NCBI RefSeq assembly: GCF_022227765.1 | Contig: NZ_JAJMLZ010000001.1 | Span: 248,001 to 312,000 of the forward strand | Length of the DNA stretch: 64,000 bases | Reading direction: 5' to 3' | DNA from: Ectothiorhodospira shaposhnikovii | GTDB lineage: Bacteria; Pseudomonadota; Gammaproteobacteria; Ectothiorhodospirales; Ectothiorhodospiraceae | Translations under genes and position numbers: made by a program | Shown here: piece after piece, positions 1 to 64,000 of the stretch | Position numbering within the stretch: the stretch's first letter is position 1 | How the letters are laid out: each line of letters starts with the position of its first letter | The notes under the pieces: generated by a model | Told to the model about the DNA's origin: nothing | Seen by the model: the letters and a program-made list of their open reading frames with translations, nothing else | The model's database searches: none

Positions 1-1077
1 GGCACCAGTTTCCGCTACGGCCGACCGGTGGGGGATCTGATCGCCGAGCGCCTGCCCATCACCCTGTTGCTCAACATCCTGTCCATTCCCCTCATCTACG
101 TCATCGCCATTGCCGTGGGGGTGCAGGCGGCCACCCGGCGCGGCAGCCGCTTCGATACCGGTTCGGGGATGGTCCTGCTGGGGTTGTGGTCCGTGCCCAC
201 CATGCTGGCCGGTGTGCTGCTGATCGGGTTCTTTGCCTCGGAGCAGTTCTGGCGTTGGTTCCCCACCGGCGGCATTAACCGGCGCGAGGCCCTGGACATG
301 CCGTTCCTGCCCCACTGGACCGTGGCCACCGACCTGCTTTTGCTGTTCCTGCTGGCCGGGCTGTGTGCCGCGTTGATGATCTGGGGCGCGCTGAAACTGG
401 CCCGTCACTGGCGCATCCTGCTTGGGGCGGTCCTGGGCGGCGGGCTGGGGGTGCTGATGGCCAACGGGGTGTCGGTGGTCACCTTCGGTCCGCTGCACGT
501 GGTCCTGATGCTGCTGGTGGCCGGGGTGGTGGGTCTGGTGGCGGCCTCCACGTTCACCGGCCTGCGGGTCGGCATCCTCGGGCTGCTGGGCATGGGGGTG
601 GGCATCGCCCTGGCGGCGGGGCTGGCCCAGGGTGAATTCATTCGGGGGTTTGTGCTGGACCGGGCCTGGCACCTGATTCTGCCGGTGTTGTGTCTGTCCT
701 ACGGCGGGTTCGCCTTCCTGGCCAAGCTGACTCGTTCGGCGGTGCTGGAAAATCTGCTCTCCGACTATGCCCGCACCGCGAGGGCCAAGGGGGTAGGGGA
801 AAGCGACGTGCTCTGGCGACACGTGTTTCGCAACTCCCTGCTGCCCCTGATCACCGTGTCCGCCACCCTGCTGCCCAGCCTGCTGGCGGGTTCGGTGATC
901 GTCGAGACCATCTTTTCCATCGATGGCATGGGCAAGCTGGCGGTGGAGGCGGTGCAGACCCGTGACCGGGAGCTGGTGCTGTCGGTCACCCTGATCAGTG
1001 GTGTGCTGACGCTGGTGGGCTACCTGCTGGCGGACCTGTGCTATGCGATTGCGGACCCGCGGGTGAGTTATGACTGA
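1..1077 (+). CDS. yejB: Peptide ABC transporter permease, YejB-like (5' end outside window)
   Basis: Inner-membrane permease of a peptide importer of the YejABEF/Opp/Dpp type. The frame is open through base 1 (GTSFRYGRP precedes the first in-window GTG at 28), which matches the internal TSFRY.RPV region of YejB, so the true start lies upstream and the gene is partial. The permease signature is ARAKGVGESDVLWRHVFRNS and the C-terminus (ETIFSIDGMG, then DPRVSYD) is YejB-like. Compared with the family there are about 100 extra residues, codons at roughly 331-630, containing about four hydrophobic segments in what is normally a short loop. The stop overlaps the next ATG by 8 bp, indicating translational coupling with the second permease. 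Confidence 0.88.
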   Translation, partial: GTSFRYGRPVGDLIAERLPITLLLNILSIPLIYVIAIAVGVQAATRRGSRFDTGSGMVLLGLWSVPTMLAGVLLIGFFASEQFWRWFPTGGINRREALDMPFLPHWTVATDLLLLFLLAGLCAALMIWGALKLARHWRILLGAVLGGGLGVLMANGVSVVTFGPLHVVLMLLVAGVVGLVAASTFTGLRVGILGLLGMGVGIALAAGLAQGEFIRGFVLDRAWHLILPVLCLSYGGFAFLAKLTRSAVLENLLSDYARTARAKGVGESDVLWRHVFRNSLLPLITVSATLLPSLLAGSVIVETIFSIDGMGKLAVEAVQTRDRELVLSVTLISGVLTLVGYLLADLCYAIADPRVSYD

Positions 1078-2269
1078 CACGGTACAGGCGCCGACACTGA
1101 CCCCACCCACCCGGCGCTCCCGCGGCTATGCGGCCCAGGTGGCCCGGGAGGTACTGCTGCGCTGGGGGGCGCGGGTGGGGTTGGCCTGGATCGGCATTCT
1201 GGCGGCGGTGGCCGTGTTTGCCCCCTTCCTGGCCAGCAGCCATCCGTGGCTGATCCTGGAGGAGGGCAACTGGTCCAGTCCGGTGCTGCGTCACCTGACG
1301 CCCACCGATGTGACCCTGATGGCGGGTTTTTGTACCGGTCTGGTGTTGTTGTTCCTGCGCCTCTCCCTGCCCAGGAAACTGCTGATCCTGCTGGGGGTGC
1401 TGGTGGTGGCCGGCGGGATCAGTGCCGTCACCGTCTCTCCCCCCAAGCTGGTGATTCATGAACAGTATCGGGAGGCGGAAGCGGCCGGCCAGTACGACTG
1501 GGTGCTGCGTGCCCCGATCCCGTATTCCCCCAAGGATTACCTGCGGGACTTCGGCGACACGGGCATGGAGCCGCCCCTGGCCGATGACCTGCGCCGGCAC
1601 TGGCTGGGCACGGAGGAAAACGGCGCCGACGTGTTGTCGCGGATGGTCCATGCCTCCCGCATCGCCCTGGCCATCGGCTTCATCGCCACCGGCATCGCCC
1701 TGGTGATCGGGGTCATCGTCGGCGGGCTGATGGGGTATTTCTCGGGCATCGTGGACATGATCGGCATGCGCATCGTGGAGATCTTCGAGGCCATTCCCAC
1801 CCTGTTCCTGCTGCTCACCTTTGTCGCCTTCTTCGGCCGCAGTCTCTACATGATGATGATCATCATCGGCATCACCTCCTGGTCCGGTTATGCCCGCTAC
1901 GTGCGCGCCGAGTTCCTCAAGCTGCGGGAGCAGGACTATGTGCAGGCGGCGGTGGCCTGCGGCTTGCCGTTGCGTTCCGTGCTGTTCCGCCACATGTTGC
2001 CCAACGGCGTGGCGCCGATCCTGGTGGCGGCCAGCTTCGGCGTGGCCTCGGCGATCCTGGCGGAGGCCACCCTGAGCTTTCTCGGACTGGGGCTGGTGGA
2101 TGATCCCTCCTGGGGGCAGATGCTCAATCAGGCGGTACAGTCTTCCTCCTTCAACTGGTGGATGGCCGCCTTCCCCGGTGGCGCCATTTTCCTCACCGTG
2201 TTTGCCTACAACCTGGTGGGGGAATCCCTGCGGGATGCCCTTGACCCTTATCTGAAAAAGAAGGCCTGA
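1070..2269 (+). CDS. yejE: Peptide ABC transporter permease, YejE/OppC-like
   Basis: Second membrane permease of the same importer, 399 residues. The conserved C-terminal half has HWLGTEENGADVLSRMVHAS, the coupling-helix region (YVRAEFLKLREQDYVQAA) and LSFLGLGLVDDPSWGQML, all typical of OppC/DppC/YejE. YejE is about 340 residues in E. coli. The excess lies near residues 60-145, where two additional hydrophobic stretches (about 81-98 and 103-123) interrupt the first periplasmic segment. It starts inside the end of the first permease and ends 2 bp before the ATPase gene, so the three genes form one transcript. Confidence 0.9.
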   Translation: MTDTVQAPTLTPPTRRSRGYAAQVAREVLLRWGARVGLAWIGILAAVAVFAPFLASSHPWLILEEGNWSSPVLRHLTPTDVTLMAGFCTGLVLLFLRLSLPRKLLILLGVLVVAGGISAVTVSPPKLVIHEQYREAEAAGQYDWVLRAPIPYSPKDYLRDFGDTGMEPPLADDLRRHWLGTEENGADVLSRMVHASRIALAIGFIATGIALVIGVIVGGLMGYFSGIVDMIGMRIVEIFEAIPTLFLLLTFVAFFGRSLYMMMIIIGITSWSGYARYVRAEFLKLREQDYVQAAVACGLPLRSVLFRHMLPNGVAPILVAASFGVASAILAEATLSFLGLGLVDDPSWGQMLNQAVQSSSFNWWMAAFPGGAIFLTVFAYNLVGESLRDALDPYLKKKA

Positions 2270-2271
2270 AC

Positions 2272-3942
2272 ATGCTGCTGGAGGTCAGAAACCTGCAGAC
2301 CCATCTCCAGGCCGGCGGTGCCACCGTGAAGGCCGTGGATGATGTCAGTTTCGGTATCGAGCGGGGGGAAACCTTCTGTCTGGTTGGGGAGTCGGGCAGC
2401 GGCAAGTCGGTCACGGCCCTGTCGGTGATCCAGTTGCTGCCCCGGGGCATCAGTGATCATCCCGGGGGACAGATCCTGTTCCAGGAACGCCTCGCCGACG
2501 GCAGTCACCGGACCGTGGACATGCTGGATCTGCCGGAGACGGAACGCCGCCGCATCCGCGGCGCCCGCATGAGCATGATCTTCCAGGAGCCCATGACCTC
2601 CCTCAACCCGGTGTTCACGGTGGGGGAGCAGATCGGCGAAGTGCTCAGGCTCCACCGTCCGGAATTGTCGGAGGCGGAGATCCGAGAGCGGACCATCGAG
2701 GCCCTGGCCCAGGTGCAGATTCCCCATCCCGCCGAACGGGCGGACGAATTTCCGCACCGTCTCTCCGGCGGGCAACGCCAGCGGGTGATGATCGCCATGG
2801 CCATGGCCTGCGAACCGGACCTGCTGATCGCCGACGAGCCCACCACGGCCCTGGACGTGACGGTACAGGCGGAGATCCTGCGTCTGATGCGGGAACTGCA
2901 GGACCGTAACGGCATGGCCATCCTCTTCATCACCCACGATTTCGGCGTGGTGGCCCGGATGGGGCACCGCCTGGGGGTGATGCGTCTGGGGAAACTGGTG
3001 GAGGAGGGGACCGTGCGGCAGGTACTGCGGCGTCCGGAGCATCCCTATACCCGGCAGCTCATTGATGCCCTGCCGGAGAATCTCAGCCGTCGCCGGGAGG
3101 CCGCCCGGGGGGCGGACGGGGCTGCCGGACAACAGGCTCCGGAGGCGGTGCCTCTGGTCCGTCTGCGGGACCTGCAGATCCATTTCCCGGTGCGCAAGGG
3201 ACTCATGCGCCGGGTGGTGGACCATGTGCGGGCGGTGGACGGGGTGAGCCTGGATATCCCCAAGGGGCAGGTCATGGCCTTGGTGGGGGAGTCCGGTTGC
3301 GGCAAGACTACCCTGGGCCGGGCCATCATCCGGTTGCTGGAGCCCACCGGCGGACGCATCCTGTTTGCCGGCGAGGACATCACCCGCCTGCCGGCCAAGG
3401 GCATGAAGCCCTACCGTCGGCGCATGCAGATCATTTTCCAGGACCCCATGTCATCCCTGAACCCCCGCCTGACCGTGGCGGCCACCCTGACCGAGCCTAT
3501 GGCCGTGCACGGGATCGGCAAGGATCGGGATGAGCGGTTGGCCCTGGCGGCCCGGGTGCTGGAGCAGGTGCAATTGCCGGCGGAAAGCCTGTGGCGTTAT
3601 CCCCATGAGTTCTCCGGGGGGCAGCGCCAGCGTATCGGCATTGCCCGGGCGCTGGTGCTGGACCCGGCCTTCATTGTCTGTGACGAGGTAACCAGCGCCC
3701 TGGACGTCTCGGTGCAGGCGGAGGTGCTGCAGATTCTCGGCCGCCTGACCCGGGAGCGGGGGCTGACCCTGTTGTTCATCACCCATAACATCGGGGTGGT
3801 GGAATACCTGGCCGACACCATGGCGGTGATGTATCAGGGGCGGGTGGTTGAACAGGGGGAGGCACGCCGGATCTGTCGGGCGCCCGAGCATGAATACACC
3901 CGAAAACTGCTGTCGGCGGTGCCGCGGGTGGTGCTGGACTGA
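2272..3942 (+). CDS. yejF: Fused double ATPase of peptide ABC importer, YejF-like
   Basis: Cytoplasmic ATPase of the importer, 556 residues, with two nucleotide-binding domains in one chain as in YejF (529 residues in E. coli). Domain 1 has Walker A GESGSGKS (residues 39-46), signature LSGGQRQRV and Walker [13 protein letters not shown]. Domain 2 has [24 protein letters not shown] and [12 protein letters not shown]. The second domain has Val where Pro usually follows the catalytic Glu. Each half ends with the oligopeptide-transporter C-terminal region ([15 protein letters not shown]). It follows the permeases by 2 bp. A periplasmic binding protein gene (yejA) would be expected left of the window. 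Confidence 0.93.
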
Positions 3943-3963
3943 CGGGTTCCGTGTCGCCCGTTC

Positions 3964-4731
3964 TCAGGGGGCGGGCGCTTCCCGGATGGGTGCGTCGATG
4001 GTGACCACCATCTGTACGCCGGCCACCTCCAGCAGGTCGTCCTGTTGCAGTGGATGCCGGTCGTGGTCCTCGATCGGCCGGTGGTTGATCAGGGGCGGGC
4101 CCAGTTCGGACTGCAGGGGCTGAAGGAACAGCTTGTCTTCATCCCGGATCAGGGCCACCACCTGCCGTCCCGGCTCCCCCAGAGCGTTCACCGCAGACAG
4201 CAGGTCCAGGTGTCTGCCCTGGTTGCGTCCGCTGAGGATGCGCAGCGAGATACGGGCCGCTGGCCTGTCCCCGTGGCCGGCGTCGGGCACCGGGGCGGCC
4301 TCCGCCTGTGCCCGGGTATCTCGAATCCGGTGAGTGAGTTCCGGGTTTGCCCGGATGGGCGGCATCCCGGGGGTAGCCAAGCGCAGGATGTAAGTGCCTG
4401 CATCATCCGGGGTGTCCGGTTCGGGGGGCGGCGGTGAGACCTGTTGATCAAGCCAGAAACGAAGCCGGAATTTCCCGATGACGATGAAGTCTCCGTCATG
4501 GAGCGTGGCTTCCTGGATCCTTTCGCCGTTGATGAAGGTTCCGTTGGTGCTGTCGAGGTCGTGCAGGGTGGCGGTACCCCGGTAAAAGCGTAGACGGGCG
4601 TGGTGTCCGCTGACCGAGCGATCATCCAGACGGATCAGGTTGCCCCGTCGGCGACCGATGGTCGTGGTGCCTTCCTGCAGCGGGTATTCACCGGCGGGCC
4701 GGCGGTTGAGGTAGGCCTGTAGGTATGCCAT
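3964..4731 (-). CDS. FHA-domain protein with second FHA-like domain
   Basis: Probable cytoplasmic phosphothreonine-binding adaptor, 255 residues. The N-terminal FHA domain (about residues 22-95) has the full motif set: GRRRGN, then VSGHHA, then DLDSTNGTFING. A linker rich in Pro and charged residues follows. The C-terminal part (about 160-250: LRILSGRNQGR, ALGEPG, then HPLQQDDLLEVAGV) resembles a second, degenerate FHA fold lacking the SxxH and STNGT residues. ATG with GAGGAG about 7 bp upstream. It lies 21 bp downstream of a paralogous FHA gene, and both follow a PP2C gene in the same direction. The target is unknown; no kinase gene is visible nearby. Confidence 0.85.
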   Translation of the reverse strand: MAYLQAYLNRRPAGEYPLQEGTTTIGRRRGNLIRLDDRSVSGHHARLRFYRGTATLHDLDSTNGTFINGERIQEATLHDGDFIVIGKFRLRFWLDQQVSPPPPEPDTPDDAGTYILRLATPGMPPIRANPELTHRIRDTRAQAEAAPVPDAGHGDRPAARISLRILSGRNQGRHLDLLSAVNALGEPGRQVVALIRDEDKLFLQPLQSELGPPLINHRPIEDHDRHPLQQDDLLEVAGVQMVVTIDAPIREAPAP

Positions 4732-4752
4732 GGAACGCTCCTCGTGGATCGC

Positions 4753-5448
4753 CTATTGCACCATCATGAACTCCATCCGTACCCCGGCAACATCGATGAT
4801 GTCATGGTTTCTGAGCGGACGGGCCTGGGTGGTGAGTTCCTCGCCATTGAGCCGCGGCGGGCTGGCCCTGGAGCCACCCTCCACATGGGTGATGTAGTAG
4901 TCCGGGCCGCGCCGCAGGATCGCTGCCACCTGCACCCCCGGATGACCGAGTGTGGTCACGGCCTTGGTGATGGGAAGTTCACGGCCTGCGTTGGCGCCGC
5001 TGAGTATCTGCACCCTGGCCCTGGCGAGGGCGGTGGATGACCTTTGCCCCCTCATCGGGTCCTCGGGCACGGCACCGCCGACGGGGGGCGGGACGAGGGG
5101 GGCGCCCGCGGGAAGAATCAGGGTTTCGTCGACACCGTGTCGGCCGTCCTCCCTGGTGGTGCCGAGTTCGGTGAAGCGGATCTGATAGTTGCCGATGACG
5201 ATGACGTCTCCCTCCCGCAGCACCCGCTTGCGAATCCGGGCACCGTTGACCACGGTGCCGTTGGTGCTGCCCAGATCCTCCACCAAGGCGGCGTTCAGCA
5301 GGCTGATCACCTGGGCATGGTAGCCGCTGACGGCCAGATTGTTGAGCCGTATGTCGTTGTCCGGCCGACGACCGAGGGTGATGGTTTTGTGCCCCAGGGG
5401 ATAGTCGGCGATGAAGGTGTCACCACAGGAAATGCAGAGTCTGGGCAT
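4753..5448 (-). CDS. FHA-domain protein, paralogue of the adjacent FHA gene
   Basis: Predicted phosphothreonine-binding protein, 231 residues. FHA motifs are GRRPDNDIRL, VSGYHA and DLGSTNGTVVNG. It opens with LCISCGDTF, a two-Cys turn that could be structural. The C-terminal half (LSGANAGREL, TTLGHPG, then HDIIDVAGVRMEF) aligns by eye with the C-terminal half of the neighbouring FHA protein, so the pair looks like a tandem duplication. The phosphatase gene lies upstream in the same direction, suggesting an operon PP2C-FHA-FHA. The best purine-rich sequence is about 13 bp from this ATG, so the start is less certain. Confidence 0.83.
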   Translation of the reverse strand: MPRLCISCGDTFIADYPLGHKTITLGRRPDNDIRLNNLAVSGYHAQVISLLNAALVEDLGSTNGTVVNGARIRKRVLREGDVIVIGNYQIRFTELGTTREDGRHGVDETLILPAGAPLVPPPVGGAVPEDPMRGQRSSTALARARVQILSGANAGRELPITKAVTTLGHPGVQVAAILRRGPDYYITHVEGGSRASPPRLNGEELTTQARPLRNHDIIDVAGVRMEFMMVQ

Positions 5449-5472
5449 GGTTGACGGTTCGCCTCCTGCAAA

Positions 5473-6297
5473 TCAACGCCAGAAATCGATCATGCGTCGG
5501 TACCAGGGCATCCGGCGGGGCAGCGGCAGCGCCGGCCTTGCCAGGACTACGGAAATGTTGTCCCGGCCGCCGTATTCGTTGGCCTTGTCGATCAGCAGAT
5601 GGGTTGCCTGTTCCAGATCACCGGGATGATTGCGCAGGATATCCTCGATGAGGGCATCGTCGAGCATGTCGTTGAGACCGTCGGAGCAGAGCAGGTAAAG
5701 GTCTCCGGGGAGCAGCATTTCATTCCGGATATCCACGGCCACCGTGGTGTCGATACCCAATGCGCGGGTGACCAGATTGCGGTTGACCGATGCCAGTGCT
5801 TCCTGATGGGAGTAAAAGCCGCGATCCACCATTTCCTGGATCAGGGTGTGATCCGTGGTCATCTGTTCCAGATGATCCTCTCGAAATCGATAGATTCTTG
5901 AATCGCCCACGTGGGCCAGGATCACATGGTGGTGATTGAACAGGGCCATCACCAGGGTGGTGCCCATGCCGGCATGACCGGCATTGTTCCTGCCCGCCTG
6001 CTGGATGGCCGTGTTGGCGTCGATGATGGCCCGTCGCACGGCGAGGCTGTCATCTCGAGGCTCGGTGCCTCCGTTCCGGCGGTGGATGCCGTGGCCGGCG
6101 AGACACTGCCTGAGGTTCTGCAACACGGTATCCACCGCCAGCCGGCTGGCGACCTCGCCGGCCAAGTGGCCTCCCATGCCGTCGGCAACCACGACGATGC
6201 CCAGTTCAGGGTCTTCGCCGATGCAGTCCTCGTTGTGAGGGCGGATTTTGCCGGGATGGGTGCGGCCGAATATCTGCAGCGTTTCGGAAGAAGACAT
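5473..6297 (-). CDS. PP2C-family serine/threonine protein phosphatase
   Basis: Mn/Mg-dependent protein phosphatase, about 274 residues from the chosen ATG (MSSSETLQ). The metal-binding motifs are present in order: RPHNEDCIG, VVADGMGGHLAGEVAS, HVGDSRIYR, LCSDGLNDM and a terminal GGRDNISVVL. It is a short stand-alone catalytic domain of the Stp1/PppA kind without membrane segments. The frame also allows a GTG at 6342 and an ATG at 6315; none has a convincing Shine-Dalgarno sequence, and I chose the one closest to the conserved domain. It precedes two FHA genes, consistent with a phospho-signalling module. Confidence 0.88.
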   Translation of the reverse strand: MSSSETLQIFGRTHPGKIRPHNEDCIGEDPELGIVVVADGMGGHLAGEVASRLAVDTVLQNLRQCLAGHGIHRRNGGTEPRDDSLAVRRAIIDANTAIQQAGRNNAGHAGMGTTLVMALFNHHHVILAHVGDSRIYRFREDHLEQMTTDHTLIQEMVDRGFYSHQEALASVNRNLVTRALGIDTTVAVDIRNEMLLPGDLYLLCSDGLNDMLDDALIEDILRNHPGDLEQATHLLIDKANEYGGRDNISVVLARPALPLPRRMPWYRRMIDFWR

Positions 6298-6425
6298 GGA
6301 GGCGGCTTTGACCATCGGGCAGCGGTGGAAGTCGGTATCCACGAATCATAGGCTGGAGCGACCCGGGACGCCATGGATCTTGGTCCAAAAGGTATCACCA
6401 TGCCGCCGAAGCGCCGACATCGGGG

Positions 6426-8051
6426 TCAGCTTTCCCGCGGGTTGGCGTCCACGTAGAGATTGAGCTGCTGGCCAGGGCGGATCAGATGGCCATCCAGCTG
6501 ATTCCAGTCCTGTATGTCGCTGATACGCACGCCGAAGCGTCGGGAAATGGAGGACAGGGAATCACCGGGACGAACGGCATAGGTCAGGACATTCCCCCGG
6601 GTACTGCCGGCCGCTGCCGCCATGGCGGTTTCCGCCTGGCGTATCAGCAGGGTCTGGCCCGGCCGCAGGGTGGCATCGCTGGAGATGCGGTTCCAGGCCG
6701 CCAGTTCCTGAAGGGTGACGCCGTAGGTCCTGGCAAGGCCCCAGAGAGTATCACCCGGTTGTACCCGGTGATGGAGCGTGCGGCTTCGTGACGCCTGCCG
6801 GTTTTCGTCCTGCCGCCCCGCGGCAACCTCCTGGGTGGAGGGCTCGGCGGTGGGGATGAGAAGGTGATCTCCAACCCGGATCAGGTGACTTTTCAGTTCA
6901 TTGGTCCGTTGCAGGAGTGCGACACTGGTATTGTAGCGGGTCGCGATATGCCCCAGCGTCTCGCCGGGCCGAACCTGGTGACGCAGCCAGGACACCCGCT
7001 GTTCGCGGGGCAGGGCGGCGAGGGCAATCTGGAAGGATTCCACCCGGTCCAGCGGCAGGAGCAGGTGATGGGGGCCGTCCGGGTCCGTGGCCCAGCGGTG
7101 GAAGGCCGGATTGAGTTGCATGATCTCGTCCAGGGACAGGTCCGCCAGCTCCGCGGCGACGCTCAGTTCCAGTTGTCCGCCCAGATCCACCAGGGCCAGG
7201 CGCGGCTCGTCCGCCACCGGCCAGAGTCCGACCTGGTAGTGCTCCGGATCGGCCACGATGGCCTGCAGGGCCAGCAGCCTGGGGACGTAGTGCTGGGTTT
7301 CCCGGGGCAGGTCCAGGTTCCAGTAGTCGGTGGGCTGTCCCAGTGATTCGTTGCGGGCGATGGCCCGGCTGACGGTGCCTTGTCCGGCATTGTAGGCTGC
7401 CAGGGCCAGCAGCCAGTCGCCGTCGAAGCGTTCATTCAGTTGGGTGAGGTAGTCCAGGGCCGCATGAGTGGAGGTGTGAATGTCCTTGCGGCCGTCGTAC
7501 CACCAGTTCTGATGGAGGCCGAAATGACGGCCCGTGGAAGGGATGAACTGCCAGATGCCCGCCGCCTGTCCCGAGGAATAGACATCGGCACGGTAGGCGC
7601 TTTCCACCACCGGCAGCAGCAGCAGTTCGGCGGGAAGGTCCCGGGCTTCGATTTCTTCCAGGATATAGTGCAGGTAGGGTTCCGCCCTGGCCAGGACCTG
7701 GCCCAGATAATCGGAGTTGGCCTGGTGCCACTGAATGTAATGCTGGACCCGTTCGTGATCCCGCTCATCCGGCAGGCCGAACCCTTCGCGGACCCGTCCC
7801 CAGATGGTTTCATCCGTGGTGGGCGAGGGCGAGGTATCGGCCAGTGGCTTTGCCACGTTGATCCGGGGCCTGGGCTTGGCCGCCGTCTCCCCTTGAGAGG
7901 CGAGCCGGGTGCTCTTGGCGACAGGGTCCGCTCCGGCAAGAAGCGGGGCCTCCTGAACGGCGTGTCCTCCATCCAGGCTGGCGCAGGCGGATAGCAGCAA
8001 CGTTGCCCCCAGCAGGACGCCCCCAAGACCTTTCGGCTTGTTCTTTTTCAT
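6426..8051 (-). CDS. mltD: Membrane-bound lytic murein transglycosylase D
   Basis: Peptidoglycan-cleaving lipoprotein, about 541 residues. The start at MKKNKPKG gives a lipoprotein signal with lipobox LSAC; longer starts in the frame would bury it. The SLT domain has LPVVESAYRADVYSSGQAAG with the catalytic Glu in VVESAY, then GIWQFIP and ALAAYNAGQG. Three C-terminal LysM repeats follow (RPGETLGHIA, QPGDTLWGLA, RPGDSLSSIS), which bind peptidoglycan. In E. coli mltD sits next to gloB-yafS-rnhA-dnaQ. Here it is divergent from the methyltransferase-rnhA-dnaQ group and gloB is absent from the position. Confidence 0.93.
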   Translation of the reverse strand: MKKNKPKGLGGVLLGATLLLSACASLDGGHAVQEAPLLAGADPVAKSTRLASQGETAAKPRPRINVAKPLADTSPSPTTDETIWGRVREGFGLPDERDHERVQHYIQWHQANSDYLGQVLARAEPYLHYILEEIEARDLPAELLLLPVVESAYRADVYSSGQAAGIWQFIPSTGRHFGLHQNWWYDGRKDIHTSTHAALDYLTQLNERFDGDWLLALAAYNAGQGTVSRAIARNESLGQPTDYWNLDLPRETQHYVPRLLALQAIVADPEHYQVGLWPVADEPRLALVDLGGQLELSVAAELADLSLDEIMQLNPAFHRWATDPDGPHHLLLPLDRVESFQIALAALPREQRVSWLRHQVRPGETLGHIATRYNTSVALLQRTNELKSHLIRVGDHLLIPTAEPSTQEVAAGRQDENRQASRSRTLHHRVQPGDTLWGLARTYGVTLQELAAWNRISSDATLRPGQTLLIRQAETAMAAAAGSTRGNVLTYAVRPGDSLSSISRRFGVRISDIQDWNQLDGHLIRPGQQLNLYVDANPRES

Positions 8052-8149
8052 AGGGACGCTAGGATAGCGGGGCATCCCCGTGCCCTCAACCCCGGCGGGA
8101 GACTTATTATCGCTGGCCATGCCCCCCCGGAAGATTCTATGCTCACCTG

Positions 8150-8914
8150 ATGTCGTCACCCAGAACCTCATGTGCCCGGCACCGGGAATGCCTGCAAGCC
8201 TGGTATGGGTCTGCGCCGGGGCGAGCCATGCAGGCGGCCCTGCAGTCCCATCTGGACCGTTTCGTACCGCAACTGTTCGGCTATCATGCCCTGCAGATCG
8301 GGCATCTGGATCCGAACCATGACCTGCTGGCCGCCAGCCGGATCAACCATCGGGTACGCCTGGAATGCGACCCCGGTCGCGGGGATGTCAGTGCCTTGGC
8401 CGATGCCCTCCCCATCCTCACCGACAGCATGGATCTGGTGGCGCTGGTACATTGTCTGGAACAGGTGGAAGATCCTTACCAGGTCCTGCGCGAGACGGAT
8501 CGCATCCTGGTGCCCGAGGGCCATGTCCTGATCATCGGTTTCAACCCCCTCAGTCTGCCGGGACTCCGGGGGATGTTGCCCGGGCGCCTCGGCGGCAAGG
8601 GGGCGCCCTGGTCCGGTCAGTGCCACGCCACGGGTCGGGTCCGGGACTGGCTGGCCTTGCTGGGGTTCGAGGTCCTGGCGCGTGCCTACGCGGGCTTTCG
8701 CCCGCCGGAGGGCCGTTCCGGATTCAAGGCCCGCCTGCGGGTGGTGGAGTGTCTGGGGGGGCGTCATCTGCCCTATCTGGGGGCCGGCTACGTGATTCTG
8801 GCCCGCAAGCGCGTGGCCAATGTACTGCCTCTGCGAACACGCTGGCGACCGTCCCGGAACATGGTGCCCGGCGGCCTGGCCAGCCCCTTTTGCCGGAGAA
8901 CGGATCGTGACTGA
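8150..8914 (+). CDS. Class I SAM-dependent methyltransferase, YafS-like
   Basis: Predicted methyltransferase, 254 residues, substrate unknown. The N-terminus ([14 protein letters not shown], then [11 protein letters not shown]) matches the leader of the YafS-type family found beside rnhA. A Methyltransf_11-like core follows, with [17 protein letters not shown] and [20 protein letters not shown]. The canonical glycine-rich motif I is weak ([11 protein letters not shown]). The first ATG of the frame is used without a clear ribosome binding site. Its end overlaps rnhA by 8 bp, so the two are probably co-translated. Confidence 0.8.
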
Positions 8915-9350
8915 CGTGGTGGAAATCTTTACCGATGGCGCCTGCCGGGGCAACCCGGGGCCCGGTGGCTGGGGGGCGTTGCTGCGCTTCGGCCCCCATG
9001 AAAAACAGCTCAAGGGGGGCGAGTCCCAGACCACCAACAACCGGATGGAGCTGATGGCGGCCATTGCGGCGCTGGAACTGCTCAAGCGCCCTTGTGTGGT
9101 GGATCTGACCACCGATTCCCAGTACGTCAAGAACGGGATCAATCAATGGTTACCCAACTGGAAGCGTCGCGGCTGGCGTACCGCGGCGGGTGAGCCGGTG
9201 AAGAACCAGGATCTGTGGCAGCGCCTGGATGAGGCGGCTTCACGGCATCAGGTGCGCTGGCACTGGGTACGGGGACATAACGGACATCCCGAAAATGAAC
9301 TGGCCGATCGTCTGGCCAACGAAGCCATCGATGCCCTGCGAGTGAAGTGA
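8907..9350 (+). CDS. rnhA: Ribonuclease HI
   Basis: Hydrolyses RNA in RNA-DNA hybrids in the cytoplasm. It has 147 residues from a GTG start preceded by GGAG (8897-8900), which matches the usual length (about 150). All four catalytic acids are recognisable: Asp in [16 protein letters not shown], Glu in [10 protein letters not shown], Asp in LTTDSQYV and Asp in NELADRLAN. An upstream ATG at 8820 in the same frame would add about 29 non-conserved residues inside the methyltransferase gene and is rejected. It overlaps the methyltransferase stop and is followed after 9 bp by dnaQ, the conserved rnhA-dnaQ pairing. Confidence 0.96.
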
Positions 9351-9359
9351 GGAACGACC

Positions 9360-10079
9360 GTGACTCTGCAAGCCAATGACCGGATCGTGATCCTGGATAC
9401 GGAAACCACCGGCCTGGAGCCGTCCGACGGCCACCGCATCATCGAAATCGGCTGCGTGGAGATGGTGCGACGTCGCCATACCTCGCGTCATTACCACCAG
9501 TATCTGCAGCCGGACCGGGAAGTGGATGCCGGGGCGGTGGAAGTCCACGGCATCACCAACGAATTCCTCGCCGACAAGCCGCGCTTTGCCGATGTGGTGG
9601 AGGATTTCATCGAGTTTGTCCGCGGCTCGGAGCTGATCATCCACAACGCCCCCTTTGACGTGGGGTTCATCAACCACGAGCTGTCCCGGTTGGACGGGGA
9701 CTGGGGCCGGCTGGAGGATTACTGCACCATCACCGACTCCCTGGCGATGGCGCGCAAGATGCACCCGGGGCAGCGCAACAGCCTGGATGCTCTGTGCAAG
9801 CGCTACCAGATCGACAATTCGGGCCGGGAGCTCCACGGCGCATTGCTGGACGCCCGCATCCTGGCGGAGGTCTACCTGGCCATGACCGGCGGCCAGAAAA
9901 GCCTGTCCCTGGGCATGGAGTCGGAAGGGCAGGGGGGCGCCTCGGCGGATACCCGCATCCGCCGGCTACCGGTCGACCGACCCCCGCTGGCGGTCATCCG
10001 CCCCACCGAGGCGGAGCAGGAGGCCCATGAGGCCTATCTCAAGGTGCTGGCCAAGGCGGGTGAGATTCAGGCCTGGTAA
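9360..10079 (+). CDS. dnaQ: DNA polymerase III epsilon subunit (proofreading exonuclease)
   Basis: The 3'-5' proofreading exonuclease of the replicative polymerase, 239 residues, GTG start. Exo I is LDTETTGLE, Exo II is HNAPFDVGFINHE, and the Exo III-epsilon His/Asp pair is in ELHGALLDARILAEVY. The C-terminal tail, which tethers epsilon to the alpha subunit, is present (AYLKVLAKAGEIQAW). The last codons CAGGCCTGG are repeated immediately after the TAA, giving a 9-bp direct duplication across the stop. It is convergent with smpB, 18 bp apart. Confidence 0.96.
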   Translation: MTLQANDRIVILDTETTGLEPSDGHRIIEIGCVEMVRRRHTSRHYHQYLQPDREVDAGAVEVHGITNEFLADKPRFADVVEDFIEFVRGSELIIHNAPFDVGFINHELSRLDGDWGRLEDYCTITDSLAMARKMHPGQRNSLDALCKRYQIDNSGRELHGALLDARILAEVYLAMTGGQKSLSLGMESEGQGGASADTRIRRLPVDRPPLAVIRPTEAEQEAHEAYLKVLAKAGEIQAW

Positions 10080-10097
10080 CAGGCCTGGCGCCGGCGG

Positions 10098-10580
10098 TTA
10101 GCGGGTCACGGTCTTGACCACTCGGGCTTTCTCCCGTTGCCAGTCCCGCTCCTTCGAGACCGCCCGCTTGTCGTGTTCCTTCTTGCCCTTGGCCAGGCCG
10201 ATTTCCAGCTTGGCGCGGCCCCGCTTCCAGTACAGGGCCAGCGGCACCAGGGTGTACCCCTTGCGCTCCACCTGCCCGATGAGCTTGTTGAGCTCGGCCC
10301 GGTGCAGCAGCAGCTTGCGGCTGCGCATGGGGTCCGGGTGAATGTGGGTGGAGGCGGTGGCCAGCGGGGTGAGATGGGCACCGAACAGCCAGGCCTCTCC
10401 GGCCTTGATCAGGACATAGCTCTCACTGAGCTGCACCCGTCCGGCCCGAAGGCTCTTGGCTTCCCAGCCCTCCAGGGCCAGGCCGGCCTCGAAACGCTCC
10501 TCGATGAAGTATTCGTGCTTGGCCTTCTTGTTCAGGGCGATGGTGCTGCCGCCCGGGGCATTTTTTGATTTTTTGCTCAT
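10098..10580 (-). CDS. smpB: SsrA-binding protein SmpB (trans-translation)
   Basis: Binds tmRNA and delivers it to stalled ribosomes. It has 160 residues from [10 protein letters not shown], the usual size. Conserved stretches are [38 protein letters not shown] and [12 protein letters not shown], with the basic C-terminal tail. The frame extends upstream but the extra codons are not SmpB-like. No Shine-Dalgarno sequence precedes the ATG; a perfect TATAAT lies 6 bp upstream, so the mRNA may be leaderless. The gene order smpB-ratA-rnfH-bamE-recN-nadK resembles E. coli, with insertions. Confidence 0.95.
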
Positions 10581-10586
10581 CGGGCG

Positions 10587-10592
10587 ATTATA
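10587..10592 (-). promoter_or_regulatory. Consensus -10 element (TATAAT) of smpB
   Basis: A perfect TATAAT on the minus strand. With standard -10 to +1 spacing, transcription would begin at about base 10580, which is the A of the smpB ATG. No good -35 hexamer is visible at 16-18 bp spacing, so strength is uncertain. Confidence 0.5.
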
Positions 10593-10747
10593 AACGAGCT
10601 GTCTGATCCAATGGACTGCCGACATTCGTTTTCCAGTGGCCCTTTTGCCGTGTGCGATACCCGGGGATGTGCGACCGGAAACCGCCGGACGTTGAGCCGT
10701 GGCGGTAAATTCCGCAAAATGCGCCGATCGCGTGGGGGAAACCATCA

Positions 10748-12139
10748 ATGAGAAGAGAAAGCTCGATTCATGGCCAGTGGTCCTCGAAGCTGGTCTTCAT
10801 CCTGGCGGCCACCGGTTCGGCCGTCGGCCTGGGCAACATCTGGCGTTTTCCCTACATCGCCGGAGAGAACGGCGGCGGCGCCTTCGTGCTCATCTATCTG
10901 GCCTGCATCCTGCTGATCGGCCTGCCCATCATGATGGCGGAGATCGCGTTGGGCAGACGGGGCCGGCAGAGTCCCATCAACACCATGGCCACCTTGTCCC
11001 GGGAGGAAGGACTGCATCGGGCCTGGGGGTTCGTCGGCTGGCTCGGCGTGGCGGCGGGCTTCATCATCCTCTCCTACTACAGCGTGATCGCGGGCTGGTC
11101 CCTGTCCTACGTCTTCAGGGCCGCGGGCGGCGCTTTCACCGGTCTGGATGCCGACGGGGTCAGGGGCATGTTCAACGCCCTGGTGAGCGATCCGGAGCGG
11201 CTGCTGGCCTGGCATACCCTGTTCATGATCATGAATGTCCTGGTGGTGGCCCGAGGGGTGCGTTCGGGGCTTGAGAAGGCGGTCAAGTTCCTCATGCCCG
11301 CACTGTTCGGCTTGCTGCTGTTGCTGGTGGGCTATTCCATGAGCCAGGGTCACTTCATGGAGGGGGTCAGTTTCCTGTTCAAGCCGGACTGGAGTGAGGT
11401 GAGCGGTGACACCATCCTGCTGGCCATGGGGCAGGCCTTCTTCACCCTGAGCCTGGGCATGGGCGCCATCATGATCTACGGCTCCTATCTGAGTTCCAAG
11501 GCTTCCATCCTCAAGACGTCCGCCACGGTGGTGTCGGCGGATACCGCCGTGGCCCTGCTGGCCGGTCTGGCCATCTTCCCCATCGTCTTTGCCAGCGGTC
11601 TGGCGCCCGGTGAAGGTCCCGGTCTGATCTTCATCACCCTGCCCATGGCCTTTGCGGAGATGCCGGGTGGGCTGATCTTCGGCACCCTGTTCTTCCTGTT
11701 GCTGGTCACCGCGGCCTGGACCTCGTCCATTTCCCTGATGGAGCCGGCGGTGGCCTGGTTGGTGGAGAACCGGGGCTTTGACCGGCCCATGGCAGCGGTG
11801 ATCGTGGGCGGCATTGCCTGGTTCCTGGGGTTGGGGACCATCCTGTCATTCAGCCTCTGGTCCAATCCCATCGGCTTCAGCCTGACCATCGGCGGCGAGG
11901 CCACCTTCATCGGCGGCACTCTGTTCGAGATGGCCGATTACCTGACTTCCAACATCATGCTGCCCCTGGGGGGGCTGCTGATTGCCCTGTTCGTGGGCTG
12001 GCGGATGACCCAGCGTTCCGTGGAGGATGAGCTGGGCCTGCACAGCCGGGTACTTTTCAAGGCATGGTATTATGTGCTGCGCTTCGCCGCCCCGATCGGC
12101 ATCCTGCTGGTCTTCCTCAAGGCGGTCAATCTCATCTGA
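10748..12139 (+). CDS. Sodium-dependent transporter, NSS/SNF family
   Basis: Na+-coupled amino-acid or amine symporter of the neurotransmitter:sodium symporter (LeuT) family, 463 residues with about 11-12 membrane helices. The hallmark TM1 region is present: [18 protein letters not shown] with the unwound, ion-binding segment, followed by [16 protein letters not shown] at 10748. The substrate cannot be told from sequence. It is inserted between smpB and ratA, neighbours in E. coli, and is transcribed toward ratA with a 16-bp gap, so it may share a transcript. Confidence 0.9.
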
Positions 12140-12155
12140 TAACCAGGGGAGCTTC

Positions 12156-12593
12156 ATGCCTTCCATAAGTCGTCATGCGCTGGTGCCCTACACGCCCAAG
12201 GAGATGTTTGATCTGGTGAACGACGTGGCGGCCTATCCGCGCTTTCTGCCGGGTTGCCGCAGCTCCGCGGTGCTGTTCGCCAATGAGGATGAGGTGAAGG
12301 CCAGCATCGAGCTGGCCAAGGGTGCCGTGCGCAAGTCGTTCACCACCCGCAACCGCCTGCAGCGCAACAAGATGATCGAGATGCGCCTGGTGGAGGGGCC
12401 GTTCCGGCATCTGGAAGGCTTCTGGCGCTTCGATGCCATGAGCGATACCGCCAGCCGGGTCTCCCTGGACCTGGAATTCGAGTTCTCCAACCGGATCATG
12501 AGCATGGCCTTTGGCCCGGTGTTTCACCAGATCGCCAACACCCTGGTGGATTCCTTCGTCAAGCGGGCGAGGGAGGTCTACGGTGTCCGATGA
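12156..12593 (+). CDS. ratA: RatA-family START/coenzyme Q-binding protein
   Basis: Small START/Bet-v-1-fold protein of the RatA/COQ10 family, 145 residues. Motifs are SRHALVPYTPKEMFDLVNDV, YPRFLPGC and the C-terminal GPVFHQIANTLVDSFVKRA. E. coli RatA was reported to block 70S ribosome formation, while COQ10 homologues bind ubiquinone; which applies here cannot be decided, so the toxin label is doubtful. ATG with AGGGGAG upstream. Its stop overlaps the GTG of rnfH, the conserved ratA-ratB pair. Confidence 0.9.
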   Translation: MPSISRHALVPYTPKEMFDLVNDVAAYPRFLPGCRSSAVLFANEDEVKASIELAKGAVRKSFTTRNRLQRNKMIEMRLVEGPFRHLEGFWRFDAMSDTASRVSLDLEFEFSNRIMSMAFGPVFHQIANTLVDSFVKRAREVYGVR

Positions 12594-12897
12594 ACGTCTC
12601 CGGGTGGAGGTGGCCTACGCCCGCTCCGACCAGCAGTGGGTGCTGGAAGTGTCCCTGCCCCAGGGGGCGACGGTGGAAGATGCCATCCGTCAGTCCGGTA
12701 TCCTGGACAAGGTGCCGGAGATCGACCTGGCGGTGAACAAGGTCGGTGTCTATGGCAAACTCGCCAAGCTCAATGCCGCGCTCCATCATCGCGACCGGGT
12801 GGAGATCTACCGGCCGTTGATCGCGGATCCCAAGCAGGTGCGCAAGAAGCGCGCCGCCGAAGGGAAGGTCATGAAGAAGGGCGCCGGGGAGGCCTGA
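12583..12897 (+). CDS. rnfH: RnfH-family ubiquitin-like protein (RatB)
   Basis: Small beta-grasp (ubiquitin-like) protein, 104 residues, function not established. The core is VEVAYARSDQQWVLEVSLP, then GATVEDAIRQSGI, and VGVYGKLAKLNAALHHRDRV with EIYRPLIADPKQVRKKRA at the C-terminus. GTG start with GGGAGG about 7 bp upstream, chosen because it begins the conserved domain and overlaps the ratA stop. A basic Lys/Arg-rich tail ends the protein. No rnf genes are present in the window despite the name. Confidence 0.9.
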   Translation: MSDERLRVEVAYARSDQQWVLEVSLPQGATVEDAIRQSGILDKVPEIDLAVNKVGVYGKLAKLNAALHHRDRVEIYRPLIADPKQVRKKRAAEGKVMKKGAGEA

Positions 12898-12923
12898 TCG
12901 CCTCCCCGGCATGCCGGGATCGA

Positions 12924-13265
12924 CTATGTTTGCGCCACTTCCCGCAAGCCGCTGTCCTCAATCCTCGACACCAGGCCGTCTTCGAAGAAGATGATGACCC
13001 GTCGATGCACCGCCGTGCCGTTCCCTGGACGATGGTAGTACACGTAATCCCATCGGCCATCGCCCTGGAAGGGGTCCCTCAACAGCGGCTCTCCCAGCAG
13101 AAATCGGACCTGTCGTTGGGTCATGCCGATCTGAACCTGTTCCAGTCGGCTCTCCTCAATGGCATTGCCCTGTTGCACGTCCGGCCGGTGCACGGACAGC
13201 AGTCCGCTGCCGCAACCCTGCAGTAATCCGCCAATGAGGATAGAATAAAGAATCAGTCTTGCCAT
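12924..13265 (-). CDS. bamE: Outer membrane assembly lipoprotein BamE
   Basis: Lipoprotein subunit of the BAM complex that inserts beta-barrel proteins in the outer membrane, 113 residues. The signal peptide MARLILYSILIGGL ends in the lipobox LQGC. The SmpA/OmlA fold is recognised by NAIEESRLEQVQIGMTQRQV, FLLGEPLLRDPF and DGRWDYVYYH. The start at 13265 places the lipobox correctly; the frame continues upstream without a signal sequence. Divergent from fur, a common arrangement in gammaproteobacteria. A possible -10 (TAGAAT on the minus strand at 13328-13333) lies about 60 bp upstream. Confidence 0.94.
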   Translation of the reverse strand: MARLILYSILIGGLLQGCGSGLLSVHRPDVQQGNAIEESRLEQVQIGMTQRQVRFLLGEPLLRDPFQGDGRWDYVYYHRPGNGTAVHRRVIIFFEDGLVSRIEDSGLREVAQT

Positions 13266-13372
13266 AATTGCGTCCTGTAGGCCGTGAGTTGCAAGATGGG
13301 CCACGTTCCGAAAACCAATAGCGCGGGATTCTACACCAGGTGTCGGATCATCTCGCATGGAGATCAACTCCC

Positions 13373-13813
13373 ATGGAAACCCAAGAGCTCAAGAAGGCCG
13401 GACTCAAGGTAACGCTTCCCCGCGTGAAGATCCTGCAGATCCTGGAGACTGCGGAAGACCACCATATGAGCGCCGAGACCATTTATCGCCAGCTGTTGTC
13501 GGCGGGCGAGGAGATCGGTCTGGCAACGGTCTACCGGGTGCTGACCCAGTTCGAGGCGGCCGGCCTGGTCAGTCGTCATCATTTCGAGGGCAATCAGGCC
13601 GTGTTCGAGCTGGAGCGCGGACGTCATCATGATCACATCGTCTGCGTGAAATGCGGGCGCGTGGATGAGTTCGTGGACCCGATCATAGAAGAACGCCAGA
13701 GGGCGATTGCCGACAAGCTGGGGTACACCATCCAGGACCATGCCCTGATCATCTACGGTGAGTGCAGTCAGGGCGGTTGCCCCAAAAAGCAGGCGGCCGA
13801 CGGCGCGGATTGA
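13373..13813 (+). CDS. fur: Ferric uptake regulator Fur
   Basis: Fe(II)-dependent DNA-binding repressor, 146 residues from METQELKKAG. The winged helix has LKVTLPRVKILQIL, then IGLATVYRVLTQFEAAGLV as recognition helix. The metal-binding region has RGRHHDHIVCVKCGRVDEF and a second Cys pair in GECSQGGCPKK. I saw no convincing Fur box in the 107-bp intergenic region with bamE, so autoregulation is not supported. Its TGA abuts the stop of the convergent recN gene, forming TGATCA with no spacer. Confidence 0.95.
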   Translation: METQELKKAGLKVTLPRVKILQILETAEDHHMSAETIYRQLLSAGEEIGLATVYRVLTQFEAAGLVSRHHFEGNQAVFELERGRHHDHIVCVKCGRVDEFVDPIIEERQRAIADKLGYTIQDHALIIYGECSQGGCPKKQAADGAD

Positions 13814-15484
13814 TCAACTGGTTGCTGCCCGGGTGATCATTTCCCGGGCATGGGCCAGGCTCTGTTCGGTGATCTCGACGCCACCGAGCATCCTGGCCAG
13901 CTCCTGTACCCGGTGCTCGTCCGCCAGTGAGCGGATGCGCGTGGTGGTATGGTCCTTGCCTTTGTGCTTCTTCACCTGCAGGTGCCGGTGGGCCTGGGCC
14001 GCCACCTGAGGCAGATGGGTCACGCACAGCACCTGCCGATGCCCGCCCAGGCTGCGCAGCTGACGTCCCACCACTTCGGCCACGCCGCCGCCGATCCCCG
14101 TATCCACTTCGTCGAAGACCAGGGTGGCGATGGGCAGAGCGTGGGCCGCGATCATCTGGATGGCCAGGCTGATGCGGGAGAGTTCACCGCCGGAGGCCAC
14201 CTTGGCCAGGGGTTGGAGGGGTTGCCCCGGGTTGGCGCTGACCAGAAATTCCACCCGATCCATGCCGTGGGCCGATGGCTGTCCCCTGCCGTCATCCTCC
14301 ACGCTGCAGGCGAACCGTCCGCCTTCCATGCCCAGCGCCTGCATGGCCTGGGTGACGGCCTCCGAGAGTCTTTCCGCCGCCCGGCGGCGGGCGTCCGAGA
14401 GTTCGGCTGCCTGACGCAGGCAGGTTTGCAGCGCCTGTTCCACCGCCCGGGTGAGCGCCTCCAGGTTTTCACCGCCTTCCTCCAGTCGGCCCAGTTCCGT
14501 TTCCAGTGTTTCCAGCAGGCGGGGCAGGGCCGTGGGGTCCACCCGGTGCTTGCGGGCCAGATCCTGGACGGCGGCCAGGCGGGATTCGAGGAAATTCAGC
14601 CGTGCCGGATCCATGTCCATGCCGTCGGCATAGCGGCGCAGCCAGTCGGCGGCCTCGCGGATCTGTATCTGGGCGGCCGCCAACAGCTCCCTAGGTTCCG
14701 CCAGACGGCTGTCCAGGGACTGTAGATGTTCGATGTCGGTGCAGAACCGTCCCACCACGGATTCGGCGCTGCCGTCGGCTTCATAGAGGCCCTGGTAGGC
14801 GGTTTCGGCCATCTCCAGCAGGCGCCCGGCATGGGCCAGGCGGCCGTGTTCTTCCTCGATCCGTTCCAGTTCCCCCTCCGCCAGGTCCAGGGCCCTGAGT
14901 TCGTCGGTCTGGAATCGCAACAGGTCCCGGCGGGCCGCCCTGGCTTCGCCGTCCTCGCTCAGTTCCGCCAGGCGTCGGGCGGCCTTCTGCCAGGTGCCGT
15001 GATCACGGGCCATGGCGGCGAGTCGCTCCGGGTGGTCGGCGTAGTCGTCCAGGATGCGGCGCTGGACTTCCCGTCGCAGCAGGGACTGATGGGCATGCTG
15101 CCCATGGATGTCCACCAGCATCTCGCCCAGGGACTTGAGGGATTGGAGGGTCACCGCCGAACCGTTGATCCAGGCTCGGCTCTTGCCGTCCCGGGCGATG
15201 ACCCGCCGGATCAGGCATTCTTCCGTGTCCAGGTCCTGTGACTCCAGCCAAGCGCGGGCCTCCGCCTCCCGGCTGATGTCGAAGCGGGCGCTGATCTCGG
15301 CCCGTTCCGCGCCGTGGCGCACGGTGGTGCTGTCGGCCCGGTCGCCCAGTACCAGGCCCAGGGCATCCACCAGGATGGATTTGCCCGCCCCGGTTTCCCC
15401 GGTCAGCGCGGTCATGCCCGTGGACAGGTCCAGGGTCAGTTCATCGACGATGGCGAAATCTCGGATCTGGATGTGGGTCAGCAC
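13814..15484 (-). CDS. recN: DNA repair ATPase RecN
   Basis: SMC-like ATPase for double-strand-break repair, 556 residues, GTG start (MLTHIQIRDFAIVDEL). Walker A is GETGAGKSIL, the ABC signature is VASGGELSRISLAIQ and Walker B is LVFDEVDTGIGG. The central part is the two-strand coiled coil, rich in Glu, Ala and Leu. A LexA-like box 108 bp upstream suggests SOS control, as in E. coli. The gene lies downstream of nadK on the same strand with a 129-bp gap. Confidence 0.95.
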   Translation of the reverse strand: MLTHIQIRDFAIVDELTLDLSTGMTALTGETGAGKSILVDALGLVLGDRADSTTVRHGAERAEISARFDISREAEARAWLESQDLDTEECLIRRVIARDGKSRAWINGSAVTLQSLKSLGEMLVDIHGQHAHQSLLRREVQRRILDDYADHPERLAAMARDHGTWQKAARRLAELSEDGEARAARRDLLRFQTDELRALDLAEGELERIEEEHGRLAHAGRLLEMAETAYQGLYEADGSAESVVGRFCTDIEHLQSLDSRLAEPRELLAAAQIQIREAADWLRRYADGMDMDPARLNFLESRLAAVQDLARKHRVDPTALPRLLETLETELGRLEEGGENLEALTRAVEQALQTCLRQAAELSDARRRAAERLSEAVTQAMQALGMEGGRFACSVEDDGRGQPSAHGMDRVEFLVSANPGQPLQPLAKVASGGELSRISLAIQMIAAHALPIATLVFDEVDTGIGGGVAEVVGRQLRSLGGHRQVLCVTHLPQVAAQAHRHLQVKKHKGKDHTTTRIRSLADEHRVQELARMLGGVEITEQSLAHAREMITRAATS

Positions 15485-15561
15485 GGTCGGGATTCGCGGT
15501 TGGGGGTTATGGGCATGTCGAGGGTGACGGCCCGGGTCACCGTGAGAGGGTAAAGAGTAAA

Positions 15562-15583
15562 TCTCCCCGAAGGAAGGGGGGAG
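15562..15583. other. Short GC-rich hairpin between nadK and recN
   Basis: CTCCCC and GGGGAG arms flank a 9-10 base purine-rich loop. Read on the minus strand (nadK to recN) it is followed by ATTTACTCTTT, a poor U-tract, so it could be a weak terminator of nadK or a leader stem for recN. Confidence 0.3.
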
Positions 15584-15592
15584 CAGGGATTT

Positions 15593-15612
15593 TATTGTAT
15601 GTTTGAACAGTG
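15593..15612 (-). promoter_or_regulatory. LexA (SOS) box candidate of recN
   Basis: On the minus strand the 20-mer contains CTGT-N8-ACAA inside an AT-rich stretch in an otherwise GC-rich region, one mismatch from the LexA core CTGT-N8-ACAG. A TACAAT -10-like hexamer overlaps its right half. It lies between the nadK stop and the recN GTG, where a regulator of recN should act. Confidence 0.55.
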
Positions 15613-15613
15613 C

Positions 15614-16495
15614 TCAGGGTTGTTCCCCCCAGCCCAGTTTCACCCTCAGGATCTGCAGGTAGTCATAGCCGGTGGGGTGGATCAGACGCAGTTTGCGGGG
15701 TTTGGGCTCGATCACGATCCGGTCCAGAGGCTCCATGTCAAAGGTGTCCTGGCCATCGAAGGCCACCTGGGCCAGGGTGCGGCTATGCTCGTTGACGGCG
15801 ATCTCGATGCGGTTGCCGGCGGGGACCACCAGGGGGCGATTGCTCAGTCCATGGGGGCAGATCGGCACCATGACCACGGCCTCCAGGCAGGGAGAGAGAA
15901 TGGGGCCGCCGCCCGACAGGGCATAGGCGGTGGAGCCGGTGGGGGTGGCCACCACCATGCCGTCGGCCCGCTGGGTGTTGACGAAACGGCCGTTGATCCA
16001 GGTGTCGAACTCGATCATGCGCACGGCGTCACGAATGTGCATGACCACATCGTTCAGGGCATCCTGGGCCGCCACCACGTCATCCCCCCGCATCAGGCGG
16101 GCATGCAGCATGCTGCGTCGGTCCTCCACATAAAGACCGGACAGGATCTCGTCCAGCCGCCCCAGCATCTCGTGAGGGGAGACGTCCACCAGGAAGCCCA
16201 GGCGACCCGCATTGACACCCAGCAGCGGTACCTCGGCATCCGCCAGGGTACGGGCCGCGCCCAGGAAGGTGCCGTCACCACCCACCACGATGGCCAGGTC
16301 CGCTTCGGCGGCCATGTGTGCCCGTGTCACCGGCTCACCGGCGGAGGTGTCATCCAGCCAGGGCAGCACGCTGTCATCCAGGAGGATGCGGCGCTGATGG
16401 TGCTGCAGATGCCCGATCAGGGCCTCCAGGATGTGTCCCAGGCGCTGTTCCTGGGTCTTGGCAATGATGCCGATGGTGTGGAAAGAAGGATTCAT
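15614..16495 (-). CDS. nadK: NAD kinase
   Basis: Phosphorylates NAD+ to NADP+ in the cytoplasm, 293 residues, the typical length. The nucleotide-binding GGDGTFLGAAR motif is near residue 75, and the second signature is DGMVVATPTGSTAYALSGGG. The start is MNPSFHTIGII. It is transcribed away from hrcA across a 120-bp divergent region containing CIRCE and lies upstream of recN, as in E. coli. Confidence 0.95.
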   Translation of the reverse strand: MNPSFHTIGIIAKTQEQRLGHILEALIGHLQHHQRRILLDDSVLPWLDDTSAGEPVTRAHMAAEADLAIVVGGDGTFLGAARTLADAEVPLLGVNAGRLGFLVDVSPHEMLGRLDEILSGLYVEDRRSMLHARLMRGDDVVAAQDALNDVVMHIRDAVRMIEFDTWINGRFVNTQRADGMVVATPTGSTAYALSGGGPILSPCLEAVVMVPICPHGLSNRPLVVPAGNRIEIAVNEHSRTLAQVAFDGQDTFDMEPLDRIVIEPKPRKLRLIHPTGYDYLQILRVKLGWGEQP

Positions 16496-16580
16496 GCAGG
16501 GGATTATGGTGGAAATGCGTGGCGGGTGGCGAGTGCCGGCAGGCTAGCCACCCGCCGTTTCCTTGAGTAACATGCGGTGT

Positions 16581-16607
16581 CTGGCACTCACACTCAACGA
16601 GTGCCAG
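16581..16607 (+). promoter_or_regulatory. CIRCE operator upstream of hrcA
   Basis: A perfect inverted repeat CTGGCACTC-N9-GAGTGCCAG, the geometry and sequence of the CIRCE element bound by HrcA (consensus TTAGCACTC-N9-GAGTGCTAA). It ends 8 bp before the hrcA ATG, so HrcA binding would repress its own gene and perhaps the divergent nadK. No clear -35/-10 pair is seen. Confidence 0.92.
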
Positions 16608-16615
16608 GGTGGACC

Positions 16616-17674
16616 ATGAAGACATCCCCGACAACACAATCTCAGGCTCTTTCCGAACGTGCCCGGCTGCTGCTGCGGGCGCTGGTGGAGAGCTATGTGC
16701 GCGACGGACAGCCGGTGGGCTCCCGTACCCTGGCTCGTACCGCCGGTCTGGATCTCAGTCCCGCCTCCATCCGCAATGTCATGGCGGATCTGGAAGACCT
16801 CGGGCTGGTCAGCTCTCCTCATACCTCGGCGGGACGGATTCCCACCTCCCTGGGTTATCGCCTGTTCGTGGATTGCCTGCTGGAAGTCAAACCCCTGGAC
16901 AGTGCCGAGGTGCGCGCGCTCAAGCAGCGCCTTACCCCCGACATGGACACCAAGGCCCTGGTGGAGTCCGCTTCGGACCTGCTTTCGGCCATCACCCAGA
17001 TGGCCGGGATGGTCAGGGTGCCGCGGCGGGATCATGCCGCCCTCAGTCAGATCGAGTTTCTCAAACTGTCCGGGCGCCAGGTGCTGGCGATCCTGGTGAT
17101 GAACAAGCGGGAAGTACAGAACCGCATCCTGGAGCTGGAGCGGGAGTATTCCCACGCCGAGCTGCAGCAGATGGCCAATTATCTCAATCAGCATCTGGCC
17201 GGGCGCGACCTGCGACAGGCCCGGGAGCAGGTGCTCAAGGAGATGAAGGCTGTCCGCGAGCACATGAACACCCTCATGCTGGCCGCCATCGAGCTGGGCG
17301 AAAAGGCCTTTTGCGACGACGAGGGCGGCGATGATCTGGTCTTTGCCGGTCAGATCCACCTCATGGACTACGCGGAACTTTCCAGCGTGGAGAAATTGCG
17401 CAACCTGTTCGAGGCCTTCAACGAAAAAAGGCAGTTGCTCACCCTGCTGGACAGTTGCATCAGTGCCGAGGGGGTCCAGATCTTCATCGGCCAGGAGTCG
17501 GGGCATCAGGTGCTCGATGACTGCAGCGTGGTCACGGCTCCCTACAGCGTGGGCGGCCGGATCGTGGGCGTGCTGGGGGTGATCGGCCCCACCCGCATGG
17601 CCTACGAACGCATCATTCCGGCGGTGGACATCACCGCCAGGCTGCTGGGCGCGGCCTTGAATTCCCGTAACTGA
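16616..17674 (+). CDS. hrcA: Heat-inducible transcription repressor HrcA
   Basis: Repressor that binds CIRCE and is kept active by GroEL in studied species, 352 residues from MKTSPTTQ. The N-terminal winged helix has [20 protein letters not shown], then VGSRTLAR and [17 protein letters not shown], followed by [17 protein letters not shown]. The C-terminal part has [20 protein letters not shown]. An upstream in-frame GTG-type extension (16577) would cover the CIRCE element and is rejected. It is first in the cluster hrcA-grpE-dnaK-dnaJ, the order known from Xanthomonas. Confidence 0.95.
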
Positions 17675-17684
17675 AGTCCCACAT
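17656..17684 (+). promoter_or_regulatory. Possible sigma-32 promoter for grpE
   Basis: CTTGAAT, 14 bp, then TCCCACAT, which matches 6 of 8 positions of the sigma-32 -10 (CCCCATNT) with good spacing. It overlaps the last codons of hrcA. Transcription would begin close to the hairpin at 17695, so that hairpin could be a leader structure instead of a terminator. Confidence 0.4.
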
Positions 17685-17694
17685 ACGAAGGCAT

Positions 17695-17732
17695 GCCCTC
17701 ACCGGGTCATCAGCGGTGAGAGGGGCTTTTTT
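17695..17732 (+). terminator. Rho-independent terminator after hrcA
   Basis: GCCCTCACCG and CGGTGAGAGGGGC arms (a 2-base bulge) around a 9-base loop, followed by TTTTTT. It lies 21 bp past the hrcA stop and 40 bp before grpE, and would separate hrcA from grpE unless read through. Confidence 0.75.
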
Positions 17733-17771
17733 GCCGAATACACCAAAGACATGAGCAGATCGGAGTTTTCC

Positions 17772-18335
17772 ATGGCGAACGAGGAACAAGTCGATAAACC
17801 CCAGCATGAACAGGCGCCCGCGGCCCCTGAAGAGACGACGCCGGAATTCAGCCCCGGGGCACTGCTCAAGCAGCTTGAAGACGCACAGAAACAGGCTCAG
17901 GACCACTGGGACAAGCTGGTGCGCGCCCAGGCGGAGCTGGAAAACCTGCGCAAGCGCATGAGCCGGGATGTGGAAAATGCCCACAAGTATGCCCTGGAAC
18001 GTTTCGCCGGTGAGCTGCTGCCGGTGAAGGACAGCCTGGAAATGGGCCTGGATGCCGCGCGCGGCGAGGCCGACCTGAACAAGATTCGCGAGGGTACGGA
18101 GCTGACCCTGAAGATGCTGGAGCAGGTGATGGCCAAGCAGGGCATCGAAGTGGTGGACCCCGCCGGCCAGCGCTTCGATCCGGAGCGCCATCAGGCCATG
18201 TCCATGCAGGAAAATGCCGAACTGGAACCCAACACCGTCATGACCGTGCTGCAGAAGGGGTATGCCCTCAATGATCGTCTGCTGCGCCCCGCCATGGTGA
18301 TTGTCAGCAAGGCACCGGCGGCCGGCAGCGAATGA
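17772..18335 (+). CDS. grpE: Nucleotide exchange factor GrpE
   Basis: Cochaperone that releases ADP from DnaK, 187 residues from MANEEQVDK. The start at 17772 has GGAG 6 bp upstream; an in-frame ATG 21 bp earlier has no ribosome binding site. The N-terminus is disordered and acidic, then a long coiled coil ([20 protein letters not shown]), [19 protein letters not shown], and the beta domain with [20 protein letters not shown] and [17 protein letters not shown]. It is followed by dnaK after 114 bp containing a sigma-32 promoter. Confidence 0.95.
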
Positions 18336-18362
18336 CCCCGAGGGACGGATTTTTCGCCGGGG

Positions 18363-18391
18363 CTTGAAAAGGCCCGGCGGCACCCCCATCA
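18363..18391 (+). promoter_or_regulatory. Sigma-32 heat-shock promoter of dnaK
   Basis: CTTGAAA, then a 14-bp spacer, then CCCCATCA: nearly perfect against the sigma-32 consensus (CTTGAAA, 11-16 bp, CCCCATNT). The dnaK ATG is 59 bp downstream. No CIRCE is present here, so dnaK appears to be under sigma-32 while hrcA is under HrcA. Confidence 0.88.
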
Positions 18392-18449
18392 AGCGGGTAA
18401 TCCCGGATTCACGGCATTGACAGAAACCTGAACACTTTTGGAGACACAC

Positions 18450-20384
18450 ATGGGCAAGATCATCGGTATCGACCTGGGCACGACCAATTCCTGCGTCGCC
18501 ATCATGGAAGGCGGCAATGCCAAGGTCATTGAAAACGCCGAGGGCGGTCGTACCACCCCCTCCATCGTGGCCTTCGCCGAGGACGGCGAGGTGCTGGTGG
18601 GCCAGTCCGCCAAGCGCCAGGCGGTGACCAATCCCCAGAACACCCTGTTTGCGGTCAAGCGCCTGATTGGGCGCCGCTTCGAAGAACCCGAAGTGCAGAA
18701 GGACATCAAGCTGGTGCCCTACAAGATCGTCAAGGCGGATAACGGCGACGCCTGGGTGGACGTGCGCGGCAAGAAGATGGCCGCTCCGGAAATCTCCGCC
18801 CGCGTGCTGCAGAAGATGAAGAAGACCGCCGAGGACTACCTGGGCGAGCCGGTCACCGAGGCGGTGATCACCGTGCCGGCCTACTTCAACGACTCCCAGC
18901 GTCAGGCCACCAAGGACGCCGGCAAGATCGCCGGCCTGGAAGTTCGCCGCATCATCAACGAGCCCACCGCCGCGGCCCTGGCCTACGGCCTGGACAAGAA
19001 GCGCGGTGACAGCAAGGTGGCGGTCTATGACCTGGGCGGCGGCACCTTCGACATCTCCATCATCGAGATTGCCGAAGTGGACGGCGAGCACCAGTTCGAG
19101 GTGCTGGCCACCAACGGCGACACCTTCCTGGGCGGCGAGGACTTCGACTCCCGCCTGATCGAATACCTGGCGGCCGAGTTCAAGAAGGAGCAGGGCATCG
19201 ACCTGACCGGCGACCCGCTGGCCATGCAGCGTCTGAAGGAGGCCGCCGAGAAGGCCAAGATCGAGCTTTCCTCCAGCCAGCAGACCGACGTCAACCTGCC
19301 GTACATCACCGCCGACAACACCGGACCCAAGCATCTGAACATCAAGGTGTCCCGCGCCAAGCTGGAAGCCCTGGTGGAAGAACTGGTCAAGCGCACCATC
19401 GAGCCCTGCAAGGTGGCCCTGAAGGATGCCGGCCTGTCCGTGTCCCAGATCGACGACGTGATCCTGGTGGGCGGCCAGACCCGCATGCCCAAGGTGCAGG
19501 AGGCGGTGAAGGACTTCTTCGGCAAGGAACCCCGTCGCGACGTCAACCCCGACGAGGCGGTGGCGGTGGGCGCCGCGATCCAGGGTGGCGTGCTGGGCGG
19601 CGACGTCAAGGACGTGCTGCTGCTGGACGTCACGCCCCTGTCCCTGGGTATCGAGACCCTGGGCGGTGTGATGACCAAGCTGATCGAAAAGAACACCACC
19701 ATCCCCACCAAGGCCTCCCAGGTGTTTTCCACCGCCGAGGACAACCAGACCGCGGTGACGGTGCACGTGCTGCAGGGTGAGCGCGAAGTGGCCCATGCCA
19801 ACAAGTCCCTGGGTCGCTTCGATCTGGCGGATATCCCGCCGGCTCCCCGTGGCGTGCCTCAGATCGAGGTGGTGTTCGACATCGATGCCAACGGCATCCT
19901 CAATGTGTCCGCCAAGGACAAGGCCACCGGCAAGCAGCAGTCCATCGTCATCAAGGCCTCTTCCGGTCTGAACGATGCCGAGATCGAACGCATGGTCAAG
20001 GATGCCGAGGCCCATGCCGAGGAAGACAAGCGTTTCCACGAACTGGTGGGCGTGCGCAATCAGGCGGACAACCTGATCCACTCGGTGGAGAAGACCCTCA
20101 AGGACATGGGCGACAAGGTGGAGGCCGGCGAGAAGAGCGCCATCGAATCCGCCATCAGTGCCCTGCGGGATGCCATGAAGGGTGACGACAAGGCGACCAT
20201 CGAGGACCGCACCCAGAAGCTGGCCGAGGCCTCCGGCAAGTTGGCGGAGCGCATGTATGCCCAGCAGGCCGAGGGTGCCGCCGCCGAAGGCGCCGGTGAT
20301 GCCCAGGGTCAGGCCGGTACCAAGGGTGCCCAGGACGATGTGGTGGACGCCGAGTTCGAAGAAGTGGACGATAAGAAGAAGTAA
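18450..20384 (+). CDS. dnaK: Molecular chaperone DnaK (Hsp70)
   Basis: ATP-dependent chaperone, 644 residues. It has [19 protein letters not shown] (phosphate 1), [32 protein letters not shown] and [13 protein letters not shown], then the substrate-binding domain and a C-terminal lid ending in [19 protein letters not shown] preceded by GGAG at 6 bp. Transcribed from the sigma-32 promoter upstream and followed by a hairpin terminator; dnaJ follows 125 bp later. Confidence 0.98.
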
Positions 20385-20389
20385 CGGCC

Positions 20390-20414
20390 AAGGCCCGTCC
20401 CAGGACGGGCCTTT
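20390..20414 (+). terminator. Hairpin terminator after dnaK
   Basis: AAGGCCCGTCC and GGACGGGCCTT arms (11 bp, perfect) around a 2-base loop position, with only a short TTT tail. It starts 5 bp after the dnaK stop. The weak U-tract suggests partial termination, lowering dnaJ relative to dnaK. Confidence 0.6.
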
Positions 20415-20509
20415 CCCACTGCATCCGGGTCCGTTGACCGGCAGGTGCCCGCAACCGGGGCATGTGCCGGTCCACGGGCTTTCACGTTTCTGCAAGACCC
20501 ACGGTAATC

Positions 20510-22464
<1,955 letters not shown>

Positions 22465-22489
22465 GGCGTCTCCCCAGGCAGGGGCTTCA

Positions 22490-22519
22490 TTGGACGAAAT
22501 GGCCCTGATCCGCTAGAAT
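22490..22519 (+). promoter_or_regulatory. Sigma-70 promoter candidate of carAB
   Basis: TTGGAC, an 18-bp spacer, then TAGAAT, located 25 bp after the dapB stop. Transcription would start near 22526, giving an 80-nt leader that contains the hairpin at 22552-22582. Confidence 0.6.
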
Positions 22520-22551
22520 TTACGCCATTCAACAGGTCTTGAAATCCCTGA

Positions 22552-22582
22552 CAGGGCTGGTTGGGTCTCCCAACCCGCCCTG
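22552..22582 (+). other. Long hairpin in the carA leader
   Basis: CAGGGC-T-GGTTGGG and CCCAACC-C-GCCCTG arms (13 pairs, one mismatch) around a TCT loop, followed by TTTC. The carA ribosome binding site lies 15 bp further on. It resembles an attenuator or terminator with a short U-tract, but no alternative antiterminator is obvious. Confidence 0.6.
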
Positions 22583-22606
22583 TTTCTATGTGTGCCGGAG
22601 GACTCT

Positions 22607-23749
22607 TTGAGAACCACACCCGCCTTGCTGGCTTTGGAAGATGGCAGTCTGTTTCACGGTTACGCCCTGGGTGCGGAAGGAACCACCGTGGGTGAAGTCG
22701 TGTTCAATACATCCATGACCGGTTATCAGGAAATCCTCACGGATCCTTCCTATTCGCGTCAGATGGTGACGCTCACCTATCCCCACATCGGCAACACCGG
22801 TATCAATCCCGAGGACGAGGAAGCCGAAGGCCCCCAGGCCGCCGGACTGATCGTCCGCCATGTGCCCGAGCGCATGTCCAACTGGCGTGCCACCGAAACC
22901 CTGCCCGATTACCTCAAGCGCCACGGCATCGTCGCCATCACCGGCGTGGATACCCGTCGCCTGACCCGTCTGCTGCGGGAAAAGGGTGCCCAGAACGGCT
23001 GCATCATGGCCGGCGAGGTGGACGAGGCCAAGGCCCTGGAAGCTGCCCGCGCCTTCCCCGGCATCAACGGCATGGATCTGGCCCGGACCGTCACCACCGA
23101 TACCACCTTTGAGTGGACCGAGGGTGGCTGGAGCCTGGGTGAAGGCTATCGGCAAGAACCCGTCGAGCGCCCTTTCCACGTGGTCTGCTACGACTTCGGC
23201 GTCAAGCGCAACATGCTGCGTCTGCTGGTGGATCGGGGTTGCCGTGTCACCGTGGTGCCCGCCACCAGTACCGCCGAGGAGATCCTGGCCCTGAATCCGG
23301 ACGGTGTCCTGCTTTCCAATGGTCCCGGTGATCCGGCGCCCTGTGATTACGCCATCCGCGGCATTCAGGGGCTGCTGGAAAGAAACATCCCCCTGTACGG
23401 GATCTGTCTGGGGCATCAGCTGCTGGGGCTGTCCGTGGGTGCGAAGTCCATGAAGATGAAGTTCGGCCATCATGGCGCGAACCATCCGGTTCAGGATCTG
23501 GCCACCGGCAAGGTGATGATATCCAGTCAGAACCACGGCTTTGCCATCGACGAGAAGACGTTGCCGGCCAATGCCCGGACCAGTCATCGTTCCCTGTTCG
23601 ACGGTACCCTGCAGGGCATCGAACTGACCGACCGGCCCGCCGTGAGTTTCCAGGGCCATCCCGAGGCCAGTCCCGGCCCCGAGGACGTGGCCCCGCAGTT
23701 CAATCGGTTCATCGAGATGATGAGAGCCCGTCGGGGTTCCGGCGCCTAG
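22607..23749 (+). CDS. carA: Carbamoyl-phosphate synthase small (glutaminase) subunit
   Basis: Supplies ammonia from glutamine to CarB for arginine and pyrimidine synthesis, 380 residues. The glutamine amidotransferase triad is present: Cys in [13 protein letters not shown], His and Glu in [13 protein letters not shown]. The N-terminal CPSase domain has [17 protein letters not shown] and [12 protein letters not shown] chose TTG at 22607 because GGAGGA ends 4 bp before it and the protein then starts [14 protein letters not shown], as in homologues; the alternative GTG at 22592 would place the ribosome binding site inside the gene. carB follows after 82 bp. Confidence 0.95.
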
Positions 23750-23784
23750 TCCTGGTTCCGCATTAAAGACCGCCCCCCATTTTG

Positions 23785-23812
23785 CCCGCCGGCGCCTTCA
23801 ACGGCGCCGGGC
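23785..23812 (+). other. Intercistronic hairpin between carA and carB
   Basis: CCGGCGCC and GGCGCCGG arms (8 bp perfect) around TTCAAC, with further GC pairs possible outside. There is no U-tract, so it is more likely an mRNA stability or processing element than a terminator. Confidence 0.45.
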
Positions 23813-23831
23813 TGTTCACGGTAGGACACGC

Positions 23832-26800
23832 ATGCCAAAGAGAACCGACATCCAGAGCATCCTCATCATAGGCGCCGGCCCCATCGTCATCGGCCAGGCC
23901 TGTGAGTTCGACTACTCCGGCGCCCAGGCCTGCAAGGCCCTGCGCGAAGAGGGTTACCGGGTCATCCTGGTCAACTCCAACCCCGCCACCATCATGACCG
24001 ACCCGGAGATGGCCGATGCCGTCTACATCGAGCCGGTGGAGTGGAAGACCGTCGCCCGCATCATCGAGCGGGAGCGCCCGGATGCGGTGCTGCCCACCAT
24101 GGGCGGACAGACCGCCCTCAACTGTGCCCTGGATCTGGCCCGCAACGGCGTGCTGGAAAAGTTCGGCGTCGAGCTGATCGGCGCCACCGAAGACGCCATC
24201 GACATGGCCGAGGACCGGGAGCGCTTCCGTCAGGCCATGGACGAGATCGGCCTGGCCTCGCCCAAGGCCTTTATGGTCAACAGCTGGGAAGAGGCCCAAC
24301 GGGTGCAGCCGGAGATCGGCTATCCCATCATCATCCGTCCCTCCTTCACCATGGGCGGTAGCGGCGGCGGCATTGCCTACAACCGGGAAGAATACGAAGA
24401 GATCGTCAAGCGCGGCCTGGACCTGTCTCCGGTCAACGAGGTGCAGGTGGAGGAATCCGTGCTGGGCTGGAAGGAGTACGAGATGGAGGTGGTTCGCGAC
24501 CGCGCGGACAACTGCATCATCATCTGCTCCATCGAGAACCTGGACCCCATGGGTGTGCATACCGGTGACTCCATCACCGTGGCCCCGGCCCAGACCTTGA
24601 CGGATAAGGAATACCAGATCATGCGCAACGCCTCCCTGGCGGTGCTGCGCAAGATCGGCGTGGACACCGGCGGCTCCAACGTGCAGTTCGCCGTGAACCC
24701 GGAGGATGGCCGTCTGGTGGTCATCGAGATGAACCCCCGGGTATCCCGTTCCTCGGCCCTGGCTTCCAAGGCCACCGGCTTCCCCATTGCCAAGGTGGCG
24801 GCCAAGCTGGCCGTGGGCTTCACCCTGGATGAACTGCGCAACGAGATCACCGGCGGCGTGACCCCGGCTTCCTTCGAGCCGTCCATCGACTACGTGGTGA
24901 CCAAGATCCCCCGGTTCACCTTCGAGAAGTTCCCCACCGCCAAGGCCAAGCTGACCACCCAGATGAAGTCCGTGGGCGAGGCCATGGCCATCGGCCGCAC
25001 CTTCCAGGAATCCTTCCAGAAGGCCCTGCGCAGCCTGGAAACCGGCAGTGACGGCCTCAACGAGATGGTGGATCTGAACGCGGAAGATGCCGAATCCATC
25101 ATCCGCAGCGAGCTGGCCGATGCCGGTCCCGAGCGCATCTGGTACGTGGCCGATGCCTTCCGCTTCGGCCTGACGCTGGAGCAGGTGCATGAACTCAGCC
25201 GCATCGATCCCTGGTTCCTGGCCCAGATCCAGGAATTGGTGGACATCGAGCAGGACCTCAAGAGCCGCTCCCTGAAGGATCTGGATCGCCGGACCCTGTT
25301 CACCCTCAAGCAGTACGGTTTCTCCGACCGCCGCCTGGCCAAGCTGCTCGACGAGACCGAGCGGACCGTGCGTGCCTACCGTCATGAACTGGGCATCCAC
25401 CCGGTCTACAAGCGGGTGGATACCTGTGCCGCCGAGTTCGCCTCCACCACCGACTACATGTACTCCACCTATGAGGAGGAGTGCGAGGCCAATCCCTCCA
25501 GCCGCGAAAAGATCATGGTCCTGGGCGGCGGCCCCAACCGGATCGGGCAGGGGATCGAGTTCGACTACTGCTGCGTGCATGCCGCTCTGGCCATGCGCGA
25601 GGATGGTTACGAAACCATCATGGTCAACTGTAATCCGGAGACCGTTTCCACCGATTACGACACCTCCGACCGGCTGTTCTTCGAGCCGCTGACCCTGGAG
25701 GACGTGCTGGAGATCGTGCACCTGGAAAAACCCAAGGGCATCATCATCCAGTTCGGCGGTCAGACCCCGCTGAAGCTGGCCCGGGACCTGGAGGCCGCTG
25801 GCGCGCCGGTGATCGGCACCACCCCGGACTGCATCGACCTGGCGGAGGACCGGGAGCGCTTCCAGCAGCTGATCGAGAAGCTGGAGCTGGTTCAGCCCCC
25901 CAACCGCACCGCCCGCAGCGTGGACGAGGCGGTACGCCACGCGGAGGCCATCGGCTATCCGGTGGTGGTACGTCCTTCCTACGTGCTGGGTGGTCGTGCC
26001 ATGGAGATCGTCTATAACGAAACCGACCTGCGCCGCTACATGCGCGACGCGGTGAAGGTGTCCAATGATGCCCCGGTGCTGCTGGATCGCTTCCTGGACG
26101 ATGCCGTGGAGGTGGACGTGGATGCCATCTGCGACGGCAAGGACGTGCTCATCGGCGGCATCATGCAGCACATCGAGCAGGCCGGCGTGCACTCCGGTGA
26201 CTCCGCCTGTTCCCTGCCGCCCTACAGCCTGAGCATGGCGCTGCAGAATCAGATCGTCGAACAGGTGCGCAAGATGGCGCTGGCCCTGGGCGTGGTGGGG
26301 TTGATGAACACCCAGTTCGCCATCCAGCGGGATCGCATCTTCGTGCTGGAGGTGAACCCCCGTGCCTCCCGTACCGTGCCCTTCGTTTCCAAGGCCATCG
26401 GCATGCCCCTGGCCAAGATCGCCGCTCGCTGCATGGCCGGCCGCTCCCTGGTGGAGCAGGGGGCCACCGAAACCGTGGTGCCTGACTATTACTCGGTGAA
26501 GGAAGCGGTCTTCCCCTTCATCAAGTTCCCCGGCGTGGACCCCATCCTCGGCCCCGAGATGAAGTCCACCGGCGAGGTCATGGGCATGGGCCGCAATTTC
26601 CCCGAGGCCTTTGCCAAGAGCCAGCTGGGTGCCGGCGTCAAGCTGCCCGAGACCGGCAAGGCCTTCATCAGCGTGCGCGAGGTGGACAAGCCCGGCATCA
26701 TCCAGGTGGCCAAGGAGCTGGCGGCCCGGGGCTTCGAGCTGATCGCCACCCACGGTACCGCCCAGGCCCTGGAGGCCGCCGGCGTGACCTGCGAGCGCAT

Positions 26801-27053
26801 CAACAAGGTGACCGAGGGTCGGCCCCATATCGTCGACATGATCAAGAACGACGAGATCAGCCTGATCATCAACACCACCGAGGGCAAGCAGGCGATTGCC
26901 GACTCCTTCACCATCCGTCGTGAAGCCCTGCAGCACAAGGTGACCTATACCACCACCCTGGCCGGTGCCTATGCCACGGTCCAGGCCCTGGAGTATCTGG
27001 ACAGCGACCTGGTGTACTGCCTGCAGGACATGCACAAGGAGACCCGCTCATGA
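23832..27053 (+). CDS. carB: Carbamoyl-phosphate synthase large subunit
   Basis: Makes carbamoyl phosphate from bicarbonate, ammonia and two ATP, 1073 residues, full length. Two homologous ATP-grasp halves are seen: [20 protein letters not shown] in the first and [20 protein letters not shown] in the second, with [18 protein letters not shown] and [18 protein letters not shown] as metal-binding ends. The C-terminal MGS-like domain ([31 protein letters not shown]) binds allosteric effectors. Start ATG with AGGA upstream; the stop overlaps the greA ATG by 4 bp. Confidence 0.98.
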
Positions 27054-27526
27054 ACAAGACGCCTCTGACGGTACGCGGGGCCGAATTGCTCAAGACGGAG
27101 CTGCAGCGCCTCAAGAGCGAGGATCGTCCACGGGTGATCGCCGCCATCGCCGAGGCCCGTGCCCACGGCGATCTGAAGGAAAATGCCGAGTACCATGCCG
27201 CGCGTGAGCAGCAGGGCTTCATCGAGGGGCGCATCAAGGAACTGGAGGCCAAGCTCTCCAATGCCCAGATCATTGATGTGACCACCCTCAACGCCGGCGG
27301 CAAGGTGGTCTTCGGCGCCACCGTGGAACTGGTGGACCTGGACTCGGATGCGGAGGTGACGTATCAGATCGTGGGTGACGACGAGGCCGATATCAAGATG
27401 GGCCTGATTTCGGTGAATTCACCCATCGCCCGAGCCCTGATCGGCAAGCATGAAGGGGACGAGATCCACTTCAGTGCCCCGGGCGGGGAAAAGCACTTCG
27501 AGATCGTGGCGGTACACTACCGCTGA
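27050..27526 (+). CDS. greA: Transcription elongation factor GreA
   Basis: Stimulates RNA cleavage by backtracked RNA polymerase, 158 residues. The N-terminal coiled-coil finger has [18 protein letters not shown] and the acidic tip region [20 protein letters not shown] with the catalytic Asp/Glu. The C-terminal FKBP-like domain has [24 protein letters not shown] overlap with carB indicates coupling in a carA-carB-greA transcript. Confidence 0.97.
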
Positions 27527-27535
27527 CGGCCACGG

Positions 27536-27567
27536 CCGGCCCTTCCCCCGGGCGGGGGAAGGGCCGG
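27536..27567. terminator. 14-bp perfect hairpin between convergent greA and yhbY
   Basis: CCGGCCCTTCCCCC and GGGGGAAGGGCCGG arms around GGGC, 10 bp after the greA stop and 5 bp before the yhbY stop. It may serve as a bidirectional terminator, but neither strand has a U-tract, so it could also act by blocking 3' exonucleases. Confidence 0.55.
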
Positions 27568-27572
27568 GACGC

Positions 27573-27863
27573 TCAGGGGAGTTCGATCACCGGCTTGTCC
27601 GGGTTGCGCCGGAACAGGGTGGCGATGAATCCCACCCGCTGTACCAGTTCCGCCCCGGTCTGCCCGCAGATCTCATGGATCGCCGCGTCCCGCTGTTCCC
27701 GGTCGCCGATGGCGACCTTGATCTTGACGAGTTCATGGTGGTCCAGCGCCTTGCGGATTTCCTCCATGACCGGCTCGGTGAGGCCGTTGCGGCCGATGCT
27801 GACCACGGGTTTACGGGAGTGCGCCAGGGCACGCAGGTGCTTGATGTGTCTTTCAATGGGCAT
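27573..27863 (-). CDS. yhbY: CRS1/YhbY-family RNA-binding protein
   Basis: Small KH-like RNA-binding protein linked to 50S ribosome assembly, 96 residues from MPIERHIKHLRALAHS. The domain has KPVVSIGRNGLTEPVMEEIR with the GxxG loop, KIKVAIGDREQR and FIATLFRRNPDKPVIELP. The frame continues upstream for about 67 codons that are not YhbY-like, so the start at 27863 is chosen. It is divergent from rlmE and convergent with greA; greA-yhbY-rlmE-ftsH is conserved in E. coli. Confidence 0.94.
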   Translation of the reverse strand: MPIERHIKHLRALAHSRKPVVSIGRNGLTEPVMEEIRKALDHHELVKIKVAIGDREQRDAAIHEICGQTGAELVQRVGFIATLFRRNPDKPVIELP

Positions 27864-28057
27864 GTCAGGGAAAAATCCGCAAGAATAACCAGGACGCGGG
27901 AGCATCCCGCGAGGTGACAGGACGGCCGGGGCATGCGGGCCGTTCCTCAAGTCGCCGAGTCTAGCATGCGCATACCCGCTGTAGGAGTCCGACCCCGGGC
28001 AATATTCCCCCGCGGCACCGACTTCACACAGGGAAGCAACCCCGGAAATCCTGACCC

Positions 28058-28681
28058 ATGGCACGTAGCAAGACCAGCAGCCGCTGGCTCAAGGAACACT
28101 TCAGCGATCCCTTCGTCCAGAAGGCGCAACAGGAAGGTTGGCGCTCCCGCGCCGTTTATAAGCTGCAGGAGATCCAGGCCCGTGACCGGATCATCCGACC
28201 CGGCATGCGGGTACTGGACCTGGGGGCTGCTCCCGGTGGCTGGACCCAGTTCGCCGTCGGCGAGGTGGGGCGCAAGGGGCGGGTGATCGCTTCCGACATC
28301 CTGCCCATGGATCCCATCGAGGGGGTGGCCTTCATCCAGGGGGATTTTCGCGAGGAAGCGGTGCTTGAAGCCATCCTCGCCGCCCTCGGCGATGAGCCGG
28401 CAGACCTTGTAATTTGCGACATGGCCCCCAATACCAGTGGTGTGGAGGCCGTGGATCAGCCCCGGGCCATGTATCTGGCGGAGCTGGCCCTGGATACGGC
28501 GGGCCGGGTGCTGAAACCCGGTGGTGATTTCCTGGTCAAACTGTTCCATGGGACAGGCTTTGACGACTATGTGAAGACCCTGCGCGGACAGTTCGACAAG
28601 GTGCAGATCCGCAAGCCCGAGGCGTCACGGTCCCGATCGCGGGAGGTTTATGCGTTGGCCAGGGGCGCCAAACTGGTGTAA
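28058..28681 (+). CDS. rlmE: 23S rRNA (uridine-2552 2'-O) methyltransferase RlmE
   Basis: SAM-dependent 2'-O-methylation of U2552 of 23S rRNA, 207 residues. Motifs: [16 protein letters not shown] with the catalytic Lys, [16 protein letters not shown] for SAM binding, [11 protein letters not shown] with the catalytic Asp and [14 protein letters not shown] with the second Lys. Divergent from yhbY across 194 bp and 47 bp before ftsH, the usual rlmE(rrmJ)-ftsH pair of the heat-shock regulon. Confidence 0.96.
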
Positions 28682-28728
28682 GGTCAGCTAAACCACGAGC
28701 ACACGACAGACAAAGTCGAGGTAGACCC

Positions 28729-30648
<1,920 letters not shown>

Positions 30649-30668
30649 TGCCGTCATCACTGTGTGAA

Positions 30669-30692
30669 ACGGGCCGTTGATGAACGGCCCGT
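30669..30692 (+). terminator. First hairpin after ftsH
   Basis: ACGGGCCGTT and AACGGCCCGT arms (10 bp perfect) around GATG, 20 bp past the ftsH stop. It lacks a U-tract and is followed 4 bp later by a second hairpin. Confidence 0.5.
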
Positions 30693-30696
30693 TGGA

Positions 30697-30725
30697 GAAG
30701 CCGCCTTTTCGAGGGCGGCTTCTTT
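30697..30725 (+). terminator. Rho-independent terminator after ftsH
   Basis: GAAGCCGCC and GGCGGCTTC arms (9 bp) around an 8-base loop, followed by TTTGTTTC. It separates ftsH from folP. Confidence 0.75.
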
Positions 30726-30767
30726 GTTTCAAACCTGCCCCCTTCATCGATCGATCCCGTACCCCGG

Positions 30768-31583
30768 ATGCATGACATGAGCCATCACGCCGCGTTGCCC
30801 CAGATCATGGGGATTCTCAATGTCACCCCCGATTCATTTTCCGACGGTGGCCGTTTCCTGGCGCCGCGGCAGGCCATCGAGCGAGCGCTCGCCATGGTGG
30901 AGGAGGGTGCGGACATCATCGACGTTGGGGGGGAGTCCACCCGTCCCGGGGCGGCCGGGGTGTCCCTCCAGGAAGAACTGGATCGGGTCATCCCGGTGGT
31001 TGAGGCCATTGCCGCACGGGTGGATGCGTTGATCTCGGTGGATACCAGCAAGCCGGAAGTGATGCGCGAGGCCTGCGCCGCCGGTGCCGGCATGATCAAT
31101 GATGTCTTCGCCCTGCAGGCCCCCGGCGCCCTGGCCGTGGCGGCCGGGACGAAGGCGCGGGTCTGTCTGATGCACATGCAGGGAGAGCCCCGCGGCATGC
31201 AGGTCGATCCCCGTTATGACGATGTGGTGGCGGAGGTGCGGAATTTTCTCGCCGCCCGCGTGGCCGCCTGTCTTGAGGCGGGAATTCCGAGGGATCACCT
31301 GGTGCTGGATCCGGGGTTTGGTTTCGGCAAGACTCATGAACACAATCTCGCCCTTTTCCGGCAGTTGCCGGCGCTGGTCGTGGATGGGTTGCCCTTGCTG
31401 GTGGGGGTGTCCCGCAAGAGCATGATCGGTAAAATGCTCGGCGATGACCGCCCGCCCCGGGAGCGCATCACGGGGAGTGTGGCGGCGGCCTTGCTGGCAG
31501 CCCAGCGCGGGGCCCGGATTCTGCGTGTCCACGACGTGGGCGCGACCCGGGATGCACTGCGCGTGCTGGCTGCCCTGGCATAG
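30768..31583 (+). CDS. folP: Dihydropteroate synthase
   Basis: Joins p-aminobenzoate with 6-hydroxymethyldihydropterin diphosphate in folate synthesis; the sulfonamide target. 271 residues. Motifs: [36 protein letters not shown]-type strand, [11 protein letters not shown] and GVSRKSMIG. ATGs at 30768 and 30777 are both possible and neither has a strong ribosome binding site. It precedes glmM, the usual folP-glmM pair, with a 53-bp gap. Confidence 0.95.
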
Positions 31584-31636
31584 CCAACGACGACAGCACT
31601 GCCCCGCCAGGCTCATTCACTGACTCAGGTACGACC

Positions 31637-32989
31637 ATGGAAAGACAATATTTCGGTACCGACGGCATCCGCGGCCGCGTCGGACAGCATCCCATGACCC
31701 CGGATTTTGCCCTGCGCCTGGGCTGGGCGGTTGGACGGGTGCTGGCGCAGGACGGCAAGGGCCTGGTCCTGATCGGCAAGGACACCCGGGTTTCGGGTTA
31801 CATGTTCGAGTCCGCCATGGAGGCCGGCCTGTCCGCCGCCGGCGTGGATATCCGTCTCCTCGGGCCCATGCCCACGCCCGCCGTGGCCTACCTGACCCGT
31901 ACCTTCCGCGCCTCGGCCGGCATCGTCATCAGTGCCTCGCACAATCCCTATTACGACAACGGCTTCAAGTTCTTTTCCAGCAGCGGCAACAAGCTCCCGG
32001 ATGCGGTGGAGCAGGCCATCGAGGCGGAGCTGGAAAAACCCATGGAGACGGTGGATTCCGCCAAGCTGGGCAAGGTGGAGCGAATGGTGGACGCCGCCGG
32101 TCGCTATATCGAGTTCTGCAAGGGTACGATCCCCACCGGCACGACCCTGCGCGGACTGAAGATCGTGGTCGACTGTGCCCATGGCGCCACTTATGCGGTG
32201 GCGCCCCACGTGTTCGAGGAATTGGGCGCCGAGGTGATTCCCGTCGGCGTGGAGCCGGACGGCTTCAACATCAACGAGGGTTGCGGTTCCCTCCATCCTC
32301 GGCAGCTCCAGACCGCGGTGCTGACCCATCAGGCGGATCTGGGCATCGCCCTGGACGGGGACGGCGATCGCCTGATCCTGGTGGACGAAAAGGGTGAAGT
32401 GGTGGATGGTGACCAGGCCCTGTGCATCATTGCCCTGGCCCGGCATGCGGACGGCATCCTGCAGGGCGGGGTGGTAGGCACCCTCATGAGCAATCTGGGG
32501 CTGGAGCAAGCCCTGTCGGCCAAGGGGATCCCGTTTCGCCGTGCCGCCGTGGGGGATCGTTATGTGATGGAGGCCCTGCAGTCGGAAGGCTGGGTGCTGG
32601 GTGGGGAATCCTCCGGACATCTGATCTGCCTGGACCGCACCAGTACCGGAGATGGGATCGTGGCGGCCCTGCAGATTCTGGAGGTCATGCGCGCCTCCGG
32701 CAGACCCCTGTCGGCGTTGAAGGCGGTGATGGAGAAGTATCCGCAGACCCTGGTGAATGTCCCCATCAACGCCGCCACATCTCGTGCGTCCCTGCTGGAC
32801 CACCAGGAGATCACCACGGCGTTGCAATCGGCCGAGGACACCCTGGCCGGTCGCGGACGTGTCCTGCTGCGCCCGTCGGGCACCGAGCCCCTGGTCCGCG
32901 TGATGGTGGAAGGTTCCGATCTGCGCCTGGTGGGGCGGATTGCCCAGGATCTGGCCGATGTGGTGCGCCGGGCCGCCGAGGCAGGATGA
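31637..32989 (+). CDS. glmM: Phosphoglucosamine mutase
   Basis: Converts glucosamine-6-phosphate to glucosamine-1-phosphate for UDP-GlcNAc, peptidoglycan and LPS, 450 residues. The phosphoserine loop is [12 protein letters not shown], the metal loop is LDGDGDRL, the sugar loop has GGESSGHL and the phosphate loop [10 protein letters not shown]. The N-terminus [11 protein letters not shown] is typical. The family forms a conserved folP-glmM unit; tpiA and secG follow. Confidence 0.97.
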
Positions 32990-33064
32990 AATTGATTTAT
33001 CCGCGCCGCGAAGGTAGGATTCCCGGCTCCATACAACACGCAGTGCGAACTCAGGAGCAGATTC

Positions 33065-33826
33065 ATGCGCAGGCCCCTGGTAGCCGGTAACTGGAAGTTG
33101 AATGGTTCACGCAGTGCCAACCAGACCCTGATGCAGGCGCTGGTGGGTCCCGTGAGCGGACTGGGCAAGGTGGACGTGGCGGTCTGTCCCCCCTTTGTCT
33201 ACCTGGAACAGGTGGCGGGGCTGTGCCGGGACGGCGGCATCGCACTGGGTGCCCAGGACGTGTCGGATCAGGACAATGGTGCCTTCACCGGCGAGGTGTC
33301 CGGAGACATGCTGCGGGAGATGGGCTGCACCTGTGTGATCGTGGGCCATTCCGAGCGCCGTACCTTGTACGGCGAGGATGATGCCTTTACCGCGCGCAAG
33401 TTCGCCGCTGCCCGTCGCCATGGTCTGACCCCCATCCTGTGTGTGGGTGAGCTGCTGGAAGAGCGTGAAGCCGGCGTCACCGAATCCGTCGTGGCGCGCC
33501 AGCTGGATGCGGTGTTGGCGGTGGAGGGGATTGAAGCCCTGTCCGATGCCGTGATTGCCTATGAGCCCGTGTGGGCCATCGGTACCGGCAGGACCGCCAC
33601 GCCCGAACAGGCGCAGGCGGTGCATGCCTTCATTCGTGCCCGTCTGGCGGACCGGGATCCGGACGTGGCGCGGAAGGTGCGTATCCTGTATGGCGGCAGC
33701 GTCAAAGCCGATAACGCCGCCGAGCTGTTTGCACAACCCGATATCGATGGCGGCCTGATCGGCGGCGCCTCACTCAAGGCCTCGGATTTCCTGGCAATCT
33801 GCAAGGCCGCAGAACAAGCAGGTTGA
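33065..33826 (+). CDS. tpiA: Triosephosphate isomerase
   Basis: Interconverts dihydroxyacetone phosphate and glyceraldehyde-3-phosphate, 253 residues. Lys in LVAGNWKLNGS, catalytic His in VIVGHSERR, catalytic Glu in AYEPVWAIGTGRTATP, and the phosphate-binding YGGSVKADN and GGLIGGASL. ATG with GGAG upstream. Located between glmM and secG, as in many Pseudomonas-like species; secG follows after 7 bp. Confidence 0.97.
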   Translation: MRRPLVAGNWKLNGSRSANQTLMQALVGPVSGLGKVDVAVCPPFVYLEQVAGLCRDGGIALGAQDVSDQDNGAFTGEVSGDMLREMGCTCVIVGHSERRTLYGEDDAFTARKFAAARRHGLTPILCVGELLEEREAGVTESVVARQLDAVLAVEGIEALSDAVIAYEPVWAIGTGRTATPEQAQAVHAFIRARLADRDPDVARKVRILYGGSVKADNAAELFAQPDIDGGLIGGASLKASDFLAICKAAEQAG

Positions 33827-33833
33827 AATCGTC

Positions 33834-34184
33834 ATGCTGTATGGCATTTTGCTCGTTATCCAGGTCATCCTGGCCATTGGACTGATCGCCCTGATCCTGC
33901 TGCAGCATGGCAAGGGGGCGGACGCCGGCGCGGCATTCGGCAGCGGGGCTTCGGCCACCGTGTTCGGGGCTCGTGGCTCCGCCAACGCCCTCAGTCGCGC
34001 CACCGCCTTCACGGCCACGGCCTTTTTCGTCAATAGTCTGGCGCTGGCCTATCTGGTGGCCAATCGGCCCGAGGCGCCCAGTGTCATCGATCTGATCGAT
34101 GCCGCCCCTCGCGTCATCGAGCAGCCGGTGGAACAGGTGCCTGCCGATCGCGTGCGCGACGTCCCGGCCGACGTGCCGAATTGA
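33834..34184 (+). CDS. secG: Preprotein translocase subunit SecG
   Basis: Small inner-membrane subunit of the SecYEG channel, 116 residues. Helix 1 is YGILLVIQVILAIGLIALIL, the conserved loop LLQHGKGADAGAAFGSGAS follows, then a second helix (AFTATAFFVNSLALAYLV). The C-terminal tail is long and rich in Asp, Val and Pro. The tpiA-secG-tRNA-Leu order is the standard one. Confidence 0.95.
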   Translation: MLYGILLVIQVILAIGLIALILLQHGKGADAGAAFGSGASATVFGARGSANALSRATAFTATAFFVNSLALAYLVANRPEAPSVIDLIDAAPRVIEQPVEQVPADRVRDVPADVPN

Positions 34185-34209
34185 TTGGAAAATAAAGCGA
34201 AATTTGGGG

Positions 34210-34237
34210 TTCACCCCGGCGCGGTTTCTGATAGAAT
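34210..34237 (+). promoter_or_regulatory. Promoter candidate of tRNA-Leu
   Basis: TTCACC, a 16-bp spacer and TAGAAT, 26 bp past the secG stop; transcription would start near 34244, about 56 bp before the mature tRNA. Confidence 0.45.
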
Positions 34238-34299
34238 GCCGGTCCGGCGGGCAAGCTGACATGGCTCGGCTAACCGCCGGAACCTCGTTGCTCGATATT

Positions 34300-34384
34300 G
34301 CAGATGTGGTGGAATTGGTAGACACGCCGTCTTGAGGGGGCGGTGGCGAAAGCCGTGTCGGTTCGAGTCCGACCATCTGCACCA
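34300..34384 (+). tRNA. tRNA-Leu (anticodon GAG)
   Basis: Acceptor GCAGATG pairs with CATCTGC, followed by ACCA (CCA is encoded). Anticodon stem CCGTC/GGCGG with loop TTGAGGG gives anticodon GAG at 34334-34336. The long variable arm (TGGC, GAAA, GCC) is that of a class II tRNA. T-arm GTCGG-TTCGAGT-CCGAC. It sits after secG, as leuU does in E. coli. Confidence 0.97.
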
Positions 34385-34592
34385 TCTTTTTTGTCCTTGT
34401 CAGTCCTGATCCTGCATCCAGCGCCAATTTTCCCGCACCTCTTTTCTGTGCGGGGCGCGTCTTCCCCGCGCGGGGTCTTGCCCGCCTGGCAGGATTTTCG
34501 TGACGACCGCTCGGCCTCCCTCGGGAGGGCGAAATATTGCGACTTGTCAAAATAATTTACTGACTTATCAATGCATTAGTTTTATTGGGAGC

Positions 34593-34622
34593 TTGACACT
34601 TTTTTTATGGGTGTCCTAGACT
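34593..34622 (+). promoter_or_regulatory. Sigma-70 promoter candidate of the nuo operon
   Basis: TTGACA, an 18-bp spacer with a T-run, then TAGACT. The consensus -35 is perfect. Arms GACAC and GTGTC (34595-34599 and 34611-34615) form an inverted repeat overlapping the -35 and spacer, a possible operator. The nuoA ATG is about 140 bp downstream. Confidence 0.7.
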
Positions 34623-34679
34623 CGCCCGGACCTCTGAAGCATTGGCACTTTACGCCGGCTCAAATAACTAATAAAAAGA

Positions 34680-34706
34680 TGTGCCTGGACTTGAATCACG
34701 GGCACA
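34680..34706 (+). other. Stem candidate in the nuo leader
   Basis: TGTGCC and GGCACA arms around a 15-base loop about 60 bp before nuoA. A second pair (CCCAG and CTGGG) lies near the ribosome binding site. Neither has a U-tract. Confidence 0.35.
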
Positions 34707-34764
34707 CGAAAAATCACCAAGTCCTGCCCCAGGTCATTCAGCGCTGGGTCAGGAGGAGAGGGAA

Positions 34765-35121
34765 ATGCTGGAAAACTACCTGCCAATACTGGTGTTCATT
34801 GGCATCGGGCTGCTTGTCGGCGTCATTCCCCTGGCGATCGGCATGGCCGTGGGGCCACGCAAGCCCGATAGTGCCAAGGACTCGCCCTATGAGTGCGGCT
34901 TCGAGGCTTTTGAAGACTCCCGCATGAAATTCGACATCAGGTTCTACCTGGTGGCCATTCTCTTCATCATCTTCGATCTGGAAATCGCGTTTCTCTTCCC
35001 CTGGGCCGTGGCCCTGGATGAGATCGGCATGTTCGGCCTGCTCGCCATGGCCATGTTCCTCGGCATCCTGGTGATCGGCTTCATCTACGAGTGGAAGAAG
35101 GGGGCCTTGGAATGGGAATAG
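34765..35121 (+). CDS. nuoA: NADH-quinone oxidoreductase subunit A
   Basis: Membrane subunit of complex I, 118 residues from [11 protein letters not shown] with AGGAGG 8 bp upstream. Three helices, and the conserved [25 protein letters not shown] loop region (PYECG) with the [11 protein letters not shown] helix. The frame extends upstream but the extra codons are leader sequence. First gene of the nuoA-N operon; its end overlaps nuoB. Confidence 0.95.
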
Positions 35122-35588
35122 AGGGCGTCCTGGAAAAGGGCTTTGTCACCACCTCTGCGGACAAGCTCATCAACTGGGCCCGGACCGGATCGCTCTGGCC
35201 GATGACCTTCGGCCTGGCTTGCTGCGCCATCGAGATGATGCATGCCGGTGCCGCCCGCTACGACATGGACCGGATGGGGGTGATTTTCCGTCCCAGTCCG
35301 CGCCAGTCCGATGTCATGGTGGTGGCCGGTACCCTGTGCAACAAGATGGCACCCGCCCTGCGCAAGGTCTATGACCAGATGGCCGAGCCCCGCTGGGTCA
35401 TTTCCATGGGATCCTGCGCCAACGGAGGAGGGTACTATCACTACTCCTACTCGGTGGTGCGCGGCTGTGACCGCATCGTGCCCGTGGATGTCTATGTCCC
35501 CGGATGTCCTCCCACCGCGGAGGCCCTGTTGTACGGCATTCTGCAATTGCAGAACAAGATCCGTCGCACTCAGACCATTGCCCGCTAG
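35112..35588 (+). CDS. nuoB: NADH-quinone oxidoreductase subunit B
   Basis: Peripheral-arm subunit carrying cluster N2, the last iron-sulfur centre before quinone, 158 residues. The ligands are in [24 protein letters not shown] and [17 protein letters not shown] at 35112 overlaps the nuoA stop by 10 bp; an alternative GTG at 35091 would add seven residues. Spacing to nuoC is 27 bp. Confidence 0.96.
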
Positions 35589-35615
35589 CCGGCGGTCTCC
35601 AGCCTGGACTTCACG

Positions 35616-36341
35616 ATGAGCGAGAAACTCGACAGACTGGCCGCGTGCCTGGAAGAAAAGATCAAGGGCCGGATCAGGAGCCTGCACCAGGCCTGTGACG
35701 AACTGACCCTCGAAGTCTCCGCCGGGGACCTGCCGGGTGTTGCCGGGATATTGCGCAGGGACCCGGAACTGGGGTTCGACATGCTGGTGGATGTCTGCGG
35801 GGTGGACTATTCCGCCTACGGGGTGACGGAATGGACCACCGAGTCCTCCACTGCCGAGGGCTTTAGCCGCGGGGTGGAGAAGGCCACCTTCGGCCGTTTC
35901 ACCTTTGATGAAGCCCCGCCTGCCTCCGGCCGCTCCGGCTCCCGTTTCGCCGTGGTCTACCACCTGCTTTCGGTGGCCCACAATCACCGCCTGCGGATCC
36001 GGGTGTACTGCGAGGATGACGAGTTTCCCACCATGCCGTCCCTGGTGGAGGTCTGGAACAGCGCCAACTGGTTCGAGCGCGAGGCCTTCGACCTGTTCGG
36101 CATCGTCTTCAATGGTCATCCGGACCTGCGTCGCATCCTCACCGACTACGGCTTTGTCGGCCATCCCTTCCGCAAGGACTTCCCCCTGGTGGGCCATGTG
36201 GAGATGCGCTACGACCCGGAACAGCGCCGGGTGATCTACCAGCCCGTGACCATCACCCCCCGGGTCCTGGTGCCCAGGGTGATCCGCAAGGACCATCGCT
36301 ATCTGGACGATGCCGCCGAGGAGAAGTCCGCCGATGCCTGA
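35616..36341 (+). CDS. nuoC: NADH-quinone oxidoreductase subunit C
   Basis: 30-kDa peripheral-arm subunit near the quinone site, 241 residues, separate from nuoD (fused in E. coli). The signature is [42 protein letters not shown], seen in pieces such as [10 protein letters not shown] and [11 protein letters not shown] roughly 35-residue variable insertion ([16 protein letters not shown] and on) separates [10 protein letters not shown] from the next strand. Its stop overlaps nuoD. Confidence 0.95.
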
Positions 36342-37587
36342 GATTCGCAATTACACGCTTAACTTCGGCCCTCAGCACCCGGCCGCCCACGGGGTGCTGC
36401 GACTGGTGCTGGAGATGGACGGCGAGGTGGTGCAGCGTGCCGATCCCCATATCGGTCTGCTGCACCGGGGCACGGAAAAACTGGCCGAGAGCAAGCCGTA
36501 CAACCAGAGCATCGGCTACATGGATCGCCTGGACTACATGTCCATGATGGCCAACGAGCACGGCTACGTGAAGGCCATCGAGCGCCTGATGGGGATTGAG
36601 CCGCCGCTGCGTGCCCAGTACATCCGGGTCATGTTCGACGAGATCACGCGGATCCTGAACCATCTGCTGTGGCTGGGCACCCACGCCCTGGACGTGGGCG
36701 CCATGACCATGTTCCTGTACTGCTTCCGCGAACGCGAGGACCTGATCGACTGCTACGAGGCGGTCAGCGGTTCCCGCATGCACGCCACTTACTACCGTCC
36801 CGGCGGCGTCTATCGGGATTTGCCCGGCACCATGGCCCAATATGAGCCTTCCCGCTGGAAGAGCGCGGCGGATGTGAAGCGCCTCAACCAGAGCCGCTCC
36901 GGCTCCCTGCTGGATTTCATCGAGGATTTCACCCACCGCTTCCCGACCTGCGTGGACGAGTATGAAACCCTGCTCACGGATAACCGCATCTGGAAGCAGC
37001 GTACCGTGGGGATCGGTGTGGTCAGCCCGGAGCGCGCCCTGCAGATGGGTCTGACCGGTCCCATGTTGCGCGGCTCCGGAGTGGCCTGGGATCTGCGCAA
37101 GAAACAGCCCTACGCCGTCTATGACCGCATGGATTTCGATATTCCGGTGGGGGTCAACGGCGACAGCTACGACCGCTATCTGGTCCGGATCGAGGAGATG
37201 CGTCAGTCCAACCGCATCATTCGTCAGTGCGTGGAATGGCTCAAGGCCAACCCGGGTCCGGTGATGATCGACGATCACAAGGTCGCACCGCCGCCGCGGG
37301 AGGAAATGAAGGCGGACATGGAGTCCCTGATTCATCACTTCAAGCTCTTCACCGAAGGTTACTGTGTGCCCGAGGGCGAGGTGTATTCCGCGGTGGAGCA
37401 TCCCAAGGGGGAGTTCGCGGTGTATCTGATCTCCGATGGGGCCAATAAGCCCTACCGGGTCAAGGTCCGGCCGCCGGGATTCGTCCATCTGTCAGCCCTG
37501 GACGAGATGTCCCGGGGTCACATGCTCGCCGACGTGGTCACCCTGATCGGCAGCCTGGATATCGTGTTCGGGGAGATTGACCGCTGA
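36334..37587 (+). CDS. nuoD: NADH-quinone oxidoreductase subunit D
   Basis: 49-kDa subunit lining the quinone cavity, 417 residues from [20 protein letters not shown]. The quinone-binding [11 protein letters not shown] loop, [25 protein letters not shown] and [20 protein letters not shown] are all present, and the C-terminus [12 protein letters not shown]-type ending ([11 protein letters not shown]) is intact. It overlaps the nuoC stop by 8 bp; its own stop shares one base with the nuoE ATG. Confidence 0.96.
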
Positions 37588-38093
37588 TGTCAGCCAACCA
37601 GACCAAGGGGAAGGCCAGCCTGCTCAATGCGCATCTGCGCGAGGAGATCGATCAGTGGTTGGCCCGCTATCCGGAAGACCGGCGCCGCTCCGCGGTGCTG
37701 GGGGCCTTGCGGGCCGTCCAGCATGAGCAGGGGCATCTGAGTACCGAGATGATGGATGCGGTGGCCGAGTACATCGGCATGCCCGAGATCGCCGTCTACG
37801 AGGTGGCCAGTTTCTACTCCATGTTCGAGCTGGAGCCGGTGGGGCGTCACAGCATCTCCGTCTGCACCAATGTCTCCTGCATGCTGCGCGGCGCCGACAA
37901 GATCCTCGACCACGTGGAAAACAAGCTGGGCATCAAGCTGGGGGAGTCCACGCCGGACGGCCGCTTCTTCCTCAAGAAGGAAGAGGAGTGCCTGGCGGGT
38001 TGCTGCGGCGCCCCCATGATGCAGGTGAACCACGTCTATCATGAGCATCTCACCCCCGAGAAGGTGGATGAGATCCTGGACAAGCTGGAGTAG
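37587..38093 (+). CDS. nuoE: NADH-quinone oxidoreductase subunit E
   Basis: 24-kDa subunit with the [2Fe-2S] centre N1a, 168 residues. Cys ligands are in CTNVSCMLRG and ECLAGCCGAPMMQVN. The N-terminal helical part has RRSAVLGALRAVQHEQGHLS and ASFYSMFELEPVG. Overlaps nuoD by one base; nuoF begins 6 bp later. Confidence 0.95.
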   Translation: MSANQTKGKASLLNAHLREEIDQWLARYPEDRRRSAVLGALRAVQHEQGHLSTEMMDAVAEYIGMPEIAVYEVASFYSMFELEPVGRHSISVCTNVSCMLRGADKILDHVENKLGIKLGESTPDGRFFLKKEEECLAGCCGAPMMQVNHVYHEHLTPEKVDEILDKLE

Positions 38094-38099
38094 ACGCCC

Positions 38100-39380
38100 A
38101 TGACCAACCGCATCTGCTTCATCACCCGCCAGTTCGATGAACCCTGGACCTATGACAACTACCTCAAGGTGGGCGGGTACAAGGCCCTGGAAAAGATCAT
38201 CGCCGAGAAGATGACCCCGGACCAGGTCATCGAAGAGGTGAAAGCCTCCAATCTGCGGGGCCGCGGCGGGGCCGGGTTCCCCGCGGGTCTCAAGTGGAGC
38301 TTCATGCCGCGCACGGCGCCGGGCCAGAAGTACGTGGTGTGCAACTCGGATGAATCCGAGCCGGGCACCTGCAAGGACCGGGACATCCTGCGCTTCAATC
38401 CCCACGCCCTGGTGGAAGGCATGATCATCGCCGGTTATTCCATCGGCGCCACCGTCGGCTACAACTACATGCGCGGCGAGTTCATGGACGAGCCCTATCA
38501 GCGCTTCAGCCAGGCGGTGAAGGAGGCCTATGACCACGGCTGGCTGGGGCGGAACATCAAGGGCAGCGGTATTGATTTCGATCTGTATCCCACCCTGGGC
38601 GCCGGCGCCTACATCTGCGGCGAGGAAACCGCCCTGCTGGAATCCCTGGAGGGCAAGAAGGGCATGCCCCGGTTCAAGCCGCCGTTTCCGGCCAACTTCG
38701 GTCTCTACGGCCGGCCCACCACCATCAACAACACCGAGACCCTGTCCTCGGTGCCCGCCATTATCCGTGAGGGCGGCGAGTGGTTTGCCGCCCTGGGGGT
38801 GGAACGCTCCGGCGGCGAGAAGTTGTTTTCGGTGTCCGGGCACGTGGAACGCCCCGGGAACTACGAGGTGCCGATGGGTACGCCGTTTGCCGACCTGCTG
38901 GCCATGGCCGGCGGGGTCTGGAAGGGGCGCAAGCTCAAGGCGGTGATCCCCGGGGGTTCCTCCGTGCCGGTGGTGCCGGGGGATCTCATGATGACCGCCA
39001 CCATGGACTATGACGGCGTGACCAAGGTGGGTTCCATGCTGGGTTCCGGTGCCGTCATCGTCATGGATGAGACCACCGACATGGTCAAGGTGCTGCAGCG
39101 TATCTCCCGCTTCTATTTCGCCGAGTCCTGCGGTCAGTGCACGCCCTGCCGCGAGGGCACGGGATGGCTCTATCGCATGGTCACGCGCATCGTGGAAGGC
39201 CAGGGCCGCATGGAAGACCTGGCGCGGCTGGACGAGGTCGCGGCCAAGATCGAGGGACGCACCATTTGCGCCCTGGGCGATGCCGCCGCCATGCCGGTGC
39301 GCAGTTTTGTGAAGCACTTCAGACACGAGTTCGAACACTACATTCAGCACGGTCGCAGCCTGGTGGCGGACGCGGCCTGA
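38100..39380 (+). CDS. nuoF: NADH-quinone oxidoreductase subunit F
   Basis: 51-kDa subunit that binds NADH and FMN and holds [4Fe-4S] N3, 426 residues. NADH motif [20 protein letters not shown] region [35 protein letters not shown], and iron-sulfur ligands [13 protein letters not shown]. Starts 6 bp after nuoE; nuoG follows after 32 bp. Confidence 0.97.
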
Positions 39381-39412
39381 CGGGTGCGGAACGGGGCAAC
39401 GGGAAGTGAAGC

Positions 39413-41797
39413 ATGAGTGACGATCTGGTCAACTTCGAGGTCAACGGCATCCCCCTGCAAGCCAGGAAGGGGAGCATGTTGATCGCCGCGACGGATGCCG
39501 CCGGTATCCGTATCCCGCGCTTCTGCTACCACGAGAAGCTGTCGGTGGCGGCCAACTGCCGCATGTGCCTGGTGGAGGTGGAGCGGGCACCCAAGCCCAT
39601 GCCGGCCTGCGCCACTCCGGTGGCCGAGGGTATGAAGGTCTACACCCGGTCGCCCAAGGCCCTGGCCGCCCAGAAGGCGGTCATGGAATTCCTGCTCATC
39701 AATCACCCCCTGGACTGCCCGGTCTGTGACCAGGGCGGGGAGTGCGAACTGCAGGATGTCTCCATGGGCTATGGCGAGGACCTGTCCCGCTACAGCGAGG
39801 CCAAACGCGTGGTCAGGGACAAGGACATCGGCCCCCTGATCGCCACCGAGATGACCCGCTGCATTCACTGCACCCGCTGCGTGCGTTTCGGCGAGGAGAT
39901 CGCCGGCATGCGGGAACTGGGCGCCACCGGTCGTGGCGAACGGCTGGAGATCGGGACCTTTGTCCAGCGTACCGTGGTGTCCGAGCTTTCGGGCAATGTC
40001 ATCGACCTGTGTCCGGTGGGGGCGTTGACCGCCAAGCCGTCCCGTTTCACCTACCGGGCCTGGGAACTGATCCAGCACCCCACCGTGTCTCCCCATGACT
40101 GCGTGGGCTCCAACCTGTTCCTGCACACCGACAACGGTCAGGCCAAGCGAGTGGTGCCCCGTCGCAATGACGGCGTGAACGAAACCTGGATCGCGGACCG
40201 CGACCGGTTCAGCTATGCCGGCCTGCAGTCGGAAGATCGCCTCACCACGCCCATGATCCGCGACCGGGGAGAGTGGGTGAGCACCGATTGGGAAACGGCC
40301 ATGACCCGCGTCATCGAGGGGCTGCGGGCACAGCCGGCTACCGAGTGCGGTGTCCTGCTGTCCCCCCAGTCCAGCCTGGAAGAACTCTATCTGGCCCAGC
40401 AGTGGCTGCGGGGCATGGGGATCCAGTCCCTGGACCATCGCCTGCGGCAGACTGACTTCTCGGATCAGGACCAGGCGCCCCTGTTCCCCTATCTGGGCAG
40501 CAGCCTGGAGGATCTGGAGGAGACCGGCGGTCTGCTGCTGGTGGGCGGCGACGTCCGCAAGGAACAGCCCATGTTGGCCCACCGCCTGCGCAAGGCGGCC
40601 CTCAAGGGGCGGCCGGTGATGGCCATCAATCCGCGGGATTTCGGCTTCCACTTCCCCCTCGCGCACCAGCGGGTCACCGACCCTCACGGCATGCTCACGG
40701 CCCTGGCCGGGGTACTGCGGGCGGCACTGGCCGGCGCGGGACAATCGGCGCCGGCCGCCCTGGTCGACGTGCTCAAGGCCGTCAAGCCCGATGCCGTCGA
40801 TACCGCCATGGCCGAGGTGCTGGCCCAGGCCGGGGCGCGGGGACAGGTGCTGCTGGGTACCCAGGCCATGCACCATCCCCGGTTTACCTTGCTGCGCGCG
40901 CTGGCGGGTGCCCTGTGCGAGGTCACCGGTGCCCGCCTGGGATACCTGCCCGAAGGCGGCAATGCCGCCGGTGCCTGGCTGGCGGGTGCGGTGCCTCACC
41001 GGGGCGCTGCCGGGGCGGCCCTGCAGACGGAGGGACGTCATGTGCAAAGCCTGCTGGCCGACGGCATGAAGGCCTGTGTCCTGCTGAACGTGGAACCGGA
41101 ACTGGATTGCGACAATCCCGCCCAGGCCCTGCAGGCCCTGCAGGGAGCGGAGTTCGTGGTGGCCATGACACCGTTCGTCACCGAGACCCTGCGTCGCCAT
41201 GCCCATGTGCTGCTGCCCATCGCCACCTTTGCCGAGACCTCCGGCACCTGGGTCAATGGGGAAGGCCGCTGGCAGAGCGTGCCCGGCGCCGCCACCCCGC
41301 CGGGGGACACCCGTCCCGCCTGGAAGGTATTGCGGGTACTGGGCAACATGAGCGATCTGGCCGGGTTTGAATACCTGTCCTCGGAAGAGGTGAGGGATGA
41401 ACTCAAGGCCCGCCTGGCCGAGGCGGGCATCTCCGGTTTCGACAACCGGGTTTCCCTGGAGGGCCGTCACCTGGCCCTGCCGCCCAGGCCTGCCGGGCTG
41501 CAACGGGTTTCCGCCACCGCCATGTACGGGGTGGACAGCCTGGTGCGCCGGTCCCTGCCTCTGCAGCAGACGCCGGAGGCCCTCGATCGCGCGGCCCGCA
41601 TCAGCGAGACACAGGCCCGCGGCCTGGATCTGCTGGGGGCCGAGGAAGTGGTGGTGCGCCAGGGCAAGTTGACTGCCCGCATGAGGCTGATGATCGACGA
41701 TACGGTACCCGCCGGCTGTGTCTGGCTGCCGGGTGGCATCACGGAAACAAGCACCCTCGGCCCCGCATACGGGCCGGTGGAACTGCACAAGGTTTAA
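39413..41797 (+). CDS. nuoG: NADH-quinone oxidoreductase subunit G
   Basis: 75-kDa subunit of the peripheral arm with several iron-sulfur clusters, 794 residues. The N-terminal [2Fe-2S] domain has FCYHEKLSVAANCRMCLVEV, the His-Cys site is HPLDCPVCDQGGECELQD, and the ferredoxin-type site is CIHCTRCVRFGEEIAG. The C-terminal half is the degenerate molybdopterin-oxidoreductase fold. Followed by nuoH after 15 bp. Confidence 0.96.
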   Translation: MSDDLVNFEVNGIPLQARKGSMLIAATDAAGIRIPRFCYHEKLSVAANCRMCLVEVERAPKPMPACATPVAEGMKVYTRSPKALAAQKAVMEFLLINHPLDCPVCDQGGECELQDVSMGYGEDLSRYSEAKRVVRDKDIGPLIATEMTRCIHCTRCVRFGEEIAGMRELGATGRGERLEIGTFVQRTVVSELSGNVIDLCPVGALTAKPSRFTYRAWELIQHPTVSPHDCVGSNLFLHTDNGQAKRVVPRRNDGVNETWIADRDRFSYAGLQSEDRLTTPMIRDRGEWVSTDWETAMTRVIEGLRAQPATECGVLLSPQSSLEELYLAQQWLRGMGIQSLDHRLRQTDFSDQDQAPLFPYLGSSLEDLEETGGLLLVGGDVRKEQPMLAHRLRKAALKGRPVMAINPRDFGFHFPLAHQRVTDPHGMLTALAGVLRAALAGAGQSAPAALVDVLKAVKPDAVDTAMAEVLAQAGARGQVLLGTQAMHHPRFTLLRALAGALCEVTGARLGYLPEGGNAAGAWLAGAVPHRGAAGAALQTEGRHVQSLLADGMKACVLLNVEPELDCDNPAQALQALQGAEFVVAMTPFVTETLRRHAHVLLPIATFAETSGTWVNGEGRWQSVPGAATPPGDTRPAWKVLRVLGNMSDLAGFEYLSSEEVRDELKARLAEAGISGFDNRVSLEGRHLALPPRPAGLQRVSATAMYGVDSLVRRSLPLQQTPEALDRAARISETQARGLDLLGAEEVVVRQGKLTARMRLMIDDTVPAGCVWLPGGITETSTLGPAYGPVELHKV

Positions 41798-41812
41798 GGT
41801 CGGGGTCCGAGC

Positions 41813-42877
41813 ATGCAGCAAGCCATGATGGAATTCTGGGACGGGTTGCCCGTGATCATGCAGATCATGACCAAGATCATGATGATCGTCGGCCCCCTGT
41901 TGCTGGTGGTGGCCTACACCACCTTCGCCGAGCGCAAGGTGATCGGCTACATGCAGGTGCGGGTGGGACCCAACCGGGTGGGGCCGCGAGGGTGGCTGCA
42001 GCCCATCGCCGACTCCCTCAAGCTGCTGCTCAAGGAAGTCATCATTCCCAGCAACTCGGACAAGTATCTGTTCCTGATCGCCCCGGTACTGGCCATTGCC
42101 CCGGCCCTGGCGGTATGGGCGGTGATCCCCTTCGATGACGGCATGGTGCTGGCCGACATCAACGCCGGCCTGCTGTATCTGCTGGCCCTGAGTTCGGTGG
42201 GTGTCTACGGCATCATCATCGCCGGCTGGGCCTCCAACTCCCGCTACGCCCTGCTGGGGGGGATGCGATCCGCCGCCCAGATCGTGTCCTACGAGATCGC
42301 CATGGGGTTTGCCCTGGTGGGCGTGGTGATGGCCGCCGGCAGCCTGAATCTGGGTGAGATCGTCATGTCGCAGCAGGGCAGTGTCTATCACTGGTTCCTG
42401 CTGCCCCTGTTCCCCCTGTTCCTGGTCTACCTGATCTCCGGGGTGGCGGAGACCAACCGTGCGCCCTTCGACGTGGCGGAAGGGGAGTCGGAGATCGTGG
42501 CCGGTTTCCATGTGGAATACTCCGGCATGGCCTTTGCCATCTTCTTCCTGGCCGAATACGCCAACATGATCCTGATCTCGGCGCTGACTGCCCTGCTGTT
42601 CCTGGGGGGCTGGCTGTCGCCCTTTGAGGGCATCCTGCCCGAGAGCGCCTTTGCCCTGCCGGTGATCGGCTGGCTGCTGGACAGCGGTATTCACTGGCTG
42701 CTGATCAAGACGGCCTTCTTCCTGTTCTGTTTCCTCTGGTTCCGCGCCACCTTCCCGCGCTACCGCTATGACCACATCATGCGGCTGGGCTGGAAGGTGC
42801 TGATTCCCGTGACCATCGTGTGGCTGTTTGTCCTGGGCGTGGCCTTTGCCCTGGGCATCGGTCCCTGGTTCGCATAA
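41813..42877 (+). CDS. nuoH: NADH-quinone oxidoreductase subunit H
   Basis: Membrane subunit linking the quinone cavity to the proton-pumping arm, 354 residues with about eight helices. Signatures: [40 protein letters not shown] with the conserved Glu cluster, and [22 protein letters not shown] at 41813 after nuoG. Confidence 0.97.
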
Positions 42878-42891
42878 GGGAGGCTTTCATC

Positions 42892-43383
42892 ATGAGCACG
42901 GCGATTCGCCAGTTCTTCAAGACCTTCCTGCTGTGGGAGCTGCTGTTGGGCATGAAGCTCACCGGTCGGCACTTCTTTGCCCGCAAGATCACCGTCCAGT
43001 ATCCGGACGAGACCACGCCGATCTCGCCCCGTTTTCGCGGCCTGCATGCCCTGCGCCGCTATCCCAACGGGGAAGAGCGCTGCATCGCCTGCAAGCTGTG
43101 CGAGGCGGTGTGTCCGGCGCTGGCCATCACCATCGAGTCGGAAGAGCGGGATGACGGCACCCGCCGGACCAGCCGTTACGACATCGATCTGTTCAAGTGC
43201 ATCTTCTGCGGCTTCTGCGAGGAGGCCTGCCCGGTGGATTCCATCGTCGAGACCCACATCATGCACTACCACTTCGAAAACCGTGGCGAGCAGATCATGA
43301 CCAAGGACAAGCTGCTGGCCATCGGTGACAAGTACGAGGCGCAGATTGCCGCCGCCCGTGCCGTCGATGCGCCCTACCGCTGA
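42892..43383 (+). CDS. nuoI: NADH-quinone oxidoreductase subunit I
   Basis: Ferredoxin-like subunit with two [4Fe-4S] clusters (N6a/N6b), 163 residues from [11 protein letters not shown]. Cys motifs [12 protein letters not shown] and [12 protein letters not shown]. An upstream extension in the same frame overlaps nuoH and is rejected; GGGAGG lies upstream of the chosen ATG. nuoJ starts 18 bp later. Confidence 0.96.
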
Positions 43384-43401
43384 TCAGGGGGACTGCCTTT
43401 C

Positions 43402-43995
43402 ATGAGTTTCGAACAGTTTCTGTTCTACTTCTTCTCCGCCATCCTGGTGGGTTCGGCCGTGGCCATGATCACGGTGCGCAACCCGGTGCATGCGGCCCTG
43501 TTCCTGGTGCTGGCCTTTTTCACCAGCGCCGCCCACTGGATCATGCTGGAGGCGGAGTTCCTCGGCATCCTGCTGGTGCTGGTCTATGTGGGGGCGGTGA
43601 TGGTGTTGTTCCTGTTCGTGGTCATGATGCTGGACATCAACGTGGCCCGGGTCAGGGAGGGGTTTGTCAGGTTGCTGCCGGTGGGACTGGTGGTGGCGGT
43701 GGGCATGATGGTGGTGATGGCCATGGTGGTGGGGGCCAGGGTGTTCCAGGTGGAATCTCCGGGCCGCGCCGATGCGGACTACAGCAATACCGAGGCCATC
43801 GGCCAGTTGCTCTATACCGAGTACGTGTATCCCTTCGAGATCGCTGCCGTGATCCTGCTGGTGGCCATCATCGCGGCCATCGTGCTGACGTTGCGGCGCC
43901 GGCCCGATAGCCTCTACATGGATCCGGCGGAACAGATCAAGGTGCAGCGCAAGGACCGCGTGCGCCTGATCAAGATGGAAGCGGAAAAGAAGTAG
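43402..43995 (+). CDS. nuoJ: NADH-quinone oxidoreductase subunit J
   Basis: Antiporter-like accessory membrane subunit, 197 residues with five helices. Recognised by FYFFSAILVGSAVAMITVRN, AALFLVLAFFTSAAHWIML and AEFLGILLVLVYVGAVMVLF. A long basic C-terminal tail (KVQRKDRVRLIKMEAEKK) ends the protein. A 149-bp gap, the largest in the operon, follows before nuoK. Confidence 0.95.
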   Translation: MSFEQFLFYFFSAILVGSAVAMITVRNPVHAALFLVLAFFTSAAHWIMLEAEFLGILLVLVYVGAVMVLFLFVVMMLDINVARVREGFVRLLPVGLVVAVGMMVVMAMVVGARVFQVESPGRADADYSNTEAIGQLLYTEYVYPFEIAAVILLVAIIAAIVLTLRRRPDSLYMDPAEQIKVQRKDRVRLIKMEAEKK

Positions 43996-44001
43996 CGTCA
44001 C

Positions 44002-44148
44002 ATGGGCCGATGGACCCTGGATCCTGTTGTCATGGCCGGATCGGCATGGCGGGCGGATTTCAGGACTGAATCTACAGGGCTGAATGAAAACACCCAAGCG
44101 GGCGCCGTGGCGAGACCTGCGCTGGGCCAAAAACGGGACCAAGCATGA
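44002..44148 (+). CDS. Candidate 48-residue small ORF between nuoJ and nuoK
   Basis: A frame of 48 codons starting ATGGGCCG and ending in TGA that overlaps the nuoK ATG as ATGA. It would encode a polar, non-membrane peptide ([10 protein letters not shown] and on) with no recognised family. No ribosome binding site is seen. It could be real and translationally coupled to nuoK, or a chance frame in a spacer. Confidence 0.2.
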
Positions 44149-44450
44149 TTCCTCTGTCGCATTACCTCATCCTTGGGGCGATCCTGTTCGCGCTGAGCGT
44201 CACCGGGATCTTCCTGAACAGGAAAAACCTGATCCTCCTGCTCATGTGCATCGAGCTCATGTTGCTGGCGGTGAACATGAACTTCATTGCCTTCTCCCAT
44301 TACCTGGGGGATCTGGCGGGGCAGATCTTCGTGTTCTTCATCCTCACCGTGGCAGCGGCGGAGGCGGCCATCGGCCTGGCCATCCTGGTGCTGGTGTTCC
44401 GTAATCGACAGACCATCAACGTCCAGGATCTGGACGAGATGAAGGGGTAG
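44145..44450 (+). CDS. nuoK: NADH-quinone oxidoreductase subunit K
   Basis: Small antiporter-like subunit of the membrane arm, 101 residues with three helices. Conserved Glu residues are in [16 protein letters not shown] and [19 protein letters not shown] at 44145 with a weak upstream GGG. nuoL starts 3 bp after its stop. Confidence 0.96.
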
Positions 44451-44453
44451 GGC

Positions 44454-46454
44454 ATGGATACTATCTATCTGCTCATCGTACTCGCCCCCCTGTTCGGGGC
44501 CATCGCCGCCGGTCTGTTCGGCCAGCAGCTCGGGCGGACCGGGGCGCATACCGCCACCATCGCCGGGGTGGCCGTCTCCTTCCTGCTCTCGCTGGTGGTG
44601 TTCTGGCACCACGTGATCGGCGGGGCCGAGGTCTACAACGAGACCGTCTACACCTGGCTGGTCAGTGACGGCATCCGCTTCGAGGTGGGGTTCCTGATCG
44701 ACAACCTCACCGCCCTGATGATGCTGGTGGTGACCTTCGTCTCCCTGATGGTGCACATCTACACCATCGGCTACATGCATGAGGACCCGGGCTATCAGCG
44801 CTTCTTTGCCCTGATTTCCCTGTTCACCTTCTCCATGCTGATGCTGGTGATGGCCAACAACTTCATGCAGCTGTTCTTCGGCTGGGAGGCCGTGGGCCTG
44901 GTGTCCTACCTGCTCATCGGCTTCTGGTTCAAGCGGCCCACCGCCATCCATGCCAACCTCAAGGCCTTCATCGTCAACCGGGTGGGGGACTTTGCCTTCG
45001 TGCTCGGGATTGCCGCCATCGTCTTCTACACCGGCAGCCTGGACTACGCCACCGTCTTCGGTCAGGCCGAAGGCATGTCCCAGGCCGGCATCAGTGTCCT
45101 GCCGGGCACCGAATGGTCCCTGCTGACCGTGGCCTGCATCCTGCTGTTCATCGGTGCCATGGCCAAGTCGGCCCAGGTGCCCCTGCATGTGTGGCTGCCC
45201 GACTCCATGGAAGGCCCCACCCCCATCTCGGCCCTGATCCACGCCGCCACCATGGTGACGGCGGGGATCTTCATGGTGGCGCGCATGTCGCCCCTGTACG
45301 AATTCTCCGTGACCGCCCTGAGCTTCGTGCTCATCATCGGTGCCGTCACCGCCTTCTTCATGGGGCTGGTGGGGCTGGTGCAGAACGACATCAAGCGGGT
45401 GGTGGCCTATTCCACTCTGTCCCAGCTCGGTTACATGACGGTGGCCCTGGGCGCCTCCGCCTATGCGGCGGGCATCTTCCACCTCATGACCCATGCCTTC
45501 TTCAAGGCCCTTCTGTTCCTGGCCGCCGGTTCGGTGATCATGGCCATGCATCATGAGCAGGACATCCGTCGCATGGGCGGGCTGCGCAAGTACATGCCCA
45601 TCACCTATGCCACCGCCCTGATCGGCTCCCTGGCCCTGATCGGCTTCCCCGGATTCGCCGGCTTCTTCTCCAAGGACGGCATCATCGAGGCCGTGTCACT
45701 GTCGGAGATTCCGGGGGCGGGTATTGCCTACGTGCTGATATTGCTGGGGGTGTTCGTCACCGCCCTGTACACCTTCCGCATGTTCTTCCTGGTGTTCCAC
45801 GGCGAGGAGCGTTTCCGCCATGCGGCACCCGGCACCGACCACGATCACGGACACGACCATGAGGGCCACGGTCACGGCCTGAAGGGAGATCCGAAGGAGT
45901 CACCCTGGGTGGTCACCGTGCCCCTGATCCTGCTGGCGATTCCCTCGGTGCTGGCGGGTTACTTCGTCGGTCCCATGCTGTTCGGCGATTTCTTTGCCGG
46001 CGTGATCCATGTGGACGAGACCCGGGATGTACTGGCCCGTCTGGGCGAGGGCTACACCGGCGTCACGGGCTTCATCGCCCACGGCCTGGCGATGCCGCCC
46101 TTCTGGCTGGCGATGGCGGGTCTGGCCACGGCCTGGTACGTCTACATGAAGCGCCCGGACATTGCCGACAGCGCCCGCCGTCGTGCGCCCTGGGCCTACG
46201 ACCTGCTCAACCGGAGCTATGGCTTCGACCAGTTCAATGAGGCGGTGTTCGCCAAGGGGACCCAGCGCCTGGGGCAGTGGTTGTGGCGCTTTGGTGACAC
46301 GCTGGTGATCGATACGGCCATCGTCAACGGCAGTGCCAGGACGGTGGGCTGGTTGTCCCGGCAGGTGCGTCATGTGCAGACGGGCTATGTGTATCACTAC
46401 GCCTTCGCCATGATCATCGGTCTGCTGGTGCTCATCATGGCGTTTGCCTTCTAG
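44454..46454 (+). CDS. nuoL: NADH-quinone oxidoreductase subunit L
   Basis: Largest proton-pumping subunit, 666 residues, with about 14 core helices and a C-terminal lateral helix. Signatures are FFGWEAVGLVSYLLIGFWF, MAKSAQVPLHVWLPDSMEGP, LIHAATMVTAGIFMVAR and VAYSTLSQLGYM. A His-rich loop near 45835-45880 (DHDHGHDHEGHGHG) lies between the last core helices, a feature not essential in E. coli NuoL. Confidence 0.97.
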   Translation: MDTIYLLIVLAPLFGAIAAGLFGQQLGRTGAHTATIAGVAVSFLLSLVVFWHHVIGGAEVYNETVYTWLVSDGIRFEVGFLIDNLTALMMLVVTFVSLMVHIYTIGYMHEDPGYQRFFALISLFTFSMLMLVMANNFMQLFFGWEAVGLVSYLLIGFWFKRPTAIHANLKAFIVNRVGDFAFVLGIAAIVFYTGSLDYATVFGQAEGMSQAGISVLPGTEWSLLTVACILLFIGAMAKSAQVPLHVWLPDSMEGPTPISALIHAATMVTAGIFMVARMSPLYEFSVTALSFVLIIGAVTAFFMGLVGLVQNDIKRVVAYSTLSQLGYMTVALGASAYAAGIFHLMTHAFFKALLFLAAGSVIMAMHHEQDIRRMGGLRKYMPITYATALIGSLALIGFPGFAGFFSKDGIIEAVSLSEIPGAGIAYVLILLGVFVTALYTFRMFFLVFHGEERFRHAAPGTDHDHGHDHEGHGHGLKGDPKESPWVVTVPLILLAIPSVLAGYFVGPMLFGDFFAGVIHVDETRDVLARLGEGYTGVTGFIAHGLAMPPFWLAMAGLATAWYVYMKRPDIADSARRRAPWAYDLLNRSYGFDQFNEAVFAKGTQRLGQWLWRFGDTLVIDTAIVNGSARTVGWLSRQVRHVQTGYVYHYAFAMIIGLLVLIMAFAF

Positions 46455-46511
46455 CGCGGTCGTGCTGGGTGCAACGACAGGATCAACGCAGGATTCCACT
46501 GGGAAGAAATA

Positions 46512-48026
46512 ATGTTCGCTGACTGGCCACTGCTCTCTCTTGTGATATGGACGCCGATTCTCGGCGGCCTGATCGTCCTGACCATGGGTGACCGGATGCC
46601 CGAGGCATCCCGGCGCGTGGGCCTGGCCTTCGCGGTGCTGACCTTCCTGGTGAGCATCCCGCTGTTCACCCAGTTCGACCGCGGCACCCACGAGATGCAA
46701 TTCGTTGAGATGATCCCCTGGATCAGCACCTTCAACATCCATTACCACCTGGGCGTGGACGGGATCTCCATGCCGCTGATCCTGCTCACCACCTTCATCA
46801 CGGTGCTGGTGGTCATTGCCGCCTGGGAAGTGATACAGCATCGGGTGTCCCAGTACCTGGCTGCCTTCCTGATCATGGAGGGCCTGATGAACGGGGTCTT
46901 CTCGGCCCTGGACGCGGTGCTGTTCTACGTCTTCTTCGAGGCCATGCTGATCCCCATGTTCCTGGTGATCGGCATCTGGGGCGGCCCCAACCGGATCTAC
47001 GCCACCCTCAAGTTCTTCCTCTACACTTTCCTGGGCTCGGTGTTCCTGCTCATCGGCCTGATCTATCTGTATACCCAGTCCGGCAGCTTCGCCATCCTGG
47101 ACTTCCACCATCTGCCCCTGGGCATGACCGCCCAGATGCTGATCTTCCTGGGCATGCTGCTGGCCTTCGGGGTGAAGATTCCCATGTTCCCGGTCCATAC
47201 CTGGTTGCCGGATGCCCACGTGGAGGCACCCACCGGGGGGTCGGTGATCCTGGCGGCGATCATGCTCAAGATCGGCGGCTACGGCTTCCTGCGCTTCTCC
47301 CTGCCGATTGCCCCGGACGCGGCCATGGCCCTGGACTGGCTGATGGTCACCCTGTCCCTGATCGCCGTGGTCTACATCGGCCTGGTGGCCCTGATGCAGC
47401 AGGACATGAAGAAGCTGATCGCCTACTCGTCCATCGCCCATATGGGTTTCGTGACCCTGGGCTTCTTCATCGTCTTCATGATCTACAACAACACCGGTTC
47501 CTGGCAGGGGGCTGCCCTGGGGATCAGCGGCGGCATGGTGCAGATGATCTCCCACGGTCTGATCTCCGCGGCCATGTTCCTCTGCGTGGGGGTGCTCTAT
47601 GACCGCATGCACAGCCGCCGGATCGCCGATTACGGCGGCGTGGCCAACACCATGCCCTGGTTCGCCGCCTTCTTCGTCCTGTTTGCCATGGCCAACACGG
47701 GACTGCCGGGTACCTCGGGGTTCGTGGGCGAGTTCATGGTGATCCTGGCCGCCTTCCGCGCCGACTTCTGGATTGCCCTGCTGGCCGCCACCACCCTGAT
47801 CCTGGCCGCGGCCTATACCCTGTGGCTGGTGAAGCGGGTGGTCTACGGCGAGGTGGCCAATGACAACGTGGCCAAACTGACGGATGTGAACCGGCGTGAG
47901 TTCTGGGTGCTGGGCGTGCTGGCCTTTGCCGTGCTCCTTCTGGGGGTCTGGCCGGCGCCCTTGCTGGATGTGCTGGACGCCACCGTGGACAACCTGGTGC
48001 GGCATATCGCCGTTTCCAAGCTCTAA
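46512..48026 (+). CDS. nuoM: NADH-quinone oxidoreductase subunit M
   Basis: Second antiporter-like proton-pumping subunit, 504 residues. Motifs: VLFYVFFEAMLIPMFLVIGI with the conserved Glu, GVKIPMFPVHTWLPDAHVEAPTGGSV in pieces, and LIAYSSIAHMGFVTLG. Starts 57 bp after nuoL and is followed by nuoN after 18 bp. Confidence 0.97.
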   Translation: MFADWPLLSLVIWTPILGGLIVLTMGDRMPEASRRVGLAFAVLTFLVSIPLFTQFDRGTHEMQFVEMIPWISTFNIHYHLGVDGISMPLILLTTFITVLVVIAAWEVIQHRVSQYLAAFLIMEGLMNGVFSALDAVLFYVFFEAMLIPMFLVIGIWGGPNRIYATLKFFLYTFLGSVFLLIGLIYLYTQSGSFAILDFHHLPLGMTAQMLIFLGMLLAFGVKIPMFPVHTWLPDAHVEAPTGGSVILAAIMLKIGGYGFLRFSLPIAPDAAMALDWLMVTLSLIAVVYIGLVALMQQDMKKLIAYSSIAHMGFVTLGFFIVFMIYNNTGSWQGAALGISGGMVQMISHGLISAAMFLCVGVLYDRMHSRRIADYGGVANTMPWFAAFFVLFAMANTGLPGTSGFVGEFMVILAAFRADFWIALLAATTLILAAAYTLWLVKRVVYGEVANDNVAKLTDVNRREFWVLGVLAFAVLLLGVWPAPLLDVLDATVDNLVRHIAVSKL

Positions 48027-48044
48027 GCTCTCCTGGATGCCGAT

Positions 48045-49481
48045 ATGACCTTTGAGATTCCGGATTTCATCCCCGTCATTCCCGAGCTTTTCCTGCTGGG
48101 CATGGCCTGCTTCATCCTGGTGGCGGATCTTTTCATCCCCCAGGCCCGTCGGGACATCACCTACGGACTGACCCAGTTCTCCGTGCTGGGCGCCCTGGTG
48201 TTGACCGTGTGGCTGGCCGCCCCGGAGGTGCGTATCACCATGTCCGGTACCTTCGTGGCCGATCCCATGTCGGACCTGCTCAAATCGGTGGTGTTGCTGA
48301 TCTCGGCGGTGGTCTTCCTGTACGCCCGGCCCTATCTGATGACCCGGGATCTTTACCGGGGTGAGTTCTATGTCCTGGGGCTGTTCGGCGTACTGGGCAT
48401 GATGGTGATGATCTCGGCCAACAGCCTGCTCACCCTCTACCTGGGTCTTGAGTTGCTGTCTTTGTGCCTCTATGCCCTGGTGGCCTTCAATCGGGATTCC
48501 ACCCAGGCGGCCGAGTCCGCCATGAAGTATTTCGTGCTGGGCTCCATTGCATCGGGCGTGCTGCTCTACGGCATGTCCATGCTCTACGGCATCACGGGCA
48601 CCCTGGATATCGCCGGCGTGACGGCGGGCATCCTCACGGCCTCCGGTGAATTCAACATGGCCCTGGTATTCGCCCTGGCCTTCGTCGTGGTGGCCCTGGC
48701 CTTCAAGCTGGGGGCGGTGCCCTTCCACATGTGGTTGCCGGATGTGTACCACGGCGCCCCCACCCCGGTGACCTTGTTCATCAGCACGGCACCCAAGATC
48801 GCCGGTCTGGCCATCATCATGCGCCTGCTGGTGGACGGCATGGGGCCGCTGCATGCGGATTGGCAGGGCATGCTGCTGATCCTGGCGGTGCTTTCCCTGG
48901 CGGTGGGCAACGTGGTGGCCATCGCCCAGACCAACATCAAGCGCATGTTTGCCTACTCCACCATTTCCCATGTCGGCTTCGTGCTGTTGGCCATCATGGC
49001 CGGGACAACGGAGGGGAACGCGGCGGCCTTGTTCTACGTGATCGCCTATGCCCTGATGGCGGCCGGCGGCTTCGGCATGGTGCTGTATCTGTCCCGCCAG
49101 GGCTTCGAGGCGGATAACATTCAGGATTTCCGTGGCCTGAATGAGCGTAGCCCCTGGTTTGCTTTCATCATGCTGCTGCTCATGGCCGCCATGGCGGGTC
49201 TGCCGCCCACCCTGGGCTTCTATGCCAAGCTGGCGGTGCTTCAGGCCGTGGTGCAGGTGGGCTTCATCTGGGTGGCCGTGTTCGCCGTGTTGATGTCGGT
49301 GATCGGCGCCTTCTACTACCTGCGCATCATCAAGTTCATGTACTTCGATAAGCCGGAAGACCGGACCGAGTTGTCCCGGGGCATGGATGTCAATGTGGTG
49401 CTGTCGGTCAATGGCCTGCTGATGCTGGGACTGGGGATCTTTCCCGGTATCCTGATGTCTCTTACCGCGGCAGTCCGATAG
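48045..49481 (+). CDS. nuoN: NADH-quinone oxidoreductase subunit N
   Basis: Third antiporter-like subunit, 478 residues. Motifs: [39 protein letters not shown] and [17 protein letters not shown], with [16 protein letters not shown] near the end. It closes the canonical nuoA-N set; the next gene begins 11 bp later. Confidence 0.97.
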
Positions 49482-49492
49482 GGGAGGAGAAT

Positions 49493-49819
49493 ATGGATCT
49501 TTTGCAGGTTTCTGTTTGGCTCTATCTTCTGATCGCCCTGGTGGCGGCCAACCTCCCGTGGCTCAATGAGCGGGTCCTGTTCGTCATGACGCCCCGTGGG
49601 GGCGACAAGCCGGCCTTCATTCGTTTCCTGGAGTGGGGTATACTCTACGCTTTAGTGGTGGCCATCGGCCTCGGGCTGGAGCGCCTGGTCACCGGCACGA
49701 TCCATGTCCAGGGCTGGCAGTTCTATGCCATCACCCTGTCCATGTTTGCCGTGTTCGCCATGCCCGGATTCATCTATCGACATGATCTGCGCCGGCACCT
49801 GATCCACCGTGGTGCATGA
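49493..49819 (+). CDS. DUF2818-family membrane protein
   Basis: Small membrane protein of 108 residues with about three hydrophobic segments (VWLYLLIALVAANLPWLN, ILYALVVAIGLGLERL, FYAITLSMFAVFAMPGFIY). It resembles the DUF2818 proteins found directly after nuoN in several proteobacteria. GGAGGAG precedes the ATG. It probably shares the nuo transcript and may assist complex I, but no function is known. Confidence 0.8.
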   Translation: MDLLQVSVWLYLLIALVAANLPWLNERVLFVMTPRGGDKPAFIRFLEWGILYALVVAIGLGLERLVTGTIHVQGWQFYAITLSMFAVFAMPGFIYRHDLRRHLIHRGA

Positions 49820-49844
49820 GTTGCAAAAAAGTGAGATGAAACCC

Positions 49845-49873
49845 TTGCATTATCCGGGAAAGGTCATTAGTAT
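49845..49873 (+). promoter_or_regulatory. Promoter candidate of tRNA-fMet
   Basis: TTGCAT, 17 bp, then TAGTAT; transcription would start about 7 bp before the mature tRNA. Confidence 0.55.
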
Positions 49874-49886
49874 ACACAGCCTCAGT

Positions 49887-49963
49887 TGCGGGGTGGAGCA
49901 GTCTGGCAGCTCGTCGGGCTCATAACCCGAAGGTCGCAGGTTCGAATCCTGCCCCCGCTACCA
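49887..49963 (+). tRNA. Initiator tRNA-fMet (CAU)
   Basis: 77-nt tRNA with loop CTCATAA flanked by three consecutive G-C pairs (GGG/CCC), the hallmark of initiator tRNA. T-arm GCAGG-TTCGAAT-CCTGC; CCA is encoded. The acceptor starts with T1 and position 72 is also T, so the first pair is U1-U72 in place of the usual C1-A72 mismatch. Anticodon CAT at the loop centre. Confidence 0.95.
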
Positions 49964-49972
49964 CATTAAGAC

Positions 49973-50009
49973 AAGAAGCCCGTATCGGTCATCCCGATGC
50001 GGGCTTCTT
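49973..50009 (+). terminator. Terminator after tRNA-fMet
   Basis: AAGAAGCCCGTATCGG and CCGATGCGGGCTTCTT arms (16 pairs, one G-T) around a 5-base loop; followed by GCATTTC. It starts 10 bp past the tRNA. Confidence 0.8.
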
Positions 50010-50140
50010 GCATTTCAGCCTCTCACGATTTCATCACCGCGCGATAAGGCTTCCAGCCGGCCCGGATCTCCCGCCGTGTCTGCATGGGCCTGGTGGTCAT
50101 CCGGCATGTTCCGGTGAGTGAATGAATATGCGCTCTTGTG

Positions 50141-50162
50141 AATATATGGGTGGAGGTATATT
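50141..50162. promoter_or_regulatory. AT-rich inverted repeat upstream of the CBS-arsB pair
   Basis: AATATA-N10-TATATT, notable in this GC-rich sequence, lies about 90 bp before the CBS gene. It could be a promoter or repressor-binding site. Confidence 0.35.
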
Positions 50163-50208
50163 GTGTGGTCCGTGACGGGCTTGTGAGTCGGGCGGGCGGG
50201 AAATCATG

Positions 50209-50223
50209 TTCAATATCATTGAA
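50209..50223. promoter_or_regulatory. Inverted repeat TTCAAT-N3-ATTGAA upstream of CBS-arsB
   Basis: A perfect 6-bp inverted repeat 30 bp before the CBS start codon. Similar AT-rich palindromes are bound by ArsR/SmtB-type repressors. No arsR gene is in the window, so the regulator is unknown. Confidence 0.35.
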
Positions 50224-50253
50224 TGGCCCGCCTTCCGGACCGAGGAGACAACC

Positions 50254-50739
50254 ATGCATATACAGGATCTGATGACGCCGGACCCGCTCAGCGTCAGACC
50301 GGATACCCCCATTCAGCGGGTGGCCCGCCTGCTGGTGAAGCACCGCATCAACGGCCTGCCCGTGGTGGATGAGGGCGATGTGCTGGTGGGCATCATCACC
50401 ACCGGCGACCTGACTCACCGCATGGCGGATGAGCGGGTGGAACCGCGGACGGCCTGGTGGAAGGAGTCCCTGTACCGTTCTCCCCTGGGGGGTGCCTCCA
50501 GCGACGACCCCAACCGCATCGGCGGTCGGACCGCGGGCGAGGTGATGACCCGACAGCTACTCACTCTGCAACCGGAAGATGACATGAGCGTGGCCGCCCG
50601 GTTGTTCATCAACCACGGTATCCAGGCGCTGCCGGTGGTGGTGGAGGGACGGCTGGTGGGCATCGTGTCCCGCTTTGATCTGCTCAAGTGCCTGGCGGAT
50701 GACCCCGGCTGCTGCAATCCGTTTCGTGCCGATACCTGA
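50254..50739 (+). CDS. CBS-domain protein
   Basis: Two CBS motifs in 161 residues, start MHIQDLMTPDPLSV with GAGGAG upstream. First repeat: RVARLLVKHRINGLPVVD with VGIITTGDLTHRM; second repeat: VMTRQLLTLQPEDD with ARLFINHGIQALPVVV and VGIVSRFDLLK. CBS pairs bind adenosyl ligands. Located 36 bp upstream of arsB in the same direction, so the pair may be co-regulated. No catalytic domain is attached. Confidence 0.88.
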   Translation: MHIQDLMTPDPLSVRPDTPIQRVARLLVKHRINGLPVVDEGDVLVGIITTGDLTHRMADERVEPRTAWWKESLYRSPLGGASSDDPNRIGGRTAGEVMTRQLLTLQPEDDMSVAARLFINHGIQALPVVVEGRLVGIVSRFDLLKCLADDPGCCNPFRADT

Positions 50740-50775
50740 ACCCGCAACCACCGAACCCGACCACAGGACGCCTCC

Positions 50776-52068
50776 ATGTTGTTGACCGCCCTGACGATCT
50801 TCATCGTCACCATCACCCTTGTCATCTGGCAGCCCAAGGGGCTGGGCATCGGCTGGAGTGCCCTGGGCGGCGCGGCCCTGGCCCTGGCCACGGGGGTGGT
50901 GCAGTTTTCCGACGTACCCATTGTGGTGGATATCGTCTGGAACGCCACGCTCACCTTTGTCTTCATCATCATCATCTCCCTGATCCTGGACGAGGCCGGT
51001 TTCTTTGAATGGGCGGCCCTGCACGTGGCCCGCTGGGGCAAGGGGAGCGGCTTGCGCCTGTACGGTTTCATCATCCTGCTGGGCGCGGTGGTGGCCGCCA
51101 TGTTCGCCAACGACGGCGCCGCCCTCATGCTCACCCCCATCGTGCTGGAGATGCTCCTGGCCCTGGGCTTCACCGCCGGGGCGGCCTTCGCCTTCGTCAT
51201 TGCCGCGGGCTTCATCGCCGACACCGCCAGTCTGCCCCTGGTCACCTCCAACCTGGTGAACATCGTCTCGGCGGATTTCTTCGGCATCAACTTCCGCGAG
51301 TACGCCGCCGTGATGATGGCGGTCAACGTCGTCTCGGTGACCGCCTCGTTGGGTATCCTGTATCTGTTCTTCCGCAAACAGATCCCCCGCACCTACAGCC
51401 TGGATGGCTTGCGCAGGCCTGAACAGGCCATCAAGGACCCGGCCGTGTTCAAGGCGGGCTGGGGCGTGCTGGCCTTGCTGCTGTTCTGCTTTCTGGTGAT
51501 CGAGCCCATGGGCGTGCCCATTTCCGCCATGGTGGGTCTGGGTGCCGCCATCCTGCTGGCGGTGGCCGCCCGGGGACATGTGATTTCCACCCGCCGGGTC
51601 TTCGTCAGCGCCCCCTGGCAGATCGTGATCTTCTCCGTGGGCATGTACCTGGTGGTCTACGGCCTGCGCAATGCCGGGTTGACGGCGGACATCGCCAGAG
51701 CCCTGGACTGGATCGGGCAGTATGGGGTGACGGCGGCGGCGGTGGGGACCGGCTTCATCGCCGCCTTCTTCTCCTCCATCATGAACAACATGCCCGGGGT
51801 GATGGTGGTGGCCCTGTCCATCGACGAGGCCAATGTGACCGGCGTGGTCAAGGAGGCAATGATCTATGCCAACATCATCGGTTCCGACCTGGGGCCGAAG
51901 ATCACCCCCATCGGCAGTCTGGCCACCCTGTTGTGGCTGCATGTGCTGGCACGGCGCGGCATCAAGATCACCTGGGGGCAGTATTTCAGGATCGGCATCC
52001 TGATCACGCCGCCGGTACTGTTGGTCACGCTGCTGGCCCTGGCCGGGTGGCTGTCGTTGATTCGCTGA
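50776..52068 (+). CDS. arsB: Arsenite/antimonite efflux permease ArsB
   Basis: Membrane transporter, 430 residues with about 12 helices, strongly similar in recalled sequence to E. coli ArsB. Shared stretches are [71 protein letters not shown] and [20 protein letters not shown]. It extrudes As(III) and Sb(III) using the proton gradient. No arsR, arsC, arsA or arsD gene is adjacent; the upstream partner is a CBS protein. Confidence 0.93.
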
Positions 52069-52143
52069 TCAACCCGGCAGGCAGAGATTGAGCGAGGTAC
52101 AATCCTTGTTCTAGCCGGCTTCGACGATACAGGGAGCGTCACC

Positions 52144-52725
52144 ATGTACTGCGCGCAATGTGGCCACAATAACGATGATTCAGCACGTTTCTGCTCCGGT
52201 TGCGGGGTGTCCCTCGGCACGCAGCCGATGGCGGCCGGCATGGCGGCGGGAACGGGCGCCGCTGTCACGTCTGTCTCGGCATCGGTCAGGGATGCCGGAT
52301 TCTGGTATCGCCTGCTGGCGTTCGTGATCGACATGATCATCCTGACCCTGATCACCGTCGTGGTGGCGGTTCCGCTGGGCTTTGCCCTGGGGGCATCCAT
52401 GGCCGCAAGCGGTGCCACGGGGCAGGAAATCAACCTGGTTGCGGAAGGCATGGGCAATCTGCTGTCCTTATTGCTCGGTTGGCTTTACTACACGGTGTTC
52501 GAGTCCTCGAAATGGCAATCCACCCCCGGCAAGCGGATGCTGGGTTTGCGGGTGACGGACATGGACGGCAACCGGATCGGCTTTGGCCGTGCCAATGGAC
52601 GCTACTGGTCCAAGATCCTTTCGGCGCTTTTGCTGTTCATCGGCTATCTGATGATCGCCTTTACCCGGCGCAAGCAAGGTCTCCATGACATGATTGCCTC
52701 CACCCTGGTGGTCAGGCAGTCGTAG
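52144..52725 (+). CDS. RDD-family membrane protein with N-terminal zinc ribbon
   Basis: 193 residues. The N-terminus has two CxxC pairs (MYCAQCG and FCSGCG) of a zinc-ribbon. The RDD domain follows: AGFWYRLLAFVIDMIILTLI with the Arg-Asp signature, LLGWLYYTVFESSKWQSTPG and KRMLGLRVTDMDGNRIGF. About three membrane helices. The function is unknown; RDD proteins may be transport-related. ATG with GGGAG upstream. Downstream lies a 380-bp repeat-rich gap. Confidence 0.85.
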   Translation: MYCAQCGHNNDDSARFCSGCGVSLGTQPMAAGMAAGTGAAVTSVSASVRDAGFWYRLLAFVIDMIILTLITVVVAVPLGFALGASMAASGATGQEINLVAEGMGNLLSLLLGWLYYTVFESSKWQSTPGKRMLGLRVTDMDGNRIGFGRANGRYWSKILSALLLFIGYLMIAFTRRKQGLHDMIASTLVVRQS

Positions 52726-52830
52726 ACCTGCCCTCATTGATCAGCGGTCTCATCTGAAGGCCCAGGGAGGTTCCGGGTGTGGCATCCCCGCAAAGGCGGC
52801 ATTCCGGAAGTGTGATGCAGGAGCTATCCA

Positions 52831-52861
52831 GCCCGTCATTCCCGCGAAAGCGGGAATCCAG
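52831..52861 (+). repeat. REP-like element, first copy
   Basis: Contains ATTCCCGC-GAAA-GCGGGAAT (8-bp stem, 4-base loop) with a GTC flank, the form of the dispersed proteobacterial repeat seen as GTCATTCCCGCG. Confidence 0.85.
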
Positions 52862-52879
52862 TGGCGGTGGCTCCCTGGG

Positions 52880-52907
52880 CTCCCGCTTTCGCGGGAGTGA
52901 CGACGGG
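52880..52907 (-). repeat. REP-like element, second copy (inverted)
   Basis: CTCCCGC-TTTC-GCGGGAG followed by TGACGACGGG, an imperfect inverted copy of the first REP, 18 bp away. Together they form a BIME-like pair. Confidence 0.8.
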
Positions 52908-52994
52908 GGCTGGCCAAGATGAGTGACGGCGGAGCTGGTGAGGATGAGTAACGGCGGGGCTGGCGGGGATGAGTGGCGGCGTCGGGCCGGCGCT
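52895..52994 (+). repeat. Imperfect 25-bp tandem repeat (about 4 units)
   Basis: Units at 52895-52920, 52921-52945, 52946-52970 and 52971-52994, each opening GAGTGACGGCGG or a variant (GAGTAACGGCGG, GAGTGGCGGCGT) and containing GCTGG. The first unit begins inside the second REP copy, so the array seems to have grown from the REP flank. Confidence 0.8.
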
Positions 52995-53105
52995 GTTTGG
53001 TAAGATGAGCGGGATCCGGTCGCCGGCATGGCGCCCGCGGCATACCTTCCTTCCACGTTCCCCCACAATCCGGGGGCAACCAGCCAAAGCAGAGATACCG
53101 GCGGC

Positions 53106-54710
53106 ATGAGCCTCCAGAAGACGCTGTTCGGAAAACTGCTCTTGCTGACGTTGGCCATGGTGATCCTGCTGGGCTCCCTGGTCTCGGTCGTGCTCTATCA
53201 CAGTGGCCTCGACTCGGCCCAGGCGGTGATTCGCAACAAGAATCTGGCTGCCGCTCACCATATTCGCGGCTATGTGCAGCCGTTGCGGTCCGTCGTGCAG
53301 TATCTGGCCGCCAAGGATTTCGTCCGTGAGGCCATGGATACGGACTACCGTGATGAGTCGCGGCTCCTGGAACTGTTCCGTGTGTTGCAGGATGCCAATC
53401 CGACCATACACTTCATCTTCGCCGCCTACGAGGACGGCCGTTTGGTCATCAATGATTATGTGCCGCCTCCCGGATTCGATCCCCGTGTCCGCCCCTGGTA
53501 TGAGGCGGGGGTGCGAGCGGGCCCGGCATTGTCGGGCGGCATCCCTTACCGTGAAATCAAGTCGGACGAGTGGCTGGTGTCGTTCAGTCAGGTATTGCTG
53601 GACGAGGATGGCGGGCTACGCGGCGTGGTGGCAATTGATGCTTTGGTGGATGCGGTGATGGAGGTCATCGGCGCCCGCGATCCCTCCTTCACCACTGCCC
53701 GCAACCTGGTGCTGGATCATGAGGGCAGGATACTGTTTCATGCGCAGGATGGCTTGATTGGTACCCGGTTTGCCGGTTGGGACAGCCTGGCTCCGATGGT
53801 GGGGGAGGGAAGCGGTCAGCGCTTCCTGGAAGTGGATCAAAGGACCTGGATGGTGCAGTTCATTCATGAAGAGCCCCTGAACTGGACCGTGGTCACCATG
53901 GTGGAGAAGCGGGAAGTCCTGTTGCCCATCATGTGGCGCATCCTGCAAAGCGTGGCCGTGGTGCTGTGTATCGCGTTGTTGCTGTCTGCCTTCATGGCGC
54001 GAAACCTGAGTGCCCATATCGTGGGGCCGTTGCGTCTGCTGGAGCAGCGGGTTCGGGATGTGGTCGATGGCAAGGCCTTGGGCCAGACGCGAAAGTCAGT
54101 GCCGCTGGCAGAGTTGAAAAACGAGATCGGCACCATTTCGCAGGCCATCGAGGCGGTGACGGAACATGCCCTGTATCAGAAGAATCAGGAACTTCAGCGC
54201 AATAATGCGCTGCTGGAGCGGCTGTCCCAGACCGACTCCATGACCGGTCTGATGAATCGTCGCAAGATGAACGAACAGCTGGAGCAGGAATATTCGCGGG
54301 TCTGTCGCTATCAGGGCACCTTCGTACTGATGCTCTTCGATATCGACCATTTCAAGCAGATCAACGACACCCATGGCCATCATGTGGGCGATCTCGTGAT
54401 TCAGGAACTGGCGGCCCTGGTGCGCGGCATGGTTCGCGCCACCGACAGTGTAGCGCGGTGGGGGGGCGAGGAGTTTCTCATCCTGTTTCCGGAAACGGAT
54501 CAGGCCGCGGCAATGGTCATTGCCGAGAAGATCCGGGCCGCCATCGCCGCCCATCGATTCCCGGTTCCCCGGCCGGTCACGGTCAGTATCGGCATCTGTC
54601 AGCACAGGCCGGATACGAACCTGCAGGAACTGCTGATTGCCGCCGACAAGCGGCTCTATCAGGCCAAATCCGGGGGGCGTAACCGCATCTGCGTGGGAGA
54701 TTCCGAATAA
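53106..54710 (+). CDS. Membrane diguanylate cyclase with extracellular Cache sensor
   Basis: Makes cyclic di-GMP, 534 residues from MSLQKTLFGK. A membrane helix (about residues 9-31), a periplasmic dCache-like sensor (FDPRVRPWYEAGV and PYREIKSDEWLVSFSQ are typical), a second helix (about 290-310), a HAMP linker and a coiled coil, then GGDEF. The active site is RWGGEEF; the RxxD inhibitory site RATD lies just before it, so product inhibition is likely. Ligand unknown. The start at 53106 gives a normal signal-anchor. Confidence 0.9.
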   Translation: MSLQKTLFGKLLLLTLAMVILLGSLVSVVLYHSGLDSAQAVIRNKNLAAAHHIRGYVQPLRSVVQYLAAKDFVREAMDTDYRDESRLLELFRVLQDANPTIHFIFAAYEDGRLVINDYVPPPGFDPRVRPWYEAGVRAGPALSGGIPYREIKSDEWLVSFSQVLLDEDGGLRGVVAIDALVDAVMEVIGARDPSFTTARNLVLDHEGRILFHAQDGLIGTRFAGWDSLAPMVGEGSGQRFLEVDQRTWMVQFIHEEPLNWTVVTMVEKREVLLPIMWRILQSVAVVLCIALLLSAFMARNLSAHIVGPLRLLEQRVRDVVDGKALGQTRKSVPLAELKNEIGTISQAIEAVTEHALYQKNQELQRNNALLERLSQTDSMTGLMNRRKMNEQLEQEYSRVCRYQGTFVLMLFDIDHFKQINDTHGHHVGDLVIQELAALVRGMVRATDSVARWGGEEFLILFPETDQAAAMVIAEKIRAAIAAHRFPVPRPVTVSIGICQHRPDTNLQELLIAADKRLYQAKSGGRNRICVGDSE

Positions 54711-54769
54711 GTCAATGCCCCGGCCCCGGGCAGGCAACTGGTCAAACCCGCTATCCCTTAAATGGGAAG

Positions 54770-54789
54770 CACCGTCCTTCAGGGCGGTG
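54770..54789. other. Hairpin resembling an IS200/IS605-type end
   Basis: CACCGTCC-TTCA-GGGCGGTG (8 pairs, one G-T) after GGGAAG. The form CCGTCCTTCAGGGCGG recurs at the 3' ends of IS200/IS605 (TnpB) elements. No transposase gene is nearby, so it would be a remnant; similar hairpins can also arise by chance. Confidence 0.35.
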
Positions 54790-54814
54790 AGCGATCGGAA
54801 AAGGAGAGCAGCGC

Positions 54815-55345
54815 ATGACGGATACCCCGCCCATCCTGGGTTTTGCCGCCTGGAGCGGTACCGGAAAGACGACCCTGCTGGTGCAGTTGATTCCCCTGCT
54901 GCGGGAGCGGGGCATCCGGATTGCGGTCATCAAGCATGCCCATCACAGTTTCGATGTGGATCAACCGGGCAAGGACAGCCACGCACTACGCAAGGCCGGT
55001 GCCGAGCAGATGCTCATTGCCTCCACTCAGCGGTTTGCCCTGATGGTGGAGCAGCCCGAGCCCCGGGAGCCGGATCTGTGGGCACTGATCGGGCGCCTGG
55101 ATGCGTCCCGCACCGATCTGATTCTGGTGGAGGGGTTCAAGGCGGAAGCCTTCCCCAAGCTGGAACTGTTTCGTCCCTCCCTGGGCAAACCCGCCCGCTA
55201 CCCCCGGGATCCGGACATCATCGCCGTGGCCACGGACGAGCCGGCGTCGCTGCAGACCGATTTGCCCGTGCTGCCGCTCAATGACGTGACGGGTATCCGG
55301 GATTTCATACTGGGCTGGATGAGGCGGGAGGGCGCCGTGGGATAG
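54815..55345 (+). CDS. mobB: Molybdopterin-guanine dinucleotide biosynthesis protein MobB
   Basis: GTP-binding adaptor for Mo-bis-MGD cofactor synthesis, 176 residues. P-loop GFAAWSGTGKTTLLVQLI, VIKHAHHSFDVDQPGKDSH and a hydrophobic strand DLILVEGFKAEAFPKLELFR are diagnostic. Start with AAAAGGAGAG upstream. It implies a Mo-enzyme elsewhere in the genome; MobA is not in the window. Confidence 0.92.
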   Translation: MTDTPPILGFAAWSGTGKTTLLVQLIPLLRERGIRIAVIKHAHHSFDVDQPGKDSHALRKAGAEQMLIASTQRFALMVEQPEPREPDLWALIGRLDASRTDLILVEGFKAEAFPKLELFRPSLGKPARYPRDPDIIAVATDEPASLQTDLPVLPLNDVTGIRDFILGWMRREGAVG

Positions 55346-55360
55346 CCGCCCGCACCCATC

Positions 55361-56674
55361 TCACGACGACCGCGTTGCCTCCTCGCCCGGTTCCTCGGCC
55401 CGGGGATCCAGATGCATGGTTTCCTGGGTGGCGCCCTGGATGGCCTCCAGGCCGACGAAGGTATGGCGTACTTCCTCCACCGGCGGCTGGACACGGGTTC
55501 GCCATACGGCATGTACGGCCATGCCGGAATAAATGAAGACCAGGAACAGGAACAGCCAGCCCGGTTCGCCCCATTGCATCAAGGGCGCCGCCACCGCCGG
55601 ACCCAGGGTGGCGCCGGCGCCGAAGATCAGCAGCAGCCCGCTGGATACCGCGACGAAATTGCCTTCCGCCGCCCGGTCGTTGGCATGGGCCACGGCCACC
55701 GGATAGATGGTGTGCATGGCGCCCCCCAGCAAGGCCACCATCAGGATCACATGGGCCGGTTCACGAAGCTCCAGGCTGTAGAGCAGGAAGGACATGCCTG
55801 CCCCGGCCAGGGCGATGCCCACCACCACCCAGCGCCGGTCCAGTCGGTCGGAAAGGCGGCCGATCGGCACCTGCATGAGTGCCCCGCCGACGATGGCCCC
55901 GGCCACCAGCAGGGCGACGGCCCAGACCGGCAGGCCGATGCTGTTGGCATAGACCGGTGCCAGGGTGCCGAAGGCCCCGTTGGCCAGGCCGACGCCGAAA
56001 CAGGCCACCACGGCAATGGGAGACACCCGGATGAGCCGCTTGAAGTCCAGCTTGACTTCGTGCAGCGGTGCCGGTGCCCGGCTGGAGCTCAGGGCGGTGG
56101 GGATCAGGGCCAGGCAGGCCAGGATCGCCACGATCACGAAGGGTTCGAAGCCGCCCGGCTGATAGAGCATCACCGCCAGCTGGCCGAGCACCGAGCTGGC
56201 CAGGTTGACCACCATGTAGCGGGCAAAGACCCGTCCTCGGGTCTCGCTGCTGGCGCTCTCGCTGAGCCAGCTTTCGATGATCATGGTGGCGCCGGCAAAG
56301 GCGAAACCGGTCATGGCGCGGACCAGAATCCACGCCAGGGGCGAAACGTAGAGGACATTGATCAGGGCGGTCATCGCCACCAGCGCCGCCATCACCCCGA
56401 ACACCCGGATATGACCGACTTTGGCCACCAGGCGCGGCACGTACAGACAGCCGGCCACGTAGCCGGCGGCAAAGGCACTGCCGATGAGGCCGATCAGGGC
56501 GGTGGGGAAGCCCTCCAGTTCGGCGCGGATGGGCAGCACCAGGCCCAGCATGGCACCGGCGGCAAACAGCAGGCCTGCCCCGAGCAGCAGGGCCCGGGTT
56601 CTGATGGGGAGATGTTCAACCATGTCGAAAATCGGCGCATGGGCTTGTTTTTCAGTATCCGGATGCTGGCCCAT
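55361..56674 (-). CDS. MFS transporter, YcaD-like
   Basis: Twelve-helix major facilitator, 437 residues. The conserved loop motif is GRLSDRLDRRWV between helices, and AFAAGYVAGCLYVPRL and PVAVAHANDRAAEGNFVAVS resemble the YcaD-type subfamily. Substrate unknown. A second possible start is at 56623. Third gene of a minus-strand run after dsbD and a periplasmic redoxin, gaps under 65 bp, so it may be co-transcribed. It ends 15 bp from mobB (convergent). Confidence 0.85.
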   Translation of the reverse strand: MGQHPDTEKQAHAPIFDMVEHLPIRTRALLLGAGLLFAAGAMLGLVLPIRAELEGFPTALIGLIGSAFAAGYVAGCLYVPRLVAKVGHIRVFGVMAALVAMTALINVLYVSPLAWILVRAMTGFAFAGATMIIESWLSESASSETRGRVFARYMVVNLASSVLGQLAVMLYQPGGFEPFVIVAILACLALIPTALSSSRAPAPLHEVKLDFKRLIRVSPIAVVACFGVGLANGAFGTLAPVYANSIGLPVWAVALLVAGAIVGGALMQVPIGRLSDRLDRRWVVVGIALAGAGMSFLLYSLELREPAHVILMVALLGGAMHTIYPVAVAHANDRAAEGNFVAVSSGLLLIFGAGATLGPAVAAPLMQWGEPGWLFLFLVFIYSGMAVHAVWRTRVQPPVEEVRHTFVGLEAIQGATQETMHLDPRAEEPGEEATRSS

Positions 56675-56731
56675 GCGTCAAGTTCCAGGCCCCCGCGTGA
56701 GCGGGCGGCCTGGAAGGGTCCGGGGGTGGTT

Positions 56732-57346
56732 TCAGTACTTGATGGTGCAGCCGTAGGGGCGGGTGACAGGCTGTGCCACATCGCGACCGGCCGCCAGATC
56801 TTCCAGTGCCGCCACCACGTACTGGGTGGCCTCCGGAATGTCTTCCGGGTTGCTGCTGGGGTTGGAGTCGATGCCGCCCATGTAACGCAGGATGCCTTCC
56901 GCGTCGATGATGTACATGTGCGGGGTGACGCGGGCGTCATAGGCCCGGCCCATGTCGCCGGATTCATCCAGGAGTACCGCCGAGGGATACGCCTCCCGGC
57001 TTTGGGTCAGCTCATCGGCCCGGGCCGCCGACACATGCCCCTGGGAGCCGGGTTTCGAGGAAATGACGGTTAGCCAGACTGCGTCATGCGTCTCCCGGGC
57101 CAGCCGCTGCTGGTTCTGCATGTTGCCCGGCTGGTAGTGCTTGATGACGAAGGGGCATTCGTGATTGGTCCATTCCAGCACCACCATCTGGCCTCGGTAG
57201 TCGGCCAGGCTGTGGGTATTGCCGGCGGTATCCACCACGCTGAAATCCGGTGCCGGTTCCCCCACCCGGGGCGCGGCGAAGGCCGGGATGGTCAGCCCCA
57301 GCAGCAGGGCTATGGCCAGCAGCAGACGGAAGCTCGGATGTTTCAT
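56732..57346 (-). CDS. Periplasmic thioredoxin-like redoxin (AhpC/TSA-type)
   Basis: Exported protein of 204 residues with signal peptide MKHPSFRLLLAIALLLGLTIPAFA. The redoxin fold has GEPAPDFSVVDTAGN and VLEWTNHECPFVIKHY, where only one Cys is present (ECPFV in place of CxxC), as in a single-Cys peroxiredoxin-like protein. A second conserved region is ARVTPHMYIIDAEG. Probably an operon with dsbD, which would reduce it. Confidence 0.85.
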   Translation of the reverse strand: MKHPSFRLLLAIALLLGLTIPAFAAPRVGEPAPDFSVVDTAGNTHSLADYRGQMVVLEWTNHECPFVIKHYQPGNMQNQQRLARETHDAVWLTVISSKPGSQGHVSAARADELTQSREAYPSAVLLDESGDMGRAYDARVTPHMYIIDAEGILRYMGGIDSNPSSNPEDIPEATQYVVAALEDLAAGRDVAQPVTRPYGCTIKY

Positions 57347-57409
57347 GGTTTATCTCCTCATCATGTTGGCAGAAACGGGATGGAGCCGGTTTCGGGCCGG
57401 TTCCGATCC

Positions 57410-59503
57410 TCACAGTGATTCCAGGGCCTGGACCACCAGCGCGGGCGTCAGGACCTGGGGCAGCAATTGTGGGTCGCCGCCTTCCCGGGGGTAGAGCACA
57501 TAGAGGGGGACGCCGTTTCGTCCATGCTCCGCCAGATAGGCGGTGATGGCCGGGTCACGCCGTGTCCAGTCCCCCTTGAGATAGCTGACCTGATGCGTAT
57601 TCAGGGCCTCACGGACGGTCTCCGTGTTCAGGGCCACCCGCTCGTTCACCAGGCAGGTGACGCACCAGTCGGCGGTCATGTTGACCAGAACGGCCCGTTG
57701 CGGATCGGCACGCAGGGCCTCCAGCCGGTCGGCACTCCAGGGCTCCCAGTGGGCTTCGGCCTGAACCCTCGGTTCAGCCTCGATTTGCGCGACGGTGATG
57801 AGGGCCATGGCGGCCAGGCCCAGGCCCAGGCCCACCAGGGCATGCCGCAGCAGGCGTGTGCCGGTGCCCCCGGCGGGCCTGCCGACGAGCCACAGGGCGA
57901 AGGCCAGCAGCACCATGCCGGTCAGGATCACGGCCAGGGCGTTGGCGTCGGTCTGGCGGGCCAGTACCCAGAGCAGCCAGACCACGGCCAGATAGAGGGG
58001 AAAGGCCATGGCCTGCTTGAAGGTTTCCATCCAGGGGCCCGGTCGCGGCATGGCCCTGGCCAGGCGGGGGCTGAAGCTCAACGCCAGCATCGGCAGGGCC
58101 AGTCCCACGCCCAGGGCCAGGAAGATCCCCATGGCCATGGGCCAGGGCATCAGTACCGCCACGCCCAGTGCGGTGCCCATGAAGGGTGCGGTGCAGGGAC
58201 TGGCGACCACGCAGGCCAGTATCCCTGTGTAAAAGGATCCGCTCAGGCCGGAATGCCGGGTCAGCCCCTGGCCCAGGCCCATGATGCGGGTGCCGAAATC
58301 AAATACCCCGGACAGGGAAAGGCCCAGGGCAAACAGCAGGTAGACAAGGACACCCACGAAGAGGGGGGATTGCAGCTGGAAACCCCAGCCGATGGCCTCA
58401 CCGCTCGCCCTCAGGCCCAGCAGCAGGGCGGCCAGCACGGCAAAGCTCAGTACCACGCCGGCGGTATAGGCCAGGCCATGGAGGCGCTGGTCATGTCCGG
58501 TCCCGGCCACCAGGCTCATGGCCTTGATGGACAGTACGGGAAAGACGCAGGGCATGAGGTTCAGCAGCATCCCGCCGACCAGGGCCAGCAGCAGGGCGAC
58601 CAGCCAGCCGGTTTGGTGGTCGGGGAGGGGATGGGGGGCCTCGTTGGCATCAGTGGTGAATGTCTCCCCCGCGGCGCTCAGTGCGTAGGCCCTGGCATTG
58701 TCGATATCCACCAGCACCAGACGCAGGGCGTCCGGAACTTCGGCGGCAAAGGGGGACAGTGGCTGGGTCACCCTGATTTGGTCGTTATTGATGTGGATGT
58801 CAGCCGGCCGGGAATGGTCCACCAGGTTGTCTTCGGCGACGAACACCGCCCAGCGCCGCGGTTCCTGGGGCAGGAACTGATCCGGTCCGATCAGGACATT
58901 GAGCCGGCCGCCTTCGGTGGTGAAGCGGGCCGGCCAGTCGACCGGTCCTGGACGGCGTTGCTCCGCCCACTCGAACAACGGCGCGGTGTGTTCATTTCTG
59001 GCCGGGGGTGACATCTCCACCGGCAGGCTGAGCTGAAGACGGGCGTCTCCCGGGATGCAGATTTCCTCGCAGACCAACCATTCGGCCTTGGCCTGCAGGA
59101 CAACACGGTCACCGGCTTCAAGGGTGTCCGGTATCTGCAACGTCACCGGCAACAGGTGTTCGCCCTCATAACCGTAGTTGATCAGGTGGGCGAACGGAAT
59201 GGCTTCGGGGTAGGGCCAGTCTATGCCGGAGGCCTGGATGCCTTCCGGCAGGGTCCAGTGGATGCGAGTGGGTAGCCCCGAATCACCGGGGTTCTTCCAG
59301 TAGGTATGCCAGCCGGGGTCGGGGAGCAGTCGCAGCCCTGCATGCAGGGTGCTTCCCGGTTGCACGCTGGTGGTAGCCGCGATCAGTTCCACCTCGATGT
59401 GGTCGCGATGCACGGGACCGGTGTCGGTCTGGGCCATGGCCAGGCCCGGGAGGAGCCACAGCAGCAGACAGAGCATTGGCAGTTGCCGGGTGGGCATGGT
59501 CAT
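57410..59503 (-). CDS. dsbD: DsbD/ScsB-family thiol:disulfide interchange protein
   Basis: Transfers reducing equivalents from cytoplasmic thioredoxin to the periplasm, about 697 residues from MTMPTRQLPM. A signal peptide is followed by a periplasmic DsbC-like domain with CEEICIPG, a membrane domain with MPCVFPVLS and ASPCTAPFMG, and a C-terminal thioredoxin domain with TADWCVTCLVNE. So all six redox Cys are present. The first domain is larger than in E. coli DsbD, closer to ScsB. Starts at 59515 and further upstream are possible. Confidence 0.88.
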   Translation of the reverse strand: MTMPTRQLPMLCLLLWLLPGLAMAQTDTGPVHRDHIEVELIAATTSVQPGSTLHAGLRLLPDPGWHTYWKNPGDSGLPTRIHWTLPEGIQASGIDWPYPEAIPFAHLINYGYEGEHLLPVTLQIPDTLEAGDRVVLQAKAEWLVCEEICIPGDARLQLSLPVEMSPPARNEHTAPLFEWAEQRRPGPVDWPARFTTEGGRLNVLIGPDQFLPQEPRRWAVFVAEDNLVDHSRPADIHINNDQIRVTQPLSPFAAEVPDALRLVLVDIDNARAYALSAAGETFTTDANEAPHPLPDHQTGWLVALLLALVGGMLLNLMPCVFPVLSIKAMSLVAGTGHDQRLHGLAYTAGVVLSFAVLAALLLGLRASGEAIGWGFQLQSPLFVGVLVYLLFALGLSLSGVFDFGTRIMGLGQGLTRHSGLSGSFYTGILACVVASPCTAPFMGTALGVAVLMPWPMAMGIFLALGVGLALPMLALSFSPRLARAMPRPGPWMETFKQAMAFPLYLAVVWLLWVLARQTDANALAVILTGMVLLAFALWLVGRPAGGTGTRLLRHALVGLGLGLAAMALITVAQIEAEPRVQAEAHWEPWSADRLEALRADPQRAVLVNMTADWCVTCLVNERVALNTETVREALNTHQVSYLKGDWTRRDPAITAYLAEHGRNGVPLYVLYPREGGDPQLLPQVLTPALVVQALESL

Positions 59504-59694
59504 CAGGCATCCCATGGGGGTTGGTGGATGATCAGTGCGACGGTCAGTGCTCACATGAGTCTTTGGTGCCATGGCGACTTCTTGGTTCCATGGGGTGTGC
59601 CGTGTCCGGCACGCCCCTTTTCCCCGTCCGCCGATTCGGTCATCATGTGCCGCAAGTTCAAGCAAGGGTCATGGCCCGTCTACGGGAGACATGC

Positions 59695-60189
59695 ATGTAC
59701 GCACCTGCGGTTCGTCCCATCTGGTTGCTGATTGCCCTGTTTTCGGCGACGTCCGCGGCGCTGAGCATCGGTCTGACCGAGTGGTTCAGTCTGCATCCCT
59801 GTCACCTGTGCATCTTCCAGCGCCTGCTGTTCATGGTGCTGGCGGTGTTGGCACTGGCCGGCGTGGTGTTCGGGGCATCCCTGGCCGGGGCGATTCCCGG
59901 TCTGCTGGTGCTGGTCGTGGCCAGCATGGGCATGGGGGTGGCGGGCTACCAGAGCTGGCTTGAACGCCAGCCGCCGGATCTCGGATTTTCCTGCGTGGGG
60001 CCCGAGATGGGTCTGATCGAGCGTCTGGTGGAAGGGTTGGGGCAGCAGGTGCCCACCCTGTTCCTGGCCACGGGCCTGTGTGATGAGATGGGTCCGCAGT
60101 GGCTGGGAATTTCCTTTGCCAATGCCGCGTTGGCGGGCTATCTGCTGGTATTCTGTCTGGCGGCCTGGGCGTTGTGGCGCAGCCGATAG
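59695..60189 (+). CDS. dsbB: Disulfide bond formation protein DsbB
   Basis: Inner-membrane quinone-linked enzyme that re-oxidises DsbA, 164 residues from MYAPAVRPIW with GGAG 6 bp upstream. Four helices; the first Cys pair is HPCHLCIFQR (CHLC) and the second pair is in LGFSCVGP and TGLCDEMGP. It is divergent from dsbD across 190 bp, placing oxidising and reducing thiol pathways side by side. Confidence 0.92.
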   Translation: MYAPAVRPIWLLIALFSATSAALSIGLTEWFSLHPCHLCIFQRLLFMVLAVLALAGVVFGASLAGAIPGLLVLVVASMGMGVAGYQSWLERQPPDLGFSCVGPEMGLIERLVEGLGQQVPTLFLATGLCDEMGPQWLGISFANAALAGYLLVFCLAAWALWRSR

Positions 60190-60192
60190 CCC

Positions 60193-60222
60193 TTTACGTG
60201 GTGCGTGTAAGTGCGTTAGGAT
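60193..60222 (+). promoter_or_regulatory. Promoter candidate upstream of a possible RNA
   Basis: TTTACG, 18 bp and TAGGAT. Each hexamer matches four of six positions. The -10 overlaps the palindrome at 60219. Confidence 0.35.
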
Positions 60223-60228
60223 ACGTAT

Positions 60229-60381
60229 CCCTGATCGCGTCGCCTTTAGATCAAGGGTCCGGGCCGTTGGCGGCGCCAAGCACGATGAATCCGGTAGGTT
60301 GATCCCTGTCATGGTTCCGGTGCTTGGTCCGGATTGAGTCTTGAGTGACTGTTTGTTCAAGGCCCCCGAGGGGGTTTTTTT
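60229..60381 (+). ncRNA. Possible structured small RNA or rimP leader
   Basis: About 150 nt between the candidate promoter and the terminator at 60361. Long-range pairs include CCAAGCAC (60276-60283) with GTGCTTGG (60320-60327), GATCAA (60249-60254) with TTGATC (60299-60304), and AATCCGG (60288-60294) with CCGGATT (60329-60335); these compete, so the fold is not settled. No family is recognised. It could also be only the 3' UTR of dsbB. Confidence 0.3.
60361..60381 (+). terminator. Rho-independent terminator before rimP
   Basis: CCCCC-GA-GGGGG with GG preceding and TTTTTTT following, 171 bp past the dsbB stop. Confidence 0.75.
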
Positions 60382-60470
60382 GTTAGCTGGCCAGTAATGT
60401 CGTCGATCGTCCGACAGGGCGGGATGGCAGGGTGGCATCCGGTGCGGTGCCGGGCCGGCAAGTATTCTTG

Positions 60471-60493
60471 AATGGGCCGCAGGCCCATTTTTT
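60471..60493 (+). terminator. Terminator-like hairpin at the rimP leader
   Basis: AATGGGCC-GCA-GGCCCATT followed by TTTT. It lies 16 bp before the rimP start, the position of the terminator hairpin in the rimP leader of enterobacteria; it may attenuate rimP-nusA-infB. Confidence 0.75.
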
Positions 60494-60508
60494 GTTTGTG
60501 GAGAGTGC

Positions 60509-60964
60509 GTGAGTCACGACGCCCAGGAACTGAAGCAGTTGATTGCTCCCGTCGTTGCCGGACTCGGTTTCGAGCTCTGGGGGCTGGAATACCGCGTGCA
60601 GCGCAACAGTGCGTTGCTGCGTATCTTCATCGATGGTCCCGACGGCATCAACCTGGATGACTGCGCCGCGGTCAGTGACCAGGTCAGCGGTGTTCTGGAC
60701 GTGGAAGATCCCATCCCCGTGCCCTACCGGCTTGAGGTGTCATCCCCGGGGATGGACAGGCCGCTGTTTACCCCGGAACAGTTCCGCCGCTACCAGGGCG
60801 AGGACGTTCGGGCGCGTCTGAACTGGCCGGTCGAGGGACAGCGCAACTACCGTGGCCGGATCGCCGGTGTCGAGGAGGCCGCGGTGATCCTGGAGGTGGA
60901 GGGCAATCCCGTGCGACTGCCCCTGGAAGCCATCTCCCGGGCCCGCCTGGTGCCCAAATTCTAG
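60509..60964 (+). CDS. rimP: Ribosome maturation factor RimP
   Basis: 30S ribosome assembly protein, 151 residues, GTG start with GGAG 5 bp upstream. Motifs: [41 protein letters not shown] and [20 protein letters not shown]. It starts the rimP-nusA-infB operon, 68 bp before nusA. Confidence 0.96.
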
Positions 60965-61032
60965 ACAATCCGTGTCCTGTCCGGCGGGGGCTGTATCCCG
61001 GCCCAGCGGGACAGTCCTTTGGAGACGTACTG

Positions 61033-62538
61033 ATGAACAAAGAAATCTTGCTGGTGGTGGACGCCGTCTCCAACGAGAAAGGCGTCGAGAAGGCCGTGAT
61101 CTTCGAGGCGATCGAGGCTGCGCTGGCTTCCGCCACGCGCAAGAAACACGGCGGCGACATTGACGTGCGCGTCAGCATCCATCGGGACACCGGGGATTAC
61201 GAGAGCTTTCGCCGCTGGCTGGTGGTGGATGACGAAGACCCCGAGTTCGAATCCCCGGATCGGCAGATCCTGTACTCCTACGCCATTCAGAAGAACCCCG
61301 ATGTCCAGGTGGGTGACTACGTCGAGATGCCCATCGAGTCGGTGGAGTTCGGCCGCATTGCCGCCCAGACCGCCAAGCAGGTGATCGTGCAGAAGGTGCG
61401 CGAGGCCGAGCGCGCCAAGGTGGTGGACGAGTTCCAGAGCCGTGTCGGCGAGCTGGTGATGGGCGTGGTCAAGCGCTCCGAGCGCAACGGTGTGTTCCTG
61501 GACCTGGGGGGCAATGCCGAGGCCTTCATCCCCCGGGATGAGATGATCGCCCGTGAGTCCGTGCGCCCCAACGACCGCCTGCGTGGCTATCTCAAGGATG
61601 TCCGCACCGAGGCCCGTGGTCCCCAGTTGTTCGTCAGCCGGACCGCCCCCGAGTTTCTGGTGGAGTTGTTCAAGCTGGAGGTGCCGGAAGTGGGGCAGGG
61701 TCTCATCGAGATCATGGGCGCGGCCCGTGATCCGGGGATGCGCGCCAAGATCGCGGTACGCTCCCTGGATCCCCGGCTTGACCCGGTGGGCGCCTGCGTG
61801 GGCATGCGTGGTTCGCGGGTGCAGTCCGTGTCCAATGAGCTGGCCGGCGAACGTATTGATATCATTCTCTGGGATGACAACCCCGCGCAGTTCGTTATCA
61901 ACGCCATGTCTCCGGCCGAGGTCCTGTCCATCGTGGTGGACGAGGACAACCGGGTCATGGATATCGCCGTGGCGGAAGAAAAGCTTTCCCAGGCCATCGG
62001 CCGCGGCGGGCAGAATGTCCGCCTGGCCTCCCAGCTGACCGGCTGGGAACTCAATGTCATGAGCGAAAAGCAGGCCGTGGAAAAGAGCGAGAGCGAATCC
62101 GCCGAACTGCAGCAGATGTTCATGGCCAGTCTGGACGTGGACGAGGAAGTGGCCGCCATTCTGGTGCAGGAAGGCTTTTCCAGCATCGATGAAGTGGCCT
62201 ACGTGCCCACGGCGGAGATCATGCAGATCGAGGAGTTCGACGAGGACATGGTCGAGGAACTCAGACGCCGGGCCCGTGATGCCCTGCTGACCCGGGCCAT
62301 TGCCACCGAAGAAAAGGTGACCACGGGCGAGCCGGCGCAGGATCTTCTGGAAATGGACGGCATGGATCGTGAACTGGCCTACCGGCTGGCATCCCGTGGT
62401 GTCTGCACCATGGAAGACCTGGCGGAACAGTCGGTGGATGACCTGGTGGAATTGGCACAGATCGATGCCGATCAGGCCGCCGGCCTGATCATGGCTGCCC
62501 GTGCCCCCTGGTTTGCGGACCAGCCAAAAGACGCATAA
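61033..62538 (+). CDS. nusA: Transcription termination/antitermination factor NusA
   Basis: RNA polymerase-binding pausing factor, 501 residues. The N-terminal domain binds polymerase ([20 protein letters not shown]), S1 domain [19 protein letters not shown], two KH domains ([20 protein letters not shown] and [16 protein letters not shown]), and two C-terminal AR repeats ([37 protein letters not shown]). ATG with GGAG upstream. infB follows after 96 bp. Confidence 0.97.
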
Positions 62539-62634
62539 GACAGTTGGACCGGCGTGCGCCAGCCGTGCGCACGCCCCGCGACCCCGGGTCGCGGCCAGGG
62601 TTCGCGGAAGCATTCAGATCGGAGGTAACGGCAC

Positions 62635-64000
62635 ATGACCGACGTTACGGTGAAACAATTGTCCGAAGTAGTGGGGACGCCCGTGGAACGACTGCTGGAG
62701 CAGTTGTCCGAGGCGGGAGTGCCCGTTGCGGATCCCGATCAGACCGTCACCGAGGAGCAGAAGTTGCAGCTCCTGGAGCATCTGCGCAAGGTTCACGGCA
62801 AGACGTCAGAAGCCGGCCAGTCCCGGCGCATTACGCTGCGGCGCAAGAGCACCACGGAACTCAAGGTGACCAGCGCCCAGGGGCGTGCCAAGACCGTGAG
62901 CGTGGAAGTGCGCAAGCGCCGCACCTATGTGAAGCAGGGTGAGACCGAGGCCGCGGTGGTTGAGGAAGCCTCCGAGTCTCCGGCGATGGAGAACATTGCC
63001 GAGGCACCGCAACCGCCGTCTCCCGTGGTCAAGCCCCTCGTTGATGATGCGGCGTCGCCTGTCGCTGCGCCGGCCGTGGCGGAAGAGGTGCCGCCGGCCC
63101 CGCCGCAGCCCCAGCCGACCCCCGAAGAGCTGGAAATCCAGGCCAGGGAAGCCGAGCGGGCTGCCGCCGAAGCGGAGCTGCGCCGCGCCGAGGAGGAACG
63201 TCGCGCCGCCGAAGAGGCCGAGCGCAAGGCGGCGGAAGCCCTCAAGGCCCGTGAGCTGGAAATGATCAGGGAAGCCGAGGCCATGGCCCGCCGTGAAGCG
63301 GAGCTACAGACACGCCAGGCCGTCGAGGAGGCCGCTCGCAAGGAGGCCCTGGAGCGCGCCGCCGCTGCCGCGGCGGCCGCTGCGGCAGCCCCCGGCCCCG
63401 CGTCTCCTGCGGCAACCCCCGCGGCACCGGCATCGGACAATCCCCGTCGTCGTCGCCGTGGCAAGGAGCGCGAAGAGGTCGGCAAGTCCAAGCGGGAAGA
63501 ACTGCACGTGGCCAGCGACAAGCGTGGTCGTCGTGGCAAGGGCAAGGCAGGACGCGCCGGCTCCGCCGCGGCTCCGACCGGCAAGCATGGTTTCGAGCGC
63601 CCCACCGCGCCGGTGGTGCGCGAGGTCAGCATCCCCGAGATGCTGACGGTGGGCGAACTGGCCCAGAAGATGGCCATCAAGGCGCCCGAACTGATCAAGA
63701 CCCTGATGGGCATGGGTGTGATGGCCACCATCAACCAGTCCATCGACCAGGATACCGCCACCCTGGTGGTGGAGGAGATGGGACACGTCGCCAAGCCCAT
63801 GCAGGAGGCCGAAGTGGGCGAGGAACTGGCCCTGGAGACCGAGGAGATGGGCGAAGCCCTGCCGCGTCCTCCCGTGGTCACCGTCATGGGTCACGTGGAC
63901 CACGGCAAGACCTCGCTGCTGGACTACATCCGTCGCACCAAGGTGGCCTCGGGCGAGGCGGGCGGCATTACCCAGCACATCGGTGCCTACCACGTCCCCT
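62635..64000 (+). CDS. infB: Translation initiation factor IF-2 (3' end outside window)
   Basis: GTPase that places initiator tRNA on the ribosome. The frame is open from an ATG (GGAGG upstream) to the right edge, about 455 codons. The N-terminal IF2 subdomain is [20 protein letters not shown], then a Glu/Ala/Arg-rich linker with an 11-Ala run, the second N-domain ([20 protein letters not shown]), and the G1 motif [18 protein letters not shown]. The stop is beyond the window. Confidence 0.96.

Follow-up and report, generated by a model that had tools for sequence, protein, structure and literature searches.

The intergenic region between dsbB and rimP in the window, the whole 64,000-nucleotide stretch of Ectothiorhodospira shaposhnikovii DNA analysed here, is, with a probability of roughly 80%, the 5' leader of the rimP-nusA(-infB) operon; it carries two terminators in tandem and probably a promoter of its own. 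It is a leader and attenuator region of the kind already described for the rimP operon, present here as a variant, and its function is most likely premature termination, which NusA feedback would modulate. The initial annotation, which offered either an unannotated small RNA or a riboregulator, came close with the second of these. The features discussed, with positions in the window, are the following.

49887–49963, plus strand: tRNA-Met (CAU), read as the initiator tRNA and followed by a terminator of its own; 10545 nt upstream of rimP
59671–60189, plus strand: dsbB, upstream neighbour of the rimP leader (Pfam DsbB, 7e-27)
60193–60222, plus strand: promoter-like pair TTTACG-18-TAGGAT, matching 8/12 consensus positions
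60219–60230, no strand assigned: palindrome GGATACGTATCC, overlapping the −10 element and regarded as chance
60235–60278, plus strand: candidate stem of 60235–60244 with 60269–60278, with compensatory changes across the four species; no more than a lead
60340–60361, plus strand: stem CTTGAGT / TGTTCAAG just 5' of T1, whose foot it overlaps; belongs to the four-species consensus fold
60359–60381, plus strand: terminator T1, C-rich 5' arm, −11.0 kcal/mol
60386–60459, plus strand: foldable T1–T2 spacer, closed by GCTGGCC / GGCCGGC
60470–60493, plus strand: terminator T2, G-rich 5' arm, −12.9 kcal/mol, 15 nt before rimP
60509–60964, plus strand: rimP (Pfam RimP_N, 1.4e-26; RimP C-terminal domain, 5.9e-18)
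61033–62538, plus strand: nusA (Pfam NusA_N, 1.1e-39)

Tandem terminators ahead of rimP

The dsbB stop codon (60189) and the GTG start of rimP (60509) are separated by 319 nt, in which the promoter-like pair, a leader of about 130 nt, T1, an 88-nt spacer, T2 and a final 15 nt follow one another in the 5' to 3' direction. The span flagged by the initial annotation (60193–60493) runs from the −35 element through the end of T2. RimP was found in 43 of the 47 family genomes, and the upstream DNA was examined for 37 of these 43, the window's own included. All 37 leaders have T1; T2 was detected in 36 under strict scanning criteria and in 37 with a looser pattern, the difference being a single leader (L022); both terminators always lay 5' of rimP. 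The strong terminator and the second terminator at the rimP leader that had been noticed from the sequence are present, and kept in essentially all of the family leaders examined. The window thus has, directly before rimP, the tandem intrinsic terminators of inverse arm composition expected of a leader of the RF01770 type. Within 3 kb, the window holds five terminator-like sites, T1 and T2 included, against 2.2 ± 1.6 in shuffled sequences.

We compared the leader with those of three Ectothiorhodospira relatives in which dsbB likewise lies upstream, E. magna being one of them. T1 (93, 90 and 93% identity) and T2 (100, 97 and 100%) are its most highly conserved parts, followed by the spacer (87, 89 and 72%) and the promoter stretch (83, 83 and 67%), and the leader before T1 is the least conserved (73, 73 and 45%).

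This distribution bears on the proposal of the initial annotation that the region might be a separate small RNA. A free-standing, trans-acting small RNA gene (about 60229–60381), with its own promoter and T1 as its terminator, would leave only the surroundings of T2 as the rimP leader, and its parts can indeed be pointed out, namely a promoter-like pair at a position conserved in 4/4 of the leaders with dsbB upstream, 150 nt of foldable sequence and a terminator with a run of T. Its body, however, would be the least conserved part of the region, and its fold has ordinary stability. The intergenic query matched in 12 of 58 genomes, every time immediately 5' of rimP, so that such a gene is not separable from the gene downstream. 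Furthermore, T1 and T2 occur in leaders with or without a pre-T1 segment like that of the window, T1 also being found where tRNA-fMet takes the place of this segment. We consider a separate gene highly improbable; within the rimP leader, termination at T1 would still be expected to yield an RNA of about 150 nt as a by-product.

A displaced tRNA gene and a promoter-like pair

In the family, tRNA-fMet lies directly before T1 in 22 of the 37 leaders, with the tRNA end 101–220 nt ahead of the rimP match, and at 476–650 nt from the match in four; it was not found in 11, for which at most 900 nt of upstream DNA was examined. T1 is present in 15/15 of the leaders in these last two groups. Among ten genomes of the window's genus, the tRNA precedes T1 in six and dsbB does so in four, these being the window and its three Ectothiorhodospira relatives. 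The same dsbB-rimP leader as in E. magna also stands on a contig titled as a Thiorhodovibrio MAG (L073), which is 93% identical to E. magna over 3.1 kb and may be misnamed or wrongly binned.

The window's tRNA-Met (CAU), taken to be the initiator tRNA since it resembles E. coli metY, follows the nuo genes. It is succeeded by a very strong hairpin of −32 kcal/mol (tRNA and hairpin, 49887–50016); in relatives it is T1 that follows the tRNA. The Pfam-tested genes lying between the tRNA and rimP encode CBS, ArsB-like, GGDEF, MobB, MFS, AhpC/TSA-like, DsbD and DsbB proteins. In two leaders of another genus (L034 and L035), what remains of the tRNA-fMet 3' end, CCCGCTACCA, stands directly 5' of T1, and no intact tRNA was found in the stretch examined; the remnant is a trace of how the tRNA parted from rimP.

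One could regard T1 as the left-over terminator of a former tRNA-fMet gene, with a neutral pre-T1 segment and with T2 alone of importance. The direct succession of tRNA-fMet and T1 in the 22 leaders agrees with this idea, as do the two leaders that retain the 3' end of the tRNA immediately ahead of T1, but the retention of T1 in all 15 leaders that have lost the tRNA from this place or in which none was found, together with its 90–93% identity among the four dsbB-type leaders, points to a use within the rimP transcript. We think it quite unlikely that T1 is only such a relic.

With the tRNA gene that often heads the operon about 10 kb away, rimP-nusA looks to have its own promoter. The candidate consists of TTTACG (60193–60198) and TAGGAT (60217–60222) with an 18-nt spacer, as the initial annotation had recognized, and would place the transcription start near 60229, about 7 nt past the −10 element. 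A promoter scan requiring 9/12 matches returned nothing within 3 kb; at a threshold of 8/12, this was the one pair in the intergenic region, and at least one such pair arose in 18% of 500 dinucleotide shuffles. By consensus alone the pair is therefore a weak candidate; conservation strengthens it, for the pair recurs in E. shaposhnikovii, E. lacustris and E. magna, and all four leaders with dsbB upstream have the two hexamers at this spacing (in E. magna as TTTACC and TATGAT). The search for promoter hexamers among the leaders used four −35 variants picked post hoc and left out L022 and L033.

The perfect palindrome GGATACGTATCC reported by the initial annotation is present, but its counterpart is GGATACGCATCC in two relatives and is lost in E. 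magna, and perfect 12-bp palindromes are common in the window (38, versus 26 ± 5 in ten shuffles). Its interpretation as an operator was rejected for want of conservation in the relatives.

Relation to the E. coli leader and RF01770

Naville and Gautheret (2010; PMC2965389) describe terminators in a tandem, inverse arrangement upstream of rimP in several Gammaproteobacteria and propose that NusA regulates them, and PMC6511841 cites a rise of the operon transcripts upon reduced NusA termination. The E. coli leader runs in the order metY, P2 region, 90 nt, t1, 27 nt, t2 and rimP, and the promoters of the metY-rimP operon, P2 among them, are treated in PMC6511841. The leader of the E. coli metY-rimP-nusA-infB operon thus resembles that of the window in having a promoter between the tRNA and t1, then some 90 nt, t1, t2 and rimP. 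It differs in that the tRNA adjoins it, whereas the window's tRNA is 10.5 kb off, and in its inter-terminator distance of 27 nt as opposed to 88 nt.

The Rfam model RF01770 scored 19.3 bits on the window (E 0.96), below the curated cut-off of 47 bits, in a weak alignment that reaches across both terminators and places a long insertion between T1 and T2; the E. coli leader, as a control, scored 102 bits. No other Rfam family matched the plus strand of a 411-bp stretch up to E 10, a minus-strand match to Bp1_162 (15.2 bits against a cut-off of 50) was dismissed as chance-like, and at the gathering threshold Rfam returned only two tRNAs in the whole window. RF01770 also exceeded its cut-off in none of the 47 family genomes, in a search with stricter filters that the E. 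coli control passes. The two genomes nearest to it (39.8 and 36.1 bits) have the two shortest spacers as measured here, of 22 and 17 nt. The window shares with RF01770 the place before rimP, the tandem terminators with inverse C-rich and G-rich arms, the closeness of T2 to the gene and similar GTTA-CTG bases following T1; in contrast, the model wants a short, weakly folded stretch between the terminators, where the window has 88 nt of foldable sequence. The window leader is therefore not filed under RF01770 on account of its score, though its layout works like that of a rimP leader.

Folds around T1 and proposed mode of action

The initial annotation had also proposed three competing long-range stems and suggested covariation analysis as a check. 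The predicted fold of the leader (−59.7 kcal/mol; z −1.73) is only mildly stable, 13 of 200 shuffles being as stable, and a longer stretch gave a similar value (z −1.56; 14/200). The window's long stem (60275–60283 with 60320–60328) keeps 8, 6 and 5 of its 9 pairs in the three relatives, the helices of the window's fold before T1 drop to 5/9 and 3/7 pairs in E. magna, and single-sequence folds differ from species to species. When the entire window fold was laid on the four-species alignment, 88.2% of pair cells were kept (0/500 shuffles as high) and five pairs had changed on both sides (9/500). However, much of this signal comes from T1, T2 and the spacer, whereas the pre-T1 helices decay in the relatives, and the minimum-energy fold of the window was rejected as a conserved structure. 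The initial annotation named lack of conservation of the stems as a refutation; those of T1, T2 and the spacer closure are conserved, and the window's best fold before T1 largely is not.

The pre-T1 segment may be a lineage-specific switch, in which the stem 60235–60244/60269–60278 is in competition with alternative folds and determines termination at T1. This 10-bp stem, contained in the four-species consensus fold before T1, shows compensatory changes and is treated as a lead. It forms part of the best fold in three relatives; in the window it is 13 kcal/mol unfavourable and gives way to a fold of much greater stability. A first scan did not single it out significantly (67/400 shuffles), whereas a second form, altered after the first result was seen so that window-gap columns were dropped and one gapped sequence per pair was tolerated, gave 1/400. 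Both scans used four sequences, with the signal coming mostly from E. magna, and column shuffles that ignore relatedness. The four-species consensus fold from the start through T1 reached z −3.09 (1/300), a value to which T1 itself contributes, but before T1 alone it fell to −1.75 (13/300), and without E. magna to −0.36 (105/300). The presence of a different structured segment at the same place in another genus of the family fits a switch as well; the link between the stem and T1 is itself a proposal only, and we regard the switch as unlikely.

That segment, of about 96 nt, lies before T1 of rimP in nine leaders (L029–L032, L034–L036, L040 and L042) and is preceded by a promoter-like pair in eight of them, the ninth being cut by the contig end. 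It pairs modestly better than shuffles (pairing 15/500; covariation score 35/500), and an Rfam search of a set of these loci returned no match to it. It occupies a single place per genome, except for one genome with hits on two contigs. A model built on it (R1) matched nine of the 47 family genomes, namely its own nine source genomes, one of them twice, and none of 369 genomes of the class, the latter in a search lacking a positive control that says little. The two genera share a similar promoter pair, a folded segment, T1 and T2, but R1 has no match in the window leader, and homology between their structured segments was rejected.

Between the terminators, the four-species consensus fold of the spacer is more stable than all of 300 shuffles (z −4.65), and its closing stem retains 7/7 pairs in 4/4 species, with no excess of compensatory change in either stem scan (227/400 and 327/400 shuffles). 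Over 36 of the 37 leaders, L022 having been left out because the pattern did not recognize its terminators, the spacer fold averaged z −1.42 and was negative in 33. A processing role for the spacer would be a guess: the E. coli leader has an RNase III site, listed in PMC5371410, but this maps before t1 (locus position 1177), and the spacer is therefore not its positional counterpart.

On the leader and attenuator reading, RNA polymerase would start near 60229 at a promoter belonging to the operon itself, whose position corresponds to that of P2 in E. coli, past the tRNA site but before t1. It would then encounter the intrinsic terminators T1 and T2 ahead of rimP. Some polymerases would stop at T1, giving an RNA of about 153 nt, or at T2 (about 265 nt), and the remainder would yield the operon mRNA, in which infB, if present, would run past the end of the window. 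By analogy with the E. coli literature, NusA, itself a product of this operon, most likely promotes termination at T1 and T2 and would in this way limit its own supply. The folds before T1 and between the terminators may contribute to this control.

Observed directly are the layout, the conservation of T1 and T2, the conserved promoter-like pair and the displaced tRNA. A broader and more speculative scenario, which we think unlikely on balance, goes further. After rimP had parted from tRNA-fMet, lineages of the family would have gained a promoter of their own together with a folded RNA domain at the 5' end, and in Ectothiorhodospira mutually exclusive folds of this domain would tune termination at T1. 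If true, RimP and NusA, both core factors, would be under an additional level of control specific to the lineage. For the family as a whole, RF01770 overlooks these leaders at its cut-off, although both terminators stand in essentially all 37, and rimP and tRNA-fMet have parted repeatedly, which allows a natural comparison of what the tRNA-linked promoter contributes to the supply of NusA.
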